Below are positions 1 to 64,000 of a stretch of 64,000 nt of DNA, in pieces. The DNA lies in the NCBI RefSeq assembly GCF_000426625.1, contig NZ_KE384547.1, positions 1 to 64,000 of the forward strand, given 5' to 3'. Each line of letters opens with the position of its first letter. Position 1 is the first letter of the stretch. The notes below the pieces were generated by a model. It made no database searches, was not told the origin of the DNA, and worked only from the letters and a program-made list of their open reading frames with translations. A program made the position numbers and the translations under genes. The DNA comes from Psychrilyobacter atlanticus DSM 19335 (GTDB lineage: Bacteria; Fusobacteriota; Fusobacteriia; Fusobacteriales; Fusobacteriaceae).

Positions 1-369
<369 letters not shown>

Positions 370-463
370 AATTTATATCCTAACTTCATAAATGAAGTTT
401 AGCTATCTATTAAAAGATAATTTTTTTTATAGTGGTTCATTCCACTGTACACCTTAATCGATT

Positions 464-484
464 GTTTAAAACAAAGTTTTAAAC
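464..484 (-). other. Perfect inverted repeat in 16S leader
   Basis: Two 9-base arms (gtttaaaac / gttttaaac) are separated by three bases. The repeat lies between the rRNA promoter and the 16S 5' end. A smaller hairpin (agtgg / ccact) lies at 432-446. Leader hairpins in rRNA operons commonly belong to RNase III or antitermination signals, but no specific boxA was recognised, so the role is inferred. Confidence 0.4.
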
Positions 485-589
485 GACAATTGAGTTTTTA
501 ATTTACACTTTCTTTCTCTATTTAATTGCTAATGTCCTATTAAATGTCTCGCTTCAAGTCGCTTTCGCTTTCTCTCGCGGACAAGAAGA

Positions 590-618
590 AGTATACCGTG
601 TTTACAAGTTTCCGTCAA
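590..618 (-). promoter_or_regulatory. rRNA operon promoter
   Basis: Read on the minus strand, a -35 box TTGACG (613-618) is followed by 17 bases and a -10 box TATACT (590-595). The DNA just upstream (619-650) is a run of A/T tracts resembling an UP element, as is usual for rRNA promoters. Transcription would start near 583, about 215 bases before the mature 16S 5' end. Confidence 0.8.
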
Positions 619-775
619 CACTTTTTTTGTTTTTTTATTGTGTTTTTTCAAAACATTTTCCAAAACAGCACCCAAAAACCACCCATACCTTCTAAAACAA
701 CTTAATTTATTGATATACAGCCGATAAAACACATGTGTTATGCCCCATAAAAAATATTAAAAAACTTTTTTGTTT

Positions 776-815
776 CTCTACTACCAAATAACCCCAATGT
801 TATTCAGTGGTAGAG
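776..815 (-). terminator. Hairpin downstream of the SUF operon
   Basis: Imperfect inverted repeat with arms CTCTACTACC... and ...GGTAGAG and a C-rich loop. It lies about 75 bases past the sufU stop. A/T tracts follow on the minus strand, but the T-run is not immediately adjacent, so this is a plausible rather than a textbook terminator. Confidence 0.45.
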
Positions 816-888
816 AATTATATATATATATAATTAAAGCGCCCCTTTATAACAATTGAAAGTCTTTCATACTGTATGAGGTCAATAT

Positions 889-1317
889 TTATAATTTTTC
901 TAAGATAACCTTTACTCCATTCCAGGCTAATGTGGCACATTTTACCCTTCCCGGCATATTAGATATGTTCTCTAATAATCCGGCATCTTCTAATTCTTCC
1001 TTGTCATCTTCACTAATCTTCTCTTGTTTTATCATTTTTAGAAAATTATCTACTATCCTTTTCCCATCTTCTATATCTCTTCCGATTATTAAATCGAATA
1101 ATATAGACGCTGAAGCTGTAGATATAGCACACCCTACTCCTACAAATCCACCATCTACTATTTTATTTCCTTCAATTTTTAATTGAATCGTAAAATCATC
1201 CCCACAATTTGGATTATGACCCCTCTCTGTATAATCAGGATTCTCTAACTCTCTTTTATTATGTCCGCTCTTATTGTGATCCATAATAACTTCAGTATAA
1301 ATTTTATCTAAATCCAT
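889..1317 (-). CDS. sufU: Iron-sulfur cluster assembly protein SufU
   Basis: Last gene of the SUF operon. SufU proteins relay sulfur from SufS to the SufBCD scaffold as zinc-dependent sulfurtransferases, or act as scaffolds in older descriptions. The 142-residue length is typical. The three conserved cysteines are present: C38 in NPNCGD (with D40, a known zinc ligand), C63 in GCAIS, and C127 in KCATLAW. The gene starts 11 bases after the sufS stop, consistent with one transcript. The SufU-type rather than IscU-type identity follows from the SUF neighbourhood and the insertion between the second and third cysteines. Confidence 0.95.
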   Translation of the reverse strand: MDLDKIYTEVIMDHNKSGHNKRELENPDYTERGHNPNCGDDFTIQLKIEGNKIVDGGFVGVGCAISTASASILFDLIIGRDIEDGKRIVDNFLKMIKQEKISEDDKEELEDAGLLENISNMPGRVKCATLAWNGVKVILEKL

Positions 1318-1328
1318 TTTATCCCCTC

Positions 1329-2528
1329 CTATCTGAAGTAACTATTTACTTTTTCTAATCCTTCCACTAATTTATCTATATCGTCAAAAGTATTGTAGAT
1401 TGAAAAACTTGCTCTACAGCAAGATGGAATCTCCAAATACTTCATTAGCGGCTGAGTACAATGATGCCCTGTCCTGATGGCTATATTTTGCAAATCCAAT
1501 ACCTGAGCTACATCATGAGGGTGCACTCCCTCTATATTAAACGCAATAACTGGTGTTTTATGAGGAGCCTCCTCACAATATAACTTTACCCCTTCTAAAT
1601 CTTTTAATTTTTCTATAGCATAGTTTAAAATTTCACCCTCATAAGAACGGATATTCTCTAATCCAATCTCCTCTATGAAATCAATTGCAGCACTTAACCC
1701 TACAACCCCTTCTACATTTTGAGTTCCACCTTCAAATTTTTGAAAATCAGTTCGATAAGTAGAACCCTTTCTTTCTACAAACTCAATCATATCTCCACCA
1801 AATAAAAATGGCTTCATTTTTTCTATGATTTCTTTCCTAACATATAATCCGCCAATTCCCATGGGCCCAAACATCTTATGCCCTGAAAAAACTAAAAAAT
1901 CAATATCCAACTCTTTTACATCTATTTTTATATGAGATATTGTCTGAGCTGCATCTAATATTACCTTAGCTTCTGTTTTTTCTCTCACCAAAGATACTAG
2001 ATCTTTAATAGGGTGAATTACTCCTGTAGCGTTCACCCCATGAGATATAGTTACTAACTTTGTGTTTCCATTTAATTTTTCTGATAGATCTTCCAAATCT
2101 AAATCTCCATCAGCTTTTAAATCTATATACTTTAATTTACACCCCAGCTTCTTCGCTACTTCCTGCCAAGGAACTAAATTACTGTGATGAGAACTGATTC
2201 CTACTAAGATCTCGTCGCCTTCTCTTAATTCATTTAATCCATATGAATAAGCCAGTAAATTTAAAGATTCGGTAGTTCCTTTGGTAAATATAATTTCACC
2301 ACTTTGAGCATTTATAAAGTCAGCCACCTTTTTCTTACCTTCTAAAAATAAGTTTGTAGATTTAATTCCTAATTTATATCCACCTCTGTTTGGATTTGCA
2401 TTATGATTTACATTATAGTTCCACACTGCCTCTAAAACAGATTTTGGTTTTTGAGAAGTTGCCGCTGTATCTAGGTATACCAATTCTTCATTATTTTCAA
2501 ATATAGGAAATAATTCTTTATAATTCAT
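1329..2528 (-). CDS. sufS: Cysteine desulfurase SufS
   Basis: PLP-dependent enzyme that takes sulfur from L-cysteine, giving alanine and an enzyme persulfide for Fe-S cluster building. At 399 residues it is near the family norm. The PLP lysine is K218 in SGHKMFGP. The active-site cysteine is C357 in RTGHHC, in the long-loop arrangement of group II (SufS) desulfurases. ISSHHSN supplies the cofactor-stacking histidine region. The gene lies 10 bases after sufD and 11 before sufU. Confidence 0.96.
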   Translation of the reverse strand: MNYKELFPIFENNEELVYLDTAATSQKPKSVLEAVWNYNVNHNANPNRGGYKLGIKSTNLFLEGKKKVADFINAQSGEIIFTKGTTESLNLLAYSYGLNELREGDEILVGISSHHSNLVPWQEVAKKLGCKLKYIDLKADGDLDLEDLSEKLNGNTKLVTISHGVNATGVIHPIKDLVSLVREKTEAKVILDAAQTISHIKIDVKELDIDFLVFSGHKMFGPMGIGGLYVRKEIIEKMKPFLFGGDMIEFVERKGSTYRTDFQKFEGGTQNVEGVVGLSAAIDFIEEIGLENIRSYEGEILNYAIEKLKDLEGVKLYCEEAPHKTPVIAFNIEGVHPHDVAQVLDLQNIAIRTGHHCTQPLMKYLEIPSCCRASFSIYNTFDDIDKLVEGLEKVNSYFR

Positions 2529-2538
2529 ATCTTCACCT

Positions 2539-3660
2539 CTATATTCTTTCTTCTATTATTTTTAAAACTTTATCTCTAAGCTTCATATCTTTAATCTTTT
2601 CCACTATTGGTTTAAACGACGAACTTACCACTAATTTCTTTGCTTCCTTCTCGCTCATTCCTCTGCTCATAAGATAAAATAATTTATTTTCATTTAATTG
2701 ACCTGCACTGGCTGAATGTTCCCCTATCACGTCGTCTTCATCACAAAATAAAGTTGGAATTGAATCAGCTTTTACACCTTTATTTAAAAGAAGTGCATAT
2801 TCCTCCTCTTTACCTTTAGATTTACCAGAACCTCTCTCAAAATAAAGGTTTCCTCTAAATACTTTTGTCGCCTTATCTTTGACTACTCCCCTACCCTCTA
2901 TGACCGACTCACTTCTTCTGCCTCTATGGTAAGTTGAATACTCTAAATCCACTTTCTTTTCCTTGTCTGCTAAATAAAGAGAATAAGTTTTTGATTCAGC
3001 ATTATCCCCCTCTAAATATACCTTTGAACTAGAAGAAACAACCTTCCCTCCTAATTCTATATGATATTGTTTTACTTGGGCATCCCTTTCAGTCTTCACT
3101 ATTACAGAGTTAAAAGATTTAGTACAATCACATGCTCTTTGCAGGTAGATTATATTTACTTGAGAGTTTTCTTTTGCCAACACTCTGTGAAGAGAATTTC
3201 TCACTGCCTCTTTATCTCCCCCGGAATAATCGAACACTACATTTAAAACACTGTCTCTTTCTGCAATCAACAGGTTGTTATCCAACAACAAATTATTCTC
3301 TTTATCCAAGTCATAGTTGACATAAACTTCCTTAGTTTCAGATTTTTTACTCTCTAAAAAAACACCTGTATTAAAAAATATATCTGTCAAATTAGCCAAA
3401 TAACTTTCATTTTTTTCCCATTTTATACTTTGTAATTCTCCTAATTTTTTCTCTATTGGACTCAGTGTTCGAGAGGTATCTCCCAGTTTAATATTCTCAA
3501 AGTTTTTATATTCTGCCGGCAATGAAAACTCATACCCAATTCTTTTAAAACTAGGAAGACCCATATCTTTATTTTTTTCAAGCTGGTCCAATCTATAATT
3601 AGTAACATCCTGTTTTTCATTTAAATTTCTAATTTTTTCTATTTTATACATAATTTTCAC
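2539..3660 (-). CDS. sufD: SUF scaffold subunit SufD
   Basis: SufD pairs with SufB in the SufBC2D scaffold where Fe-S clusters are assembled in the cytoplasm. The 373-residue protein has the SUF beta-helix core, and its end (GQLNENKLFYLMSRGMSEKEA) closely parallels the end of SufB next door, as expected for paralogous subunits. The N-terminal part is diverged. The start overlaps the sufB stop by four bases, suggesting translational coupling. The M4 codon is an alternative start. Confidence 0.9.
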   Translation of the reverse strand: MKIMYKIEKIRNLNEKQDVTNYRLDQLEKNKDMGLPSFKRIGYEFSLPAEYKNFENIKLGDTSRTLSPIEKKLGELQSIKWEKNESYLANLTDIFFNTGVFLESKKSETKEVYVNYDLDKENNLLLDNNLLIAERDSVLNVVFDYSGGDKEAVRNSLHRVLAKENSQVNIIYLQRACDCTKSFNSVIVKTERDAQVKQYHIELGGKVVSSSSKVYLEGDNAESKTYSLYLADKEKKVDLEYSTYHRGRRSESVIEGRGVVKDKATKVFRGNLYFERGSGKSKGKEEEYALLLNKGVKADSIPTLFCDEDDVIGEHSASAGQLNENKLFYLMSRGMSEKEAKKLVVSSSFKPIVEKIKDMKLRDKVLKIIEERI

Positions 3661-5069
3661 CCTATAGTCCCTTCTAATTCTAATTGGATAAGATGGTTCA
3701 GTTCTACCGCATATTCCAAAGGTAACTCCTTCGAAATTGGCTCAACAAATCCTCTTACTACCATAGCTTTGGCTTCCTCTTCATCGATACCCCTGCTCAT
3801 CAGATAAAATATGGTTTCATCGCTTATCCTTCCGATCTTAGCTTCATGCCCTATATCTACCTGATCATTTAATAATTCTATTGTAGGTACAGTATCGGAT
3901 TTTGATATATTGTCCAGCATCAACGATTCACAGTTTACCGTTGCTTTAACAGAGTGAGCATTAGGAGCTACTTTTAACAACCCCCTATAAAATGCTGTAC
4001 CTCCATTCTTTGAAATAGACTTAGAGTTCACTATAGAGGTTGTATAAGGAGCTGCATGGACTACCTTGGCACCAGTATCTAGATACTGGCCTGTAGAAGC
4101 AAAACTTATACCTGTAAATTCACACCTGGCTCTCTCTCCTCTTAAGATACTCATTGGATATAGCATGGAAACCTTTGAGCCAAACGAACCAGAAACCCAT
4201 TCAATAGTTCCATCTTCATCTACTACACATCTTTTTGTGTTCAGGTTATACATATTTCTAGACCAATTCTCAATAGTCGAATACCTTAGTTTAGCTCCTT
4301 TTTTTACAAACAACTCTACTGCTCCAGCATGAAGTGCCTGCTCGGTATGCTTCGGTGCTGAACAGCCTTCTATAAAGTGAAGGCTGGCTCCTTCTTCTAC
4401 TATTATCATTGTATGTTCAAATTGACCTGCACCCTTAGCATTTAATCTAAAGTATGATTGCAATGGTAGTTCCACATGAACACCCTTTGGCACATATACA
4501 AATGATCCTCCCGACCACACTGCTCCGTGAAGGGCTGAAAATTTATGATCATTAGGAGTTATCAGTTTCATGAAGTATTTTTTCACTATCTCTTCATGTT
4601 CTTTTACAGCTGTTTCTATGTCTGTATAGATTACTCCTAATTTTTCCAACTCTTTATTTACTTTATGATATACAACTTCTGAGTCATATTGAGCTCCTAC
4701 TCCTGCTAGAGATGCTTTTTCAGCTTCCTGTATTCCTAATCTATCAAAGGTATTTTTCATATCACTGGGTACTTCTTCCCAGGATTCATTTAGTTCTGTA
4801 TTGGGTTTTACATAGTGAATTATCCCATCTATATCCAGCTCTGAAAGATCTGCTCCCCAAGTTGGTATAGGTTTTTTTTTGTAAATTCTTAGTGATTTTA
4901 ATCTGAGATCCAGCATCCACTGAGGTTCTTTTTTCTCTTTTGACATCTCCACTACAATCTCTTCAGTTAACCCTTTTTTACTCTTATAACTGTGATTTTC
5001 TTTATCTATAACATCATATATTCCTCTATCTACATCTTCTACATGCGTTCTTGTTTCCATTTTTTCCAC
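3657..5069 (-). CDS. sufB: SUF scaffold subunit SufB
   Basis: Core scaffold subunit that receives sulfur and builds the cluster with SufC and SufD. The 470-residue protein matches family length. Recognisable SufB stretches include SALHGAVWSGGSFVYVPKGV, the GTAFYRGLLKV segment with VNCESL (a conserved cysteine), and the C-terminal FYLMSRGIDEEEA motif. It starts two bases after the sufC stop and overlaps sufD by four bases, so it sits in a tight operon. Confidence 0.97.
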   Translation of the reverse strand: MEKMETRTHVEDVDRGIYDVIDKENHSYKSKKGLTEEIVVEMSKEKKEPQWMLDLRLKSLRIYKKKPIPTWGADLSELDIDGIIHYVKPNTELNESWEEVPSDMKNTFDRLGIQEAEKASLAGVGAQYDSEVVYHKVNKELEKLGVIYTDIETAVKEHEEIVKKYFMKLITPNDHKFSALHGAVWSGGSFVYVPKGVHVELPLQSYFRLNAKGAGQFEHTMIIVEEGASLHFIEGCSAPKHTEQALHAGAVELFVKKGAKLRYSTIENWSRNMYNLNTKRCVVDEDGTIEWVSGSFGSKVSMLYPMSILRGERARCEFTGISFASTGQYLDTGAKVVHAAPYTTSIVNSKSISKNGGTAFYRGLLKVAPNAHSVKATVNCESLMLDNISKSDTVPTIELLNDQVDIGHEAKIGRISDETIFYLMSRGIDEEEAKAMVVRGFVEPISKELPLEYAVELNHLIQLELEGTIG

Positions 5070-5071
5070 CC

Positions 5072-5815
5072 CTAAAATGCCCTTTTTATTTCTTCAAAAC
5101 CATTTTTTTCAATCTCATGAGCCAACTCAATCCCACCAGATTTTACAATTCTCCCATCATGTAATATGTGCACATGATCAGGCTTTAAGTATTGAAGGAC
5201 CTTGTTGTAATGAGTGATTACTATAATTGCATTATTTTCATTTTTTAACTTTTCTACACCTTCATATACGATCCTGACCGCATCTATATCCAGACCCGAA
5301 TCTGTTTCATCCAGGATAGCCACCTTTGGTTCTAAAACAGCCATTTGAAGAATTTCATTTTTCTTTTTCTCTCCCCCGGAAAATCCTACATTCAAATGCC
5401 TGTCTCCATAAGATTTATTTATATGCAGTTCTTCCATCATTGTATGTAATTTTTTTCTAAACCCTGTTATTGATTGTCTTTTTCCTGTTATTGCACCCTT
5501 TGAGGCTCTCAAAAAATCTTCCACTGTCAGTCCAGGGATCTCCTCCGGATATTGAAACGAAAGAAATATTCCAGCTTTAGCTTTTTCATCTGCTTTTGAA
5601 TCTTTAATACTTTCACCCTCTAAATAGATCTCTCCCCCTGCCATAATATGTTTAGGGTGTCCTGCTAAAATATTTCCTAAAGTTGATTTCCCTGCTCCAT
5701 TAGGTCCCATTATTAGGTGCACTTCACCTTTATTTATCTTTAGGTCTACACCTTTTAATATTTCTTTATCTTCTACCTTTGATTTTAATCCTTTTATCTC
5801 CAATAATGTTGACAT
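5072..5815 (-). CDS. sufC: SUF ATPase SufC
   Basis: Cytoplasmic ABC-type ATPase that powers conformational changes of the SufBD scaffold; it is not a transporter. Walker A is GPNGAGKST (37-45). The signature region reads GFSGGEKKKNE, the characteristic SufC version, and Walker B is AILDETDSGLD. At 247 residues the length is normal. It is the first gene of the operon, behind a consensus promoter at 5855-5883. Confidence 0.97.
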   Translation of the reverse strand: MSTLLEIKGLKSKVEDKEILKGVDLKINKGEVHLIMGPNGAGKSTLGNILAGHPKHIMAGGEIYLEGESIKDSKADEKAKAGIFLSFQYPEEIPGLTVEDFLRASKGAITGKRQSITGFRKKLHTMMEELHINKSYGDRHLNVGFSGGEKKKNEILQMAVLEPKVAILDETDSGLDIDAVRIVYEGVEKLKNENNAIIVITHYNKVLQYLKPDHVHILHDGRIVKSGGIELAHEIEKNGFEEIKRAF

Positions 5816-5854
5816 TTTATACCTCCATATTCTTTACTTCTGTATTCAAGAATT

Positions 5855-5883
5855 ATTATAGTATTCTTTAGTAACTGTGTCAA
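5855..5883 (-). promoter_or_regulatory. SUF operon promoter
   Basis: On the minus strand TTGACA (5878-5883) is separated by exactly 17 bases from TATAAT (5855-5860). Both boxes are perfect consensus, about 40 bases upstream of the sufC start. No obvious operator overlaps it, so strong sigma-70-type expression is expected. Any IscR- or Fur-like control is not visible by eye. Confidence 0.85.
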
Positions 5884-5941
5884 CTTTTATTTGAATTTTT
5901 ATTTCTAAGCTCCCATTTTAAAAATGTTAGTTTTTACATAC

Positions 5942-5985
5942 AAAAAACCACTAAGCCATGACAATCTCATAGTTCAGTGGTTTTT
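5942..5985. terminator. Bidirectional terminator hairpin
   Basis: Arms aaaaaccact and agtggttttt enclose a 24-base loop. A- and T-runs on the two sides make it usable from either strand. On the minus strand it ends the DUF606 transcript before the SUF promoter. Confidence 0.7.
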
Positions 5986-6001
5986 AGATTTTTTTACTTA
6001 T

Positions 6002-6451
6002 TTATATTAGAGCTTTAGATTTTTTTATTTTTCCCGTACCTATGTCATACATAACCCCTGTCAAAATAAGGGTACATCCTAATATTTTTTTCATCGGTAG
6101 ATTCCCAGTCATAATATACTCCATTATATTTCCCGTAACTAACTGCCCCACCATTATGAATAATGTAGCATATACCACTGTCATCCTGGGAATAGCATAG
6201 TTACACATAGATAATATTAGGATTCCTAAGATACCTCCTCCAAACATCCAAAGGTGTCCATCAAAGATTTTTTCTGCCCCTTCTTTAAAATTAGTTATAT
6301 TAAAAATATAAAATATTCCCATGAGCAGACTTCCTGTAAAGAAATTATAAAATATTCCATTTAATTTTCCCAGTCTGCACGAAAGAATTGAATTCATCAT
6401 CATCTGAAATATAATTATCCCGCCTATCAAAAACGCCATTAAATAATACAC
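6002..6451 (-). CDS. DUF606 (YdcZ-type) small DMT transporter subunit
   Basis: Hydrophobic protein with about five membrane segments, half the size of a normal drug/metabolite transporter. The opening GGIIIFQMMMNSILSCRLGK fits the DUF606 signature of a glycine-rich helix followed by an N-x-x-L-G element. A GTG start at 6451 is chosen because AAGGGG lies six bases before it; the frame stays open upstream from a TTG at 6478, and an ATG lies at codon 5. It follows a second DUF606 gene, so the two probably form a heteromeric transporter. The substrate is unknown. Confidence 0.75.
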   Translation of the reverse strand: MYYLMAFLIGGIIIFQMMMNSILSCRLGKLNGIFYNFFTGSLLMGIFYIFNITNFKEGAEKIFDGHLWMFGGGILGILILSMCNYAIPRMTVVYATLFIMVGQLVTGNIMEYIMTGNLPMKKILGCTLILTGVMYDIGTGKIKKSKALI

Positions 6452-6484
6452 TTCCCACCCCTTTTCATATTCAATCAATAATTT

Positions 6485-6901
6485 TTATACAACCATACAT
6501 ATCCCTATAAAAACAAATATAAATCCTATAACTTTATGCCTTCCTATCTTATTTTTTTCTCGATTAAATAACCCATAATGATCTATCAATGTCGAAAAAA
6601 AAACCTGTCCCGTCAAACCTAAAGCTATCGTATTCGAAATACCTATATTTTTAAATGTAGCCACATTACAGGCAACTACAGCTACCCCTAAAAAACCTGT
6701 AAAATAAAAATATAAAGGCAGTTCCTTAGAATATCTAATTTTTTCTCCTTTGAGTAAAATCCCTAGACAAATCACAATAAGTCCCGTAAAATGTATTAAA
6801 AAAACAGACATATTATTCCCAACCAGATTTGCTAAACTTCCATTTATTCCTAACATTATTGCTATCAGCATCCCTGATACAAGTACCATAAATCCTTCCA
6901 T
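6485..6901 (-). CDS. DUF606 (YdcZ-type) small DMT transporter subunit
   Basis: Protein of 138 residues with about five hydrophobic segments and the family pattern GINGSLANLVGNN near the N terminus. The ATG at 6901 is preferred over one at 6931 because AAGGGGGG sits about five bases before it. The pair with the downstream DUF606 gene and the divergent Crp/Fnr gene suggest a regulated two-subunit exporter or importer. The family is poorly characterised, and nothing visible here fixes a substrate. Confidence 0.78.
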   Translation of the reverse strand: MEGFMVLVSGMLIAIMLGINGSLANLVGNNMSVFLIHFTGLIVICLGILLKGEKIRYSKELPLYFYFTGFLGVAVVACNVATFKNIGISNTIALGLTGQVFFSTLIDHYGLFNREKNKIGRHKVIGFIFVFIGICMVV

Positions 6902-6921
6902 TATTATCCCCCCTTTACATA

Positions 6922-6948
6922 AGTTTAACAATTCTCAGTAAGTTTCAA
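6922..6948 (-). promoter_or_regulatory. Candidate promoter of the DUF606 pair
   Basis: Minus strand: TTGAAA (6943-6948), 15 bases, then TAAACT (6922-6927) preceded by TGT, which gives an extended -10. The short spacer suggests a weak promoter that may need an activator. The expected start is near 6915. Confidence 0.5.
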
Positions 6949-6950
6949 GC

Positions 6951-6962
6951 GGACAATTGTCC
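6951..6962. promoter_or_regulatory. 12-bp perfect palindrome, candidate operator
   Basis: GGACAATTGTCC reads the same on both strands. It sits between the divergent DUF606 and Crp/Fnr genes, only two bases before the regulator's SD (AAGGAG, 6965-6970). Its centre is about 41.5 bases upstream of the predicted DUF606 transcription start, the classical position for a Crp/Fnr-family activator. Binding itself is inferred. Confidence 0.45.
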
Positions 6963-6976
6963 CCAAGGAGATCTCT

Positions 6977-7642
6977 ATGAAAAAAATCTATGACATAGAA
7001 AAATTAAAATTATATATTAAAGAAGTTAATATATCTCATATGCTCAAGCCAAATGCTATAGATCATCTCGAACTCCATTTTTTCGAACGAGGTGAATCTA
7101 TATATTTTACTCAGGATAAGTGTGAATATCTTCATATATTGGTTTATGGAAAAACCAAAGTTTTTCTTTTAAATAATGAAGGAAATTTTATGCTCTTAGA
7201 TTTTTCTAAACCTCATGATTTTATCGGTGATATTGAGTTTATTCAGCAAAAAAATATCTATAATAATGTAGAGGCTATTACAGAGTGCACCCTCATTGCT
7301 ATACCCACAAATAAAATCCACGAAATTACAATTTTAGAGGAACTATATCATCTTTTAAGTAAAAACATCTGTGATAAATTGACTAGAATCTCAAAAAAGT
7401 TTTCCCAGGTTATACTTTATCCTATAAAAAATAGACTGGTTACGTGTCTTATTGAAATCAGCGATAAAGACAGAATAGATAACTTTAAAACTCAAGAGAT
7501 CGCTGATTATCTAGGAGTTACTCCCCGGCATGTTAGGAGGATCCTCAGTGAACTATACACTGAAAATATAATAGAAAAAAAAGGACAATCTATATACGTA
7601 TTAAATAAAAAATTACTCTATAAGTATGCTATAAAGGAATGA
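6977..7642 (+). CDS. Crp/Fnr-family transcriptional regulator
   Basis: 221-residue DNA-binding protein with an N-terminal cyclic-nucleotide-binding-like beta barrel (about 30-120), a dimer helix (about 120-150) and a winged helix-turn-helix. In the last, QEIADYLGVTPRHVRRILSE (173-192) carries the recognition helix. No cluster of four N-terminal cysteines is present, so an Fnr-type oxygen-sensing cluster is unlikely. The start is set by AAGGAG at 6965-6970. The gene is divergent from the DUF606 transporter pair, its probable target. The effector is unknown. Confidence 0.85.
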   Translation: MKKIYDIEKLKLYIKEVNISHMLKPNAIDHLELHFFERGESIYFTQDKCEYLHILVYGKTKVFLLNNEGNFMLLDFSKPHDFIGDIEFIQQKNIYNNVEAITECTLIAIPTNKIHEITILEELYHLLSKNICDKLTRISKKFSQVILYPIKNRLVTCLIEISDKDRIDNFKTQEIADYLGVTPRHVRRILSELYTENIIEKKGQSIYVLNKKLLYKYAIKE

Positions 7643-7670
7643 TTTGAAAACTATAATTTTTCAAAGTACT

Positions 7671-7710
7671 AAAAAAGGTTCTAAGATTTTTCATCTTAGA
7701 ACCTTTTTTT
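7671..7710. terminator. Bidirectional terminator (regulator / secY)
   Basis: A near-perfect 17-base stem (aaaaaaggttctaagat with atcttagaacctttttt) has a short T-rich loop. It separates the plus-strand regulator from the 3' end of secY and has a T-run in both directions. Confidence 0.9.
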
Positions 7711-7714
7711 ATCT

Positions 7715-8995
7715 TTATATAAATCCTTTATACTCTTTCATTACTAAATGAGCATTGATTTGTTGTACAGTGTCTAGCGCTACTCCTACAACGATGATTA
7801 TACCAGTTCCACCAAAGAATACTGGTAGTCCTGCTGCTGTAAATATAAAGGCAGGTAATACTGCTATAGCTGCTAAAAATACAGCTCCACCCCAAGTAAT
7901 TCTAGTTATTACTTTTTCTAAATATTCTACTGTTTCATTTCCAGGTCTAATCCCAGGAATTGTTCCTCCACCTTGCTTCAAGTTATCAGCAATTTTTTCT
8001 GGATCAAACATCATAGCTGTGTAGAAGAATGAGAAAAAGATTACTAATACTGCGTATAGAATTAAATACACAGGATGATTTCTCCCTAACATCCTATTAA
8101 TTAAAGCATAATATGGCATAGTTGATGGCAGTGAGTTTACTAGTAACGATGGTATCATCATTATTACAGATGCAAAAATTACTGGCATTACTCCTGCTGA
8201 GTTTAATTTTACAGGTAAGAAACTACTGTTTGCAGCATTTCCCTTCCCTTGGAATCCTCTTCCTACATAGTGGATAGGGATTCTTCTCTGTGCCAATTGA
8301 AATATTACTATTCCTCCTACAGTCAATAGTGCAGATGCTGCTACAACTATTAAAACAGGTATCAAGAATTTATTTCCTTGCATAGTTTGTATTGTTTGAA
8401 TAACTCCTGAAGGCATTCTAGCAATTACATTTAAGAAAATAATAAGTGAAATACCATTACCTATTCCTTTAATTGAAATTTGCTCTCCTACCCACATGAG
8501 GAATACAGTACCAGCTGTTACTGTAATTACAGTTGTCATCACAAACATAAATCCAGGTGTCATTACAAGTCCCATAGATTGTAACCACATAGTTACACCA
8601 AAAGCTTGTATAAAACCAATTACTATTGTTAAATATCTAGTCCATTGAGTCATCTTACTTCTTCCAGATTCCCCTTCTTTTTGAATTTCATCTAATTTTG
8701 GTATAATAACCGCTAATAAACTCATCACGATCGAAGCATTGATATATGGCATTACTCCTAGTGCAAAGATAGATACCCTTTGGAAAGCTCCTCCTGAAAA
8801 CATGTTTATAAATCCTAAAACACTGTTATTGTTTACCATAGAAGCTAATCTTTCTAGGTCTACTCCTGGAACAGGAATTAATGTCCCTATTCTAGCTACT
8901 AAAAACATCAACAACGTATAAATTATTCTTTTTTTAAGTTCAGGCGTATTCATTACAGCCTCGAGCTTGGCATTAAATTGATCATATAACGACAT
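7715..8995 (-). CDS. secY: Preprotein translocase subunit SecY
   Basis: Channel subunit of the SecYEG translocon, with ten predicted membrane helices in 426 residues. Typical stretches are GTLIPVPGVD near helix 1, GNGISLIIF in the middle, and PGIRPGNETVEYL near the cytoplasmic loop before helix 9. The ATG at 8995 is chosen because AAGGGGTGGA precedes it; the frame is open 28 codons further upstream but those codons do not look like SecY. It is the last gene of the ribosomal cluster and is separated from rplO by a hairpin and its own candidate promoter. Confidence 0.96.
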   Translation of the reverse strand: MSLYDQFNAKLEAVMNTPELKKRIIYTLLMFLVARIGTLIPVPGVDLERLASMVNNNSVLGFINMFSGGAFQRVSIFALGVMPYINASIVMSLLAVIIPKLDEIQKEGESGRSKMTQWTRYLTIVIGFIQAFGVTMWLQSMGLVMTPGFMFVMTTVITVTAGTVFLMWVGEQISIKGIGNGISLIIFLNVIARMPSGVIQTIQTMQGNKFLIPVLIVVAASALLTVGGIVIFQLAQRRIPIHYVGRGFQGKGNAANSSFLPVKLNSAGVMPVIFASVIMMIPSLLVNSLPSTMPYYALINRMLGRNHPVYLILYAVLVIFFSFFYTAMMFDPEKIADNLKQGGGTIPGIRPGNETVEYLEKVITRITWGGAVFLAAIAVLPAFIFTAAGLPVFFGGTGIIIVVGVALDTVQQINAHLVMKEYKGFI

Positions 8996-9067
8996 TTGTC
9001 CACCCCTTGTTGCACAATATAATTGTGTATAGTATATATATATTTCCCTAAAAATACGGATACTATA

Positions 9068-9076
9068 AGTATAGCA
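9068..9076 (-). promoter_or_regulatory. Extended -10 promoter for secY
   Basis: Minus strand reads TGCTATACT, an extended -10 element, about 73 bases before the secY start and after a terminator-like hairpin. No good -35 is visible, as is often true of extended -10 promoters. It would let secY be expressed apart from the ribosomal genes. Confidence 0.5.
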
Positions 9077-9133
9077 CATTTTTTTTCTTTTTAATATATT
9101 CTAAATCATCTAATTATTATTAATTTTATATTA

Positions 9134-9159
9134 CAAAAGGCCTGCAATAATGCAGACCT
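9134..9159 (-). terminator. Weak terminator between rplO and secY
   Basis: Stem AGGCCTGCA / TGCAGACCT (nine pairs with one G-U) and an ATAA loop. On the minus strand it is followed by only four T residues, so partial termination of the ribosomal operon before secY is the likely effect. Confidence 0.6.
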
Positions 9160-9179
9160 CTTATTTAAAATAATTTAGC

Positions 9180-9698
9180 TTAGTTAGCTGCGTTAGCTGC
9201 TCTCTTTGCTTGCTTATCTCTGTTTCCAGCTACATCTTTAAAAGTCTTAACAACGTGAACTGTTACAGTTCCACCGTTAGCTTCTACAGCTGCTTGTGCT
9301 GATGCAGATACTTTGTTAACAACAACTGATACGTTCTTGTTTAAAGTTCCGCTTCCTAATAACTTGATTCCAGATTTAACATTCTTGATAATTCCAGCTT
9401 CAACTAACATGATTGGAGAAACTTCAGTTCCTGCCTCAAATAAGTTTAAGATATCTAAATCAATGATTGCAAATTCTTTCTTGAATCTGAAGTTTGAGAA
9501 TCCTCTCTTAGGAACTCTTCTGATTAAAGGCATTTGTCCACCTTCGAATCCAGCTCTTAAGCTTGATCCAGAACCAGATCTTGATTTTTGTCCATTATGT
9601 CCTTTTCCAGATGTTTTACCAGTACCAGAAGACATTCCTCTTCCGACTCTTTTTCTATCTTTTCTAGGAACTGAAGGCGTTAATTCATTTAATTTCAT
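9180..9698 (-). CDS. rplO: 50S ribosomal protein L15
   Basis: Large-subunit protein. The N-terminal block [20 protein letters not shown] and the following glycine/serine-rich loop are diagnostic. At 172 residues it is longer than the usual roughly 145, because of an alanine/lysine-rich C-terminal tail (about 150-172). The start overlaps the rpmD stop by one base (TAATG), suggesting coupled translation. It is the last r-protein gene before secY. Confidence 0.97.
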
Positions 9699-9880
9699 TA
9701 TTTTACCTCCTCAACGTTAAGCATATATCCAATTTGGTGTAATTTACCTTTGATATCTGCTGTATCGTTGTGTTCTACTACATCATCTATTTTTTTTAAA
9801 CCTAAAGATTGTAATGTAGCAATATGTCTTGGTTTTCTTCCAATTGGACTCTTAACAAGTCTAACTAATAATTTTGCCAT
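9698..9880 (-). CDS. rpmD: 50S ribosomal protein L30
   Basis: 60-residue bacterial L30. It opens with the usual basic strand ([14 protein letters not shown]) and includes the [15 protein letters not shown] segment shared by the family. It follows rpsE by 15 bases and overlaps rplO by one base. Position in the spc order (rpsE-rpmD-rplO) confirms the call. Confidence 0.96.
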
Positions 9881-9895
9881 GTCTTTGCTACCTCC

Positions 9896-10396
9896 TTAGT
9901 TTAATATTTCCTTAACTTCTTTACCTCTTAATTTTGCAACTGATTCAGCTGATCTAAGAGTTTTTAAACCTTCGATAGTAGCTCTTGCAACGTTTATCTT
10001 GTTCTTAGATCCTCTGATCTTCGTTAAGATATCAGTTACTCCAACTAATTCTAAGATTTCTCTTGCTGATGATCCAGCAATTACTCCAGTACCTTCAGAT
10101 GCAGGCTTCATCCACACCTTAGTACTTAAGAACACACCATCTTGTTGGTGAGGTATAGTTGTTCCTCTTAAAGAAACAGTTACCATGTTCTTTTTAGCAG
10201 TAGCTATAGCTTTTTTGATAGCATCAGGAACACCATTGGCTTTTCCTAATCCTAAACCTACTCTACCTTTTTCATCACCTATTGCAGCTAAAACTGAGAA
10301 AGATATTGATCTTCCACCTTTTGTAGTTTTAGAAACTCTAGAGATTTTTAATATTTTTTCTTTAAATTCTTTTTCTTCTCTTTTAAACTTAGACAA
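9896..10396 (-). CDS. rpsE: 30S ribosomal protein S5
   Basis: 166-residue small-subunit protein involved in decoding accuracy. The double-stranded RNA-binding N-terminal half contains GGRSISFSVLAAIGDEKGRVG. The C-terminal half has KPASEGTGVIAGSSAREILELVG. The start is TTG at 10396, with GGAGG seven bases before it; no in-frame ATG fits. Standard spc position between rplR and rpmD. Confidence 0.97.
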   Translation of the reverse strand: MSKFKREEKEFKEKILKISRVSKTTKGGRSISFSVLAAIGDEKGRVGLGLGKANGVPDAIKKAIATAKKNMVTVSLRGTTIPHQQDGVFLSTKVWMKPASEGTGVIAGSSAREILELVGVTDILTKIRGSKNKINVARATIEGLKTLRSAESVAKLRGKEVKEILN

Positions 10397-10414
10397 AATA
10401 TATCCTCCTCTCTA

Positions 10415-10783
10415 CTAGAATTTTAATCCAGCTTCTCTAGCAGCATCAGCTAGTGCAGCAACTCTACCAGTGTAAACATAACCACTTCTATCGAATACTA
10501 CAGTCTCTAATCCTTTTGCTACAGCTAGTTCAGCAATTTTCTTACCTACTAACTTTGCTGCCTCTATGTTTCCACCGTGCTTAACTTCAGCTTTTACATC
10601 CTTAGATATAGTTGAAGTTGCAACTAATGTTACACCATTTACATCGTCAATTAATTGAGCGAATATGTTATTGTTTGATCTAAAAACATTTAATCTTGGT
10701 CTTTCAACAGTACCAGAGATCTTGTTTCTAATAGACAATTGTTTTCTTCTTCTTAAAGCTTTTCTATTAACTTTTTTAAACAA
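10415..10783 (-). CDS. rplR: 50S ribosomal protein L18
   Basis: 122-residue 5S rRNA-binding protein. The conserved [20 protein letters not shown] block and the C-terminal [20 protein letters not shown] are clear. The start is TTG at 10783, with GGAGG seven bases upstream. It lies between rplF and rpsE, as in the standard spc operon. Confidence 0.97.
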
Positions 10784-10812
10784 CTGCTTACCTCCTTATT
10801 AGTTAAGGTAAA

Positions 10813-11349
10813 TTACGCTTTCTTACCTTCTTTTCTTCTTACAACTTCATCCGAGTACTTAACTCCTTTTCCTTTATAAGGTTCAGGCTTTCTGTTTGCT
10901 CTGATTTCTGCTGCTACTTGTCCAACTACTTCCTTTGATATTCCATCAATATGGATTGTAGTATTACCTTTTTCAACTGTGAATTGAATTCCTTCAACTT
11001 CAGAAATTAACACTGGATGAGAGAAACCTAATGCGATTTCTAATCCTTTCCCAGCAGCTTTGGCTCTATATCCAACACCTACTAAGTTTAATGTTTTTCT
11101 GAATCCTTCAGTTACACCAACAAGCATGTTGTTGATATTAGCTGTTGCAGTTCCGTGCATAGCTCTTTCTGTTGGAGTGTCTCCAGCTCTTTCTACAGTT
11201 AATTCATTATTTTCAATTTTAACAGTTAATCCGTTAAAGATTTCTCTAGTTAAAGTTCCTTTAGGTCCTTTTACAGTTACTACATTTTCATTGATAGCAA
11301 CCTCTACACCTGCAGGGATAACTAGGGTTTTATTACCGATTCTTGACAT
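10813..11349 (-). CDS. rplF: 50S ribosomal protein L6
   Basis: 178-residue protein near the base of the L7/L12 stalk, made of two similar L6 domains. The opening MSRIGNKTLVIPAGVEV and the C-terminal KPEPYKGKGVKY motif are signature stretches. ATG start at 11349 with GGAGGTG upstream. Confidence 0.97.
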   Translation of the reverse strand: MSRIGNKTLVIPAGVEVAINENVVTVKGPKGTLTREIFNGLTVKIENNELTVERAGDTPTERAMHGTATANINNMLVGVTEGFRKTLNLVGVGYRAKAAGKGLEIALGFSHPVLISEVEGIQFTVEKGNTTIHIDGISKEVVGQVAAEIRANRKPEPYKGKGVKYSDEVVRRKEGKKA

Positions 11350-11374
11350 TTAAAATGCACCTCCTAGTTATTTC

Positions 11375-11770
11375 TTACCAAACGTAACAAAGTACTTCGC
11401 CACCAATATTAGTCTTTCTAGCAATTCTGTCAGTTACAAGTCCGTTAGACGTTGAAACTACAGCAATTCCTAATCCAGATAATACTCTTGGCATATCTTC
11501 AGCTGAAGAGTAAACTCTTCTTCCTGGCTTAGATATTCTTTTGATTCCTTTGATTACTTTTTCTTTTCCTACATACTTTAAATATACTCTGATGTTCTTC
11601 TTGTTTCCATCAGTGATTACTTTATAGTTAGAGATATACCCTTCCTCTTTTAATACAGCAGCTAAAGCTACCTTCATTTTTGAATGTGGGATATCTACTT
11701 TGTCGTGCATTACTGAGTTAGCATTTCTAACTCTTGTTAACATATCTGCGATTGGATCAGTTAAAAACAT
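11375..11770 (-). CDS. rpsH: 30S ribosomal protein S8
   Basis: 131-residue primary 16S-binding protein. It begins [17 protein letters not shown] and ends with the conserved [16 protein letters not shown] and GGEVLCYVW. In other bacteria S8 represses its own operon; no matching RNA target was identified here. ATG start. Confidence 0.97.
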
Positions 11771-11826
11771 ATCTACAAATCCTCCTTCCTAGTTTCTTAT
11801 ATGATGTTACGATCTAATGGATATTA

Positions 11827-12114
11827 TTACCAAGATGATTTAGTTACACCTGGTATTAATCCTGCTCCAGCTAATTGTCTAAACTTAATTCTAGAGATTC
11901 CAAATTCTCTCATATATCCTCTAGGTCTTCCGTCTATTTGACATCTATTTCTTTTTCTTACTGGAGAGGCATTCTTAGGAAGCTTGTTTAATTCATCAAC
12001 AGCTTCTACGTCTCCAGCTTGTATTCTAGCTTTTAATTCTGCTCTTTTTGCAGCAAATTTATCTGCTAGTTTAGCTCTTTTAACGTCTCTTGCGATCATA
12101 GACTTTTTAGCCAT
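11827..12114 (-). CDS. rpsN: 30S ribosomal protein S14 (zinc-independent type)
   Basis: 95-residue S14. It lacks the two CxxC pairs of the short zinc-binding form and carries the internal segment (about 35-50) of the C-minus form. The conserved C-terminal part [20 protein letters not shown] is present. It sits between rplE and rpsH as usual. Having the zinc-free form as the main copy removes one zinc demand from the ribosome. Confidence 0.96.
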
Positions 12115-12132
12115 GTGCTCGTCCTCCTCCTA

Positions 12133-12684
12133 CTACTTTTTAAAAGGCATACCAAATGCTTTTAGTAATGCTCTTCCTTGCTCATCAGTTTTTGCTGATG
12201 AAACTATTGATATTGACATTCCGAATAATTTATCTACTTTATCGAATTCGATTTCAGGGAATACTAATTGATCTCTCATTCCAAGAGAATAGTTACCTCT
12301 TCCGTCGAACGCTTTTGCAGAAACTCCATCGAAGTCTCTAACTCTTGGTAAGATTACAGTTACTAATCTATCCATAAAATCGTACATAGCTTCTCCTCTA
12401 AGAGTTACTTTTGTTCCGATTGCTTGACCTTCTCTTAATTTGAATCCAGCTTCTGACATTTTAGCTGTAATTACAACTGGTTTTTGACCAGAGATAATTG
12501 CTAAGTCTGCAGCAGCAGCATCCATTAATTTAGAGTTTTGAGTCGCTTCTCCAACACCCATGTTTAAAACAATTTTGTTTAATTTTGGACATTCCATTAT
12601 ATTTTTTAATCCTAACTCTTTCATAAGAGCAGGAGATATTTCATTTGTATACTTTGTATGACATCTAGAAACATATTTAGCCAC
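12133..12684 (-). CDS. rplE: 50S ribosomal protein L5
   Basis: 183-residue 5S rRNA-binding protein contacting the P-site tRNA. Recognisable segments are [40 protein letters not shown], and [19 protein letters not shown]. Normal length and ATG start, in the order rplX-rplE-rpsN. Confidence 0.97.
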
Positions 12685-12700
12685 TAGTTACCCTCCTTTC

Positions 12701-13042
12701 TTATAAAGTTTCTCCAGAAACTTTAGAGTATCTTACTTTTTTACCATCTACTACCTTAGTACCAATTCTAGTTGGCTTTCCAGCTTTAGCGTCAAAGATC
12801 ATTACCTTTGAAGAGAAAATTGGTGCTTCCATAGTTACAACTCCACCTTGTGGGTTTGCTTGGCTAGGTTTTAAATGCTTAGTAACAACATTGATTCCTT
12901 CAACTAAAACTTTACCTTTTTTAGTAAATACTTTAGTGATTTTTCCAGTTTTTCCTTTATCTGATCCAGAGATTACCATTACAGTATCTCCAGTTCTAAC
13001 GTGCATTTTTGTAGGCACGAATTTGATTTTAGGTTTAGCCAT
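12701..13042 (-). CDS. rplX: 50S ribosomal protein L24
   Basis: 113-residue assembly-initiating protein with a KOW motif near the N terminus ([20 protein letters not shown]). The conserved [13 protein letters not shown] follows. Position after rplN is standard. The two are separated by 17 bases containing an SD (GGAGG). Confidence 0.97.
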
Positions 13043-13059
13043 GATTTAAGCCTCCTTCC

Positions 13060-13428
13060 TTATAATACTTCAGGAGCTAAAGAAACTATTCTCATAAAGT
13101 CTTTTGCTCTTAATTCTCTAGCAACAGGTCCAAATATTCTTGTTCCTCTTGGCTCTTTTTTGTCATTGATTACAACTGCTGCGTTGTCATCAAATTTGAT
13201 ATATGATCCGTCTTGTCTTCTTATTTCCTTTTTAGTTCTAACTACTACAGCTCTGATTACGTCTCCCTTTTTAACGTTTCCGCCAGGATTCGCTTCTTTA
13301 ACTGAAGCTACAACTATGTCACCGATAGTTCCGAATCTTCTTACAGATCCACCTAAAACTCTGATTACCATTATTTTTTTAGCACCTGAGTTATCAGCAA
13401 CATTAAGGACAGTTTGTTGTTGTACCAT
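13060..13428 (-). CDS. rplN: 50S ribosomal protein L14
   Basis: 122-residue protein at the subunit interface. Start ATG at 13428 with AGGAGGG seven bases upstream; a longer reading from a TTG at 13446 would run through that SD. Typical L14 stretches: [20 protein letters not shown] and [20 protein letters not shown]. Confidence 0.97.
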
Positions 13429-13463
13429 GTTGTACCCTCCTCTCAATCTCTAACTAATTAAGA

Positions 13464-13715
13464 TTACTTAGCTTTTGCTATTACTTCAACTAATCTCCAT
13501 CTCTTATCTTTAGATAATGGTTTAGTTTCCATGATTCTTACTTTATCACCAGTTTTAGCGATGTTGTTTTCGTCATGAGCCTTAAATTTGTTAGTTCTTT
13601 TCATTCTTTTTTTATATAAAGAGTGTAATTTCGTAGTTTCTTCCATAACAACGATAGTTTTATCCATCTTGTCCGAAACAACGATTCCTTCTCTAACTTT
13701 TCTTTCGTTTCTCAA
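13464..13715 (-). CDS. rpsQ: 30S ribosomal protein S17
   Basis: 83-residue OB-fold protein. A TTG at 13715 is chosen: AGGAGG lies eight bases before it, and the translation then opens (M)[19 protein letters not shown], the family start. An upstream in-frame TTG at 13739 lacks an SD and would add eight unrelated residues. Order rpmC-rpsQ-rplN is standard. Confidence 0.95.
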
Positions 13716-13756
13716 GAACCCTACCTCCTCGTTGTACAATGAGTTACTTAACTTAA

Positions 13757-13945
13757 TTAAGCAGTTCTCTCATTTAAAATAGTTTTGATTCTAGCGATGT
13801 TTCTTCTAACTTCTCTTATCTTAGCAGTGTTCGCTAATTGACCTAATGAAAGTTGAAACTTTAAGTTAAATAATTCTTCTTTTAATTCTTTTGCTTTTAC
13901 TACTAATTCCTCAGTAGCAATTCCTCTGATTTCTTTAGCTTCCAT
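13757..13945 (-). CDS. rpmC: 50S ribosomal protein L29
   Basis: 62-residue two-helix protein near the exit tunnel. The pattern [20 protein letters not shown] followed by [13 protein letters not shown] is diagnostic. The start overlaps the rplP stop by one base. Confidence 0.96.
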
Positions 13946-14364
13946 TATTTCTCACCACCATCTTTTTTTACAATTTTACAAGCGATTGGTAATTTCATTG
14001 TAGCTTTTCTTAAAGCTGCTAATGCAAGCTCTTCAGTTACTCCAGAAACCTCAAACATGATTCTTCCAGGTTTTACTACTGCAACGTAACCTTCTACGTT
14101 ACCTTTACCTTTACCCATTCTAACTCCAGCAGGTCTTGCTGTGATAGGCTTGTCAGGGAATATTCTAATAAATACAGTTCCTTCTCTTTTGAAAGTTCTG
14201 TTTATTGCTACTCTACAAGATTCAATTTGTCTATTCGTGATCCATTTAGGCTCAAGGGCTTGTAATCCCCAATCTCCGAATGCTACAGTGTTTCCTCTTT
14301 GAGCAGTACCTTTCATTCTTCCTCTGAAACTTTTTCTATGTTTTGTTCTTTTAGGCATTAACAT
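13945..14364 (-). CDS. rplP: 50S ribosomal protein L16
   Basis: 139-residue protein near the tRNA A site. It begins [19 protein letters not shown], the common L16 start, and includes the [20 protein letters not shown] segment. It follows rpsC by two bases and overlaps rpmC by one, so translation is tightly coupled. Confidence 0.97.
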
Positions 14365-14366
14365 AA

Positions 14367-15023
14367 TTACTTAACCCCTCCTTCCTTTTTAGTTGGAAGC
14401 ACTTCACCATTAAAAATCCATACTTTGATTCCTAAAGCTCCATATGTAGTTCTAGCAGTTGCTGTTGCGTAATCGATGTCAGCTCTTAAAGTATGTAAAG
14501 GTACTTTTCCTGCTACATTCCACTCTGCTCTAGCGATTTCTGCTCCATTAAGTCTTCCTGAAATCATTACTTTGATTCCTTTTGCTCCAGCTTTTTCAGC
14601 TCTCATGATAGCTTGGTTCATTGCTCTCTTATAAGCAACCCTCTTCTCAATTGAAGTTGCGATTCCCTCTGCTACTAAAGTTGCATCTTTGTTGAAGTTT
14701 CTTACTTCTTGTACTTTAATGATAACTTTTTTACCAGTCATCTTAACTAATTTTGTCTTTAATGATTCAATTTCAGAACCTTTTCTTCCAATTACAATTC
14801 CAGCTTTAGCTGTGAATATTAAAACTACAACCTGTGAAGGTGAAGTTCTTTCTATTTTAACTTTAGAAATTCCTGCATGGTAGTAAGCTTTCTTTACGAA
14901 AGATCTGATTTCCATATCTTCGTGTAAGTAATTTGCGTACTCTTTTTTTCCAGCATACCAAGCTGATTCCCAAGTTCTTGTAATTCCAAGTCTTAGTCCT
15001 CTAGGATCTACTTTTTGTCCCAC
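14367..15023 (-). CDS. rpsC: 30S ribosomal protein S3
   Basis: 218-residue protein at the mRNA entry tunnel. It has an N-terminal KH domain with [15 protein letters not shown] and a C-terminal domain containing [17 protein letters not shown]. The first codon is GTG at 15023, with GGGAGG upstream, giving the usual (M)[13 protein letters not shown]. Confidence 0.97.
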
Positions 15024-15040
15024 AGTCTTACCTCCCTGAT

Positions 15041-15373
15041 TTACTTCTCTGATACTGCTACAACGATGTGTGCTGTAGGTTTTCTGATTATGTCTGCTTT
15101 ACCCATTGCTCTTGGCTTTATTCTCTTCAATACTGGTCCTTCATTGATCATTATTGTAGAAACAACTAATTTTTCTTCATCCATTTCATGGTTGTTAGTT
15201 GCGTTAGCGATAGCTGATGATAAAGTTTTCTTTATTGTTACTGCTGATTTCTTGTTTGCGAATTCAAGGATGTCTAACGCTTCTAACGCTGATTTTCCTC
15301 TTATTAAGTCCGCTACTAATCTTGCTTTTCTTGGAGATAATCTCACATATCTAGTTATTGCTCTAGCTTCCAC
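15041..15373 (-). CDS. rplV: 50S ribosomal protein L22
   Basis: 110-residue protein lining the exit tunnel. A GTG at 15373 is chosen because AAGGGAGG lies eight to nine bases before it and the product then begins (M)EARAITRYVRLSPRKARLV. An ATG at 15394 is in frame but lies upstream of that SD. The conserved ATNNHEMDEEKLVVSTIMIN segment and basic C-terminal hairpin are present. Confidence 0.96.
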   Translation of the reverse strand: MEARAITRYVRLSPRKARLVADLIRGKSALEALDILEFANKKSAVTIKKTLSSAIANATNNHEMDEEKLVVSTIMINEGPVLKRIKPRAMGKADIIRKPTAHIVVAVSEK

Positions 15374-15409
15374 TAGTATAACCTCCCTTATCATATCCTA
15401 ATTGATACA

Positions 15410-15691
15410 TTATTTTTTCTTTTTCTTTTTATCTACACCATGACCGTAATAAGTTCTAGTAGGTGAAAATTCTCCTAACTTATGTCCAACCATATACTCT
15501 GTTACGTGAACAGGTACATGCTTTTTACCGTTATAAACTCCAAATGTTAATCCAATGAAGTTAGGAAATATAGTTGATCTTCTTGACCAAGTTTTGATTA
15601 CCGCTTTCATGTTATCCGCCGCTACTGCCGCTTCAACTTTCTTCATTAAGTGATGATCACAAAAAGGTCCTTTTTTTAATGATCTTGCCAT
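15410..15691 (-). CDS. rpsS: 30S ribosomal protein S19
   Basis: 93-residue protein of the 30S head. Opening [20 protein letters not shown] and the later [20 protein letters not shown] are diagnostic. The end is a run of lysines. Standard position between rplB and rplV. Confidence 0.97.
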
Positions 15692-15712
15692 TAGTCAGTG
15701 CCTCCTCTCAAA

Positions 15713-16546
15713 TTACTTTTTCTTCTTTCTTCTTACGATGAATTTATCAGATGCTTTATTTGTTCTAGTTTTCTTACCTAAAGTAGGTTTTCCCCAAGGA
15801 GTAACAGGTGATTTTCTACCAATTGGTGATCTACCTTCTCCTCCACCATGTGGATGATCACAAGGGTTCATTGCTGATCCTCTTACGTGTGGTCTTCTTC
15901 CCATGTTTCTGTTTCTACCTGCTTTACCTATTGAAACTAATTGATGTTCAGCATTTCCAATCTCACCAATAGTTGCCATACATTCTTTATGAATTAATCT
16001 TAATTCTCCAGAAGGTAATTCGATATGACAGTAAGTTCCTTCTTTAGCAACTAATCTAGCTGAAGTTCCTGCAGATCTTACTAATTGTCCACCTTTAGCA
16101 ATTTGTAATTCAACGTTATGGATTTGCGTTCCTACTGGCATATCCTTTAACTTAAGTGCGTTTCCTGGCTTGATTTCTGCGTTAGCTCCTGCCATTACAA
16201 CGTCTCCAGCTACTAACCCTTTAGGAGCTAAGATATATCTCTTTTCTCCATCTACATAATGTAATAAAGCGATGTTTGCTGTTCTGTTTGGGTCATATTG
16301 AATAGATGCTACCTTTGCAGGTATGTCTAATTTATTTCTTTTGAAATCAATTATTCTATACATTCTCTTGTGACCTTTTTGTCTGTTTCTACCTGTTCTG
16401 TGACCATAGTTATCTCTACCGTACGCTGAGTTTAAAGGTACAGTTAAAGATTTTTCAGGTCTAACATTTTTATCTAATTCTTCACTAACTAGGTAAGACA
16501 TATGTCTCGTACCGTTAGTCATAGCTTTCATCTTTCTGATTGCCAT
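15713..16546 (-). CDS. rplB: 50S ribosomal protein L2
   Basis: 277-residue core protein near the peptidyl-transferase centre. The conserved [21 protein letters not shown] block holds the histidine linked to peptidyl-transferase function. [20 protein letters not shown] lies near the N terminus. Normal length, ATG start. Confidence 0.98.
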
Positions 16547-16601
16547 TTCTATTAACCTCCATTGACCTATAAATATCTTATATTTTTAAAATTTTGTTCA
16601 A

Positions 16602-16889
16602 TTAAACTGTTTCGAAGTAAGTTATTGCATTTCCTGCAGCTAATGTTACAACAGCTTTTTTCTTTGCAGCAGTCATGTACAACTTTTGTCCATGTCTAGC
16701 TGAAACTGATTTGATGTTAGATGTAGCTACATCAGTTACCTTTACATTAAAGATAGTTTCGATAGCTTTTCTTATTTCAATTTTGTTAGCCTTTTTATTT
16801 ACTTCAAAAGTGAATTTATTGAATTCTCTTCTTAAAATTTCAGATTTTTCAGTGATGATAGGCTTTTTGATGATATCGTAAGCAGTCAT
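16602..16889 (-). CDS. rplW: 50S ribosomal protein L23
   Basis: 95-residue exit-tunnel protein that docks trigger factor and SRP. It begins [20 protein letters not shown], the family start. The FNKFTFEVNKKANKIEIRKA strand-helix is typical. Its start overlaps the rplD stop by one base (TAATG). Confidence 0.97.
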   Translation of the reverse strand: MTAYDIIKKPIITEKSEILRREFNKFTFEVNKKANKIEIRKAIETIFNVKVTDVATSNIKSVSARHGQKLYMTAAKKKAVVTLAAGNAITYFETV

Positions 16890-17521
16890 TATCCTAGCAC
16901 CTCCTCAAGAGTCGTTAAAGCATCCTTAGTAATGATTACTTGGTTTTGCTTTAATAACCAGTATACACCTAATTCATTTGGTTGTAATACAACTGCATTT
17001 TCTAGGTTTCTAGCTGATAAATATAAGTTGAAGTCTTCTTTGTTAGCTAAGTCATTTACTACGAATAATTGCTTATTAGTAGCTTTTAAAGCAGTTGTTA
17101 ACGAAACGATTGCTTTTGTCTTAGGTGCATCAAATGTTGCATCTAATACTAAGATATCTCCGTTAGCTACTTTAGCTGATAAAGCTGATTTTAAAGCTAA
17201 GCTTCTTACTTTCTTATTTACTTTCTTTTCAAATGATCTTGGTGACGGACCGAATGTAACTCCTCCACCTACCATATGAGGGGCTCTGATAGTACCTTGT
17301 CTAGCTCTACCTGTTCCCTTTTGTCTGAAAGGCTTTCTTCCTCCACCTCTCACCATTCCTCTTGTCTTAGTTGATGCAGTCCCTTGTCTTGCAGCAGCTA
17401 ATTCAGCAGTTAACACTTCGTGTAAAACTGTTTTATTAGGCTCAATCGCGAATACTGTGTCTTTAACTTCTACAGTACCAGTTTGAGCACCTGTAACATC
17501 ATATATATTTAAAACTGACAT
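16889..17521 (-). CDS. rplD: 50S ribosomal protein L4
   Basis: 210-residue protein with an extended loop into the exit tunnel, visible here as the basic, glycine-rich stretch [20 protein letters not shown]. In some bacteria L4 represses the S10 operon. That is relevant to the structured gap between rpsJ and rplC, but no L4 target has been shown here. Confidence 0.97.
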
Positions 17522-17551
17522 TGTTGTCCTCCTCTCTTATTTCCTTCTAAA

Positions 17552-18178
17552 TTATTTTTTGATAGCTGGCTTAATTACGATGTATCCGTTCTTTGGTCCT
17601 GGAACCGCACCTTTTACTAATAATAAGTTGTTTTCAACATCAACTTTTACTAATTCTAAGTTTTGAACAGTTACTTGTGCATTACCATATCTTCCCATCA
17701 TTTTCATACCTTTGAATACTTTAGAAGGGTTTGAAGATTGACCAATTGATCCTCCAAGTCTATGATTTCTTGAAACACCATGAGTTGCTCTGTTTCCGCT
17801 GAAGTTATGTCTCTTCATTACACCGGCAGTACCTTTACCTTTTGAAGTACCTGTGATGTCTACGAAGTTAGTTCCTTCTAAAACGTCTACTTTTAACTCT
17901 TGCCCTAATTCATAACCTTCTACTGAGTCTACTTTAAGTTCTTTAACAAATCTTTGAGATTTAACTCCAGCTTTGTTGAAGATTCCCATAAGTGGCTTAG
18001 TAGTGTTCTTCTCTTTCTTTTCTCCGAAACCTAATTGAATAGCTGAGTACCCTTCTTTTTCTACAGTTTTCTTTTGTAAAACATAGTTAGGACCTGCTTC
18101 GATTACTGTTACTGGAACAGCTTTTCCACCTTCGAAAATTTGAGTCATTCCGATTTTTTTACCTAAAATTCCTGACAT
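17552..18178 (-). CDS. rplC: 50S ribosomal protein L3
   Basis: 208-residue protein that helps start 50S assembly. The ATG at 18178 follows GGAGG and gives MSGILGKKIGMTQIFEGG. The frame stays open for 39 more codons upstream, but that extension looks non-coding and lies in the structured gap. Signature segments include KGTAGVMKRHNFSGNRATHG. Confidence 0.97.
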   Translation of the reverse strand: MSGILGKKIGMTQIFEGGKAVPVTVIEAGPNYVLQKKTVEKEGYSAIQLGFGEKKEKNTTKPLMGIFNKAGVKSQRFVKELKVDSVEGYELGQELKVDVLEGTNFVDITGTSKGKGTAGVMKRHNFSGNRATHGVSRNHRLGGSIGQSSNPSKVFKGMKMMGRYGNAQVTVQNLELVKVDVENNLLLVKGAVPGPKNGYIVIKPAIKK

Positions 18179-18343
18179 ATTCTGTCTACCTCCATCAAAT
18201 AATATATTGGTTAGCAACTTCGCCTCGTGGTTCCTATGTTTTCTTTTTACAGAAAACAGCTTATTACTGCCAACTTGTATTATTCTGTAAAGCAATCTAA
18301 AATGTGATTTTTAAATTACCTAACAAAACGAAACCATTAGTAA
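18179..18343 (-). promoter_or_regulatory. Structured 165-base gap between rpsJ and rplC
   Basis: Every other gap in this ribosomal cluster between rpsJ and rplO is under 60 bases. Here a perfect 9-bp stem (18246-18254 with 18283-18291; TTTACAGAA type) closes a 28-base loop. A purine-rich GGAACCACGAGGCGAAG segment follows before the rplC SD. This could be an autoregulatory r-protein leader, a processing site or an internal promoter region. No known motif was recognised. Confidence 0.4.
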
Positions 18344-18652
18344 TTAAACTTGTTTGATTTCAATACCTACACCAGCTGGTAAGTTAACTGCAGTTAAAGA
18401 TGAAATAGTCTTTTGAGTAGCGTCTTTAATCTCAACCATTCTTCTGTGAACTCTCATTTCGAATTGTTCTCTAGAAGCTTTGTTAACGTGAACTGATCTT
18501 AATACAGTGTGCTTCTTAATCTTTGTTGGTAAAGGCATTGGCCCAGCGATTTCCGCTCCAGATTTTTTAGCAACGTCTGCGATTTTTGCTGCTGATTGAT
18601 CTAATAATTTATGATCATAAGCATTTAAATAGATTCTTAACTTTGATGCCAT
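18344..18652 (-). CDS. rpsJ: 30S ribosomal protein S10 (NusE)
   Basis: First gene of the S10 cluster, 102 residues. S10 sits in the 30S head and also acts in antitermination with NusB. Typical segments: LRIYLNAYDHKLLDQSAAKI, GPMPLPTKIKKHTVLRSVH and REQFEMRVHRR. ATG start at 18652 with GGGAGG upstream. Confidence 0.98.
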   Translation of the reverse strand: MASKLRIYLNAYDHKLLDQSAAKIADVAKKSGAEIAGPMPLPTKIKKHTVLRSVHVNKASREQFEMRVHRRMVEIKDATQKTISSLTAVNLPAGVGIEIKQV

Positions 18653-18722
18653 TTGTATATTGCACCTCCCGTCTTGTAATGTTTTATAGTTTTTAAGGTC
18701 AACTATCTTTCACAACCCAAAT

Positions 18723-18750
18723 ATTATATCACACTTTCTAAAAAATGCAA
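18723..18750 (-). promoter_or_regulatory. Promoter of the S10-spc ribosomal cluster
   Basis: Minus strand: TTGCAT (18745-18750), 16 bases, then TATAAT (18723-18728) with a TG one base upstream, giving an extended -10. It is about 70 bases before the rpsJ start. It would drive the whole cluster to rplO. Confidence 0.75.
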
Positions 18751-19041
18751 AATGTTTTTTGTGTTATAAACCTTTTTTATGACTGTGGGGATCACCAAGC
18801 TTTTTAGCGGTCCGCTTCTTAAATACTTAGTTAGTTTATCAAAAACAAGGGGAAAGATACAGGACAAAAGTCCGGTTTAGAAGTTTTTGTTTTTAGGATA
18901 TTTTTTTTAATGGTACTAAATTTCAAGAAACCACACTTAACACTTTTTTATACACATATGTTTCCATATATATAGTATGTTTTTGTAGTAAGATATCTTC
19001 TTTCATTTATTTAGAAATCAAATTCAAAAACATTCTTCCCC
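18751..19041. other. Gene-free stretch upstream of the S10 promoter
   Basis: No coding region is supported. Two short hairpins are visible: agcgg/ccgct at about 18805-18817 and ggac-aaaa-gtcc at about 18862-18873. The rest is A/T-rich with homopolymer runs. No tRNA-like, riboswitch-like or mobile-element sequence was recognised. Confidence 0.5.
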
Positions 19042-19111
19042 TTACTTTCTCTTGAAAGAAAGTAACAAAATTCAATGCTTTCCGATACTTTTCTCTTGAA
19101 AGAAAAGTATC
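19042..19111. repeat. Two tandem hairpins with the same loop
   Basis: Hairpin 1 (19042-19065) has arms TTACTTTC/GAAAGTAA. Hairpin 2 (19084-19111) has arms GATACTTTTC/GAAAAGTATC. Both enclose the identical 8-base loop TCTTGAAA. Hairpin 2 belongs to the larger repeat at 19077-19257. The stems differ while both stay perfectly paired. Confidence 0.75.
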
Positions 19112-19257
19112 CAAAAGTTCAAGACTCATTAAAAATTTCTACTCCGCAATAAAAAAGCCTGGAAAAATCAAATCGATGCTCAAATTTTAAGTAAGTCGTT
19201 GAGTATTTTCCTGGCTTCTTCTGCATGCTTCATTTACCAAATTTTTAAAATGTCATT
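19077..19257 (-). repeat. Structured intergenic repeat, copy A
   Basis: Related to 25744-25970. Shared blocks in order on the plus strand: GCTTTCYGATACTTTT, AAAAGTATCCAAAA, TTCAAGACTC, a long hairpin, then a conserved tail ending AATGTCATT. The hairpin arms (19155-19166 and 19206-19217) pair in 11 of 12 positions, and TCAA/TTGA (19168-19171, 19199-19202) extends the stem inside. On the minus strand the hairpin ends in six T residues and starts 49 bases past the stop of the 19267 gene, so it may also terminate that transcript. Confidence 0.75.
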
Positions 19258-19266
19258 TTTAAATTA

Positions 19267-20100
19267 TCACAAACCATTTATCTCCTTTTTAATTTTTTCC
19301 AGTAATCCTTTAGATTTATCTATTATTTCAAAACCTTTTCCATTCAAATTCATATCCAACAGATGATACTTCCACATTTCTTCCCATTTTTCTTCCCGCT
19401 GTGTTCCGAGAAGTTTCTCCCCTATACCTTCTATTATTTTTTTCATTTCTTTCTCGATCTCATCAGAAGGTATTTCTCCTTCTTTACATCTAACCATATT
19501 GTATATCTCTATATCTTTCTGTTTTAATTTTTCATTACCTTTAAGAGATTCAAATAAAACTTTTCTCTTCTTTTTATTTTTCAACAAATAATTATAATCT
19601 TCCAAAGTATCAACAAGCAATCTCTCCATTTTCAAAACATCTTCTCCAATATTATTTCCAAATTCCATTATTACATTTAAATTATTATCAATAAATTGAC
19701 TTTTAAATTTAGTAAACACTCTAGATTCTCCCTTATAACTACCCCAAGAAGTTAAATATAATAAATTAAGTTGCATGTTACGTGCACAATCATTCTTTTC
19801 CGCCCCTTTACTATTTTCTTCCAAGACAAACTTCAAATATTTTAAAATCCCTAATTTCCTCTCCCTCTCTTTTCTTTTTTCATCTTCCCTTCTATGTTTT
19901 TCCAACTTACGAAGTTGATAATAAACTCCTACCAAAGTCAAAATAGCTCCTATATACCCTCCTAAAAATCCTAAATGTTCACTATCTTTAACTATAATAA
20001 AAATAAATTTTGGTATTAATACAAATATGATTATTCCCCAAAATAGTATATATTTACGATTCTTTTTTATCCATTTAATTTCTTCAGAAAATCGTTTCAT
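19267..20100 (-). CDS. Membrane-anchored coiled-coil protein, function unknown
   Basis: 277 residues. The ATG at 20100 is chosen because GGGAGG lies five bases before it; an upstream in-frame start at 20142 lacks one. Two hydrophobic segments (about 17-38 and 46-67) are followed by a highly charged lysine/glutamate-rich helix (about 70-95), then a soluble alpha-helical domain to the end. No catalytic motif or family was recognised. Charge and layout suggest a cytoplasmic domain tethered to the inner membrane. It stands alone between the S10 promoter region and an amino-acid permease and may be accessory. Confidence 0.7.
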   Translation of the reverse strand: MKRFSEEIKWIKKNRKYILFWGIIIFVLIPKFIFIIVKDSEHLGFLGGYIGAILTLVGVYYQLRKLEKHRREDEKRKERERKLGILKYLKFVLEENSKGAEKNDCARNMQLNLLYLTSWGSYKGESRVFTKFKSQFIDNNLNVIMEFGNNIGEDVLKMERLLVDTLEDYNYLLKNKKKRKVLFESLKGNEKLKQKDIEIYNMVRCKEGEIPSDEIEKEMKKIIEGIGEKLLGTQREEKWEEMWKYHLLDMNLNGKGFEIIDKSKGLLEKIKKEINGL

Positions 20101-20251
20101 ACCCACCTCCCTGCACCCTGAAATAATTCCACTATAATACACTTACTCTTTTCTAAGGTTTTTCCTCTTAAACTGCTAATATCCTGCACTTTAGCTCCAC
20201 CTTGATCAAGGAAGAAACTATCAAAAGGGAGAGATCTAAAACCAGACAACT

Positions 20252-20285
20252 AAAAAAAGGACTGGAAAACCAATCCAATCCTTTT
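20252..20285 (-). terminator. Terminator of the amino-acid permease gene
   Basis: Stem aaaaggactgg / ccaatcctttt with one internal mismatch. A run of seven T residues follows on the minus strand, just past the permease stop codon. Confidence 0.8.
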
Positions 20286-20295
20286 AATTATAATT

Positions 20296-21660
20296 CTATT
20301 TTGAAGACTTCAATTTATTTAAAAACCCCAAGGCAATAACAACTGCCGAGATCATTATATACAATACTGCCTTATCGTTACTCAAGAAAAACGCCACGAT
20401 TACAAACATTTGTCCTATCGCTGCTATGATTGGAGCAACCAAACCCTGGAATTTATTAACTTTCTTTTCTACAAATAATTTAAAAGAAATAAAGAATACC
20501 AATAAATAAAATGCCGAATTTAACATCATTGGGATGTCATCAATTGTAATCCCTTTTAAAGCTTCGACACTTCCAGTAGATTGGAGTGCATACAGACTGA
20601 TATACATCAAAGTTCCAACAAATATGAATTTCGACGCATTAAATGGTGTACCTGTTTTTGAAAGTTGCTTTAACTTATCTGAACCAATTAGGTGTGCATC
20701 ACACGCTAATTTATGCGTATAACAAGTTCCTGCCATAAATATTGCATTGGCTGTCCCTAATACAGATATTAAAACACCTGTTAACACTAATTTTTCACCC
20801 ATATCTCCAAATAAATTTCTAGCAATCATTCCAACATGAGAATCTCCATATTTCAATATATCCGCCGGTGACATCAACGCATTCACTCCTACAAAATAAG
20901 CTATATAGATAACCGATGTAATAACTACCGACCATACAAATATAAAGGGAAGATTCTTTTTTGGATCCTCTATATCTTTTGAAAGAGCTCCAACTGATAT
21001 CCACCCATCGAACGCAAATGCCATAGATAACATCGGCGCAAACAAAAGTGCTAGTGTCGTAGGTTCTTTCTCAAATATATTCGGAAGCACATGTGCTGAT
21101 AACTCTCCTGGATTTCCAAATATAATTCCTGCTACAGCTATCACTATCAATGGAATTACTTTTATAGATGTTGAAGTAGCTGAAATTGTTGCTGCTATCT
21201 TTGTAGACACTTTATTCCATACGAACATTGCAACAAGTAATCCTATAGCTATCCCGTGAATCACTATTGGCGACCCATTTATTCCAAACAACTGAGAAAA
21301 ATACCCTGCAAATACAATTGAAACAATCCCTCCTAAAATCGGAGCATAAACTACTATCTGATACCAACCAATTATAAACTCTAAAGTTCTACCTATTTTT
21401 TCTCCAAACCATTTTGAAAAATAGTGCCCGATATAACCGACAAATCCGCCTTCTATATTTTCTTGTGATGCTATTCCTGCAATAGCAACTCCTGCAAATA
21501 TTAATGTAGTTGCTGTTATTAACCAAGCTAGTATTGATATAACTACATTCCCTCCTGTGACACCGATAATATTATCAGCCCTAAAAAATATCCCTGACCC
21601 CACCATAAATCCTATAGCAGTCAACAACGCTTTACTCTTAGATATTGTTTGTTTTTTCAC
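20296..21660 (-). CDS. APC-family amino-acid permease
   Basis: 454-residue inner-membrane transporter with about 12 hydrophobic segments. The first helix has the APC substrate motif region AIGFMVGSGIFFRADNI, and FAFDGWISVGALSKDIEDPKKN matches the conserved helix 6-loop region. It resembles SteT/YfnA-like exchangers, but the substrate cannot be read from sequence. GTG at 21660 is preferred, nine bases after AGGAGG; a TTG one codon earlier is also possible. Single-gene unit with its own promoter and terminator. Confidence 0.87.
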   Translation of the reverse strand: MKKQTISKSKALLTAIGFMVGSGIFFRADNIIGVTGGNVVISILAWLITATTLIFAGVAIAGIASQENIEGGFVGYIGHYFSKWFGEKIGRTLEFIIGWYQIVVYAPILGGIVSIVFAGYFSQLFGINGSPIVIHGIAIGLLVAMFVWNKVSTKIAATISATSTSIKVIPLIVIAVAGIIFGNPGELSAHVLPNIFEKEPTTLALLFAPMLSMAFAFDGWISVGALSKDIEDPKKNLPFIFVWSVVITSVIYIAYFVGVNALMSPADILKYGDSHVGMIARNLFGDMGEKLVLTGVLISVLGTANAIFMAGTCYTHKLACDAHLIGSDKLKQLSKTGTPFNASKFIFVGTLMYISLYALQSTGSVEALKGITIDDIPMMLNSAFYLLVFFISFKLFVEKKVNKFQGLVAPIIAAIGQMFVIVAFFLSNDKAVLYIMISAVVIALGFLNKLKSSK

Positions 21661-21706
21661 CAAAATTTTCCTCCTATAAAATAAATTTGTATTTTTTTTA
21701 CTGTCT

Positions 21707-21735
21707 AATATAACATTCACGCCTAATTTTGTAAA
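21707..21735 (-). promoter_or_regulatory. Promoter of the amino-acid permease gene
   Basis: Minus strand: TTTACA (21730-21735), 17 bases, TATATT (21707-21712) with TG one base upstream. It lies between the recX terminator and the permease start. Confidence 0.65.
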
Positions 21736-21779
21736 CTTTTTTTCATTATAGTGAACATTTTTGTATTTTTATGCAAAAA

Positions 21780-21809
21780 AAAGGATTAGACTCTTTAGTC
21801 TAATCCTTT
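21780..21809 (-). terminator. Terminator overlapping the recX stop codon
   Basis: Perfect 13-bp stem (aaaggattagact / agtctaatccttt) with a 4-base loop, followed on the minus strand by eight T residues. The last codons of recX and part of its stop codon form the upstream arm and loop, so no 3' untranslated region separates gene and terminator. Confidence 0.92.
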
Positions 21810-22355
21810 CATCACATCCAGTATATCCCCTAATTTAAAACCTCTCCTCATAAAATAGGCAACCTGTTTATCCCTCTCTTTATTCTTTACCTTATAAAAT
21901 AAATCTGAAATCATCTTCTTCTCGTCCACTTTCTCCTCACCATAGATACTTTCTATAGTGGAGGAGTCTATTCCTTTAAGATGAAGTTCATACTCTATCC
22001 TCTTTCTGCCTAAGCTTTTTTTAGAATTTATATAAGACTCCGCATAACTGTAGTCATCTAAGTACCCTAACTCAGATAATTTAGAAATCACTTTTTGCAA
22101 TTGACCTTCAACTGCGGAACTTCTCTTATATTTCATTCTGAACTTTTGCAGAAGTTCCCTTACCGTATAATCACGTTTAGACAATAAAAAATACGATTTT
22201 GAAAGAGCCGAATCATAGATGATATTGTGATATTCTTCTATACTAATCTCACCATCAGTTTTTATCCCATATTTAGCCTTTATATCTCTATTTATATCTA
22301 TGACTTCATCATTTTCGAGATATACCTTATTCTTCTGAAATTTCAGTATTTTCAT
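21795..22355 (-). CDS. recX: RecA regulatory protein RecX
   Basis: 186-residue cytoplasmic modulator that blocks growth of RecA filaments. The family's three-helix repeats are visible: [20 protein letters not shown], then [20 protein letters not shown] and the [13 protein letters not shown] end. The start lies inside recA, overlapping its 3' end by 29 bases, so RecX is translated from the recA message. Confidence 0.92.
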
Positions 22356-23394
22356 TTACAACCTTTTCCTCTATTACTGGATATAAAATCACATTTACTT
22401 CTTTCTCTATCTGACCTAAAAGATCCTTATCTTCCTCTAATCTAGCTTTTACATTCTCTCTACCTTGACCCAATCTAATATCCCCATAACTAAACCATGC
22501 TCCTGATTTGGCTACAATATCATTCTCAATACCTAGATCTAATATTTCTCCTACTCTGGAAATTCCTTTTCCATACATTATTTGAAACCCTGCTTCTTTA
22601 AATGGAGGAGCTATCTTATTTTTAGTTACCTTTACCTTAGTTTCATTACCTAAAATATCGTCACCTTGTTTTACAGATCCAACTCTTTTTATCTCAAGTC
22701 TTACCGATGAATAGAATTTTAGTGCCCTACCACCTGTTGTTGTTGTTTGAGGTCCAAATCCAAATCCGCCAATTTTTTCCCTTATTTGGTTGATAAATAT
22801 CATAGTAGTTTTCGATTTATTCAGGTTAGCTGTCAATTTTCTTAACGCCTTAGACATCAATCTTGCCTGTAATCCCATTTGCTGGTCACTCATCTCACCA
22901 TCGATCTCGACCTTTGGTACCAATGCTGCTACCGAGTCAACAACTATTATATCCACTGCTCCTGATCTTACTAACATATCCGCAATTTCCAATGCTTGTT
23001 CCCCAAAATCAGGTTGAGATATCAATAATTCTTCTACATCCACCCCTAAAGCCTTTGCGTATTTAGGATCTAGTGCGTGTTCTGCATCTATAAACGCAGC
23101 TATTCCACCCATCTTCTGTGCTTCTGCTATAGCATGAAGAGCTATAGTTGTTTTACCTGAACTCTCAGCCCCATAAACCTCAACAACTCTACCTCTAGGA
23201 AATCCTCCTAGTCCCAATGCTCTATCTAAATTTATACTTCCAGTAGGTATTACCTCTACATTCATATGGGCATTTTCTCCCATTTTCATTATAGACCCAT
23301 CACCGTATTCTTTCTTTATCTGTTTCATCGCAAGTTCTAACGCTTTATTTTTATCTACCGTTTCTTTTTTCTTAGTCATTTTTTCTTTAGCCAT
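22327..23394 (-). CDS. recA: Recombinase RecA
   Basis: 355-residue DNA-dependent ATPase for homologous recombination and SOS activation. Walker A is GAESSGKT (75-82), with [10 protein letters not shown] as the Walker B region and the NQIREKIG loop nearby. [17 protein letters not shown] is the conserved DNA-binding region. ATG start at 23394. Downstream recX overlaps. Confidence 0.98.
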
Positions 23395-23426
23395 CTTTTC
23401 ACCTCATTTGAATTTTCTTTATAAGA

Positions 23427-23462
23427 ATAGTTTACTATATTATCCCCTTCTTTACAATTAAA
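23427..23462 (-). promoter_or_regulatory. Candidate recA promoter with overlapping palindrome
   Basis: Minus strand: TTTAAT (23457-23462), 17 bases, TATAGT (23434-23439). A 12-base inverted repeat ATAGTTTACTAT (23427-23438) covers the -10. No known LexA box (Gram-positive CGAAC or E. coli CTGT type) was found, so the operator idea is speculative. Confidence 0.35.
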
Positions 23463-23552
23463 GTTATATCAATATATATATACCTTTCACCACTTAATAC
23501 AGATAATCCCAGCTATACCTGATTAAACTAAAGAAAAAATTTATACCTCACA

Positions 23553-23584
23553 TTAAAAAACCACCAAGATCGGTGGTTTTTTAA
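23553..23584. terminator. Bidirectional terminator between tRNA cluster and recA
   Basis: Perfect 13-bp stem (ttaaaaaaccacc / ggtggttttttaa) with a 6-base loop. It is the second of two hairpins after the tRNA operon. Confidence 0.85.
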
Positions 23585-23646
23585 TTATTATTTAATATAT
23601 ACCCTGAATTTATAAAGTCTAATCTTATAACTATTAAAAATTAAAA

Positions 23647-23668
23647 AAACCAGTCAAAAGACTGGTTT
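23647..23668 (-). terminator. Terminator of the tRNA operon
   Basis: Nine-bp stem (aaaccagtc / gactggttt) with a 4-base loop, followed on the minus strand by a T-run. It lies 14 bases after the tRNA-Cys CCA end. Confidence 0.85.
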
Positions 23669-23682
23669 AAAATTCTATAAAT

Positions 23683-23756
23683 TGGAGGCGACGACCAGAT
23701 TCGAACTGGTGATGGAGATGTTGCAGACCTCTGCCTTACCACTTGGCGACGTCGCC
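23683..23756 (-). tRNA. tRNA-Cys (GCA)
   Basis: Cloverleaf reads on the minus strand with a seven-base acceptor stem GGCGACG/CGTCGCC. The anticodon loop CTGCAAC has GCA, the T-loop is TTCGAAT, and the CCA is encoded. Last of four tRNAs in one transcript. Confidence 0.95.
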
Positions 23757-23783
23757 GTTATTTATTATTAATCTTATATAAAA

Positions 23784-23860
<77 letters not shown>

Positions 23861-23867
23861 TCATATA

Positions 23868-23944
<77 letters not shown>

Positions 23945-23968
23945 ATAGATGATATATAAGATTTTAAA

Positions 23969-24044
23969 TGGTGCTCACAACTGGACTTGAACCAGTGACC
24001 CCCTGCTTGTAAGGCAGGTGCTCTCCCAACTGAGCTATGCGAGC
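23969..24044 (-). tRNA. tRNA-Val (TAC)
   Basis: Acceptor stem GCTCGCA/TGTGAGC with one G-U pair, anticodon loop CTTACAA with TAC, T-loop TTCAAGT, encoded CCA. First tRNA of the operon. Confidence 0.95.
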
Positions 24045-24067
24045 TTTCGTTTTTTCAGAACTCATTT

Positions 24068-24096
24068 AGTATACTATAAGTGGTTTTTGTTTGCAA
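24068..24096 (-). promoter_or_regulatory. tRNA operon promoter
   Basis: Minus strand: TTGCAA (24091-24096), 17 bases, TATACT (24068-24073), about 24 bases before tRNA-Val. A/T tracts upstream resemble an UP element. Confidence 0.75.
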
Positions 24097-24348
24097 GTTT
24101 TTTTTTACTTTTTTTTAAAAAAACTATTTTTTTTTCTATAAAAAACGATTTTTTTTGAAAATCAATAGAAAATAATCAGCCTAACCCCTTGTAAAGCCTA
24201 GCATCTAATCCATCTATGTGATTTTCACCGAATATGTAAATTATAATTATAATTTTCTAAAAAAAATCAAATAATTTAACCTTCTAATTAATAATTAATA
24301 ACTTTTTTCGTCCTTTGTATAATTCAAACTAAAGTTTTCCTGTCCACC
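24097..24348. other. A/T-rich spacer between two divergent promoters
   Basis: Homopolymeric A and T runs, no supported gene, no RNA motif recognised. It separates the tRNA promoter (minus) from the PhoH-type gene promoter (plus). Confidence 0.5.
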
Positions 24349-24377
24349 TTGCCATTTGACATATTAAATACTATACT
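24349..24377 (+). promoter_or_regulatory. Promoter of the PIN/PhoH gene
   Basis: TTGCCA (24349-24354), 17 bases, TATACT (24372-24377), 29 bases before the ATG. A nearby TTGACA (24356-24361) is not correctly spaced from any -10. Confidence 0.65.
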
Positions 24378-24406
24378 TGTATCAACAAAATTAGGAGGTA
24401 TAACTC

Positions 24407-25741
24407 ATGAACTCATACATAGTCGATACTAACGTTATAATTGCCAACCCATTCTTTATGAGGGATTTTAATGATTGTGAGATAATCATTCCTATCTACG
24501 TACTAGAAGAATTAGATAAAATTAAATCTAGAGAAGGAAACAGTGGATTTCGTGCCAGACAATTTTTTAGATTTTTTAAAGAGATCGAAAAAACTGGAAA
24601 CCTTATAGAAGGAATAGCAATCAATAATAAGGTTATTTTAAAAACAGAGATTCAGGGTGACCTTTCCCTTATTCCCAATGGTTTGGACCCAAACTATGTG
24701 GATAATAAGATCTTAGCCCTTATGATGATGGCAAAATATAAAGAAAAAACCCTTTTAACTAACGATGTCAGTATGAGGGTCAAAGCTTCCTCCCTGGGGA
24801 TAAAATGCCTTATCTTAGATGCTTCTGATAAACATAAATTAGATGATCTCTATACAGGGGTTATCACTTGTGAGGTTACCTCTGAGATGGTAAAAAAATT
24901 CTATACAGCTAAGGAGATCTCCCTAGAAGACCTAAAAATTAATTCTATGAACCCCAACCAATTTTTTTATGGCTATACAGAATTTTCATACAACCAGATT
25001 GTTGGTAAATTTGATGAAAAAAGAAATAAGGTTATAAGATTAAAATATGATGACGCCAAAATATACGGGATTTCTCCTAAGGATGTCAGACAAAAATTCG
25101 CTATCGACGTTCTTCTTGATCCCAAGATTCCATTTATAACAATCACCTCCAGGCAGGGGTGTGGTAAAACTCTTTTAGCAGTTGCAGCAGCCTTGGAGCA
25201 GGTATTAGAAGGCAGTCGTTATGAAAAGATATTGATCGGTAAAAATACGGCACCTGTAGATAAGTGGAGTTACCAGGGATTCACTACTGGAGATACTGAA
25301 GAGAAATTATTGACCCATTTTGCCAACTACACCACTACTTTTGAAAACATTCAGCATTTGAGAGGAAAAAAACCTCGTAAAGGGGTAGAAATTTTACAGG
25401 GATTGATGGATCAGGATAAGGTAGAAGTTTTGGATATCTCCTCTATTCTGGGATCAAGTTTTCTCAACAAAATAGTTGTAATAGATGAAGCCCAATCATT
25501 TGATATCCACGCTATGAGATCTATGATCACTAGGATAGGAGAAGGGAGTAAGTTGATTCTAATAGGGGATATCGCTCAGCAGACAATCTCTAGATTAGAT
25601 CCAGACAAATCAGGTCTCTACGCATCTATTGAATGGCTGAAAAAGCTCCCAGAAACTGCCCATATCACATTAAATAAAGTTCATAGAAGTGAATTTGTAG
25701 ATAAAGCCAGCTTGATCTTTGATAAGAAGATTTTTGGATAA
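24407..25741 (+). CDS. PIN domain / PhoH-family ATPase (YlaK-like)
   Basis: 444-residue cytoplasmic protein. The N-terminal PIN nuclease-type domain (about 1-140) has acidic residues D7 (VDTNV), E35 region (VLEELD) and D120 (LLTNDVSMR). The C-terminal PhoH ATPase domain (about 225-444) has Walker A SRQGCGKT (248-255) and Walker B KIVVIDEAQ. The PIN-PhoH2 fusion is a known family thought to act in RNA metabolism; the substrate here is unknown. ATG start with AGGAGG at 24393-24398. A structured repeat begins two bases after the stop. Confidence 0.9.
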   Translation: MNSYIVDTNVIIANPFFMRDFNDCEIIIPIYVLEELDKIKSREGNSGFRARQFFRFFKEIEKTGNLIEGIAINNKVILKTEIQGDLSLIPNGLDPNYVDNKILALMMMAKYKEKTLLTNDVSMRVKASSLGIKCLILDASDKHKLDDLYTGVITCEVTSEMVKKFYTAKEISLEDLKINSMNPNQFFYGYTEFSYNQIVGKFDEKRNKVIRLKYDDAKIYGISPKDVRQKFAIDVLLDPKIPFITITSRQGCGKTLLAVAAALEQVLEGSRYEKILIGKNTAPVDKWSYQGFTTGDTEEKLLTHFANYTTTFENIQHLRGKKPRKGVEILQGLMDQDKVEVLDISSILGSSFLNKIVVIDEAQSFDIHAMRSMITRIGEGSKLILIGDIAQQTISRLDPDKSGLYASIEWLKKLPETAHITLNKVHRSEFVDKASLIFDKKIFG

Positions 25742-25743
25742 AA

Positions 25744-25970
25744 GCTTTCTGATACTTTTTTTGATCCACGAATACCCAATTTATTTCTATTGAAAAAAAT
25801 TAAGATGTGGAATAAAAGTATCCAAAAATTCAAGACTCTACAAAAATTATTATTTCATAATTAAAAAAGATTAGAAAAATCGAATCGCTTGCTTAAATTT
25901 ACTGCAAGTCGTCGAATATTTTCTAATCTTTTCTCTCATATTTCATCTATATAATTTTTATAATGTCATT
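25744..25970 (-). repeat. Structured intergenic repeat, copy B
   Basis: Diverged second copy of 19077-19257, longer because about 50 bases are added inside the first hairpin, whose outer arms are GATACTTTT/AAAAGTATC. The main hairpin arms (25867-25878 and 25919-25930) pair in 12 of 12 positions, with TCGA/TCGA (25880-25883, 25912-25915) inside. Compared with copy A, at least three arm pairs and one inner pair have changed on both sides. Read on the minus strand it ends in six T residues and lies past the stop of the EamA gene. Confidence 0.75.
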
Positions 25971-26057
25971 CGAGCTTCTTTTATATTACTTCGATCTCCC
26001 CCTATGAGGGTCTTATTTCAACTTTAAATTTTTACACTTAATACTTGATAAAAAAAT

Positions 26058-26981
26058 TTATGCAATTTTATGTTTAAGTTCAAACTTTTTTTGAATATAT
26101 CTCGGGAAGACAATTCCAAATAAAATTATTAAAATTCCAACCCACTGAATCATCGATGAACGTTCATGTAATATCGTCACAGAGGCCAGTGTGGCTACTG
26201 GAAGCTCTATCGATGCAAGGATCGAGGTTAAACCTACCCCAACAACAGGAACACCTATTGAAAAAAACAACGGTGGGATAATCGTTCCAAATAAGGCTAC
26301 TGCTACCCCATACTTTAATAGTGGTAAAACTATTTTAATATCTCCAAGAAATGTAGGTGGGAATAAAACCACTATAAAAGTAAGAGCTCCTGTCAGCATT
26401 AATGCACTTCTTTGAATTGGATCCACATTTAAAGCTACTTTCCCACTAACAAAGGTAAAAGCTGTATATGAACATGCTGCAAGAAGTCCATAGACTATAC
26501 CTAAAAATGTTAAACTACTCAATCCCCCATCAAAAACATTAGATGAAAATGCTGTTCCTATTAAAAGTAATATAATCGATATCACCTGAGTCTTAGAAGG
26601 CAATTTTTTTTCCAAAACACACTCCACTAAATTTCCCATCCATGTAAATTGAAAAAGTAACAATATAGCCATTGAAGCTGGAATTTCCTGAACAGATTTA
26701 TAATAAATTATACTGGTCAATCCAATTGGAATCCCTGTAAATATCAATTTTATTGCTTCACTTCTATTAAAATTTATCCTATATTCTTTATTTATTAATT
26801 TTTTAAAAAACACCATAAGCCATAAAACTAAACACCCTATTCCTGCTTGAGAAAATACAATCTGTCCCAATGTAAATCCCTCACCATAAGCCAGTTTCAC
26901 AAAAGTTGAAAGAACCCCATAACTCACAGCACCCAATAAAACAAAGATAATATACTTCGTTGTTGATTCATTTTTTTCCAT
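26058..26981 (-). CDS. EamA-family (DMT) transporter
   Basis: 307-residue protein with about ten membrane helices formed by two EamA repeats (about 10-145 and 155-300). FQFTWMGNLVECVLEKKLPS ends the first repeat and SIELPVATLASVTILHERSS ends the second. The substrate is unknown; the family includes exporters of amino acids and metabolites. ATG at 26981 has AGGAGA upstream; the frame is open to 27041, but that part runs through a terminator hairpin. The hairpin at 27013-27039 may limit its expression. Confidence 0.85.
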   Translation of the reverse strand: MEKNESTTKYIIFVLLGAVSYGVLSTFVKLAYGEGFTLGQIVFSQAGIGCLVLWLMVFFKKLINKEYRINFNRSEAIKLIFTGIPIGLTSIIYYKSVQEIPASMAILLLFQFTWMGNLVECVLEKKLPSKTQVISIILLLIGTAFSSNVFDGGLSSLTFLGIVYGLLAACSYTAFTFVSGKVALNVDPIQRSALMLTGALTFIVVLFPPTFLGDIKIVLPLLKYGVAVALFGTIIPPLFFSIGVPVVGVGLTSILASIELPVATLASVTILHERSSMIQWVGILIILFGIVFPRYIQKKFELKHKIA

Positions 26982-27012
26982 CTTTCCATCTCCTAATTTT
27001 TTAATAATTCTA

Positions 27013-27039
27013 TAAAAAAAAGGGCACACATGTGCGCCC
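27013..27039 (-). terminator. Terminator just upstream of the EamA gene
   Basis: On the minus strand GGGCGCACATGTGTGCCC forms a strong hairpin with one A-C mismatch and is followed by eight T residues. It may simply end the nadABC transcript. It lies only about 30 bases before the EamA start codon, so it could also attenuate that gene. Confidence 0.8.
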
Positions 27040-27189
27040 ATAGAAAGAAGATTTTTGCTCTTCTAGTAGATACTCTTTTAGCATATTTAAAAGATTATAT
27101 GGAATTACTTATTTTTATATCCATTAAAAACAGTACCATAATTCCCAAACTTTTTCAATCTTTATAAAGCTCTAGTACCTACTAAAAAA

Positions 27190-28029
27190 TTATTTCAACT
27201 TTAAATTTTTCATACTTATATCAAGGGATGTATATGAATGAGTAAGAGCTCCTGAAGAGATATAATCTACTTTCAATCCTCTAATCTCTGTTATCCTTCC
27301 TTCATCTACATTTCCTGATATCTCAACTATGGCTTTACCACCTATTATCTCAATGGCTTTACCCATAGTTTCTACATCCATATTATCCAGCATTATGATG
27401 TCTGCTCCTACCTCTACAGCTTCCCTTACCTGATCCAGACTTTCAGTCTCTACCTCTATCTTTTTAACAAAGGGATGATTTCCCCTCACAGCTAATACCG
27501 CTTTAGTCAGACTGCCACCAGCAGCCATTATATGATTATCTTTAATCATAGCCATATCCATAAGATTATATCTATGGTTATTACCTCCTCCAACTTTTAC
27601 CGAATATTTTTCCAAATATCTCAAATTGGGAGTTGTCTTTCTGGTATCCATGAGTTTTATCCCTGTTCCATCTAGGACCTTCACCATCTTATTAGTTTTA
27701 GTAGCTATCCCTGACATCCTTTGAATCAAGTTTAAAGCTACCCTCTCACCACTCAGTATATTCTTTGCTATTCCAGATATCTTAGCTATAATTTCTTTGG
27801 GTTTTACCACCGATCCTTCAGTAGTCATATACTCTATCTCTACGCCACCTAGGATATCGAAAGTTCTTTTGAAGATCTCCAATCCACAGATTATCCCCTC
27901 TTCCTTAGCTATCAAGTCTACCTCACATTTAGCTTCGGCACCTAAGATCGAGTTTGTCGTTATATCATCTATTACAGCGTCTTCCAATAGTGCATCTTTT
28001 ATCACCTTATCTATTAACAGAAAGTTCAT
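27190..28029 (-). CDS. nadC: Quinolinate phosphoribosyltransferase NadC
   Basis: Makes nicotinate mononucleotide from quinolinate and PRPP, the last dedicated step of de novo NAD synthesis. 279 residues, normal length. Motifs: SGIATKTNKMVKVL, LMDTRKTTPNLRYLEKYSVK with the conserved RKT, and GGGNNHRYNLMDMAMIKDNH. The start overlaps the nadB end by 23 bases. Confidence 0.96.
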   Translation of the reverse strand: MNFLLIDKVIKDALLEDAVIDDITTNSILGAEAKCEVDLIAKEEGIICGLEIFKRTFDILGGVEIEYMTTEGSVVKPKEIIAKISGIAKNILSGERVALNLIQRMSGIATKTNKMVKVLDGTGIKLMDTRKTTPNLRYLEKYSVKVGGGNNHRYNLMDMAMIKDNHIMAAGGSLTKAVLAVRGNHPFVKKIEVETESLDQVREAVEVGADIIMLDNMDVETMGKAIEIIGGKAIVEISGNVDEGRITEIRGLKVDYISSGALTHSYTSLDISMKNLKLK

Positions 28030-29332
28030 CTTTCAAATCCTCCCTAACCTTTAATATCTCATCTATAACCAGTTTTTTATTTTCTTCTTTTATCTTCTCT
28101 ATATCTTTACAATTTTCTATCTTCAACTTTGCCTCACCACAAGGAAGTTTTTCCTTAAAAGCCCTGTCTTTTATTATTGTTTTATTTATGTGGTCAGCTA
28201 CCCTATTTCCAAATACTAAACCCTCTAACAGGGAATTACTGGCAAGTCTATTTCTTCCATGAAGTCCTGTAAATGCAATCTCGCCACAGGCATATAGACC
28301 GTCCAGGCTGGTTTTCCCATCCATATCCACAGTAACTCCTCCCATAAAATAATGCTGGGAAGTTGTTACAGGGATCATGTCTTTTGCAAGATCATAGCCC
28401 TTCTCCAATAAATTTTGATATATCCCTTTGAATCTTACCTTTAAAAAATCACCCTTTAATTTTGTAGCATCTAAATATACATAGGGTGAATCTGTCTCTT
28501 TTTTCTTTGCTTCAATACTGGCTGCAACTACATCCCGGGGTAGGAGTTCATCTACAAATCTATTTCCTTCTAGATCTCTCAATTCAGCCCCTTCTCCCCT
28601 GAGGGATTCCGATATTAAAAACCGTCTTTCACTCTGAGGATCATAGAATGCTGTAGGATGGAATTGAATAGCACCTATATTAGATATCTCTACCCCATGT
28701 TTTTTTGAAAGAGCAATCCCTATTCCCTTGAGGTTTCTTCTATTGGTAGAATTTTTAAACAATCCTCCGATACCACCAGTAGCTAAGACCACTTTATTGC
28801 CTAAAAACTCTAATATTTCATTTTTTTTATTGATCCCTATAACACCGACTGCTTTTTGATTAGATATAAGTAAATCTAATATTTCAACCTCTGAGTAAGT
28901 CGTTATATTCCTTCTTCTTCTCATCTTTTCAGCTAATGTTAAAAAAATATGTTTTCCAGTTTGATCGTTAGAATACAAAATTCTTCTCTTAGAATGGGCA
29001 GCCTCTCTGGTATACAATAGATTTCCATTATCATCTCTGTTAAAGGGAACTCCCATAGATACTAATTTTTTTATATTTTTATCTGCTTCTTCAGCTATCA
29101 ATTTCACCGTTTCTAAATTATTTTCATTCCCACCTGCATAGAGAGTATCCTCAATAAAAGACTCACTGTCCTCTTTCCCTCTAACTGTGGTTATTCCACC
29201 TTGGGCTAAATATGTATTACAACTCTCTAATTTATCGTTGGTAATTATTGCAACCTTTAAATCACTGCTAATATTAAGTGCTGTGTAGATCCCTGCTATC
29301 CCACTCCCACAAATTATCACATCATAATTCAT
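28007..29332 (-). CDS. nadB: L-aspartate oxidase NadB
   Basis: FAD enzyme that oxidises L-aspartate to iminoaspartate; in anaerobes fumarate is the likely acceptor. The N-terminal dinucleotide motif is GSGIAGIYTAL. The catalytic region includes TSQHYFMGGVTVDMDGKTS and the GLHGRNRLASNSLLEGLVFG block. At 441 residues it is shorter than the roughly 540-residue E. coli enzyme because the C-terminal helical domain is reduced, as in other anaerobes. It lies two bases after nadA. Confidence 0.94.
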   Translation of the reverse strand: MNYDVIICGSGIAGIYTALNISSDLKVAIITNDKLESCNTYLAQGGITTVRGKEDSESFIEDTLYAGGNENNLETVKLIAEEADKNIKKLVSMGVPFNRDDNGNLLYTREAAHSKRRILYSNDQTGKHIFLTLAEKMRRRRNITTYSEVEILDLLISNQKAVGVIGINKKNEILEFLGNKVVLATGGIGGLFKNSTNRRNLKGIGIALSKKHGVEISNIGAIQFHPTAFYDPQSERRFLISESLRGEGAELRDLEGNRFVDELLPRDVVAASIEAKKKETDSPYVYLDATKLKGDFLKVRFKGIYQNLLEKGYDLAKDMIPVTTSQHYFMGGVTVDMDGKTSLDGLYACGEIAFTGLHGRNRLASNSLLEGLVFGNRVADHINKTIIKDRAFKEKLPCGEAKLKIENCKDIEKIKEENKKLVIDEILKVREDLKDELSVNR

Positions 29333-29334
29333 AT

Positions 29335-30237
29335 CTACCCTCCTGCATATTTATGCATATTTAGAAGAGAAACTTTAGCTTTTTTTATAAGTTCTTCATC
29401 CATTATTACCTCACATTTTTCATCTTCCAAAGCATCTATAATCGACTCTATAAACACTCTTTTCATAGGCGAACATACCATATATGGAAAATAAAAACTC
29501 TTCTCCGGACTGTCTTTTTTCAGCTGATGATGGATCCCTTTTTCAGTCACCACAATAAGTTCTTTATTAGGAGAAGTTTTAGCATAGTTTAATATTCCAG
29601 CTGTACTCCCTACATAGGTAGAGACATCTCTTATCTCTTTTTGACACTCTGGGTGAGCTAAAATTTCTATATCTCCATGTTCCTCTATCAATTTTTTTAT
29701 ATTTTCCAAAGTTACTTTATGATGCACATTACATTGACCATCAAATGGAATGATTTTTTTATCTGTCTGTTCCGCTACATATGAAGCCAAATTTTGATCC
29801 GGCACAAATATTATCTCAGCAGCATCTATATTTTCAACAATTTTTAGAGCTGAAGAAGATGTACAACAAGCATCTGATACTGCTTTTACTTCACTAGATG
29901 AGTTTATATAGGTTATTACTTTGGCATTTGGATGATTTTTTTTCATCTCCAATACCAATCCAGGGGTAGCTTGGTGTTCCATACAACAAGTCGCATCTCC
30001 ATGAACTGGAAACAACACTTTCTTTTTTGGTGAAAGTATCTTAGCACTTTCAGCCATAAATTTTACACCACAGTATACGATTATATCAGCATCACTGTCC
30101 CTTCCTACTTCACTTAGATAATAAGAATCTCCTACATAGTCAGCAACATCCTGTACATCTGCATTTTGATAGTAATGAGCAAGAATTATTGCATTTTTCT
30201 CTTTTTTCAATTTCTTTAATTTCTCTAACTGATTCAT
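29335..30237 (-). CDS. nadA: Quinolinate synthase NadA
   Basis: Iron-sulfur enzyme that condenses iminoaspartate with dihydroxyacetone phosphate to quinolinate. It has the family start KKEKNAIILAHYYQNADVQD and the three cluster cysteines, in YCGVKFM, CCMEHQ/ACCTSS and HPECQKE regions. ATG at 30237 is preferred because GGGGGA lies five bases before it; an ATG four codons earlier lacks an SD. First gene of nadABC. Cluster supply would come from the SUF system. Confidence 0.95.
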   Translation of the reverse strand: MNQLEKLKKLKKEKNAIILAHYYQNADVQDVADYVGDSYYLSEVGRDSDADIIVYCGVKFMAESAKILSPKKKVLFPVHGDATCCMEHQATPGLVLEMKKNHPNAKVITYINSSSEVKAVSDACCTSSSALKIVENIDAAEIIFVPDQNLASYVAEQTDKKIIPFDGQCNVHHKVTLENIKKLIEEHGDIEILAHPECQKEIRDVSTYVGSTAGILNYAKTSPNKELIVVTEKGIHHQLKKDSPEKSFYFPYMVCSPMKRVFIESIIDALEDEKCEVIMDEELIKKAKVSLLNMHKYAGG

Positions 30238-30281
30238 ATCGTCCCCCATTTTTTTTAGTTTAAAATGTGTCTACAATTTAA

Positions 30282-30310
30282 AGTCTAATACCTTTTCCCA
30301 ATAATTTCAA
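30282..30310 (-). promoter_or_regulatory. Candidate nadABC promoter
   Basis: Minus strand: TTGAAA (30305-30310), 17 bases, TAGACT (30282-30287). A second -10-like TATAAT lies at 30330-30335. The words TAGAC (in the -10) and TAGACA (about 30268-30273) are repeated 9 to 14 bases apart and could form an operator; the regulator is not identified. Confidence 0.45.
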
Positions 30311-30314
30311 GGGG

Positions 30315-30430
30315 TAAAAGTTAATTAAAATTATAAGTTATTTTTTTCTCAATCAAGTAAGGGAGACAAAAAATACTTTTTCTTGTAACGAATGACCTAC
30401 AACTCTTTCTAGTGAAAAAATTAACTTTTA
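30315..30430. repeat. Long-range 12-bp inverted repeat
   Basis: Perfect arms TAAAAGTTAATT (30315-30326) and AATTAACTTTTA (30419-30430) are separated by 92 bases in the gap between nadA and the importer operon. The function is unknown; it may be a remnant of a small mobile element or chance in A/T-rich DNA. Confidence 0.4.
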
Positions 30431-30454
30431 TCATGGTTTTATTTTTAGAAAAAA

Positions 30455-30482
30455 ATTCCCAGTTATTTTCATAACTGGGAAT
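30455..30482 (-). terminator. Terminator of the DUF3798 importer operon
   Basis: Perfect 12-bp stem (attcccagttat / ataactgggaat) with a 4-base loop. Seven T residues follow on the minus strand, just after the last gene's stop. Confidence 0.92.
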
Positions 30483-30490
30483 AATCTTAA

Positions 30491-30856
30491 TTATTTTTTA
30501 CTTTTTAACTCTTCGATCTTCATCCATGAATCATTTTCTATCATCGCAACGTTTATCGTTATTTTCTTACCCATCTTTGTTTTAAATTCTTTAACAACCT
30601 TTTTTTCTATTCCATCGGCACCTTTAAACCTAACCTCTATAGTATGGTTAACCCCCTTTAGATACTCTCTTTTTTTCTTCTTTTTCTTTATCTTAACTTC
30701 TTTTTTTCCATCTAGGATATAGTAGGCATTTTTAGGAGTATATTTTTCTCCTTTATTCTCTATAAATACTGCATGTTCCTTCCCGCTTATAAATAAAAAT
30801 ATTCCCAAAAGGATCATAGCTAGAACAACCCCTATTCTAGTAGCAATAGTTTTCAT
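30491..30856 (-). CDS. Small single-helix protein of the importer operon, unknown function
   Basis: 121 residues: an N-terminal membrane helix (about 7-25), then a lysine-rich extracytoplasmic domain with strand-like segments and a KIKKKKKKREY basic patch (about 54-65). No catalytic motif. Its start overlaps the stop of the second permease by one base, so it is made together with the importer. It resembles small accessory proteins seen with such transporters in fusobacteria, but that is recollection, not proof. Confidence 0.7.
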   Translation of the reverse strand: MKTIATRIGVVLAMILLGIFLFISGKEHAVFIENKGEKYTPKNAYYILDGKKEVKIKKKKKKREYLKGVNHTIEVRFKGADGIEKKVVKEFKTKMGKKITINVAMIENDSWMKIEELKSKK

Positions 30857-31959
30857 TATTTTTCACCTCCAGAAAGCTGTATATCCATCATCTTCTTCCT
30901 TTCAGCTTTATTCTCCTGTTCCCTTCTCCATTGATGTAATACCAGAGTCAAGGCTATTATTCCGTAGGAAATAAATACCCTGAAAAATTCTCCTATTTGA
31001 GCTGAGCCTACCAATTCCTTTCCTGCCCTTGGTGATATCACAAACATCAGATGAAATAATACTATCCCACCTAAGGCGTTAGGTATACTGGCTTTTGCAG
31101 CTGTTGCCCCACCTATTAGGATTGCTGCGATAGAGAACATCCCTATCTGTTCGTGACTGTTATATGTATTCATTGTTCCTATATTTTGCAAAAATATTAT
31201 CTGACCTATAGAGGCTAATACAGTAGATATTACAATGGATAAGATCCTCGTTTTTTCTACAGCTATTCCTGCTGATTTGGCTATCTCCATATCCTGACCA
31301 ATAGCTCTCATGTCTTGACCTAACTTTGTCTTCCTAAACCAGACTATAAATAAACATAGGGCTCCTATTATTAATATAGTCAAAAGAGGAATTGTAAATT
31401 CTCCTACCTTTACAACCATAGATTTATCTAATACCTGACGAATGCTCTTTAAGTCAATGGCATTTCTGATCCCGTATCCACGGCTCAATATTATTTTTTT
31501 ATTTGTCATAGGAATGATATTTCCCATCCCATATAAAACTATCAGCTGATAGACACCATTTATAAAAAATCCCATGATTATAGAAGTTATCATCTCTCTA
31601 CCCTTGGCTTTATTTAATATATATCCACCTAGGATACCCAATAAGACAGCAATAGGTAATGAGATTATGACTGCTAATAAAATTCCCTCCATCCCTACTA
31701 TCCTCCAATCGGTAATAAAGATAAGACCCAGCTGTCCAGCCATAGCTCCTAAAACTATTCCGAAGTTTAGTCCCATTCCCGCAACTACCGGTATGATAAG
31801 AGAGAGTACCAAAAATGAATTTCTAGAAAGTCGAGATATCATCTCTTGAACTAAATATCCCCCTGAAAGACCAGAAATAGGGATAGCCATGACAATCATT
31901 ATCAGTATTACTATCGGTACTATATTATTTATAAGAAACTTTTTACCCTTATTTTCCAT
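30856..31959 (-). CDS. ABC importer permease, BPD_transp_2 type (second permease)
   Basis: 367-residue inner-membrane protein with about nine hydrophobic segments. The family features are the early PVVAGMGLNFGIVLGAMAGQ stretch and the coupling region GQDMRAIGQDMEIAKSAGIAV. This resembles the permeases of ribose and nucleoside (BMP-type) importers. It overlaps the preceding permease by 11 bases. A charged tail (KAERKKMMD) ends the protein. Forms the channel with the neighbouring permease. Confidence 0.86.
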   Translation of the reverse strand: MENKGKKFLINNIVPIVILIMIVMAIPISGLSGGYLVQEMISRLSRNSFLVLSLIIPVVAGMGLNFGIVLGAMAGQLGLIFITDWRIVGMEGILLAVIISLPIAVLLGILGGYILNKAKGREMITSIIMGFFINGVYQLIVLYGMGNIIPMTNKKIILSRGYGIRNAIDLKSIRQVLDKSMVVKVGEFTIPLLTILIIGALCLFIVWFRKTKLGQDMRAIGQDMEIAKSAGIAVEKTRILSIVISTVLASIGQIIFLQNIGTMNTYNSHEQIGMFSIAAILIGGATAAKASIPNALGGIVLFHLMFVISPRAGKELVGSAQIGEFFRVFISYGIIALTLVLHQWRREQENKAERKKMMDIQLSGGEK

Positions 31960-32986
31960 TCTTTTTCCCCCCTTTCCTAGTCAAAGCATAGAGGATCATT
32001 CCATTTGAAATTATTATCCTCAGGGTTTCTGACATATCTGTTTTGACCAAGTTATTTATTACCGAAGGTGTCATTGTAAGGATCCCTTGGAATAAGAAAG
32101 TTCCTATCATTACGTTTATTACAGTTGCTTTATTTACAGAAGCTCCTCCTATAAGGATCGCTGCAATTGCCGGAAATGCCATATAAAATGGTGCTAAATA
32201 CAGCTGGATAAATCCAAAACTCTGTTGATATACTATGATTCCTATAGCCGCTAACATCGTAGACATTATTACCGACTTAGTTCTTACTTTATCTATATTT
32301 ACCCCAGTTGCCAGAGCAAATTTAGGATTAGCTCCTACAGCTTTCATTGCCAAACCTGATTTAGTTTTAAAGAATCCCCACATCAAGAATGCTAAAAAAC
32401 CGAAGAATATTATCTCCCCAAAAGGTATCTTGTCTGCCATCGGGAAAATTTTATTCAATGCTCCCTGCCAGTAATTTTCTATACTTATTGTTGTACGAAG
32501 ACCGGATCCTCCATATGCCCAGATCATATCCTGACTTTTAAAGGGTAATATAAGCCACATGATACACATAATTGCTACTGAAGAAAATCCTACATAGGTA
32601 GCGATCATCATCTCTCCACCCTTTACCCTATTTAATATCTGTGAATATCCCCATCCAAATACAACTGCAAATGGAATTGCCATTATAATAGCTCCCCAAA
32701 ATCCTAAAACTCCAGTGAGTCCCATCTCCACACTGATTACCGCTCCAATCAATCCTGCTTCCACCCCTAGAGGCAGTCCAAAATTTAGTCCTGTTCCCGA
32801 ATATATCATAGGCATAAGAGATAATACCAAGATAGCATTCATTCCAAACCTTATCAATGTATCACTTATAGAAGTCCCCAGATTTAAACCTACAAATGGA
32901 GCCACTACATACATACTCAAAAGAAACAGAGCTATTATTACCCTGGGCCATCCCATAGTTTCAATATAACTTTTAATTTTTTCCAT
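31949..32986 (-). CDS. ABC importer permease, BPD_transp_2 type (first permease)
   Basis: 345-residue membrane protein, paralogous to its neighbour: YSGTGLNFGLPLGVEAGLIG corresponds to the glycine-rich stretch there. The coupling region is KAVGANPKFALATGVNIDKV. Overlaps the ATPase end by 14 bases. A heterodimeric channel is inferred from the two unlike permeases. Confidence 0.86.
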   Translation of the reverse strand: MEKIKSYIETMGWPRVIIALFLLSMYVVAPFVGLNLGTSISDTLIRFGMNAILVLSLMPMIYSGTGLNFGLPLGVEAGLIGAVISVEMGLTGVLGFWGAIIMAIPFAVVFGWGYSQILNRVKGGEMMIATYVGFSSVAIMCIMWLILPFKSQDMIWAYGGSGLRTTISIENYWQGALNKIFPMADKIPFGEIIFFGFLAFLMWGFFKTKSGLAMKAVGANPKFALATGVNIDKVRTKSVIMSTMLAAIGIIVYQQSFGFIQLYLAPFYMAFPAIAAILIGGASVNKATVINVMIGTFLFQGILTMTPSVINNLVKTDMSETLRIIISNGMILYALTRKGGKKNGK

Positions 32987-34565
32987 CAGTTCCTCCTATC
33001 CCTACCATCAATTCTCCAAATTTAATTATATCTGCTTCTGGAGGCAGTATCCCAGCTACTTTACCCTCTGTTATTATAGCTATCCTGTCACTGATACCCC
33101 GGAGCTCCTCAAGCTCTGAAGAAGTTATAACTATCGTAGTACCATATTTTTCATTGTATTCCCGGAGAGTTTCCAAAACTAATTTTTTTGCTCCTACATC
33201 TATTCCCCTGGTCGGCTCCGAAACCATCAACAATTCAGGTTTCATAGTAAATGCCTTGGCCAGGCAGACTTTCTGCTGATTCCCCCCACTGAGTTCTCCA
33301 GCTGTCTGCTTAGAACTTATACATCTGATCTCTAATTTCTTTATATACTCCAATGCGTTTTTTTCCACATTTTTTTCATCGACCCACTCTACCAGACCTC
33401 CGAGATATTTTTTAATAAATTCATCCTTGATTTGGATTGCAGAGTAAGCTATATTATCTTCAATAGTTCCATCCAGGAGAAGCCCGACTCCCTTTCTGTC
33501 TTCCGACACCAAAAAAATACCATTTTCCAGGGGTAACTTAGGCTTATTCAGCTCTAAATTTTCCCCTTTAAAAGTTAATTTTCCTCCTGTGGTATAGAGC
33601 CCCATGACTCCATTGGCTATCCCCAATTTTCCCTGTCCTGCCATTCCGCCTATTCCCAAAATTTCACCTTTATATACTTTCAGATCTAATTTTTTTACTG
33701 TTTCTCCAGGCATATCTACCCAAAATTCATCTAATTCCAGCAGAACTTCCTTGTTTTCAGTTACTTTTTTTACCGCTTCTGATTCACTAAAACTTCTCCC
33801 GATCATCCATTCAGTTATTTCATGGGAGTTAGTTTTCTTTGTTTCTACCTCCTTTATTAAGATCCCATCCCGAAGAACTACTACCTTGTCACTTATTTCC
33901 ATGATCTCATTTAATCTATGGGTTATGAAAACTATTGAGATCCCCTCATTGGCCAGTCGTTTCATCGTTTGCAATAGAATCTCTGCTTCCGATTCTGTGA
34001 GTACTGCTGTAGGTTCATCGAGCACCAATAACTTAGTATTTTCTCTTTCAATCTCACGAGCTATCTCTGTAAATTGTTTGTGTGCTACCGGCATCTCCTT
34101 TATTATAGTTTTTGGATCCATCTTTACACCTAGATGTCCCACTGCTATCCCTGCTCTGGCTTCCATCTCTAAACTATCTAATTTTTTTATCCTGTCTCCA
34201 AATAGAATTTCTAAAAAACTATTTTTAGTCGATTCCCTATTAAGAACTATATTTTCAGTAGCTTCAAATCCAGGTATCAGGGAAAATTCTTGATGTACCA
34301 TCCCTATTCCTGCTTCCAAAGCATCAAATGGAGATTTAAAATCTATTTCCTTTCCTTCAAATTTTATACTCCCGCCATACCCACCTGTTTCACGAATTAC
34401 AGGCATTCCAAATATAGTTTTCATTAGAGTCGACTTTCCCGCTCCATTTTCCCCTACTAAACCTATTATCTCACCCTTATTTATACTTATATTTATATCT
34501 TTCAACACGCAATTTTCGCCAAATGATTTGGATAAATTTTCTATCTTTAAAAGTAGTTCACTCAC
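32973..34565 (-). CDS. ABC importer ATPase with two nucleotide-binding domains
   Basis: 530-residue fusion of two ABC ATPase domains, as in RbsA/YufO-type importers. The first domain has Walker A GENGAGKST; its signature region is not canonical. The second has a modified Walker A (GGMAGQGKLG) and a canonical LSGGNQQK signature, the usual asymmetry of this family. GTG at 34565 is chosen, six bases after AGGGGG; the open frame extends 36 codons further upstream without family similarity and overlaps a terminator. Confidence 0.9.
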   Translation of the reverse strand: MSELLLKIENLSKSFGENCVLKDINISINKGEIIGLVGENGAGKSTLMKTIFGMPVIRETGGYGGSIKFEGKEIDFKSPFDALEAGIGMVHQEFSLIPGFEATENIVLNRESTKNSFLEILFGDRIKKLDSLEMEARAGIAVGHLGVKMDPKTIIKEMPVAHKQFTEIAREIERENTKLLVLDEPTAVLTESEAEILLQTMKRLANEGISIVFITHRLNEIMEISDKVVVLRDGILIKEVETKKTNSHEITEWMIGRSFSESEAVKKVTENKEVLLELDEFWVDMPGETVKKLDLKVYKGEILGIGGMAGQGKLGIANGVMGLYTTGGKLTFKGENLELNKPKLPLENGIFLVSEDRKGVGLLLDGTIEDNIAYSAIQIKDEFIKKYLGGLVEWVDEKNVEKNALEYIKKLEIRCISSKQTAGELSGGNQQKVCLAKAFTMKPELLMVSEPTRGIDVGAKKLVLETLREYNEKYGTTIVITSSELEELRGISDRIAIITEGKVAGILPPEADIIKFGELMVGIGGTDGKN

Positions 34566-34594
34566 TCGTTTCCCCCTGTTTTCCGATTTAATGA

Positions 34595-34616
34595 TAAAAA
34601 AGGGGCTTTCGCCCCT
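34595..34616 (-). terminator. Internal terminator between binding protein and ATPase genes
   Basis: On the minus strand AGGGGC-GAAA-GCCCCT forms a stable hairpin with a GAAA tetraloop, followed by a T-run. It sits right after the DUF3798 gene and would make the binding protein more abundant than the membrane parts. Confidence 0.85.
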
Positions 34617-34638
34617 CCACCTTATCTTAGTTAGGTTT

Positions 34639-35814
34639 TTAGTTAATTTCAAAATATTTTTCAGGAACTTCAAGGTTTGTCATATTTAAATATCCTTTTC
34701 CAAATACATATGTATCTTGGTATACTAAGAAAAAGTTCTCTCTCTCTATCCCATCAACATCTACATATTCACTTCCATTCCAACCTGCTCCAGGACTTTG
34801 CATTCCTAAAGATGCCATAACTTCATCAAAATCATCTATCTCTGATCTTCCTTCTATTACATCTATTGCATGAGTTCCTAAAGCTACTGCTGCAGCAAAG
34901 TTATATGAATATGCCCATGTTCCCATTCTTCCAGATCCACCAGCTTTAACTACTGATTTTTCAACTTTCTTTAATATCTTAGGCCAATTTCCCTTTTCAC
35001 TCTTATCAAATTTCACTCCTAAAGCTCCAGGATATCCCATTGTTGGAGAAGGTAGATCCGCTTCTACGAAGTATCCGCCATCTTCTGCTATCCTCTTTAA
35101 TAGTGGCTCAGTCTGTGCATCATTTGTTGCGAAAAATGCAGTATCCTTACCGTATTTTTTTAACCATGAAGGCACTTTTTCTAAGATAAATTGTTGAGCT
35201 CCTGCTACACCGACATCACTTACAGGGTCTGGGGCAGTCATAGTTATAAATTCCATTCCTAAATCTGATGCCGCCTGTTTCATGATATCTCTTCTTCTAG
35301 ATAAAAGTTCATAACTCATATGTCTAGGAAATGATATATGCATAAATTTCTTTGCTCCCATCTCTTGAGCTGCTTTTACAATTAAGTAACCTCTAGCTAC
35401 ATTATCAGGATTTAATACTAAATCTGCTACATCTGCTATCATCTCTGGATCTTCATGGGGACTATTTGCAATTAATAGAATATCAGGATTTTTTTCTCTA
35501 ACTCTTCTAAAAGCTTCCACTGTTCCAGGAATAGCTTCTGTTACAACTATTGCTTTCATCTTAGGATCGTCTGCTAAACTTACGATTTGAGAGATTGTAG
35601 TTTCCATCTCCTGCATGAAGTTATCCGGGTAAGTTATATGTATTACTTTCCCTCCGTTTTCAGCTGCTCCAAACTTGTTTATTAACTCTTGAGCTCCTCT
35701 GAGCCCATCTTCTGATTGAGACACTGTCCCAGATACTACACCAATATGGTAGTCTGCTGAAAAGGCAAACGCCGACATTACAAACATTGTAACTAACAAA
35801 AATAATTTTTTCAT
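34639..35814 (-). CDS. DUF3798 periplasmic binding protein
   Basis: 391 residues with a clear signal peptide (about 1-20, ending AFAFSA) and no lipobox cysteine, so a free periplasmic protein. The fold resembles type I periplasmic binding proteins; GVVSGTVSQSEDGLRGAQEL is the characteristic DUF3798 start. It heads an operon with two permeases, a double ATPase and a small membrane protein, so it is the likely substrate-binding subunit. The ligand is unknown. ATG start at 35814 with AGGAG upstream. Confidence 0.87.
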   Translation of the reverse strand: MKKLFLLVTMFVMSAFAFSADYHIGVVSGTVSQSEDGLRGAQELINKFGAAENGGKVIHITYPDNFMQEMETTISQIVSLADDPKMKAIVVTEAIPGTVEAFRRVREKNPDILLIANSPHEDPEMIADVADLVLNPDNVARGYLIVKAAQEMGAKKFMHISFPRHMSYELLSRRRDIMKQAASDLGMEFITMTAPDPVSDVGVAGAQQFILEKVPSWLKKYGKDTAFFATNDAQTEPLLKRIAEDGGYFVEADLPSPTMGYPGALGVKFDKSEKGNWPKILKKVEKSVVKAGGSGRMGTWAYSYNFAAAVALGTHAIDVIEGRSEIDDFDEVMASLGMQSPGAGWNGSEYVDVDGIERENFFLVYQDTYVFGKGYLNMTNLEVPEKYFEIN

Positions 35815-35905
35815 CCTTTCATCTCCTTAAATAAAATTATATATAAATACCACTTATTTGGCACTATACTTCGTTAAAAAAGTACATTTTAAACTATTAG
35901 TATTG

Positions 35906-35934
35906 AGTTTACTCTATCGCGAACATTTTGTCAA
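35906..35934 (-). promoter_or_regulatory. Promoter of the DUF3798 importer operon
   Basis: Minus strand: TTGACA (35929-35934), 17 bases, TAAACT (35906-35911). About 90 bases of leader follow before the start codon. Confidence 0.75.
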
Positions 35935-35985
35935 TAGTTTTGGACGTTTTTATTTTTAATCTAAAGAGGTCATACAACAGAAAAA

Positions 35986-36016
35986 GAAAAAAAGGTGCTA
36001 GAACGCACCTTTTTTT
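35986..36016 (-). terminator. Terminator of the hydroxy-acid dehydrogenase gene
   Basis: Stem aaaaaaaggtgc / gcacctttttt with a 6-base loop and flanking A and T runs. It ends the leftward transcript. Confidence 0.88.
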
Positions 36017-36036
36017 AGATTTTTCTTATTTTTACA

Positions 36037-37056
36037 TTAATCTCTATATATCATACCTTTATTTATTTCTTCTAAACTGCCAGCACCTGTCAATATCATA
36101 GCTTGATATAGTTGATTTTTCAAAGTTTCCAAAGTTATTTTTACTCCTTCCCTTCTCCCTCCTACACTTCCCCAAATAACAGGTCTTCCCACCAATACAC
36201 AGTGAGCTCCAAGGGCTAAGAATTTTACTATATCCATTCCTTCCCTTACTCCTCCATCAGCTATTACTACCATCTTATCTCCTACAGCAGCAGATATTTC
36301 AGCCAAAGTCTCAACTGAACTTATAGTACCATTCAACACACGGCCTCCATGGTTAGACACTATGATTCCTGCTACTCCTGCTTCCATAGCTATCTTTGCT
36401 TCTTCTACACTTAGGATTCCCTTTAATATAAACGGTAACTTAGTTGAATTTACCAATTCCTTTAATTCTTCCACTGATTTTGGTCCTACAGGCTGTCCCA
36501 TAGTACTCATAACCAATAATCCAGCTCCATCTACATCTACTCCTACAGCCAGCGCTCCTGCATCTTCTGCCATCCTTATCCTTTTTATGATCTCAGAGTT
36601 TTCACGAGGTTTTATGATAGCCACACCATTACCGTCCACTTTTTTTATAGCTTCTATTCCCCATCTATAAAAATCCGGATTCCCTCCATCACCTATCATA
36701 GCGATAGTTCCGCATTCTAAACTTCCATTTACGATGTCATCTATATAATCTTCCTCTTCTATGGCTCCTCCGGCATTATAGTTTAATCCTGTTATGGGAG
36801 CTACCATTACCGGACTAGAAAGTACCTTTCCTAAAAAATTAAATTTAACATCAGGATCCTTGGCATTGTGTAATGTTCTCATCATAACTCTGATCTCATT
36901 TAATTTATTATAATTTCTCTGCATAGTTGAGCCGTTTCCTGCTCCACCCATTCCTGGAACCATCCCCCTGCACCATACACCATTACATTCACGACATATT
37001 GCACATACACCTTTCATCTTTTCCCGGGCATTTTTTTTTATCTCTGCTAAGTTCAT
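36037..37056 (-). CDS. FMN-dependent alpha-hydroxy-acid dehydrogenase with N-terminal cysteine motif
   Basis: 339-residue flavoenzyme of the lactate-dehydrogenase (FMN) / glycolate-oxidase superfamily. VSNHGGRVLNG carries the catalytic histidine and arginine, and VIADGGVREGMDIVKFLALGA is the phosphate-binding part of the barrel. An N-terminal cysteine group (C18, C21, C24, C29) is present, as in clostridial relatives. It could bind a metal or Fe-S cluster. The substrate (lactate or another 2-hydroxy acid) is not determined. ATG with GGAGG upstream. Confidence 0.87.
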   Translation of the reverse strand: MNLAEIKKNAREKMKGVCAICRECNGVWCRGMVPGMGGAGNGSTMQRNYNKLNEIRVMMRTLHNAKDPDVKFNFLGKVLSSPVMVAPITGLNYNAGGAIEEEDYIDDIVNGSLECGTIAMIGDGGNPDFYRWGIEAIKKVDGNGVAIIKPRENSEIIKRIRMAEDAGALAVGVDVDGAGLLVMSTMGQPVGPKSVEELKELVNSTKLPFILKGILSVEEAKIAMEAGVAGIIVSNHGGRVLNGTISSVETLAEISAAVGDKMVVIADGGVREGMDIVKFLALGAHCVLVGRPVIWGSVGGRREGVKITLETLKNQLYQAMILTGAGSLEEINKGMIYRD

Positions 37057-37257
37057 TTTTTACCTCCATATTTAAATTATTTATTCTCTATATTAGTTTT
37101 TTTATCTCTCATAATCGTATCTCAAAATCACCTTAAATTCAGCTGTTTTTTGTCTCTTAAATCTTACCATAAAATTAAAAAAGTTATAACTTTATATGGG
37201 GGTTTTCTAGTTAAAAAAATAACTAATTTTGTTGTATCTTTTTTGTTTTAAAAATGC

Positions 37258-37321
37258 TAAAATTTATCGATTTATAGGAAACATAATTTAAATCAATAAA
37301 ATTTAAAGTTTAATAAACTTT
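37258..37321 (+). promoter_or_regulatory. Candidate promoter and palindrome upstream of yitT-like gene
   Basis: An extended -10 (TGCTAAAAT, -10 at 37258-37263) without a good -35 lies 85 bases before the start. Nearer the gene, AAAGTTTA-A-TAAACTTT (37305-37321) is a perfect inverted repeat that could be an operator. The rest of 37057-37347 is A/T-rich with no gene seen. Confidence 0.35.
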
Positions 37322-37347
37322 ATTACATCGGGGGGAGGTAGAGTAAA

Positions 37348-38211
37348 ATGAAAAGACACTTAAAGGGGTTATTTTTTGATTATTTTGTTATTAATTTAGG
37401 ACTGATATTATCAGCCATTGGGATAGGAATTTTCTTGGTTCCTGGGAGACTAGTCAGTAGCGGAGTTCCAGGAGTTGCCACTATATTATTTTATGGGATG
37501 GGAATCCCGATTGGTCTTACCATTCTAATCTTTAATATTCCTATATTTATCTTAGGGGTTAAAGTATTCGGAAAGGAATATGGATTCAAAACTTTTTTTG
37601 GAATTGTAGGTTTAGCTTTTTATACCCAAACATTTCAAACCTTATTAAACAATACATCTGTAATTGACTATGCAAAGGGCGGAAATTTACTCTTAGCACC
37701 TATTTTTGGCGGGTTATTTTTAGGTTCAGGAATGGGTTTAATCTTTAGGTTTGGTGGAAGTATGGGAGGAGCCGATATCCTGGGACAGGTTATCAGTAAG
37801 TACTCCAGACTGCCAGTTCCCCATGCTATCTTGATGTTGGATATCCTTGTAATGGGAAGCGGTATAGTAGTTTTCGGAATAGAAAGAGGACTCTATGCTA
37901 TCCTGTCTGCATTTACATGTAATTTGATATTAAATAAGATATTTGAAGGTGTAAGTCATAGTAAGATGGTATATATTACCAGTTCTAAATATGATGAGAT
38001 TCAAGAACTTCTAGCTAATGATATCCAGACTGAGAGTACCACTATTATGACTAAGAGTCGTATCCAAGATTCTGAAAGAAAGATGATCATGGTTATCTTA
38101 AAGAATAAACAGCTTCGTGACTTACAGGTATTTATGAAAAGAATAGACCCAACAGCTTTCATTGTTATCTCAGAAGTATATGAAGTTTTCGGGGATGCAG
38201 AAGACGAATAA
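37348..38211 (+). CDS. YitT-family membrane protein (DUF161-DUF2179)
   Basis: 287 residues. Five or six membrane helices (about 12-205) contain the family marks GIGIFLVPGRLVSSGVPGVA and FRFGGSMGGADILGQ. A cytoplasmic DUF2179 domain follows (about 210-285; SKMVYITSSKYDEI and LRDLQVFMKRIDPTAFIVIS). The family's role is not settled. ATG start with GGGGGGAGG upstream. Monocistronic, with a strong terminator after it. Confidence 0.9.
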   Translation: MKRHLKGLFFDYFVINLGLILSAIGIGIFLVPGRLVSSGVPGVATILFYGMGIPIGLTILIFNIPIFILGVKVFGKEYGFKTFFGIVGLAFYTQTFQTLLNNTSVIDYAKGGNLLLAPIFGGLFLGSGMGLIFRFGGSMGGADILGQVISKYSRLPVPHAILMLDILVMGSGIVVFGIERGLYAILSAFTCNLILNKIFEGVSHSKMVYITSSKYDEIQELLANDIQTESTTIMTKSRIQDSERKMIMVILKNKQLRDLQVFMKRIDPTAFIVISEVYEVFGDAEDE

Positions 38212-38261
38212 ACGTAACGTGATGTTACACTCAATTAACCACAATTAAAAATTTTAAATAG

Positions 38262-38294
38262 AAAACCCCTCCTAAAAATTTAGGAGGGGTTTTT
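38262..38294. terminator. Bidirectional terminator between yitT-like gene and pheT
   Basis: Near-perfect 15-bp stem (aaaacccctcctaaa / tttaggaggggtttt) with minimal loop. It serves the converging genes on both strands. Confidence 0.93.
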
Positions 38295-38301
38295 GTTAAA
38301 A

Positions 38302-40683
38302 TTATTGTCTGATCTCACCTTGATACTTTTTCTTGATAAGTCCTAAGATCTTATCGATTGCTGCAGTTACTTCACTTTCTTCCAAAGTTCCTGTTGTTTT
38401 TCTAAGAACTATATTAATAGCTACTGATTTTTTATCTGCCTCTACTTTTTCACCTTCATAGATATCAAATAAGTTAACACCTTCGATGATGTTTGAAGAT
38501 TTTTTAATATCTCCTAACATATCTCCAACTAATTTATCTCTATCCATCAAGATAGCTAAGTCTCTATTTACTGCCGGATATTTTACTATCTTCTCGTATT
38601 TCACCTTAGTTTTTCCATATTTTACTATCTTAGCTAATTCTAACTCTGCTAGATATACTCTTTCTCTTGAGATAGACATAGCTTCAGCTACATCTGGGTG
38701 AACCTCTCCAAAAGTACCGATATAATCTCTTCCCACTAAGATATCTACCGCTCTACCTGGATGGTAACTTTTGTTTTCAGTTCTTCTTAACTGATATCTA
38801 GTCATTCCCATATCTTTTAGATAAGTTTCTACATATCCTTTTAAGTCATAAAAATCGTAAGCTTCAGGTTTTGCATCCCATAGACTTCTTTCCTCTCTAC
38901 CAGCTAAAGCAATTCCTACTTTTACAACTTCATCTGCTAAAGTTTCTGCTTTAGTAAATGTTCTAGATACTTCAAATATCTTCAAATCATTTATATTTCT
39001 ATTGAAATTATCTCTGATATTAGTAAGTAAACCGTACATTAAAGTAGGTCTAAGTGTTACCATATCCTCATTTATAGGATTTTTGATATCTATAGTTTCT
39101 GCTTCTACCTTTAATTTCCCTAAAATTCCTCTAGGAATAAAGCTATAGTTTATAACTTCTTGTAATCCCATGTCTCTTAAGTGTTTTTTAGAAGTATCAG
39201 TAGTTTGGAATTCCTCATCTACTACACCAGCTTTAATATTTTCCACCGGCATCTTATCTTCAATATTTTCAAAACCATACATTCTGATGATCTCTTCATA
39301 TAGATCTGCTGATCTAGTGATGTCATTTCTATATGATGGAGGAGTTACAGAGATTTTGTTTTCTCCCCTGTTTTTTATCTGCATATTTAAGCTGTTTAAT
39401 ATCTTTCCTACTGTATCTAATTCTATTTCCTTACCTACAAATTTATTTAATCTGTTGATATCTAAAGAAACTTCTCTAGAAGTATAAGGATCTGTATATA
39501 CATCTACATATTCTCCTACAACTTCACAATCAGTTAGAGACTGAATTAAAGATGATGCTCTTTCTAATACAACTAAAGTATTATCTCTATCTATCCCTCT
39601 CTCAAATCTATATGAAGAATCAGAAGATAATCCTAATGTTTTAGCTGTTTTTCTTATATTTTCAGGAGTAAAGTATGCTACTTCTAATAATATATCAGTA
39701 GTATTTTCATCTACCTCTGTATCTTTCCCACCCATGATTCCAGCTATTGCGACAGCCTTTGCCTCATCAGCAATAACTAATTCAGAGTTGTTTAATTCTC
39801 TCTCTTCACCATCTAAAGTAGTGATTTTTTCACCTTTTTCAGCTTCTCTTACAGTTATCTTTGAACCCTCTAATTTAGAGTGGTCAAAAGCGTGCATAGG
39901 CTGGTTATATTCAAACATAATATAGTTAGTTACATCCACAATATTATTGATTGGTCTAAGTCCGATAGCTTTCAATCTTCTCTTTAACCATTCTGGTGAC
40001 TCTTCTACCTTTACATTTTTTAATATTCTAGAGCTGTATCTAGTACATCTTTTATCGTCGTTGATATCCACAACAATTCCAGATGGTCCAGTTAAAGTTC
40101 TGATATCAGATGTAGGGTATTTTACCTTTCTCTCATAATAAGCTGCTACTTCTCTTGCTATACCAATATGAGATAAACAGTCAGGTCTGTTAGGTGTAAT
40201 TTCTAATTCAAAAATTATGTCATCTAACCCTAAATGTGTTCTGATGTCTTCACCGATAGGTGCATCTTCAGATAAAATTACAATTCCATCTCCATCTGTA
40301 CCCATTCCTAATTCTACTTCTGAACAAAGCATTCCACAAGATTCTACTCCTCTTACTTTAGCTTTTTTAATCTTAAAGTTTCCAGGTAAAACAGCTCCTA
40401 TTTTGGCTACTATTACCTTATCTCCTAATTTATGGTTAGGAGCTCCACAGATTATTTGTAAAGGTGTCTCTTCCCCTACATTTACCTTTAATAGTGATAA
40501 TTTATCTGCATCAGGATGTTGACCATATTCTACAACATGTCCTACCACTACGTTATCTAGATGTTGTCCTTGCTCTTCTATTGCCTCAACCTCTTGACCT
40601 ATCATAGTCAGGGCATTTTCAAGCTCTTTAACATCTTCATTTATCTCTACATATTCTTTTAACCATTCTAAAGATATTAACAT
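38302..40683 (-). CDS. pheT: Phenylalanyl-tRNA synthetase beta subunit
   Basis: Large subunit of the alpha2-beta2 enzyme, 793 residues. Domains in order: tRNA-binding EMAP-type domain (about 40-150; VVGHVVEYGQHPDADKLSLL), B3/4 editing domain, B5 domain, catalytic-like core (LYEEIIRMYGFENIED), and C-terminal anticodon-binding domain. ATG at 40683 follows GGAGG; the TTG four codons earlier overlaps the SD. Separated from pheS by a 170-base structured gap. Confidence 0.96.
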   Translation of the reverse strand: MLISLEWLKEYVEINEDVKELENALTMIGQEVEAIEEQGQHLDNVVVGHVVEYGQHPDADKLSLLKVNVGEETPLQIICGAPNHKLGDKVIVAKIGAVLPGNFKIKKAKVRGVESCGMLCSEVELGMGTDGDGIVILSEDAPIGEDIRTHLGLDDIIFELEITPNRPDCLSHIGIAREVAAYYERKVKYPTSDIRTLTGPSGIVVDINDDKRCTRYSSRILKNVKVEESPEWLKRRLKAIGLRPINNIVDVTNYIMFEYNQPMHAFDHSKLEGSKITVREAEKGEKITTLDGEERELNNSELVIADEAKAVAIAGIMGGKDTEVDENTTDILLEVAYFTPENIRKTAKTLGLSSDSSYRFERGIDRDNTLVVLERASSLIQSLTDCEVVGEYVDVYTDPYTSREVSLDINRLNKFVGKEIELDTVGKILNSLNMQIKNRGENKISVTPPSYRNDITRSADLYEEIIRMYGFENIEDKMPVENIKAGVVDEEFQTTDTSKKHLRDMGLQEVINYSFIPRGILGKLKVEAETIDIKNPINEDMVTLRPTLMYGLLTNIRDNFNRNINDLKIFEVSRTFTKAETLADEVVKVGIALAGREERSLWDAKPEAYDFYDLKGYVETYLKDMGMTRYQLRRTENKSYHPGRAVDILVGRDYIGTFGEVHPDVAEAMSISRERVYLAELELAKIVKYGKTKVKYEKIVKYPAVNRDLAILMDRDKLVGDMLGDIKKSSNIIEGVNLFDIYEGEKVEADKKSVAINIVLRKTTGTLEESEVTAAIDKILGLIKKKYQGEIRQ

Positions 40684-40853
40684 TTTTTCCTCCAAATTAT
40701 TAACTCTTCCTCCTAGGTTTCCACTTTAAAAAAGGGAAACCAAAGCTAAAATAATTAGCAATAGTTTGCTCTTTAGTAAAGAGTAAACGACAACAAGAAA
40801 AGAGTTGTGTTTTTTCTATTTTTTCTTAAACATTATAAAAAGATCAGGGTCTA
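40684..40853 (-). other. Structured gap between pheS and pheT
   Basis: Three small hairpins: ggtttcc/ggaaacc (40716-40741), ctcttta/taaagag (40769-40783) and acaac/gttgt (40790-40808). In many genomes pheS and pheT are adjacent. A regulatory or processing role is possible, but no known RNA motif was recognised. Confidence 0.4.
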
Positions 40854-41873
40854 TTAAAAGTTGAATTGCTTTAAGAATCTCATATCATTGTCATAAAATG
40901 CTCTTAAGTCATCTATACCATGTCTCAACATAGCAACTCTTTCTATTCCCATTCCAAATGCAAATCCACTTATTTCATCTGCATCATAATTTACACTTTT
41001 TAATACTTCAGGATCTACCATTCCGCAACCCATTATTTCTAACCAACCTGTATTTTTACAAAGTCTACAACCTTTTCCTTTACAGATTACACATTCTACG
41101 TCCATCTCTGCTGAAGGTTCTGTGAACGGGAAAAAATGAGGTCTAAACCTTACATTAGTTTCTCCAAATACCTTATTTACAAATTCAGTTAAGATTGCTT
41201 TTAAGTTAGCGAATGATATATTTTCTCCTACCATCAATCCTTCCATTTGGTGGAACATTGGTGTATGAGATACATCGTAGTCAGATCTATATACCTTTCC
41301 TGGACATACCATTCTAAATGGTGCCGTTTTATTTTGCATATATCTAATTTGTACAGGTGATGTATGTGTTCTTAATACTGTATTATCATCAATATAGAAA
41401 GTATCCTGTAGATCTCTCGATGGATGAGTTTCTGGTATATTTAATGCATCAAAGTTATTAAATGTAGTTTCTAATTCCGGTCCTGCTGCTACATCGAATC
41501 CCATCTCTATAAATATATTCTTTAAGAAATCCATAGTTTCTGTTATAGGGTGTAATCTTCCAGTTCCTGTTTCTCTTCCTGGTAAACTAACATCTATAGT
41601 TTCGTTATTCATTCTCTCATTTTTTTCTGCGTCCTTTAGCTCAGTCATCTTAGTTTCAATTTCATTAGTAATAAAATCCCTAACTTCGTTAGCTAATTGA
41701 CCAATAACAGGTCTTTCTTCCTTCGATAAATTTCTCATACCTTTCATGATATCTGTTAATTTACCTTTTTTCCCCAAAATCTCTACCTTTAGATCTTCTA
41801 GTTCTTTTACACTAGTTATTGAAGTTAAGCTAATAGCTACTTCATCCTTTAGAGCGTTTATTATCCCTTTCAT
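40854..41873 (-). CDS. pheS: Phenylalanyl-tRNA synthetase alpha subunit
   Basis: Catalytic subunit, 339 residues. N-terminal coiled coil (about 1-90), then class II core with motif 2 (FRMVCPGKVYRSDYDVSHTP) and motif 3 (GFAFGMGIERVAMLRHGIDD). PFTEPSAEMDVEC lies between. A zinc-like cysteine group (CVICKGKGCRLCKNTG) is present. ATG at 41873 follows AGGAGG; the frame is open to 41942 without SD. No T-box was seen upstream. Confidence 0.96.
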   Translation of the reverse strand: MKGIINALKDEVAISLTSITSVKELEDLKVEILGKKGKLTDIMKGMRNLSKEERPVIGQLANEVRDFITNEIETKMTELKDAEKNERMNNETIDVSLPGRETGTGRLHPITETMDFLKNIFIEMGFDVAAGPELETTFNNFDALNIPETHPSRDLQDTFYIDDNTVLRTHTSPVQIRYMQNKTAPFRMVCPGKVYRSDYDVSHTPMFHQMEGLMVGENISFANLKAILTEFVNKVFGETNVRFRPHFFPFTEPSAEMDVECVICKGKGCRLCKNTGWLEIMGCGMVDPEVLKSVNYDADEISGFAFGMGIERVAMLRHGIDDLRAFYDNDMRFLKQFNF

Positions 41874-41955
41874 CTTGCCTCCTAAAAACTTTCTTATATC
41901 ATTAATCTCATAGTATTTTATCAAATTTTTGATGATTATCATACTTTTTTTTAGT

Positions 41956-42411
41956 TTATAACTTTCTATGCTCTATATTGATTTCATCATTATTTATATT
42001 CAGTATCCCATAAAGCCCATCTTTCACGGCTCCAGGGTTAAATAAAATCATCTCTTCTTCCTCTAAATAAGGGACATGTGTATGACCAAAGATACATAAG
42101 TCGTTACCTCTGTCTTTTGCTTCCATCCTCAAATAATCATAACTTGTTTTAACTCCATATAGATGACCGTGGGTCAAAAATACCTTTTTTCCTGATAGTT
42201 CAAACTCTAAAGTATCTTCCGTATTATGATCCATATAATCACAGTTTCCTCTGACTATATAATATTTAGAATTTTCATATACATATGATAATTCCTCCAC
42301 ATCTTTACTGTAATCTCCAGCTGAGATAACAACATCTGGAACTTCCTTCTCCCATATTTTCATCAAATTATCCAACCTTGAATGACTATCCGATATTATC
42401 AATACTTTCAT
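41956..42411 (-). CDS. YfcE/MJ0936-family metallophosphoesterase
   Basis: 151-residue phosphodiesterase. Calcineurin-like metal motifs are complete: DSHS (8-11), GDYSKD (32-37), GNCD, HGH and GHTH. Small members of this family cleave model phosphodiesters; the natural substrate is uncertain. ATG start with GGGAG upstream. It is upstream of pheS in the same direction, 82 bases apart, and may be co-transcribed. Confidence 0.9.
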   Translation of the reverse strand: MKVLIISDSHSRLDNLMKIWEKEVPDVVISAGDYSKDVEELSYVYENSKYYIVRGNCDYMDHNTEDTLEFELSGKKVFLTHGHLYGVKTSYDYLRMEAKDRGNDLCIFGHTHVPYLEEEEMILFNPGAVKDGLYGILNINNDEINIEHRKL

Positions 42412-42464
42412 AATGACTCCCTTCTCACTCTTCCTTTTGACATCGAGGAAAGAGTCTAGATTAA

Positions 42465-42496
42465 TTTAGGAGGAGAACAACAGTTCTCCTCCTAAA
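42465..42496. other. Perfect 14-bp inverted repeat
   Basis: Arms tttaggaggagaac and gttctcctcctaaa around a 4-base loop, between two minus-strand genes. It is stable enough to terminate transcription, but on the minus strand no T-run follows directly, so the function could be mRNA protection or termination. Confidence 0.6.
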
Positions 42497-42520
42497 AACT
42501 TTTTTTATTAATATAAAATA

Positions 42521-43297
42521 TTATCCTATATAGATAGGAATATCTATATTCTCCAATAATTTTAACCCTGTATTTCCTGTCAATCTCTCCAATAGGAAGG
42601 AATGTTTAAGATCTCCCATAATTAAGATATCAAATTCTTTACTCTTTTCAGAGATTATATCTATAGGTTTCCCCTCTAATTCTAAAGTATTCAATGTTTT
42701 TCCTGCTATCTCCATATATTTTGAAAATTCATTATCAGTTTCATCATCTAAATTTACGGCGACAGAGGTAAAATTATTTAATTTATTAAACATATTTAAG
42801 AAGGTAAAGATAGATTTATTTACCCTTTCACTCTTATCGTTAGCAATCATAACTTTTTCTACCTTCAAACTATTATTTTCAGGAATCAATAGAACAGGTT
42901 TATAGTGATGTCTGAGAAGATCTTTTTGGTTAGCTGTAATAGTCTTAGATTTCTCTATCACTACTAAATCAAATCCCAACATTTTTTCTTGGACGATCTC
43001 TTGGGTAATTCCCTCTTCTATTAATAGGTGTTCCACTGGAAAATAATTTTTAAATACTTTTTTTAATTCTTCTACCTGGATGTTTTCTGATTTTTCCCAC
43101 TCCCTGATCAAGAAATTAGCTGAATTATCCACAACCAACCCCTCTACTGTAGGAGGTAATACTTCATATTTTCTTATATCTCTAATATATAGCCCGTATA
43201 CTTCTGTTCCGTACTTTTCTTTTAAATGTTGTCCTGTTTTTAGTAAATTATTTTTGTCCAGTTCATTTCCGAATAAAATCAAAATTCTATTTAACAT
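42521..43297 (-). CDS. Universal-stress-like protein, tandem domain
   Basis: 258 residues forming two UspA-like alpha/beta halves (about 1-130 and 140-258). The first has MLNRILILFGNELDKNNLLK and GFDLVVIEKS. The second has VEKVMIANDKSERVNKSIFT and EFDILIMGDLKHSFLLERLTGNTGLKLLE, which resembles the GxxGxxL-end of UspA. Nucleotide binding is not certain. ATG at 43297 follows AGGGG; the longer frame to 43333 is not needed. Confidence 0.65.
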   Translation of the reverse strand: MLNRILILFGNELDKNNLLKTGQHLKEKYGTEVYGLYIRDIRKYEVLPPTVEGLVVDNSANFLIREWEKSENIQVEELKKVFKNYFPVEHLLIEEGITQEIVQEKMLGFDLVVIEKSKTITANQKDLLRHHYKPVLLIPENNSLKVEKVMIANDKSERVNKSIFTFLNMFNKLNNFTSVAVNLDDETDNEFSKYMEIAGKTLNTLELEGKPIDIISEKSKEFDILIMGDLKHSFLLERLTGNTGLKLLENIDIPIYIG

Positions 43298-43402
43298 AAG
43301 TACCCCTCCATTTGAATAACTAATAATCAACAATTATCAATTATTTTTAATTCATTAAGTATTTACATTTTTCTACAAAACTATATATATTCCTTTTTTT
43401 TC

Positions 43403-46231
43403 TTATTTTTTTTCTTCTGTTATCTCTAAAAGTTCCTCTTCAATAAGTTCTTCTAGGTTTCTTTTTACCTTGATTGTAGAAACTACATGTTCCGTATCTT
43501 CTACTCTCATGATCTTTACACCTTGAGTTGCTCTTCCAATTAAAGATATATCCTCTACTGGAGTCCTGATTACAACTCCATTTGAAGTAATAGCCAATAA
43601 TTCCTCATCATCAGTTACAGATTTTACATCTACAACCTTTCCGTTTCTAGCACTTACTCTGATGTTGATTACACCTTTTCCACCTCTTGATTGACTGGTA
43701 TAACCGCTTATTCTTGTTCTTTTTCCATATCCATTTTCAGTTATAGTAAGGATCTTAGCATCTTCACGTTCAACTATTACTCCTGATACTACCTCATCTT
43801 CTGGACGTAGAGTGATTCCTTTTACTCCAGTTGCTGATCTTCCCATAGATCTTACATTATCTTGTGGGAACTTTATAGAGTATCCTAGTCTTGTAGCTAC
43901 AAATACCTCACTTTCTTTGGTATCTACTAATCCAACGAAGATAAGATCATCACCGTCTTTTAAGTTTATAGCACGTAAACCGGATTTATTTATGTTTTTA
44001 AACTGACTTAAGTTAGTTTTCTTCACTATACCGTTTCTAGTTAGGAAGAATACTTCATGTTCTTCAGAGAAATCTCTAACTTTGATTATAGATCTTACCT
44101 TCTCATCTTCTCCTAAATTAATCATATTTTCAATTAATTTACCTCTAGCCTGTTTAGAGAATTCTGGGATTTCATATACTTTTAAGCTGTATACTTTTCC
44201 GCTGTCTGTATAGATCATCATGGTATCCAAGTTAGAAGCAGCATACATATTTTCTACGAAGTCACCCTCTACTGTATTTTGGCTGCTTACACCTTTTCCG
44301 CCTCTTTTTTGTGCTTTATACTTATCCTGGCTTATTCTCTTTACATAACCTTTATTAGTCAGAGTTACGATTACTTTCTCATCTGAAATTAAGTCCTCTA
44401 TATTGATATCTAATCTAGATTCCTCTATTTGAGTTCTTCTTTCATCAGAATAATTTTCTTTAATCTCTTCTAATTCTTCTGTTATTATCTCATAAACTTT
44501 TCCTTCGTTATCTAAGATAAAGTTTAATTCTTTTATTATCTCTACTAGAGCTGTGTATTCATTCTCTATTTTATCTCTTTCTAATCCAGTTAATCTTTGT
44601 AATTTCATATCTAAGATCGATCTAGCTTGAGCTTCACTAAATGAATAATCAATTTTTAAAGTTTCTTTAGCCATATTGGCATCTTTTGACCCTCTAACTA
44701 TCTTGATTATCTCTCCGATATTATCTAGAGCTATTCTAAAACCTTCTAAGATATGAGATCTTTTTTCAGCTTTTTCTAATTCAAACTTAGTTCTTCTAGT
44801 TATTACATCGAATCTATGATTGATATAGTGGTCTAATATTTCTTTTAGCTTCAATACTTTTGGTACATTATCAACTAAAGCTAACATAATAATTCCAAAT
44901 GTATTTTGTAACTCAGTATATTTATATAATTTATTCAAGATTAATTCAGGTTCTTCTCCCCTTTTAGTCTCTATTACTACTCTTATACCATTTCTATCAG
45001 ATTCATCTCTAAGATCAGTTATTCCTGTAACCTTTTTTTCTTTTACAAGGTTAGCGATCTTTTCTATCATCCTAGCTTTATTTACTTGGAATGGTACTTC
45101 GTTGATTATTATCGAACTCTTTCCATTCTTATGCTCTTCAATCTTTACCTTACCTCTTACTCTTACTCTACCTCTACCAGTAGTATAAGCATCATAGATT
45201 CCTTTTTTCCCATCAATTATTCCACCAGTTGGGAAATCAGGTCCACTTATATATTCGATCAGGTCTCTAGAAGTTATTCTAGTTGCCTCTCCTAAAATCC
45301 CTGAAATAACCTCTTTTACCTCTCTAAAAGTAGTCAATGAAAGATCTTTTGGTATCTCTGTATAATCTTCAATTTCTGAAGAAGCTTCCCTAGCGTCTCT
45401 TTCTTTTTGAAGTTTAAGATTTAATGCGTCATTTTCTTCTATTGATTTATCTACAACAGCCTTTATTTTTTCAATTGTATTCAATAATCTATCTTCATCA
45501 GATACTTCAGCTTTTGAGATCATCTTTTCAATTCTTTCAAAACTAATCTCTGCATCGATCTTTTCTGTAGAGTTAGTAATTAATTCCTTTATTTTTTCAA
45601 AACCTTCTACGATCCCGTCTTTTTTACCCTTTATCTCTAGTCTATTATTTATAACAGCTAAGATTCCATCTACTAATTCTCCTAAGTTATGAGGAGGTAT
45701 ATTTGTCGCCATTCCGACTGCGATACCAGTTGCTCCATTTAATAGTAAATTAGGTAGTTTTGCAGGTAATACAATAGGTTCATCCAATGAATCATCAAAG
45801 TTTTTTCTATAATCTATAGTATTTTTGTCTAAATCTACCAATAATTCTTTGGTGATTTTAGCCATTCTTGCTTCTGTATATCTCATGGCTGCTGCCGAAT
45901 CTCCATCTATCGATCCAAAGTTTCCATGTCCATCTATTAATTCATATCTATAGTTAAAATCTTGAGCCATTCTAACCATGGTATTATAAACAGCCGAATC
46001 TCCATGTGGATGATACTTACCCAGTACTTCTCCGACGATTCTAGCCGATTTTTTATGTGGTTTATCACTAGTCATTCCTAACTCATTCATGGCAAAAAGA
46101 ATTCTTCTATGAACTGGTTTTAGTCCATCTTTTACATCTGGTAATGCTCTACTTACGATTACACTCATAGAGTAGTCCAAATACGATTCTTTCATCTCTT
46201 GTTCTATATATCTAGTTATTATATTTGACAT
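43403..46231 (-). CDS. gyrA: DNA gyrase subunit A (with internal insertion)
   Basis: Breakage-reunion subunit of gyrase. Catalytic tyrosine Y118 lies in [11 protein letters not shown]. The C-terminal GyrA box (QKRGGKG) and beta-pinwheel repeats distinguish it from ParC. At 942 residues it is about 100 longer than usual. The extra charged helical segment is about 196-320, between the [10 protein letters not shown] and [16 protein letters not shown] blocks. The quinolone pocket has S79 and N83 (E. coli S83 and D87). ATG start with GGGAGG upstream; own candidate promoter. Confidence 0.96.
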
Positions 46232-46308
46232 CTAATCCTCCCTGAATTAATTTACCCTCACCTGTCCTCACGGACACCATCTCCCTTGACATCGTAAAAA
46301 TCATATTT

Positions 46309-46337
46309 ATTAAATATAATTTTTTTGTACTCGTCAA
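46309..46337 (-). promoter_or_regulatory. Candidate gyrA promoter
   Basis: Minus strand: TTGACG (46332-46337), 17 bases, TTTAAT (46309-46314). A small hairpin (tgtcc/ggaca, 46263-46276) lies in the leader. Confidence 0.5.
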
Positions 46338-46360
46338 TCGGGAGAAGATAGGTCATTTAT

Positions 46361-46382
46361 AAGAGATAGAATTCTACCTCTT
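46361..46382. promoter_or_regulatory. 22-base palindrome upstream of the gyrA promoter
   Basis: AAGAGATAGAATTCTACCTCTT is an inverted repeat with a single mismatched pair centred on GAATTC. It lies just upstream of the gyrA -35 and could be a regulatory site. No T-run follows, so it is not a normal terminator. Confidence 0.4.
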
Positions 46383-46454
46383 ACTATTTTATATTTTTAA
46401 GAAGCTAAACCTTCTATTTTTTTCTTATTTACTGTAATTTTTACAGCAAGCACT

Positions 46455-48362
46455 CTATATATCCAAGTTCTTTACGAATTCGGCTCCCTCTTCGATAAAT
46501 TTCTTTCTAGGTTCTACCTTGTCACCCATCAATTTATCAAATAACTTATCTGCTTCTACAGCGTCATCTATACTTACCTGTAATAATGTTCTTGTATCTG
46601 GATCCATTGTTGTTTCCCATAGCTGATCTGGATTCATCTCTCCTAGCCCCTTATATCTTTGAAGGGTAAATCTTCTGTTTTCTATGTTAAGTAATTCCGT
46701 TGCATCCTTCATTTGTTTATCCGTATAAGCATATTGTACCGATCTACCAGCTGTTATCTTAAATAATGGTGGTTGAGCGATATATATATTTCCATTAGTT
46801 ATTAGATCTGACATATATCTAAATAGGAATGTTAAGATTAAAGTTCTGATATGAGCGCCATCTACATCGGCATCGGTCATGATTATGATCTTATGGTATC
46901 TTAATTTTTCAAGAGTCATCTCATCATTCATTCCAGCACCAAATGCCGTGATCATAGCTCTTACTTCTGTATTTTCTAATGCTCTATGTAATCCAGCTTT
47001 TTCTACATTCAGTATCTTTCCTCTTAGTGGTAAGATAGCTTGTGTATGTCTGTCTCTTCCTTGCTTTGCTGATCCTCCTGCTGAATCTCCCTCTACTATA
47101 TAGACTTCGCATTCTTCAGGTTTCTTAGATGAACAGTCTGCAAGTTTTCCCGGTAATGACCCTACTTCTAGTGCAGATTTTCTCATTACTAATTCTCTTG
47201 CTTTTTTAGCGGCTTCCCTTGCTTTTTTAGACATCAAGATCTTTTCGATTACATTTCTTGCGTCTGCCGGAGTATCCTCTAAGTGCATCTTTAGATATTT
47301 ACCTACAATACCAGAAACTATACTAGTAACTTCTGAACTACCTAATTTTGTCTTAGTTTGTCCCTCAAATTGAGGATCTGGTACTTTTACAGATATAATT
47401 GCTGTCATTCCCTCTCTGATATCACTACCTTGGAAGTTTCCATCTCTTTCTTTTATAAGTCCCATAGTTTTAGCTACATCGTTTACTACACGAGTAAGAG
47501 CAGTTCTAAATCCACTTACATGGGTTCCACCTTCATGGGTATTTATATTATTAACAAATGAGAATATGCTCTCTCTTTGCTTTATTGTATAAGTCATGGC
47601 AATCTCTACGACTACCCCTTCAGCCTCTCCATTCATATAGATAGGTTCTTTGATTAATTTTTCATTTCCATCCTCTAACTCAGCCAGGAAATCGATTATA
47701 CCACCGTCAAATTGTAATATTTCCTCGACTTTATCTTCTTTTCTAGAGTCAGTAAGTACTATCTCTAAGCCTTTATTCAAATAAGCCAATTCTTTTAGTC
47801 TGTTCTTCAAAGTTTCGAAACTATAGATTAAAGTTTCAAATATCTCATGATCAGCTTTAAATAATATTCTAGTACCAGTTTCCTTAGTTTTACCTATTGT
47901 TTTTACATCAAACATAGGTTTTCCTCTTTCCAATCTTTGATGGAAGATTTCACCATCCGTCTTTACATAAACTTCCATCCATTCAGATAGAGCATTTACT
48001 ACTGAGATACCTACTCCATGAAGTCCCCCAGATACTTTGTAGTTATCGTTCTCAAACTTACCACCAGCATGTAATACAGTCAATACAATCTCCAATGCTG
48101 ATTTTCCATGTTTAGGATGCATTCCTGTGGGAATTCCTCTTCCGTTATCGATTACTTCAATTATATTGTCTTCCAATACATTTATAATTATCTTGTTACA
48201 ATGCCCTGCCAAGGCTTCATCTACTGAGTTATCTACTACTTCCCACACAAGATGGTGTAATCCCCTTTCAGATGTAGAACCAATATACATTCCCGGTCTT
48301 TTTCTAACGGCTTCTAATCCTTCTAAAACCGTTATATCTTCCGCTTTATAATTATTACTCAT
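46455..48362 (-). CDS. gyrB: DNA gyrase subunit B
   Basis: ATPase subunit, 635 residues. GHKL ATPase motifs: EVVDNSVDEALAGH, IEVIDNGRGIPTGMHPKH and GLHGVGISVVNALS. The TOPRIM domain has EGDSAGGSAKQGRDR and MTDADVDGAHIRTL. C-terminal RYKGLGEMNPDQLWETTMDP is typical. Follows the dciA-like gene by 20 bases; separated from gyrA by 223 bases. Confidence 0.97.
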   Translation of the reverse strand: MSNNYKAEDITVLEGLEAVRKRPGMYIGSTSERGLHHLVWEVVDNSVDEALAGHCNKIIINVLEDNIIEVIDNGRGIPTGMHPKHGKSALEIVLTVLHAGGKFENDNYKVSGGLHGVGISVVNALSEWMEVYVKTDGEIFHQRLERGKPMFDVKTIGKTKETGTRILFKADHEIFETLIYSFETLKNRLKELAYLNKGLEIVLTDSRKEDKVEEILQFDGGIIDFLAELEDGNEKLIKEPIYMNGEAEGVVVEIAMTYTIKQRESIFSFVNNINTHEGGTHVSGFRTALTRVVNDVAKTMGLIKERDGNFQGSDIREGMTAIISVKVPDPQFEGQTKTKLGSSEVTSIVSGIVGKYLKMHLEDTPADARNVIEKILMSKKAREAAKKARELVMRKSALEVGSLPGKLADCSSKKPEECEVYIVEGDSAGGSAKQGRDRHTQAILPLRGKILNVEKAGLHRALENTEVRAMITAFGAGMNDEMTLEKLRYHKIIIMTDADVDGAHIRTLILTFLFRYMSDLITNGNIYIAQPPLFKITAGRSVQYAYTDKQMKDATELLNIENRRFTLQRYKGLGEMNPDQLWETTMDPDTRTLLQVSIDDAVEADKLFDKLMGDKVEPRKKFIEEGAEFVKNLDI

Positions 48363-48382
48363 CTAACTTACCCTCCTAAATC

Positions 48383-49222
48383 TTATTTCTTCAACAGCTG
48401 TATAAATTCCTCTGCCCTTTTCTCTATATATTCATCCTCTAGTTCACCTAAATCTATTATAAAATATAGTTTAGACAACTCAAAAGCCAGCTCATCTTTC
48501 CTGTCTCTCAAATAGATATCTATATTTTTTTTTATCTTGGATAGTTTTTTTAATTTTATTCTGTTATATTCTTTTTCTGTTAGATCTTCTATCTCCCTTA
48601 CAGCCTGGAAATATTTCAGCATTTTTCTATCTTTAAAGGCTTTCATAAGGGTTTCTTCTAGTTTTAAAACTTCTTTATTCATGCATATAGCACACATAGG
48701 CTCAGGGGAACTATAATAAATTCCACACTTACACTGCTTATATCCATGAAGTTTCAAGTATTTTTTTCGTTTATATGATTTTTCCAAAACAACCTTTGTC
48801 TGTTTTTTTATAAAATCATCTTTTATTTCTTTGAGCTCCTCTTCCATCTGCAGATATTCTTCAGCGGTTAAGGTCACACTGTCTAAATCTATCGAGTCAT
48901 CTCTTTCTTTTTCATTCAAAAAATAATCTTTAGTATCTTTTTTTCCAATTTTAAAGATTATCTCACTTACATAATCTCCACCTAAAAATTCATTGGTTTT
49001 CACTATGATAGATTTCTTTTGAAAATTCATCTGCTGGATCCAAATCGAATTTTCTACTCCTACAAAAAGTTTTCCCTGTTTCAAGAAGATAACAAAACTT
49101 TTTTTAGAAAGTTCCCCCACTATTTTATCCCATTCTGATTTTAAAATACCTTCCTTTAGGAGCCGGCTCTTAGTTATGGCTGCTTCCATCAGATCACTTA
49201 CATCTACTAGATTTTTAACCAT
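48383..49222 (-). CDS. DciA/DUF721-like protein with zinc-ribbon-like C-terminal half
   Basis: 279 residues. The N-terminal 95 residues match the DUF721 (DciA) pattern: WDKIVGELSKKS, then KLFVGVENSIWIQQM. DciA proteins help load the replicative helicase. A longer lysine/glutamate-rich helical part follows, with a CxC...CxxC group (C164, C166, C177, C180) that looks zinc-binding. It lies between recF (8-base overlap) and gyrB, where DUF721 genes often occur. The helicase-loading role is inferred. Confidence 0.75.
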   Translation of the reverse strand: MVKNLVDVSDLMEAAITKSRLLKEGILKSEWDKIVGELSKKSFVIFLKQGKLFVGVENSIWIQQMNFQKKSIIVKTNEFLGGDYVSEIIFKIGKKDTKDYFLNEKERDDSIDLDSVTLTAEEYLQMEEELKEIKDDFIKKQTKVVLEKSYKRKKYLKLHGYKQCKCGIYYSSPEPMCAICMNKEVLKLEETLMKAFKDRKMLKYFQAVREIEDLTEKEYNRIKLKKLSKIKKNIDIYLRDRKDELAFELSKLYFIIDLGELEDEYIEKRAEEFIQLLKK

Positions 49223-50297
49223 CTATCTCACCTCTGTGTACATAAAATCTTTTCGCTTCTATCTCTAGATCTGAGGTAGAACTAATAAATAGTTGTATCT
49301 CCCTCTTTTGAAAATATTTCAATATATTTTCCTTCCTTATGGAGTCAAAATAAGATGATATATCATCTATTATAAAGATAGGCGTTTCTTTTTTTTCTTT
49401 TATTATCATATCTATTTCAGATATTTTTAAGGCAAATACTATGGATTTTTTCTCCCCTTGAGATGAATAAGATTTGGCTTCCTTATTGTCTAAACGAAAG
49501 ATAAAATCATCTCTTTGTGGACCAATAAGGGAATATCCATATCGTAATTCACGACCCCTTACCTCTTCATAACTTTTCTTTATTTTACCCTCTATTTCCT
49601 CCAAAGTAGGAGATCTTAATTCTCCTAAAAAGGATTTATACCCCAAGGTCAGCTCCTTTTCCCCATCAAATAATTTTCGATAGTTTAAAGACAATAACCT
49701 TGAAACATTTTTTACATAATCGATTCTTTTCTTTACTACTAATGATGCATATTTTATAAACTCTAAATTATAGATCTCAAACATTGGATCGTTGGTATTT
49801 CTATCCTTTAGATATTTATTTCTGAATTTTAACAGTTTGGATACCGACTTTAAATAAAGATAGTACTCTGGATCTGCCTGAGCTATCTCATAGTCAAAGA
49901 ACGATCTTCTCACACTGGGCGACCCAATAATAAGCTCTATATCTTCTGGTATAAAAGATATAATATTTAATTTACCCAAAAATTCATCATACTTAATCGA
50001 TTTCCTATTATAGGAATATATCTTCTTTTTTTCATCTACTTTTACCGATATGGATTTTAGTGCTATCCTATCCTCATAGTTAACAAAAGCTCCCATCTTA
50101 TGGCGACCGTACTTTATCATTTCCTTATTTTTACTGGTTCGAAAACTCTTTCCTGTAACCGTAAAATAAACAGCCTCCAGTATACTAGTTTTCCCCTGAC
50201 CATTTTTCCCTAAAAATAAGTTAAATCTACGATCAAATTCCAAGTGCTCATCATCTAAGTTTCTAAAATTGATCATATTCATATCTAGGATTTGCAT
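49215..50297 (-). CDS. recF: DNA replication and repair protein RecF
   Basis: 360-residue SMC-like ATPase that helps load RecA at gaps. Walker A GKNGQGKTS (about 30-38), signature YSSQGEKKS, Walker B IFIIDDIS. Standard N terminus with INFRNLDDEHLEF. Starts 11 bases after yaaA; overlaps the DciA-like gene by eight bases. Confidence 0.95.
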   Translation of the reverse strand: MQILDMNMINFRNLDDEHLEFDRRFNLFLGKNGQGKTSILEAVYFTVTGKSFRTSKNKEMIKYGRHKMGAFVNYEDRIALKSISVKVDEKKKIYSYNRKSIKYDEFLGKLNIISFIPEDIELIIGSPSVRRSFFDYEIAQADPEYYLYLKSVSKLLKFRNKYLKDRNTNDPMFEIYNLEFIKYASLVVKKRIDYVKNVSRLLSLNYRKLFDGEKELTLGYKSFLGELRSPTLEEIEGKIKKSYEEVRGRELRYGYSLIGPQRDDFIFRLDNKEAKSYSSQGEKKSIVFALKISEIDMIIKEKKETPIFIIDDISSYFDSIRKENILKYFQKREIQLFISSTSDLEIEAKRFYVHRGEIDG

Positions 50298-50308
50298 CTT
50301 AGCACCTC

Positions 50309-50518
50309 TTACGCTATTACTTCTATCTTTTTACCGTCAAATTCTACGATATCTCCCACACGGATCTTCTTCCCTCTTCTAGTTTCGATCTCGCCATTTA
50401 CTTTGACCATCTCTTCAGTAATTACATGTTTTGCATCTGATCCGCTACCTACTATATTGGCCCATTTCAATAATTGATCCAATTTAATAAATTCCGTTGT
50501 AATTTGTATTTTTTCCAT
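50309..50518 (-). CDS. yaaA: S4-domain RNA-binding protein YaaA
   Basis: 69-residue S4-like protein: FIKLDQLLKWANIVGSGSDA, then VKVNGEIETRRGKKIRVGDIVEF. It is found between dnaN and recF in many genomes. Here it is first in the recF-gyrB operon, with no dnaA-dnaN upstream in the window. SD GGAGG nine bases before ATG. Confidence 0.93.
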   Translation of the reverse strand: MEKIQITTEFIKLDQLLKWANIVGSGSDAKHVITEEMVKVNGEIETRRGKKIRVGDIVEFDGKKIEVIA

Positions 50519-50646
50519 TTCTTTACCTCCAAGTTTATTGAATATTTTCTAAACCAACTTAATCACTTTCCCTTTAAAAAGTTTTTCAAAGTAAGGATTA
50601 ATTTTAATAAAATTTAGATCATCTATCCAATATAATTACACATTAT

Positions 50647-50675
50647 ATTTTATCACATTTCCCCTTTATTATCAA
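50647..50675 (-). promoter_or_regulatory. Promoter of the yaaA-recF-gyrB operon
   Basis: Minus strand: TTGATA (50670-50675), 17 bases, TAAAAT (50647-50652) with TG one base upstream, giving an extended -10. About 125 bases of leader follow. No DnaA-box cluster was seen in 50519-50803. Confidence 0.65.
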
Positions 50676-50765
50676 TTAAAACGGCTTCTCAACAATCTGT
50701 CTTAATCCCACCATTAAAAAGTTTTTTAACCATCCTTATTTGACAGATTAGAGGGTCTCAGAAAT

Positions 50766-50797
50766 AAAAAAATAGAACTCGAAAGTCCTATTTTTTT
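50766..50797 (-). terminator. Terminator of the DUF3857 gene pair
   Basis: Stem with A/T-rich outer part (aaaaaatag / ctatttttt) and inner act/agt pairs around a tetraloop, immediately after the lipoprotein gene stop. T-run on the minus strand. Confidence 0.85.
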
Positions 50798-50803
50798 ATT
50801 CCA

Positions 50804-52741
50804 CTATTTTTTTATAAAAATTTTATCTCTCATAGGATTTTTTATATCCAATACAAAGTCTTTAAACTCTTTATAATCCTCTTTTTTTACAATTCCAACA
50901 GGAATATAGATCTCTCTAGTTATATCTATAATATTTTTATCTTGTTCTGAAATAAATTTATATTTTGCAGTTCTATCTCCTACCTTAAATTCCTTTACAA
51001 TATTCAGCCCATTGATAAATTTTGAAGTTTCTAGAATATCTTTATTCTGACTAAGGTCTATTCTAAAAGTTTCCTTCGTAGATATCTCACTGTATATTTG
51101 ATAGTCATGATCTCTTTTGTCTAAAGACAAACTTAAGTTAAGCTCCACAGGAGAAATCATAAAATATAGATATTTATCTTGATCTATAACCAAGTTATCA
51201 GCCTTTAAACTATACGACATTTTCATAGGGGTTTTATAATCCATAAAATCACCGAATTTAGTTTCCCCAACTATTGTAGTCGATGAGTTACCAAAATCTT
51301 GATCTATAACATTTTTCCTCTGAGTAGGAAGCATTTCCCCATAAGACCTTATAAAACTATCCCTTGCCCCCTTAAATTCAAGACTTACACCTATTTTTGC
51401 ATCGTCATCTTCTAATTTATAGAGATAGTTTTTATTCTCCTTATAATCTATTTTTGGTTCATAGACCTGAGGGAGATAGTTATTTTTTCTAGAGATATAA
51501 TTTGTTTTTTCATCAAATGCATCTAGGTATTTATATCTACTATTTAATAGAACTATTCTTCCATCGACGTATGTTCCTACAGTATATATCGAATGATTCA
51601 TAGGATACTTTATCTGGTAAGGTGAACTTTTAAAAAATGAGTCTAATATGATCACAGGGTATATATCATCAATATTTTGTGCTCTAACGAGCCCTATAAA
51701 TAATGCATTCAAATCAATTATAGACCCATATTTTTGATAGATAATCTGATCTAAATTTAGCGGTTTAAAATCTGATTGATCTAAATATATATTTTGAGCA
51801 GTAAAATTATTTATTACATATGAATATATTTTAGCTACTTTATCTATTTTTTCTTCGGTATTCCCTGCTATCTTATTAGAAAGCTCTCTGACCTTAGGGC
51901 TTATTTCTATATTATCCATGGATTTTAGTTTTTCTTTACTCAGATCTGACCAATCTTTATAAAAAGAATATACAACTTTATTTATATCTAATAAGAGGCT
52001 TACAGGCATAGCCTCCTCCCACTTTAAAACTTTTGTATTCTTCGAACTAAAGGTAAGGATATATCTATCATCTAAAACTTTTTTATCCTCAACTATATTA
52101 TCTCCTACAACCTCATAGTTTAGCTTCATAGATTTTGGATAATCTATCATTTTAGTTTTATTTACAGATGGAATTTCACCATCAAAAGGTTCATTCCCAC
52201 CTAGAGGGGAAGTATACTTAGTTTTAATAGTATAATCAGTTATAATATAAGTTCCCGGTTCTACTTTGGAAAAATTAACTATCCTATTTTTATTGTGAAC
52301 ATATGAAGGCGAATATATTGCCAGTTCATCATCTTGTTCAATACTTTGGTTTTTAGGTATTGAAATTTTTTTGTAATCTTTTGTCACCGTATACATTTCT
52401 CCCAAGATCAATTTTTCATTGGTTGGATCGTAATTTATAATTATATCTGACAATTTTTTCTTTCCTTCATAATTAATTACCTTAGTGACCTTAAACTTAT
52501 TGATCTCGCTGCTTCCATCTTTATGAACAGTTAATTTTTCATTGTTTACCAACTGAACTGCTCCTAATTCAGCATACTCCTCAGGAAGTTTATTGTTATC
52601 TTTAATAATCTTTATAACTTCACTAAATTTATATCCCATCTTATCTGAATTTTCATCGTTTCCCGACTTAAATTTCGTACACCCCACAAAAACAAAGGTC
52701 ATCAAAGTCATATATATAAATAATTTTACTTTATTTTTCAT
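50804..52741 (-). CDS. DUF3857-type lipoprotein with degenerate transglutaminase-like domain
   Basis: 645 residues. Lipoprotein signal peptide with lipobox FVGC at about 18-21, so membrane-anchored outside the cytoplasm. N-terminal DUF3857-like region, then a domain parallel to the intact transglutaminase-like domain of the upstream gene. The catalytic cysteine position reads YGSIIDLN and the aspartate position reads LLNSRY, so only the histidine (MNHS) remains. Probably a non-catalytic partner. Overlaps the upstream gene by 11 bases. Confidence 0.7.
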   Translation of the reverse strand: MKNKVKLFIYMTLMTFVFVGCTKFKSGNDENSDKMGYKFSEVIKIIKDNNKLPEEYAELGAVQLVNNEKLTVHKDGSSEINKFKVTKVINYEGKKKLSDIIINYDPTNEKLILGEMYTVTKDYKKISIPKNQSIEQDDELAIYSPSYVHNKNRIVNFSKVEPGTYIITDYTIKTKYTSPLGGNEPFDGEIPSVNKTKMIDYPKSMKLNYEVVGDNIVEDKKVLDDRYILTFSSKNTKVLKWEEAMPVSLLLDINKVVYSFYKDWSDLSKEKLKSMDNIEISPKVRELSNKIAGNTEEKIDKVAKIYSYVINNFTAQNIYLDQSDFKPLNLDQIIYQKYGSIIDLNALFIGLVRAQNIDDIYPVIILDSFFKSSPYQIKYPMNHSIYTVGTYVDGRIVLLNSRYKYLDAFDEKTNYISRKNNYLPQVYEPKIDYKENKNYLYKLEDDDAKIGVSLEFKGARDSFIRSYGEMLPTQRKNVIDQDFGNSSTTIVGETKFGDFMDYKTPMKMSYSLKADNLVIDQDKYLYFMISPVELNLSLSLDKRDHDYQIYSEISTKETFRIDLSQNKDILETSKFINGLNIVKEFKVGDRTAKYKFISEQDKNIIDITREIYIPVGIVKKEDYKEFKDFVLDIKNPMRDKIFIKK

Positions 52742-54683
52742 CTATTTTCACCCCTTTTATCAAGAATAAATTGTTATTATTTGATAGTTCCCCTATCTCT
52801 TTTTTTATCTCCTGATATTTTTCTTTAGGAAAATGAATTTTTGAATTTTCCAAATAATAACTAGTATCCAATATATTATTTTTTACTTTGGAAGTAAATA
52901 CCGTTTTAAATCCAGCATAATCTATTGTCTTAGGTTTTGGTATGGAAATATTTGAAATACTCTCTGAAAATTCCAAACGATAGTTTACAGTGAAACTTGT
53001 GGGTGAATTTAATTTAAAATCATATTTCCTTTCAGCTAATGAAAATGGGTGTGAAATTAACCCCTCATACATAAAATGAATACTAGGATCAGCACCACTG
53101 AAGGGTATAAATATATAATCATTGATCTTTTTTCCATATCCAGGTATCTCGATATCAGCTTTTATAGTATATTTAGAATCCATATTTTTAGGATCTGAAG
53201 TTATAATCTTTGTTGTTATTATACTAGGGTTAACCCTATTTATAAGCCCCGTTATCACCTTATCCAAGTCATATTTATTCATATTCATAGATATAGATCT
53301 CAATCCACCATCAGCTACTCCTGAAAATGTAAATTCAATAATTCCCATAGCATTATAGTCACTGTCTAATTTTAGATCTATCGTTACACTTGAATTATTC
53401 TCTGCAGCCGGTGACATAGGAGTATTCCTCAATGTATCACCATCTTTACGAGATATTAGATAGGAGTTATCCTCTTCATGTTTAGGTAAAAAATCCTTAG
53501 TAGTTTCATATGTCGGATCCAACATATGCATTGGCTCACCATTTTCATCATAGGCTATCGTTATCATATGGTTAAACATATCAATCGGAACCTCAGGGTT
53601 AAGTTTTGATCCTGCGCTCATAAGAACCGTATCTGACTTAATTCCAGCTTCATTCAGCATAGCACTCAAAAGGGTGGCTTTATCTCTACACACTCCCCCT
53701 CTAGTTTTAAACGTATAAGATATATCGTGAGGCTCTAGGCCAGGTCTGTTCTTTTCTCCATCTACTCCTAGATATCTTATGTTTCTAGCTACCCAATAGA
53801 AGATATTCTCTATTTTTTCATCCCTTGTCTTGGCATCTTTAGTCAGTTCCTCTACCTTATTTCTGATATCATCATCCATAGTAAGATGAGGCAAAACTAG
53901 TTCATAAGACCATTTGGATATATACTCCCAATTTGGTATAGTTGTATACTCTATATAGTTTAAAGAAAATGCGATATCTTCCATATTAGACTCTCGAGTC
54001 ACCAGTGAATTATCCCTTACATTCCATTCATATATCTGTTTATCCTTTATTTCAGTTCTTTTTTGATCATATTTAAATCCTACTTTATTCAATTCATGGA
54101 CATATAATTTAATGTCTTTCGGAAACGTAAGCTTTTCATAATTATTTATAAATTTGGCAGAACTTTCTAGGGTAATTCCACCTGAAAAATGCCCCTCTAT
54201 CCTTGCTTTTTTTATAATCTCAATAGATTTAGTATAGATTATATCTCCTATTTCTAAGTTTGGTATTGTCCCAGATAAAGTTTTATGTTGAGTTGTATAT
54301 ATGTTTTTCTCCTGGGAAGCTCCGTTTATTTTTTCTTCCAATATTTTTTTAGGATCCAGTTCAATTATTTTTCCATTTGCTTTAATAAGCTCTATTATAG
54401 CTATGTCTAAACCACTGTAATTAGCATCATAATCAAAGTAAAGTGAGTTATCTTTTTTAGAAGTGGTATTTAAGATTTTTCTATAAATTTCGGTTGTTAT
54501 CGTTCCTTCTCCCAATTCATCTCTTTCTGTTAAATTGTTGACTATATAAACCTCGTTATATTCCTTATAGTCCTCAGCTACTATAGGTGATAAAATTTTA
54601 ATAGCTTCATTTTTGTGGATATAAGCAGAAAAACTTATCGATGAAAACCATATTGTCAATAAAATTATAAACTTCTTAACCAT
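52731..54683 (-). CDS. DUF3857 / transglutaminase-like envelope protein
   Basis: 650 residues. N-terminal signal peptide (about 1-20, ending SISFSA). DUF3857 domain (about 40-240), then a transglutaminase-like domain with a complete catalytic triad: C332 (RGGVCRDKA), H372 (FNHM), D389 (MLDP). A C-terminal DUF2569/3858-like beta region follows. ATG at 54683 is chosen over a TTG within the SD. Role in the envelope is unknown. Confidence 0.8.
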   Translation of the reverse strand: MVKKFIILLTIWFSSISFSAYIHKNEAIKILSPIVAEDYKEYNEVYIVNNLTERDELGEGTITTEIYRKILNTTSKKDNSLYFDYDANYSGLDIAIIELIKANGKIIELDPKKILEEKINGASQEKNIYTTQHKTLSGTIPNLEIGDIIYTKSIEIIKKARIEGHFSGGITLESSAKFINNYEKLTFPKDIKLYVHELNKVGFKYDQKRTEIKDKQIYEWNVRDNSLVTRESNMEDIAFSLNYIEYTTIPNWEYISKWSYELVLPHLTMDDDIRNKVEELTKDAKTRDEKIENIFYWVARNIRYLGVDGEKNRPGLEPHDISYTFKTRGGVCRDKATLLSAMLNEAGIKSDTVLMSAGSKLNPEVPIDMFNHMITIAYDENGEPMHMLDPTYETTKDFLPKHEEDNSYLISRKDGDTLRNTPMSPAAENNSSVTIDLKLDSDYNAMGIIEFTFSGVADGGLRSISMNMNKYDLDKVITGLINRVNPSIITTKIITSDPKNMDSKYTIKADIEIPGYGKKINDYIFIPFSGADPSIHFMYEGLISHPFSLAERKYDFKLNSPTSFTVNYRLEFSESISNISIPKPKTIDYAGFKTVFTSKVKNNILDTSYYLENSKIHFPKEKYQEIKKEIGELSNNNNLFLIKGVKIDEK

Positions 54684-54749
54684 TTTTAATTCCTCCAACT
54701 TTAATTTTTTTACCTATAACTTAAGTAAAATTTAAATTTTAGCTCTACA

Positions 54750-54778
54750 ATAATAGTTCTTAATTTTGATAAAGTCAA
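54750..54778 (-). promoter_or_regulatory. Promoter of the DUF3857 gene pair
   Basis: Minus strand: TTGACT (54773-54778), 17 bases, TATTAT (54750-54755). About 65 bases before the start of the 54683 gene. Confidence 0.7.
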
Positions 54779-54789
54779 TCTTTTTAAAG

Positions 54790-54958
54790 TTATTCATTTT
54801 TTCCCCTACAAATGGGATCTGCCACCCCAGAGGACTTAAGTCTGTGGTTATTAAACCAATTTACACGATTCTCAACAAATCCTTTACCGTCAGTTTTATT
54901 AGCAAAAGTAATGCTAAATAATAATAGAATACCTATAGAGATTAACCATTTTTTCCAT
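54790..54958 (-). pseudogene. Small secreted-protein ORF with an apparent A-tract frameshift
   Basis: An ATG at 54958 has a well-placed GGAGG (54966-54970) but ends after 14 codons. One frame over, the DNA reads KWKKWLISIGILLLFSITFA, a good signal peptide, followed by about 36 residues ending GVADPICRGKNE and a stop at 54790. Removing one A from the A6 run (about 54950-54955) joins start and frame into about 55 residues. Product unknown. It may be a slippery tract, a mutation or a sequence error. Confidence 0.55.
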
Positions 54959-54970
54959 TTGAATTCCTCC

Positions 54971-55186
54971 TTTAAATTTATAATTATATTTTCTCACGTA
55001 TGACTTCCTAAAATGTAATCGTATTATATAATTAATGTTCATTTTTTACTATCAAAATTAAATTTATGATGAAAACTGAATAAAAAAATGCTTAAAATTC
55101 AGTTTTTTCATTTTTTATAACTTAGATTGTCAAATTAAATACTATTTTAATTTTTTAGAAGGAATTTTATTCCCTAAACAAAACAA
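54971..55186. other. A/T-rich spacer
   Basis: No gene or strong signal seen beyond the SD of the small frameshifted ORF. A weak -35/-10-like pair occurs near 55025-55055 on the minus strand but is not convincing. Confidence 0.4.
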
Positions 55187-55217
55187 AAAAACTGCAGAGG
55201 AGTTCTCTGCAGTTTTT
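55187..55217 (-). terminator. Terminator of the M18 aminopeptidase gene
   Basis: Perfect 13-bp stem (aaaaactgcagag / ctctgcagttttt) with a 5-base loop and a T-run on the minus strand. Confidence 0.92.
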
Positions 55218-55235
55218 CTTATTTTAACTTTATCT

Positions 55236-56627
55236 TTAGAAGTTATAGAATACCTTATAAGCTCTATAGATTTCATATACATCATATTTTGAAGCTAATT
55301 CCATAGGCGAATGCATCGATAATAATGCAGCTCCTGCATCAATAGTTCTAATACCATAGTGAGCTAAGAACATAGCTACAGTTCCGCCTCCACCTTCGTC
55401 TACCTTTCCAAGCATTCCAGTCTGCCATTTGATATTTGCATCATCAAATATAGATCTAAGTTCCGCAACAAATTCTGCATCTGCATCAGATGATCCACCT
55501 TTTCCACCTGATCCAGTATATTTAGTAAGAACTATTCCATATCCTAATTTACTTGCATTTTGCTCATCATGAACAGATTTAAACAATGGATTAAGACCAG
55601 CATTTACGTCAGATGATAGTGCATGTGAGTTCCATAATACTTTTCTTAAGATCTGATCGTTAAATTTATCTCCTACGATTTTATAGATGATGTCACCCAT
55701 AAAATAATCTAAATATCTAGATTGTAATCCTGTAGATCCCATAGATCCGACTTCTTCTTTATCTGCTAAATAACAGATAGAAGTTCTTCTAGGAGTTTCC
55801 TTTAGGTCAAACATAGATATCATAGAAGTATATCCACAGATTCTATCGTCGTGACCATATGCTCCTACAATACCTCTGTCAAGACCGATATCTCTTGCTT
55901 TTTCTGCTGGAACTAATTGTAATTCAGCTGAGATAAAATCCTCTTCCACTATTCCATAATCATCGTTTAATTTCTTTAAGATAGTGTATTTAAAGTGTTC
56001 TTTCATCTCTCCATCTTTCATAGTTGTAGGAATAGACCCTACTAAGATGTTCATCTCTTCACCTTTTAATACTTCACTAGCTTTTCTATCTCTTTGTACA
56101 TGTCTATCTAAATGAGGTAATAGATCAGGAATTACAAATACAGGATCTGTAGGATCTTCACCAATAACTATATTTATTAATTTACCACTTTTTAAAGCTA
56201 CTACACCGTGTAGAGATAACGCTCTAGATGCCCATTGATATTTCTTTATTCCACCATAGTAATGAGTTTGTAAAAGTGCAAAATCACCATCTTCATATAA
56301 TGGATTTTGCTTTAAGTCTAATCTAGGAGAATCTACATGAGATACTACAAAGTTAGCTCCCTTTAAAATATCTTCCTTTCCAATAACTGCTAAGATAAGG
56401 TTTTTCCCTCTATTGTTATAGAAAACCTTGTCCCCGGCTTTTAAAGTTTCCATAGATTCTGCATCTACGAAACCATTAGCCTCAGCCATCTTTTGAGAAT
56501 AAGTAATTACTTCTCTCTCTGTTTTAGCTGTATCTAAAAATTCTTTGTATCCTTCTGAAAAATCCATTACATTTTTTTTAGCAGATTCTTCAATATCTTT
56601 CCATCCATTTTCTTTTTTGTAAAACAT
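55236..56627 (-). CDS. M18-family aminopeptidase
   Basis: 463-residue cytoplasmic zinc aminopeptidase. Metal-binding blocks are readable: VSHVDSPRLDLKQNPLYE with the first histidine and aspartate, the DKEEVGSMGSTG block with the catalytic glutamate pair, SSDVNAGLNP and, near the end, MHSPMELASKYDVYE. Removes N-terminal residues, probably acidic ones. ATG with GGAGG upstream. It forms a peptide-use set with PepF and the Opp importer. Confidence 0.93.
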   Translation of the reverse strand: MFYKKENGWKDIEESAKKNVMDFSEGYKEFLDTAKTEREVITYSQKMAEANGFVDAESMETLKAGDKVFYNNRGKNLILAVIGKEDILKGANFVVSHVDSPRLDLKQNPLYEDGDFALLQTHYYGGIKKYQWASRALSLHGVVALKSGKLINIVIGEDPTDPVFVIPDLLPHLDRHVQRDRKASEVLKGEEMNILVGSIPTTMKDGEMKEHFKYTILKKLNDDYGIVEEDFISAELQLVPAEKARDIGLDRGIVGAYGHDDRICGYTSMISMFDLKETPRRTSICYLADKEEVGSMGSTGLQSRYLDYFMGDIIYKIVGDKFNDQILRKVLWNSHALSSDVNAGLNPLFKSVHDEQNASKLGYGIVLTKYTGSGGKGGSSDADAEFVAELRSIFDDANIKWQTGMLGKVDEGGGGTVAMFLAHYGIRTIDAGAALLSMHSPMELASKYDVYEIYRAYKVFYNF

Positions 56628-56734
56628 TATTTCCTCCCCTTTTTAAACTCCTAAACAAAATGAGTTTATCATAATACACTACTTTCAACTGCATTTCTTA
56701 ATTTAATACTAAAATACAGTTAAAACCTACTTGA

Positions 56735-56762
56735 ATAGTACCACATTTTTACGCTTTTTCAA
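56735..56762 (-). promoter_or_regulatory. Promoter of the M18 aminopeptidase gene
   Basis: Minus strand: TTGAAA (56757-56762), 16 bases, TACTAT (56735-56740) with TG one base upstream. It lies just after the pepF stop. Confidence 0.6.
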
Positions 56763-56785
56763 CAATAAAAGTTTAAATTTTATTT

Positions 56786-58552
56786 TTATTTTTTATAATT
56801 CTCTGTCAGTTCTAAAAATAGCTCTATGTCCTCTTTTACCTGCTCCAATGAACTTCTCCAAAAAGCAATATCTGTCACATCTATATCAGCTAATTTAGCT
56901 ACATCTTCCACATTTTTCTGCCCCGTTAATTTAAGTAGATTATCATATTTTGGTAAAAAAGCTTCTCTATCTTTTAAATACTGCGAGTATAACCCTCTTC
57001 CAAATAAAGCACCAAATGCATAAGGGAAGTTATAAAAACTCAACCCAGGTCTGTAGTAATGGCCTTTATTTACCCACATATATGGATGTAGAGTATCTTC
57101 ATCTAATCCGTCTCCATAAGATTTCTTTTGGGCATCTAACATGATCTCTTTTAATTGATCTGAACTTAAGATATTATCCTTTCTTTCATTGAATACTGTT
57201 TCTTCAAAGATATATCTACTCAATATATCTACCGTTACCTGAGTTACATCCTGTAATGAGCTCTCTAAAAGGAAGATTTTTTCCTCATTGTCTGCGTCTA
57301 ACAACGCATTTTTCATGACTATAGTTTCACACATAATAGATGCTGTCTCTGCTACTGGCATTGTATAGCTTGTATTTAAGATGCTTTGACCGAATATACA
57401 GTCACCGTGATATGCATGTCCTAATTCATGGGCTAGTGTAAGTACTCCAGAGAAAGTTCCTGTAAAATTATGTAAAATTCTACTTTGTTTAATCGGCGGT
57501 ATATTGGCACAAAATGCTCCTCCGACCTTTCCTTTTTTAGGAGTATAATCAACCCAGTTCTCGTTGAATGCTCTCTCTGCTACTCCTCTCAACTTAGGAG
57601 AAAACGATCCAAAGTTTTTTAATACATAATCCTGTGCTTCCTCAATGGTAAATGTTTTATCTGCACTTCCAATTGGAGCAAACAATCCATAAAAAGGTAA
57701 CCCATTTTCATACCCTAATATCTCACCTTTTCTCTTTAGATATTTTCTAAAATATGGCAGATATTCTTTGATTGCATCTAATAATGCATCCAATGTTTCC
57801 TTTGTCATTCTAGAATCTGTCAGTGTCTTAGAGATAGGCATCTCATAACCTCTGAGATCGTTTATAGTATTAACTTCTCCCTTTATAGAATTAAGAGAAG
57901 AGGCTATTGATTTTTCTATTTTTTTATAAGCTTTTAATTCTGCTTCAAAAGCTATTTTTCTGATATTTGCATCCTTATCTTGAGCTAAGTTTCTTACTTC
58001 TGATAAAGTTATTATTTTATCCTCTCCACCTAAGTTTATTTCTACATCCAGTGTAGAAGTCAGAGCTCCATGGAGGTTACTCCAAGCTGTTGCCCCTGTC
58101 TGTCCCAATTTAGAAAGTAGAAATTCTGTTTTTTCATCTAAGATATACCTATTATTTTCCTTTATTTGTCTCAAATAAAATTCATGTTCCTTTAAAAAAT
58201 CACTTTTATTTAGCATCTCATCGATATCTAAATTTGCTATCCATTTTTTGGCTCTAGTCTCTATCTCTGTTGTCTCTGAATATTTATTTGATAATAAATT
58301 TATATATTTTATTGCATTTGAATCAGACGTATTTGTAGATTTTGTCAACGATGAAAACGCTCCTAAAGTTCTGTATAGAGTTGCTGATTTTGCCAGTGTT
58401 TTTATATACCCTTCTACAGTTTCCACCTTGTCATCCAATCTGTCTTTATAACTGTTTAACTCCGCTATATTTTCATCTAATCTGATTAAATCCTCGTTAA
58501 ACTCCTTTGAGTCAAATGACGGATAGAGTTTATCTAAATTCCAATTATTCAT
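56786..58552 (-). CDS. pepF: Oligoendopeptidase F
   Basis: 588-residue M3-family zinc endopeptidase acting on oligopeptides in the cytoplasm. Zinc motif HELGH (375-379) in LTLAHELGHAYHG, third ligand in the ETASIMCETIV helix. ATG start with AGGAGGG upstream. A strong terminator lies only about 13 bases before that SD, after the Opp operon. PepF is expected to degrade the peptides the importer brings in. Confidence 0.96.
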   Translation of the reverse strand: MNNWNLDKLYPSFDSKEFNEDLIRLDENIAELNSYKDRLDDKVETVEGYIKTLAKSATLYRTLGAFSSLTKSTNTSDSNAIKYINLLSNKYSETTEIETRAKKWIANLDIDEMLNKSDFLKEHEFYLRQIKENNRYILDEKTEFLLSKLGQTGATAWSNLHGALTSTLDVEINLGGEDKIITLSEVRNLAQDKDANIRKIAFEAELKAYKKIEKSIASSLNSIKGEVNTINDLRGYEMPISKTLTDSRMTKETLDALLDAIKEYLPYFRKYLKRKGEILGYENGLPFYGLFAPIGSADKTFTIEEAQDYVLKNFGSFSPKLRGVAERAFNENWVDYTPKKGKVGGAFCANIPPIKQSRILHNFTGTFSGVLTLAHELGHAYHGDCIFGQSILNTSYTMPVAETASIMCETIVMKNALLDADNEEKIFLLESSLQDVTQVTVDILSRYIFEETVFNERKDNILSSDQLKEIMLDAQKKSYGDGLDEDTLHPYMWVNKGHYYRPGLSFYNFPYAFGALFGRGLYSQYLKDREAFLPKYDNLLKLTGQKNVEDVAKLADIDVTDIAFWRSSLEQVKEDIELFLELTENYKK

Positions 58553-58566
58553 AATTCCCTCCTAAG

Positions 58567-58610
58567 AAAAAGGAGCTTATCCACCCTTAGATGGATAAGC
58601 TCCTTTTTTT
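58567..58610 (-). terminator. Terminator of the Opp operon, just upstream of pepF
   Basis: Perfect 17-bp stem (aaaaaggagcttatcca / tggataagctccttttt) with a 8-base loop and T-runs. It follows the small coiled-coil gene. Confidence 0.93.
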
Positions 58611-58621
58611 ATACATATCTC

Positions 58622-58816
58622 TTAAAATTTAAAAACAAATTTTATTACGAGATAAAATAATAAACAAGCTATTAAAACTACAGGTACGATAGTTGTCAAC
58701 GCCGCAATTATAAGTGCTTTAGCATCGTTCTTTTCAAATTCTGTTTTATCTATTAATTTTTTTAATTCATCATTTTCCCGTTTAAGCTTTTCTTTTTTTG
58801 AAACAAGGTCTTCCAT
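58622..58816 (-). CDS. Small coiled-coil membrane protein at the end of the Opp operon
   Basis: 64 residues. A charged coiled-coil helix (about 1-30; SKKEKLKRENDELKKLIDK) is followed by a C-terminal membrane helix (about 36-60). ATG at 58816 follows AAGGG; a TTG at 58843 would overlap oppF. No family recognised. Its place after oppF and before the operon terminator suggests co-expression with the importer. Confidence 0.65.
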   Translation of the reverse strand: MEDLVSKKEKLKRENDELKKLIDKTEFEKNDAKALIIAALTTIVPVVLIACLLFYLVIKFVFKF

Positions 58817-58835
58817 AGTCCCTTTTTCTTTGTCT

Positions 58836-59831
58836 CTAAACAATATCTGCTCCCTTATAGTGACAAGCTACAAAGTGACCCTCTGAAACTTCTTGCCACT
58901 TAGGTTCCTCTGCTTTACAGACATCCTTAGCTATAGGACATCTAGTATGGAATTTACACCCAGATGGAGGAGTTACATTTGAAGGAATATCTCCTTCTAA
59001 TACAATCCTCTTTCTATTCTTTATAATATCTAGATCCGTTTCTGGGATGGAAGATAATAATGCTTTTGTATATGGATGTTGAGGAGATGCATATAGATTT
59101 TTTTTAGGAGCTAATTCTACCATATTTCCTAAATACATTACACCAATCCTATCAGAGATATGTTTTACAACTGAAAGGTCATGAGATATAAATAGATATG
59201 ACATTCCAAATTCCTTTTTCAAATCATTTAATAAATTTATTACCTGTGACTGAATAGATACATCTAGTGCAGATACCGCTTCATCACAAACGATAAATTT
59301 AGGTTTTAAAGCTAACGATCTAGCTATTCCAATTCTTTGTCTTTGTCCTCCACTAAATTCATGAGGAAATCTATAGATCATATAGTCATCTAGTCCACAG
59401 GTTTTCATTATTTTCTTTACATATGTTTCAAGTTCCTTAGACCCTCTTTTATATATCTTATGCTCTACTAAAGCTTCTCCAATTATATTACCCACTGTCA
59501 TCCTAGGATTTAATGATGAATATGGATCTTGGAATATTATCTGCATCTCACGTCTTAAAGGTACCATCTGCTTTACAGATAGATCAGTGATATCCTTGTT
59601 GTCATAGATTATTTTTCCTGCTGTAGGAGTGTATAATTTAAGCAGACTTCTTCCAAATGTAGATTTACCACACCCTGATTCTCCTACTATCCCTATAGTT
59701 TCCCCTTCGTATAAAACCATATCTATACCATCATTTGCTTTAACAAATAATCTTTCACCATTTTTTCTTTTTCCAGTAGGAAAGTGTTGCTTAAGCCCTT
59801 TAGTTTCTAATATTATTTTTCTATTTTCCAT
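58836..59831 (-). CDS. oppF: Oligopeptide ABC importer ATPase (OppF type)
   Basis: 331 residues. Walker A GESGCGKST, signature EFSGGQRQR, Walker B FIVCDEAVSALD. The C-terminal oligopeptide/dipeptide motif with cysteines, SGCKFHTRCPIAKDVCKAEEP, may hold an Fe-S cluster as in related ATPases. It overlaps oppD by 11 bases. Pairs with OppD. Confidence 0.93.
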   Translation of the reverse strand: MENRKIILETKGLKQHFPTGKRKNGERLFVKANDGIDMVLYEGETIGIVGESGCGKSTFGRSLLKLYTPTAGKIIYDNKDITDLSVKQMVPLRREMQIIFQDPYSSLNPRMTVGNIIGEALVEHKIYKRGSKELETYVKKIMKTCGLDDYMIYRFPHEFSGGQRQRIGIARSLALKPKFIVCDEAVSALDVSIQSQVINLLNDLKKEFGMSYLFISHDLSVVKHISDRIGVMYLGNMVELAPKKNLYASPQHPYTKALLSSIPETDLDIIKNRKRIVLEGDIPSNVTPPSGCKFHTRCPIAKDVCKAEEPKWQEVSEGHFVACHYKGADIV

Positions 59832-60822
59832 CTCTCTGCTCCTTATTTGGATAGAAACATCTGATCAGATGATTAGGTTCTACCTCTACAAGATTTGGTT
59901 TTTCATCGATACATTTTTGGCTGGCAAACTTACAACGAGGTGCAAATCTACAGCCTATTGGAAGGTTCAATGGATGAGGTACACTTCCATCTATTTGATC
60001 TAAATATTCCACCTCTTCATTTAGTTTTGGAATAGAGTTCAATAGTCCTTCCTTGTATGGATGAGAAAACTTTGAAACTTTTGAGAATAATATCTCTACT
60101 GGAGCTTTTTCTACTGCTTCTCCTGTATACATTACTACTACATCATCAGCTAATTCTGCTATAGCCCCTAAGTCATGGGTTATAAATAATATAGCTGTAT
60201 TATGTTTTTTCTTTAGGTCATTCATAAGGTTAAATATCTGTGCCTGAATAGTTACATCCAAGGCAGTTGTAGGCTCATCAGCGATAAGTAATTTAGGTTC
60301 ACATGCTAGTGCCATAGCTATCATTACCCTTTGTCTCATTCCCCCTGATAACTGGTGAGGGTAATTATGTACTACGCCTTCTGGTTCAGGTATTTTTACC
60401 TCTCTTAGAAGTTCTACAGATCTTTCCCAAGCTTGATTTTTATCCATCCCTTGATGAAGGATTAATGGCTCTCCCAATTGTTCCCCGATTTTTAATACAG
60501 GGTTCAAACTTGTCATAGGCTCTTGGAATATCATCGATATCTCATTACCCCTTATTTTTCTCATCTCATCTTCTGTATAGTCTAATAGTTCCTCACCATC
60601 AAACATTATACTTCCATCTACGATATCGCCTGGATCATCTATAAGTTTCAAGATACTAAATGAAGTTATAGATTTCCCTGATCCTGATTCTCCTACAACC
60701 CCTAGAGTTCTACCTCTTTGGATCTCCATATCTACACCATTTACAGCTTTTATAGTACCTTTATTAGTGAAGAAATAAGTATGTAGATTTCTTATTTCAA
60801 GTAAATTTTCATTTGTTTTCAT
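59821..60822 (-). CDS. oppD: Oligopeptide ABC importer ATPase (OppD type)
   Basis: 333 residues. Walker [10 protein letters not shown], signature QLSGGMRQR, Walker [14 protein letters not shown]-terminal cysteine motif [15 protein letters not shown]. It starts one base before oppC ends and overlaps oppF. First of the two unlike ATPases. Confidence 0.93.
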
Positions 60823-61827
60823 CTACACCGCCGCCTTTGCTAATTTTCTTCTTCTTTGTCTTTCTTTCTCTCTTTTTCTCTTCTCTTTGATTCTTATTCT
60901 CTGCTCTTTGGTAACATATTGAGATTTTGGATCTACAGCATCTCTTAACCCTTCTCCTATTACATTGATACTCATTATTAAGATAAACAATGCAATTCCT
61001 GGGAAGATCCAAGTCCACCAGTAATTTGTCATTATAATGGCATTCTTAGCAGATAAACTGATAAGTCTTCCCCATGTAGGGATAGGCTCCGTAACTGATA
61101 ATCCTAAATATGATAGTGAAGATTCCATAAGGATTGCTCCTGCAAATGTCAGAGTTCCACTAACGATTACATATGTTAATACATTTGGAATTAAATGCTT
61201 TGTTATTTGATTAAAACTACTGATCCCTAAAGCTTTTGTTGCTACTATAAACTCTTGTTCTCTAAGGGATAAGATCTGTCCCCTTACCATTCTTGCTAAT
61301 CCAGTCCATCTTAAGAATCCCAGAATAAAGATTATCAAATATAATCTAAGCTGTGGATCTAAATCCATGAATATAGCAGATATAGTCATTGCAATTGCTA
61401 AAAATGGAAATGATGAAACAATCTCTGTTCCTCTCATGATTAGTGTATCTACTTTTCCACCAAAGAATCCTGCTACAGCTCCAATTGAAACTCCTAATAC
61501 CACAGATAAGAAAGTAGATAATAGACCTACTTGTATAGAGATCCATCCACCTGCTAATACTCTTAGAAATAAATCTCTTCCCTGGGCATCTGTTCCAAAT
61601 AGATGATCCATACTTGGTCTCATATATTTTTGAGATATATCTACATTTGCTAAATCATAGTTAGTCACATGTACGAATATTTGAGCTCCCACTATAACAA
61701 CAACTAAAAACATAAATGAGATAAGTCCAACCATAGCTAATTTATTGTGTTTAAATTTTTCCATTATCTGTCTTGTAGGAGAAATGATTTTTTCATGCTG
61801 TTTATTTAAATTATCGTTATTACTCAT
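60823..61827 (-). CDS. oppC: Oligopeptide ABC importer permease (OppC type)
   Basis: 334 residues with an N-terminal helix followed by five or so membrane helices. LFGTDAQGRDLFLRVLAGGW and the EAA loop (VATKALGISSFNQITKHLIPN) are typical of OppC/DppC. An unusually basic C-terminal tail (about 305-330) is rich in arginine and lysine. It overlaps oppB by one base. Confidence 0.93.
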   Translation of the reverse strand: MSNNDNLNKQHEKIISPTRQIMEKFKHNKLAMVGLISFMFLVVVIVGAQIFVHVTNYDLANVDISQKYMRPSMDHLFGTDAQGRDLFLRVLAGGWISIQVGLLSTFLSVVLGVSIGAVAGFFGGKVDTLIMRGTEIVSSFPFLAIAMTISAIFMDLDPQLRLYLIIFILGFLRWTGLARMVRGQILSLREQEFIVATKALGISSFNQITKHLIPNVLTYVIVSGTLTFAGAILMESSLSYLGLSVTEPIPTWGRLISLSAKNAIIMTNYWWTWIFPGIALFILIMSINVIGEGLRDAVDPKSQYVTKEQRIRIKEKRKREKERQRRRKLAKAAV

Positions 61828-62858
61828 TATTTTATCCTCCTTGCTTTTATTCTAGGATCTACCAATGCATAACCTACATCGATAAATAAATTAGCAAACA
61901 ATGTCAATACTGCAAAGAATAACAATACAGTAGATAAAACTCCTCTATCTTTAAATTGATATGCCTGGTTCATCAAAAGACCCATTCCCGGCCATGCAAA
62001 TATCTTCTCTACGATGATAGATCCACCAAATAATGCCGGAATCCAGAATCCAATAATTGTAATTACAGGAATTAATGCATTTTTAAATGCATGTCTATAT
62101 ATAACTACTTTCTCTGATAACCCCTTTGCTCTAGATGTTCTGATATAATCAGCTTTTAAAACTTCTATCATGGCGTTTCTAATATATCTGATCAAACCTG
62201 CAAGAGATGATAATACGATTACTGAAACTGGTAGGATATAATATACATACTCAGGCCTTACTCCTCTAGGATCTATCATCCCTGAGAATGGTAAGATTCT
62301 TAGTACTGCAGAAAATAATAATACTAATAATAGTGCCATAAAGAATGAAGGAAGTGAAATTCCAACCATAGACATTACTGTTACTACCTTATCGTATCTT
62401 GTATTTTTCTTTACTGCTGATTTAATTCCAATAGGTATAGCGATTAAGAATGCTATAACAAATCCTACAATATTAACTTTGAATGAATTCATAATATAAC
62501 TTCCTATAAATTCATTGATAGGCTTATTAAGTGCTACTGAGTAACCAAAGTTAGCAGTCAATACATCTTTCCACCATAAAAAATATCTTACTATAACGGG
62601 TTTATCATATCCCAATACTTTTCTCATGGTTTCTATATACGCTACCCTTTGTTCCTCTGTCATATTAGCAGTTGTTTCTGGGTTTATCATGGCAAGGATA
62701 GGATCTCCCGGCATTAATTGTATCAAAGTGAATATTACTATTGAAATTATAATTACAACTGGTAACAGGTGAAATAATCTGTTTCCTATGTATTTCACAT
62801 AGGGAAATACGTTATCAAATAGAGTGCTCAATTTTCCTTGCTGTTTTTCATTTTCCAT
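61827..62858 (-). CDS. oppB: Oligopeptide ABC importer permease (OppB type)
   Basis: 343 residues with six or so membrane helices. The EAA loop TSRAKGLSEKVVIYRHAFKN and PGDPILAMINPET after helix 1 match OppB/DppB. It follows the binding-protein gene after a hairpin. ATG with GGAGG just after that hairpin. Confidence 0.93.
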   Translation of the reverse strand: MENEKQQGKLSTLFDNVFPYVKYIGNRLFHLLPVVIIISIVIFTLIQLMPGDPILAMINPETTANMTEEQRVAYIETMRKVLGYDKPVIVRYFLWWKDVLTANFGYSVALNKPINEFIGSYIMNSFKVNIVGFVIAFLIAIPIGIKSAVKKNTRYDKVVTVMSMVGISLPSFFMALLLVLLFSAVLRILPFSGMIDPRGVRPEYVYYILPVSVIVLSSLAGLIRYIRNAMIEVLKADYIRTSRAKGLSEKVVIYRHAFKNALIPVITIIGFWIPALFGGSIIVEKIFAWPGMGLLMNQAYQFKDRGVLSTVLLFFAVLTLFANLFIDVGYALVDPRIKARRIK

Positions 62859-62872
62859 AACTTACCTCCAAT

Positions 62873-62900
62873 AAATAAGCAGAGAGTTCTCTGCTTATTT
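62873..62900 (-). other. Intercistronic hairpin between binding protein and oppB
   Basis: Perfect 12-bp stem (aaataagcagag / ctctgcttattt) with a 4-base loop. No T-run follows on the minus strand; the oppB SD comes directly after. Typical of hairpins that protect the binding-protein message or reduce read-through. Confidence 0.75.
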
Positions 62901-62913
62901 AATATTTATTTGA

Positions 62914-64000
62914 TTATTTAAATCTAGCTTCTACAATTGCATAAGGCCATTGCCATAATGCATTTGTTTCAAAGCTCTCCACTCTATTTGTATAAGCATC
63001 ATAGTAGTTATTTGAGTAAAGCGGTAATAAAGGCAGGTCTTTATTAACTTCTACAATCCATTTTCTCCAGTTAGCTTTGTAACTTGCTGTTCCTTCTTCA
63101 CTTGAAGGGTTTGAGAATCTGATCACATCAAGTAATTTTTCATCTCCTACATATCTTGCACTGTTAGTAGATGACCCCTTCCCATAAGGTAAGATCTTTG
63201 TACTAGACCAGTTAGCATATGGATCATATTTTATCGAATATGAAGTTCCTCCTGTAAACATATGATATTTTCTTTCACTTAAAGCCGCATTTCCGTATAA
63301 ATGATTAGCCATAATAGACCAGTCCATAGAATCTATATTTACTTTAATTCCAAATTCTTCTTGAACTCCCTTTGTTAAAGTAAGGTTGATTGCATCCGTC
63401 CACCCAGCTGTGATAGCTAAGTTAAGAGTAAGTTCCTTACCTTTCCATAGATAAGTTCCATCTACATCCTTAGTTAATTTTGCATATACTCCATCTGTTT
63501 TAGCTGCAGCCTCATCCAGTAATTTATGTGCTTCTTTTAAATTCGCTGCTTCATCCCAGTTACCATCTGCATCTAAAATATCATAACTTGTTAATGATTT
63601 TTCAAATTTCCCCTCTGTTCCTAACTGTTCACCATCTTCATACATCATCCACATATTTCTAGAATATGGTGCATTTGAAGCTATTCCATATTTCCCTAAG
63701 AAAATTTCTCTGAATTTAATTCTATCAAATTCATAGGCAAAAGCTTTTCTTACTTCTGGCAGTTGTACTGGTCCAAAATCTGAATGGAATGTGATCTGTC
63801 CCCCGCCATGTCTGAAATAATCATTAGTAGCAATACCTTGATCATCTTTTACTGCATCTATATTTTCCTCTTTAATTAACCCTGTTATACCGTCAATTTC
63901 CCCTGTTACTAATTGAGTTATCTTAGTTTCATCAGGTACATTTTGAACGATTAATCTGTTTATATTCGGCTTTTCTCCTTCAAAGTTCCCCTGATAGTTT
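62914..64000 (-). CDS. oppA: Oligopeptide/dipeptide-binding protein (N terminus outside window)
   Basis: At least 362 residues, open to the window edge; the signal peptide and first lobe lie beyond 64000. Family 5 binding-protein features: the LPEVRKAFAYEFDR helix and the DLPLLPLYSNNYYDAYTNRV region near the C terminus. First gene of the importer operon, so the promoter is outside. Peptide class is not determined. Confidence 0.9.
   Translation of the reverse strand, partial: NYQGNFEGEKPNINRLIVQNVPDETKITQLVTGEIDGITGLIKEENIDAVKDDQGIATNDYFRHGGGQITFHSDFGPVQLPEVRKAFAYEFDRIKFREIFLGKYGIASNAPYSRNMWMMYEDGEQLGTEGKFEKSLTSYDILDADGNWDEAANLKEAHKLLDEAAAKTDGVYAKLTKDVDGTYLWKGKELTLNLAITAGWTDAINLTLTKGVQEEFGIKVNIDSMDWSIMANHLYGNAALSERKYHMFTGGTSYSIKYDPYANWSSTKILPYGKGSSTNSARYVGDEKLLDVIRFSNPSSEEGTASYKANWRKWIVEVNKDLPLLPLYSNNYYDAYTNRVESFETNALWQWPYAIVEARFK

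What the first reader, a model, noticed from the sequence alone, without database searches (positions are those of the whole stretch)
19077..25970. Structured intergenic repeat present twice with compensatory base changes
Seen: 19077-19257 and 25744-25970 share ordered blocks (GCTTTCYGATACTTTT, AAAAGTATCCAAAA, TTCAAGACTC, a long hairpin, a tail ending AATGTCATT). The hairpin arms differ at several sites, yet paired positions change together: in the 12-base arms (19155-19166/19206-19217 against 25867-25878/25919-25930) three C-G or G-C pairs become A-T or T-A pairs, and TCAA/TTGA becomes TCGA/TCGA. Both copies lie past minus-strand genes and end in six T residues in that direction, but conserved sequence continues beyond the T-run. 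Inference: a family of structured elements (non-autonomous mobile repeat, or a conserved 3'-UTR/sRNA), not merely two terminators.
Basis: partly seen in the sequence, partly recalled or inferred. Interest (0 to 1): 0.72.

Follow-up and report, generated by a model that had tools for sequence, protein, structure and literature searches.

The report
Dispersed folded repeat with covarying pseudoknot
Two intergenic sequences in this bacterium are copies of a scattered repeat whose folded shape, a long stem plus a small knot, has been kept by paired changes, and the same knot-forming hairpin turns up in several other bacterial phyla, so it looks like a widespread folded RNA element whose purpose is still unknown.

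Summary
The two copies (19077-19257, 25744-25970) belong to a dispersed family: 11 covariance-model hits in this genome and hits in 9 of 61 genomes, the own included. In 81 aligned copies 32 of 37 stem pairs change on both sides (587 double-changed cells against 168 after shuffling). Mismatches indicate that the minus strand folds (A.C tolerated, G.T not), fitting an RNA read leftwards or, less likely, a single DNA strand. The head recurs in records titled Bacteroidota, Clostridia and Proteobacteria; in one Pseudomonas genome it lies 3' of 9 of 10 fetched TwoAYGGAY RNAs. Loops and tips differ between species at orthologous sites; one site has a plain hairpin in relatives. No linked transposase was found. 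Best reading: a non-autonomous, modular repeat selected as folded minus-strand RNA, in this genus mostly in 3' regions of genes. Transcription, termination and mobility are inferred.

The parts
19077..19257 (-). copy 1 of the element (folded strand = minus)
19084..19111 (-). head hairpin P1 of copy 1, 11-bp stem, loop CTTGAA (plus-strand letters) at 19095-19100
   Evidence: sequence; fold
19118..19124 (-). pseudoknot strand TTCAAGA (plus-strand letters) complementary to TCTTGAA at 19094-19100 in the P1 loop
   Evidence: cross-phylum test
19123..19254 (-). long stem P2 of copy 1, closed by GAC/GTC
19042..19066 (-). extra head-type hairpin next to copy 1; short loop here, long loop at the orthologous place in G007
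25744..25970 (-). copy 2 of the element
25751..25822 (-). head hairpin P1 of copy 2 (arms 25751-25759 and 25814-25822) with a long hairpin cap in the loop
   Evidence: sequence; fold
25762..25811 (-). loop cap (TGATCCACGAATAC..GATGTGGA), itself a dispersed repeat
25829..25834 (-). pseudoknot strand TTCAAG of copy 2; its usual loop partner is replaced by the cap
   Evidence: sequence
25834..25967 (-). long stem P2 of copy 2, closed by GAC/GTC
19267..20142 (-). gene whose 3' end lies 9 bases right of copy 1
   Evidence: ORF
24407..25741 (+). gene ending 2 bases before copy 2 (PhoH-type ATPase by recalled resemblance; no family search run)
   Evidence: ORF; orthologues
26058..27041 (-). gene whose 3' end lies 87 bases right of copy 2
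   Evidence: ORF

Best explanation
The element is one of a dispersed, non-autonomous, modular family selected for the fold of its minus strand. Read 5' to 3' on that strand it is: a long interrupted stem P2, then a short strand, then hairpin P1 whose loop pairs back to that strand (H-type pseudoknot). Shown: the copies, the paired changes, the covariation of loop and downstream strand, the strand asymmetry of mismatches, presence/absence at an orthologous site, different loop and tip modules at orthologous sites. Inferred: that the folded strand is RNA; that in this genus it is transcribed with the gene to its right as a 3'-region structure that can stand in for an intrinsic terminator or protect the mRNA end; and that copies spread by an unidentified machinery acting in trans (in Ilyobacter by riding in a MITE).
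For: Own genome 11 hits, all at E<=5e-10; hits in 9 of 61 genomes. Pair counts on 81 copies (78 distinct): 93.2% of cells paired vs 71.0% shuffled and at most 54.9% slid; 32 of 37 pairs with double changes; covariation score 0.524 vs 0.144 (the alignment was fitted to the model). Pseudoknot: in 122 unique cross-phylum heads >=5 bp loop complement in 51, shuffled mean 12.4, max 21 of 500 shuffles; in 46 unique family copies 38, shuffled mean 24.6, max 30 of 300. Strand: 43 copies under 85% identity, A.C 53 and G.T 17 cells; observed/expected 0.43 and 0.19, other mismatches 0.15; same direction in the own genus (0.46/0.14) and in G011 (0.49/0.25). Gene context: of 16 own-genus copies scoring >=120 bits, 14 have a minus-strand ORF to the right, and 10 of the 12 in tandem contexts read with the genes (four of the 16 are two orthologous pairs). 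Site 2: of six genomes read, G000 and G004 carry the element right after the stop codon, G007, G002 and G006 a plain hairpin, G003 such a hairpin plus an element tail.
Against: Over all 81 copies the orientation bias is weak (left/right ORFs -- 22, +- 15, ++ 14, -+ 4, others lack one side) and across phyla absent (++ 21, +- 16, -- 15, -+ 7 of 128). The T-run is missing in about 9 of 16 own-genus copies, and the terminator scan lists neither window copy (it allows loops of 3-8 only). A single DNA strand would show the same wobble asymmetry, and transcription-linked deamination could add to it. 6 of 81 aligned copies have no detectable P1, and the loop cap removes the loop partner in others, so the pseudoknot is dispensable at some sites. 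Target-site duplications of the family's own copies were not tested.
Confidence: 0.5

Rival explanations
1. A non-autonomous transposon whose folded single DNA strand is the substrate of a HUH-type (Y1, RAYT-like) or similar enzyme; the fold is kept because the enzyme reads it.
For: Dispersed copies, presence/absence, strand-specific fold; TnpA-REP enzymes process structured single strands (PMC8266576, abstract).
Against: No Y1_Tnp match in the own genome nor in G002 and G007; 11 of 23 genomes chosen for carrying the head or the family have none (two of the 23 are the same genome). Among 29 fetched Y1 loci (27 distinct) a head hairpin lies near one distinct locus only. Near 119 cross-phylum stretches no gene family recurs; the largest clusters (5 or fewer loci) are ORFs over the repeats or housekeeping genes. 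GTAG tag 0 of 134 heads and 0 of 81 family copies.
Confidence: 0.2
2. A cis- or trans-acting regulatory RNA platform with exchangeable tips, of which TwoAYGGAY (proposed CsrA-binding) is the version in some hosts.
For: Heads are linked in sense to AYGGAY-type hairpins: 17 of 121 vs 7 of 605 random windows, 1 of 121 in the opposite sense; 11 of 30 fetched TwoAYGGAY hits have a P1-type hairpin 3', 0 of 30 5', 10 of 600 random windows. CsrA proposal in PMC4333381 (passages read).
Against: No orientation or neighbour-gene preference across phyla; tens of copies in some genomes; the AYGGAY hairpin is in 0 of 81 copies of the family studied here; in G112 0 of 9 fetched TwoAYGGAY hits have P1.
Confidence: 0.2
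3. Plain intrinsic terminators that keep pairing for trivial reasons (template-switch correction of palindromes).
For: Plain hairpins stand in the same place in relatives; T-runs in both window copies.
Against: Conserved sequence beyond the T-run, closing stem and pseudoknot; T-run absent in many other copies; A.C and G.T should be equally tolerated under arm correction, but are not.
Confidence: 0.1

Closest known systems
TwoAYGGAY RNA (Rfam RF01731)
   Same: dispersed, 39 matches in G077 and 22 in G112 at E<=0.001; long outer stem; same folded strand relative to the head hairpin; a P1-type hairpin lies 3' of 9 of 10 fetched G077 matches
   Different: two AYGGAY-loop hairpins at the tip, in 0 of 81 copies here; the model as printed shows no P1 and no pseudoknot; the window and 10 loci with copies gave no match
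REP/REPIN (GTAG and CGTC palindromes)
   Same: dispersed extragenic hairpins; CGTC REPs are reported without a dedicated transposase (PMC3733652, passages and section 6 read)
   Different: REPs are 20-40 bp palindromes (abstract start) with a GTAG or CGTC tag; here ~175 nt, long stem plus pseudoknot, no tag
MITEs with terminal inverted repeats
   Same: non-autonomous dispersed repeats; in Ilyobacter the head lies just inside the ends of such an element
   Different: the Ilyobacter TIR occurs 28 times in the own genome against 12 for the control pattern, and 238 and 133 times in G020 and G031; no TIR was seen by eye around the copies here

Membership tests
TwoAYGGAY RNA RF01731 | match at or above the gathering score (43 bits) | tested here: not met
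   no match in the window or in 10 loci at E<=1
TwoAYGGAY RNA RF01731 | hairpins with AYGGAY loops at the tip | tested here: not met
   0 of 81 aligned copies
REP/RAYT | GTAG (or CGTC) tag at the foot of the palindrome | tested here: not met
   within 8 nt of 134 heads 0 GTAG and 1 CGTC; 0 of 81 family copies
REP/RAYT | cognate Y1 transposase in the genome or flanked by the repeat | tested here: not met
MITE | terminal inverted repeats and target duplication | tested here: inconclusive
   Ilyobacter TIR 28 vs 12 control in G000; no TIR by eye; target duplication of own copies not tested
intrinsic terminator | G+C-rich stem followed by T-run | tested here: inconclusive
   T-run in both window copies, about 7 of 16 own-genus copies (by eye); scan (loops 3-8 only) lists neither
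conserved structured RNA | compensatory changes beyond chance | tested here: met
conserved structured RNA | transcription | not testable with these tools
   no RNA-seq at hand

The most novel reading that the evidence does not exclude
The pseudoknot-plus-long-stem is the common core of one superfamily of mobile structured RNAs, not described in the literature searched here, that spans at least Fusobacteriota, Bacteroidota, Clostridia/Negativicutes and Proteobacteria, of which TwoAYGGAY is only one tip variant; it spreads as a folded strand and evolves by swapping hairpin caps between copies, a bacterial counterpart of SINE-like modular RNAs.
Probability: 0.3. Interest if true: 0.82.

Novelty: new variant of a known kind. 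Interest (0 to 1): 0.62.

Why it matters
Dispersed hairpin repeats are usually treated as DNA palindromes of little known use. Here comparative evidence says which strand folds, adds a covarying pseudoknot, and links a fusobacterial repeat to an orphan Rfam family and to a hairpin found in records of several phyla. That turns 'what are these repeats' into testable questions: is the minus strand transcribed, what binds the pseudoknot, and what copies it.

Tried and rejected
Y1/RAYT transposase as a linked mobiliser: rejected as a cis link. Shared neighbour gene at the 119 cross-phylum stretches: none. Rfam families other than TwoAYGGAY at the elements: none. REP tag: absent. Reverse transcriptase as mobiliser: RVT_1 matches in 5 of 6 genomes but not in G031 (I. 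polytropus, 28 family hits), so not required; not pursued. Phage records: no match of the Ilyobacter unit; plasmid records: I. polytropus plus two Pseudoalteromonas records over about 47 nt only. Oscillospiraceae copies with similar heads turned out to be parts of repeats longer than the stretch aligned and gave no boundary. The search for an autonomous partner of the Ilyobacter MITE by its TIR gave no clear pair over 1 kb among the listed places; the listing was partial. In one search the script's own test found no target duplication in 34 of 41 units; that the units stand between TA dinucleotides is my reading of the printed flanks. A first count of P1 3' of TwoAYGGAY with a near-fixed pattern gave 5 of 30; the later 11 of 30 allows covarying stems and was chosen after seeing that output. 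One search left out 6 of 81 copies without a detectable P1 and merged identical ones to 46; its shuffled baseline is high because many copies share one loop. One search dropped 2 of 134 heads with too little downstream sequence and merged the rest to 122. Papers: PMC2864571, PMC4333381, PMC11701678, PMC2267715 and PMC3733652 seen as passages (PMC3733652 also section 6), PMC8266576 abstract and outline; all others only in search listings. Literature searches showed no description of this motif in what was listed; one search listed 25 of 166 papers and 15 of 1,500, so this is weak evidence of absence. One search covered a guessed host genus (Psychrilyobacter, recalled, not established).
Full report
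1. Observation. The two window copies are real and alignable. blastn finds copy 2 from copy 1 at E 1.3e-22. Folding is better than in shuffled sequence on both strands.

2. Family. Nine copies were aligned; RNAalifold gave 37 pairs, 23 with a double change in at least one copy. A covariance model finds 11 places in the own genome, the weakest at E 4.9e-10; at least one further, enlarged copy (L025) is seen only by blastn. Hits occur in 9 of 61 genomes: the own, five of seven others of the genus, G011 (23 hits), G020 (30) and G031 (28); the other 26 same-family genomes and all 24 same-order genomes of other families have none at E<=0.01 with the stricter filters used. G031 is Ilyobacter polytropus: its unit lies on plasmid pILYOP01 at the same coordinates. 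G011 has the same Y1 places as G075, the genome of L172, titled Propionigenium maris.

3. Fold. On 81 copies 93.2% of cells pair, 32 of 37 pairs show double changes, 587 cells are double-changed against 167.7 in shuffles, and every slid register is far worse. The alignment was fitted to the model, and many Ilyobacter copies are near-identical, so counts are not independent events.

4. Pseudoknot. The head hairpin (for example GTTACTTTCT-CTTGAA-AGAAAGTAAC) is followed by C(C)AAA and a strand complementary to its loop. In the family the pairs include CTTGAA/TTCAAG, CTTGAT/ATCAAG, TGTCC/GGACA, CGTCC/GGACG, TGCCC/GGGCA and CACCC/GGGTG: 38 of 46 unique copies reach 5 bp, shuffled mean 24.6, max 30 of 300. 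Across phyla 51 of 122 unique heads reach 5 bp, shuffled mean 12.4, max 21 of 500; 32 of 122 reach 3 bp or less.

5. Which strand. In 43 copies under 85% identity, A.C cells (G.U on the minus strand) number 53 and G.T cells 17. Corrected for column composition, A.C is seen at 0.43 of expectation, G.T at 0.19, other mismatches at 0.15; the direction holds in the own genus and in G011 taken alone. So the minus strand is the one that must pair. RNA and single-stranded DNA both fit; mutation bias from transcription could contribute.

6. Context. In the 16 best own-genus copies the right-hand ORF is on the minus strand in 14. Over all copies and across phyla orientation is weakly or not biased; of 128 cross-phylum heads 33 fell inside a called ORF and 36 were too far from genes or at an edge (ORF calls are mechanical). 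At site 2, six genomes could be read: G000 and G004 have the element directly after the stop codon of the left gene; G007, G002 and G006 have a plain hairpin; G003 has such a hairpin and then an element tail with the same right flank as G000. G006 has a different gene beyond the site.

7. Modules. At orthologous sites parts differ: the hairpin beside copy 1 has a short loop in G000 and a long capped loop in G007; at the copy 1 site G002 has a ~66-nt extra hairpin at the tip and a different but paired stem. L066 (G002) has the short and L053 (G000) the capped loop, with flanks 84% and the element body 93% identical. L062 (G005) has a plain tip and L025 (G000) an enlarged one, with flanks 87% and 91% identical. 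The cap is itself dispersed in two genomes: 22 places in G000 and 45 in G002 against 0 for the reversed-pattern control; 10 vs 1 in G007; not above control in G006, G011 and G031. Flanking arms of 7 bp or more were found in 9 of 30 unique places against 63 of 1200 random positions.

8. Beyond the family. Rfam at E<=0.1 on 9 of these loci found only TwoAYGGAY, twice, next to the head on the minus strand, once above (51.9 bits) and once below (41.6) the gathering score of 43; at gathering score on 18 more loci, two hits (81.6 and 49.8 bits). AYGGAY-type hairpins lie within 260 nt of 17 of 121 heads against 7 of 605 random windows and 1 of 121 in the opposite sense; the tip motif AACTCGCTNCGCTCA in 6 of 121 against 0 of 605. 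In the reverse direction 9 of 56 genomes of one order have TwoAYGGAY at E<=0.001, 4 of 56 above the gathering score; of 30 fetched matches 11 have a P1-type hairpin on the 3' side (9 of 10 in G077, 0 of 9 in G112), 0 of 30 on the 5' side, 10 of 600 random windows. Whether all these heads share descent is not shown; a fixed pattern selects look-alikes, but it does not select loop complementarity.

9. Mobility. No linked gene was found. In Ilyobacter the head lies just inside the ends of a 388-689 bp element: of 41 fetched units 15 have a head hairpin at both ends, 26 at one, 0 at none; many were fetched because they carry the module, but the 10 printed units fetched by TIR alone (L084-L109) all have one as well. 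The TIR occurs 238 times in G020 and 133 in G031 against 3 and 9 for the control, and 28 against 12 in G000.

10. Verdict. A real, dispersed, modular, strand-specifically folded element with a covarying pseudoknot; most likely a minus-strand RNA in 3' regions in this genus, spread by unknown machinery. Function is inferred, not shown.

Noticed in passing
window 46327-46340, minus: another copy of the dispersed loop cap (CGATTGACGAGTAC, 1 mismatch to the pattern) lies elsewhere in the window, between different flanking arms (L395)
   Followed up: partly
L064, L065 and further units in G020/G031: Ilyobacter genomes carry many copies of a MITE with ends AAATTAYTGAATTTATC (238 ends in G020, 133 in G031) whose subterminal part is this head hairpin; its transposase was not found
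   Followed up: partly
L008, L009, L024, L026 (own genome): a second repeat family with the same head type (GTCTCTTTTCTC-TTGAAAG-AAAATGAGACGTAAAAGTTCAAGA) but a different body
   Followed up: no
L346-L375: TwoAYGGAY is a high-copy dispersed repeat in two of 56 Pseudomonadales-order genomes searched (39 and 22 matches), which sits oddly with its Rfam label Cis-reg
   Followed up: partly
L120, L126, L153, L191, L200, L210: Oscillospiraceae-titled MAG contigs carry several copies of a long repeat that contains the head hairpin
   Followed up: partly
window 27021-27122, minus: purine riboswitch aptamer (56.7 bits) overlapping the upstream end of the minus-strand ORF 26058-27041 near copy 2
   Followed up: no
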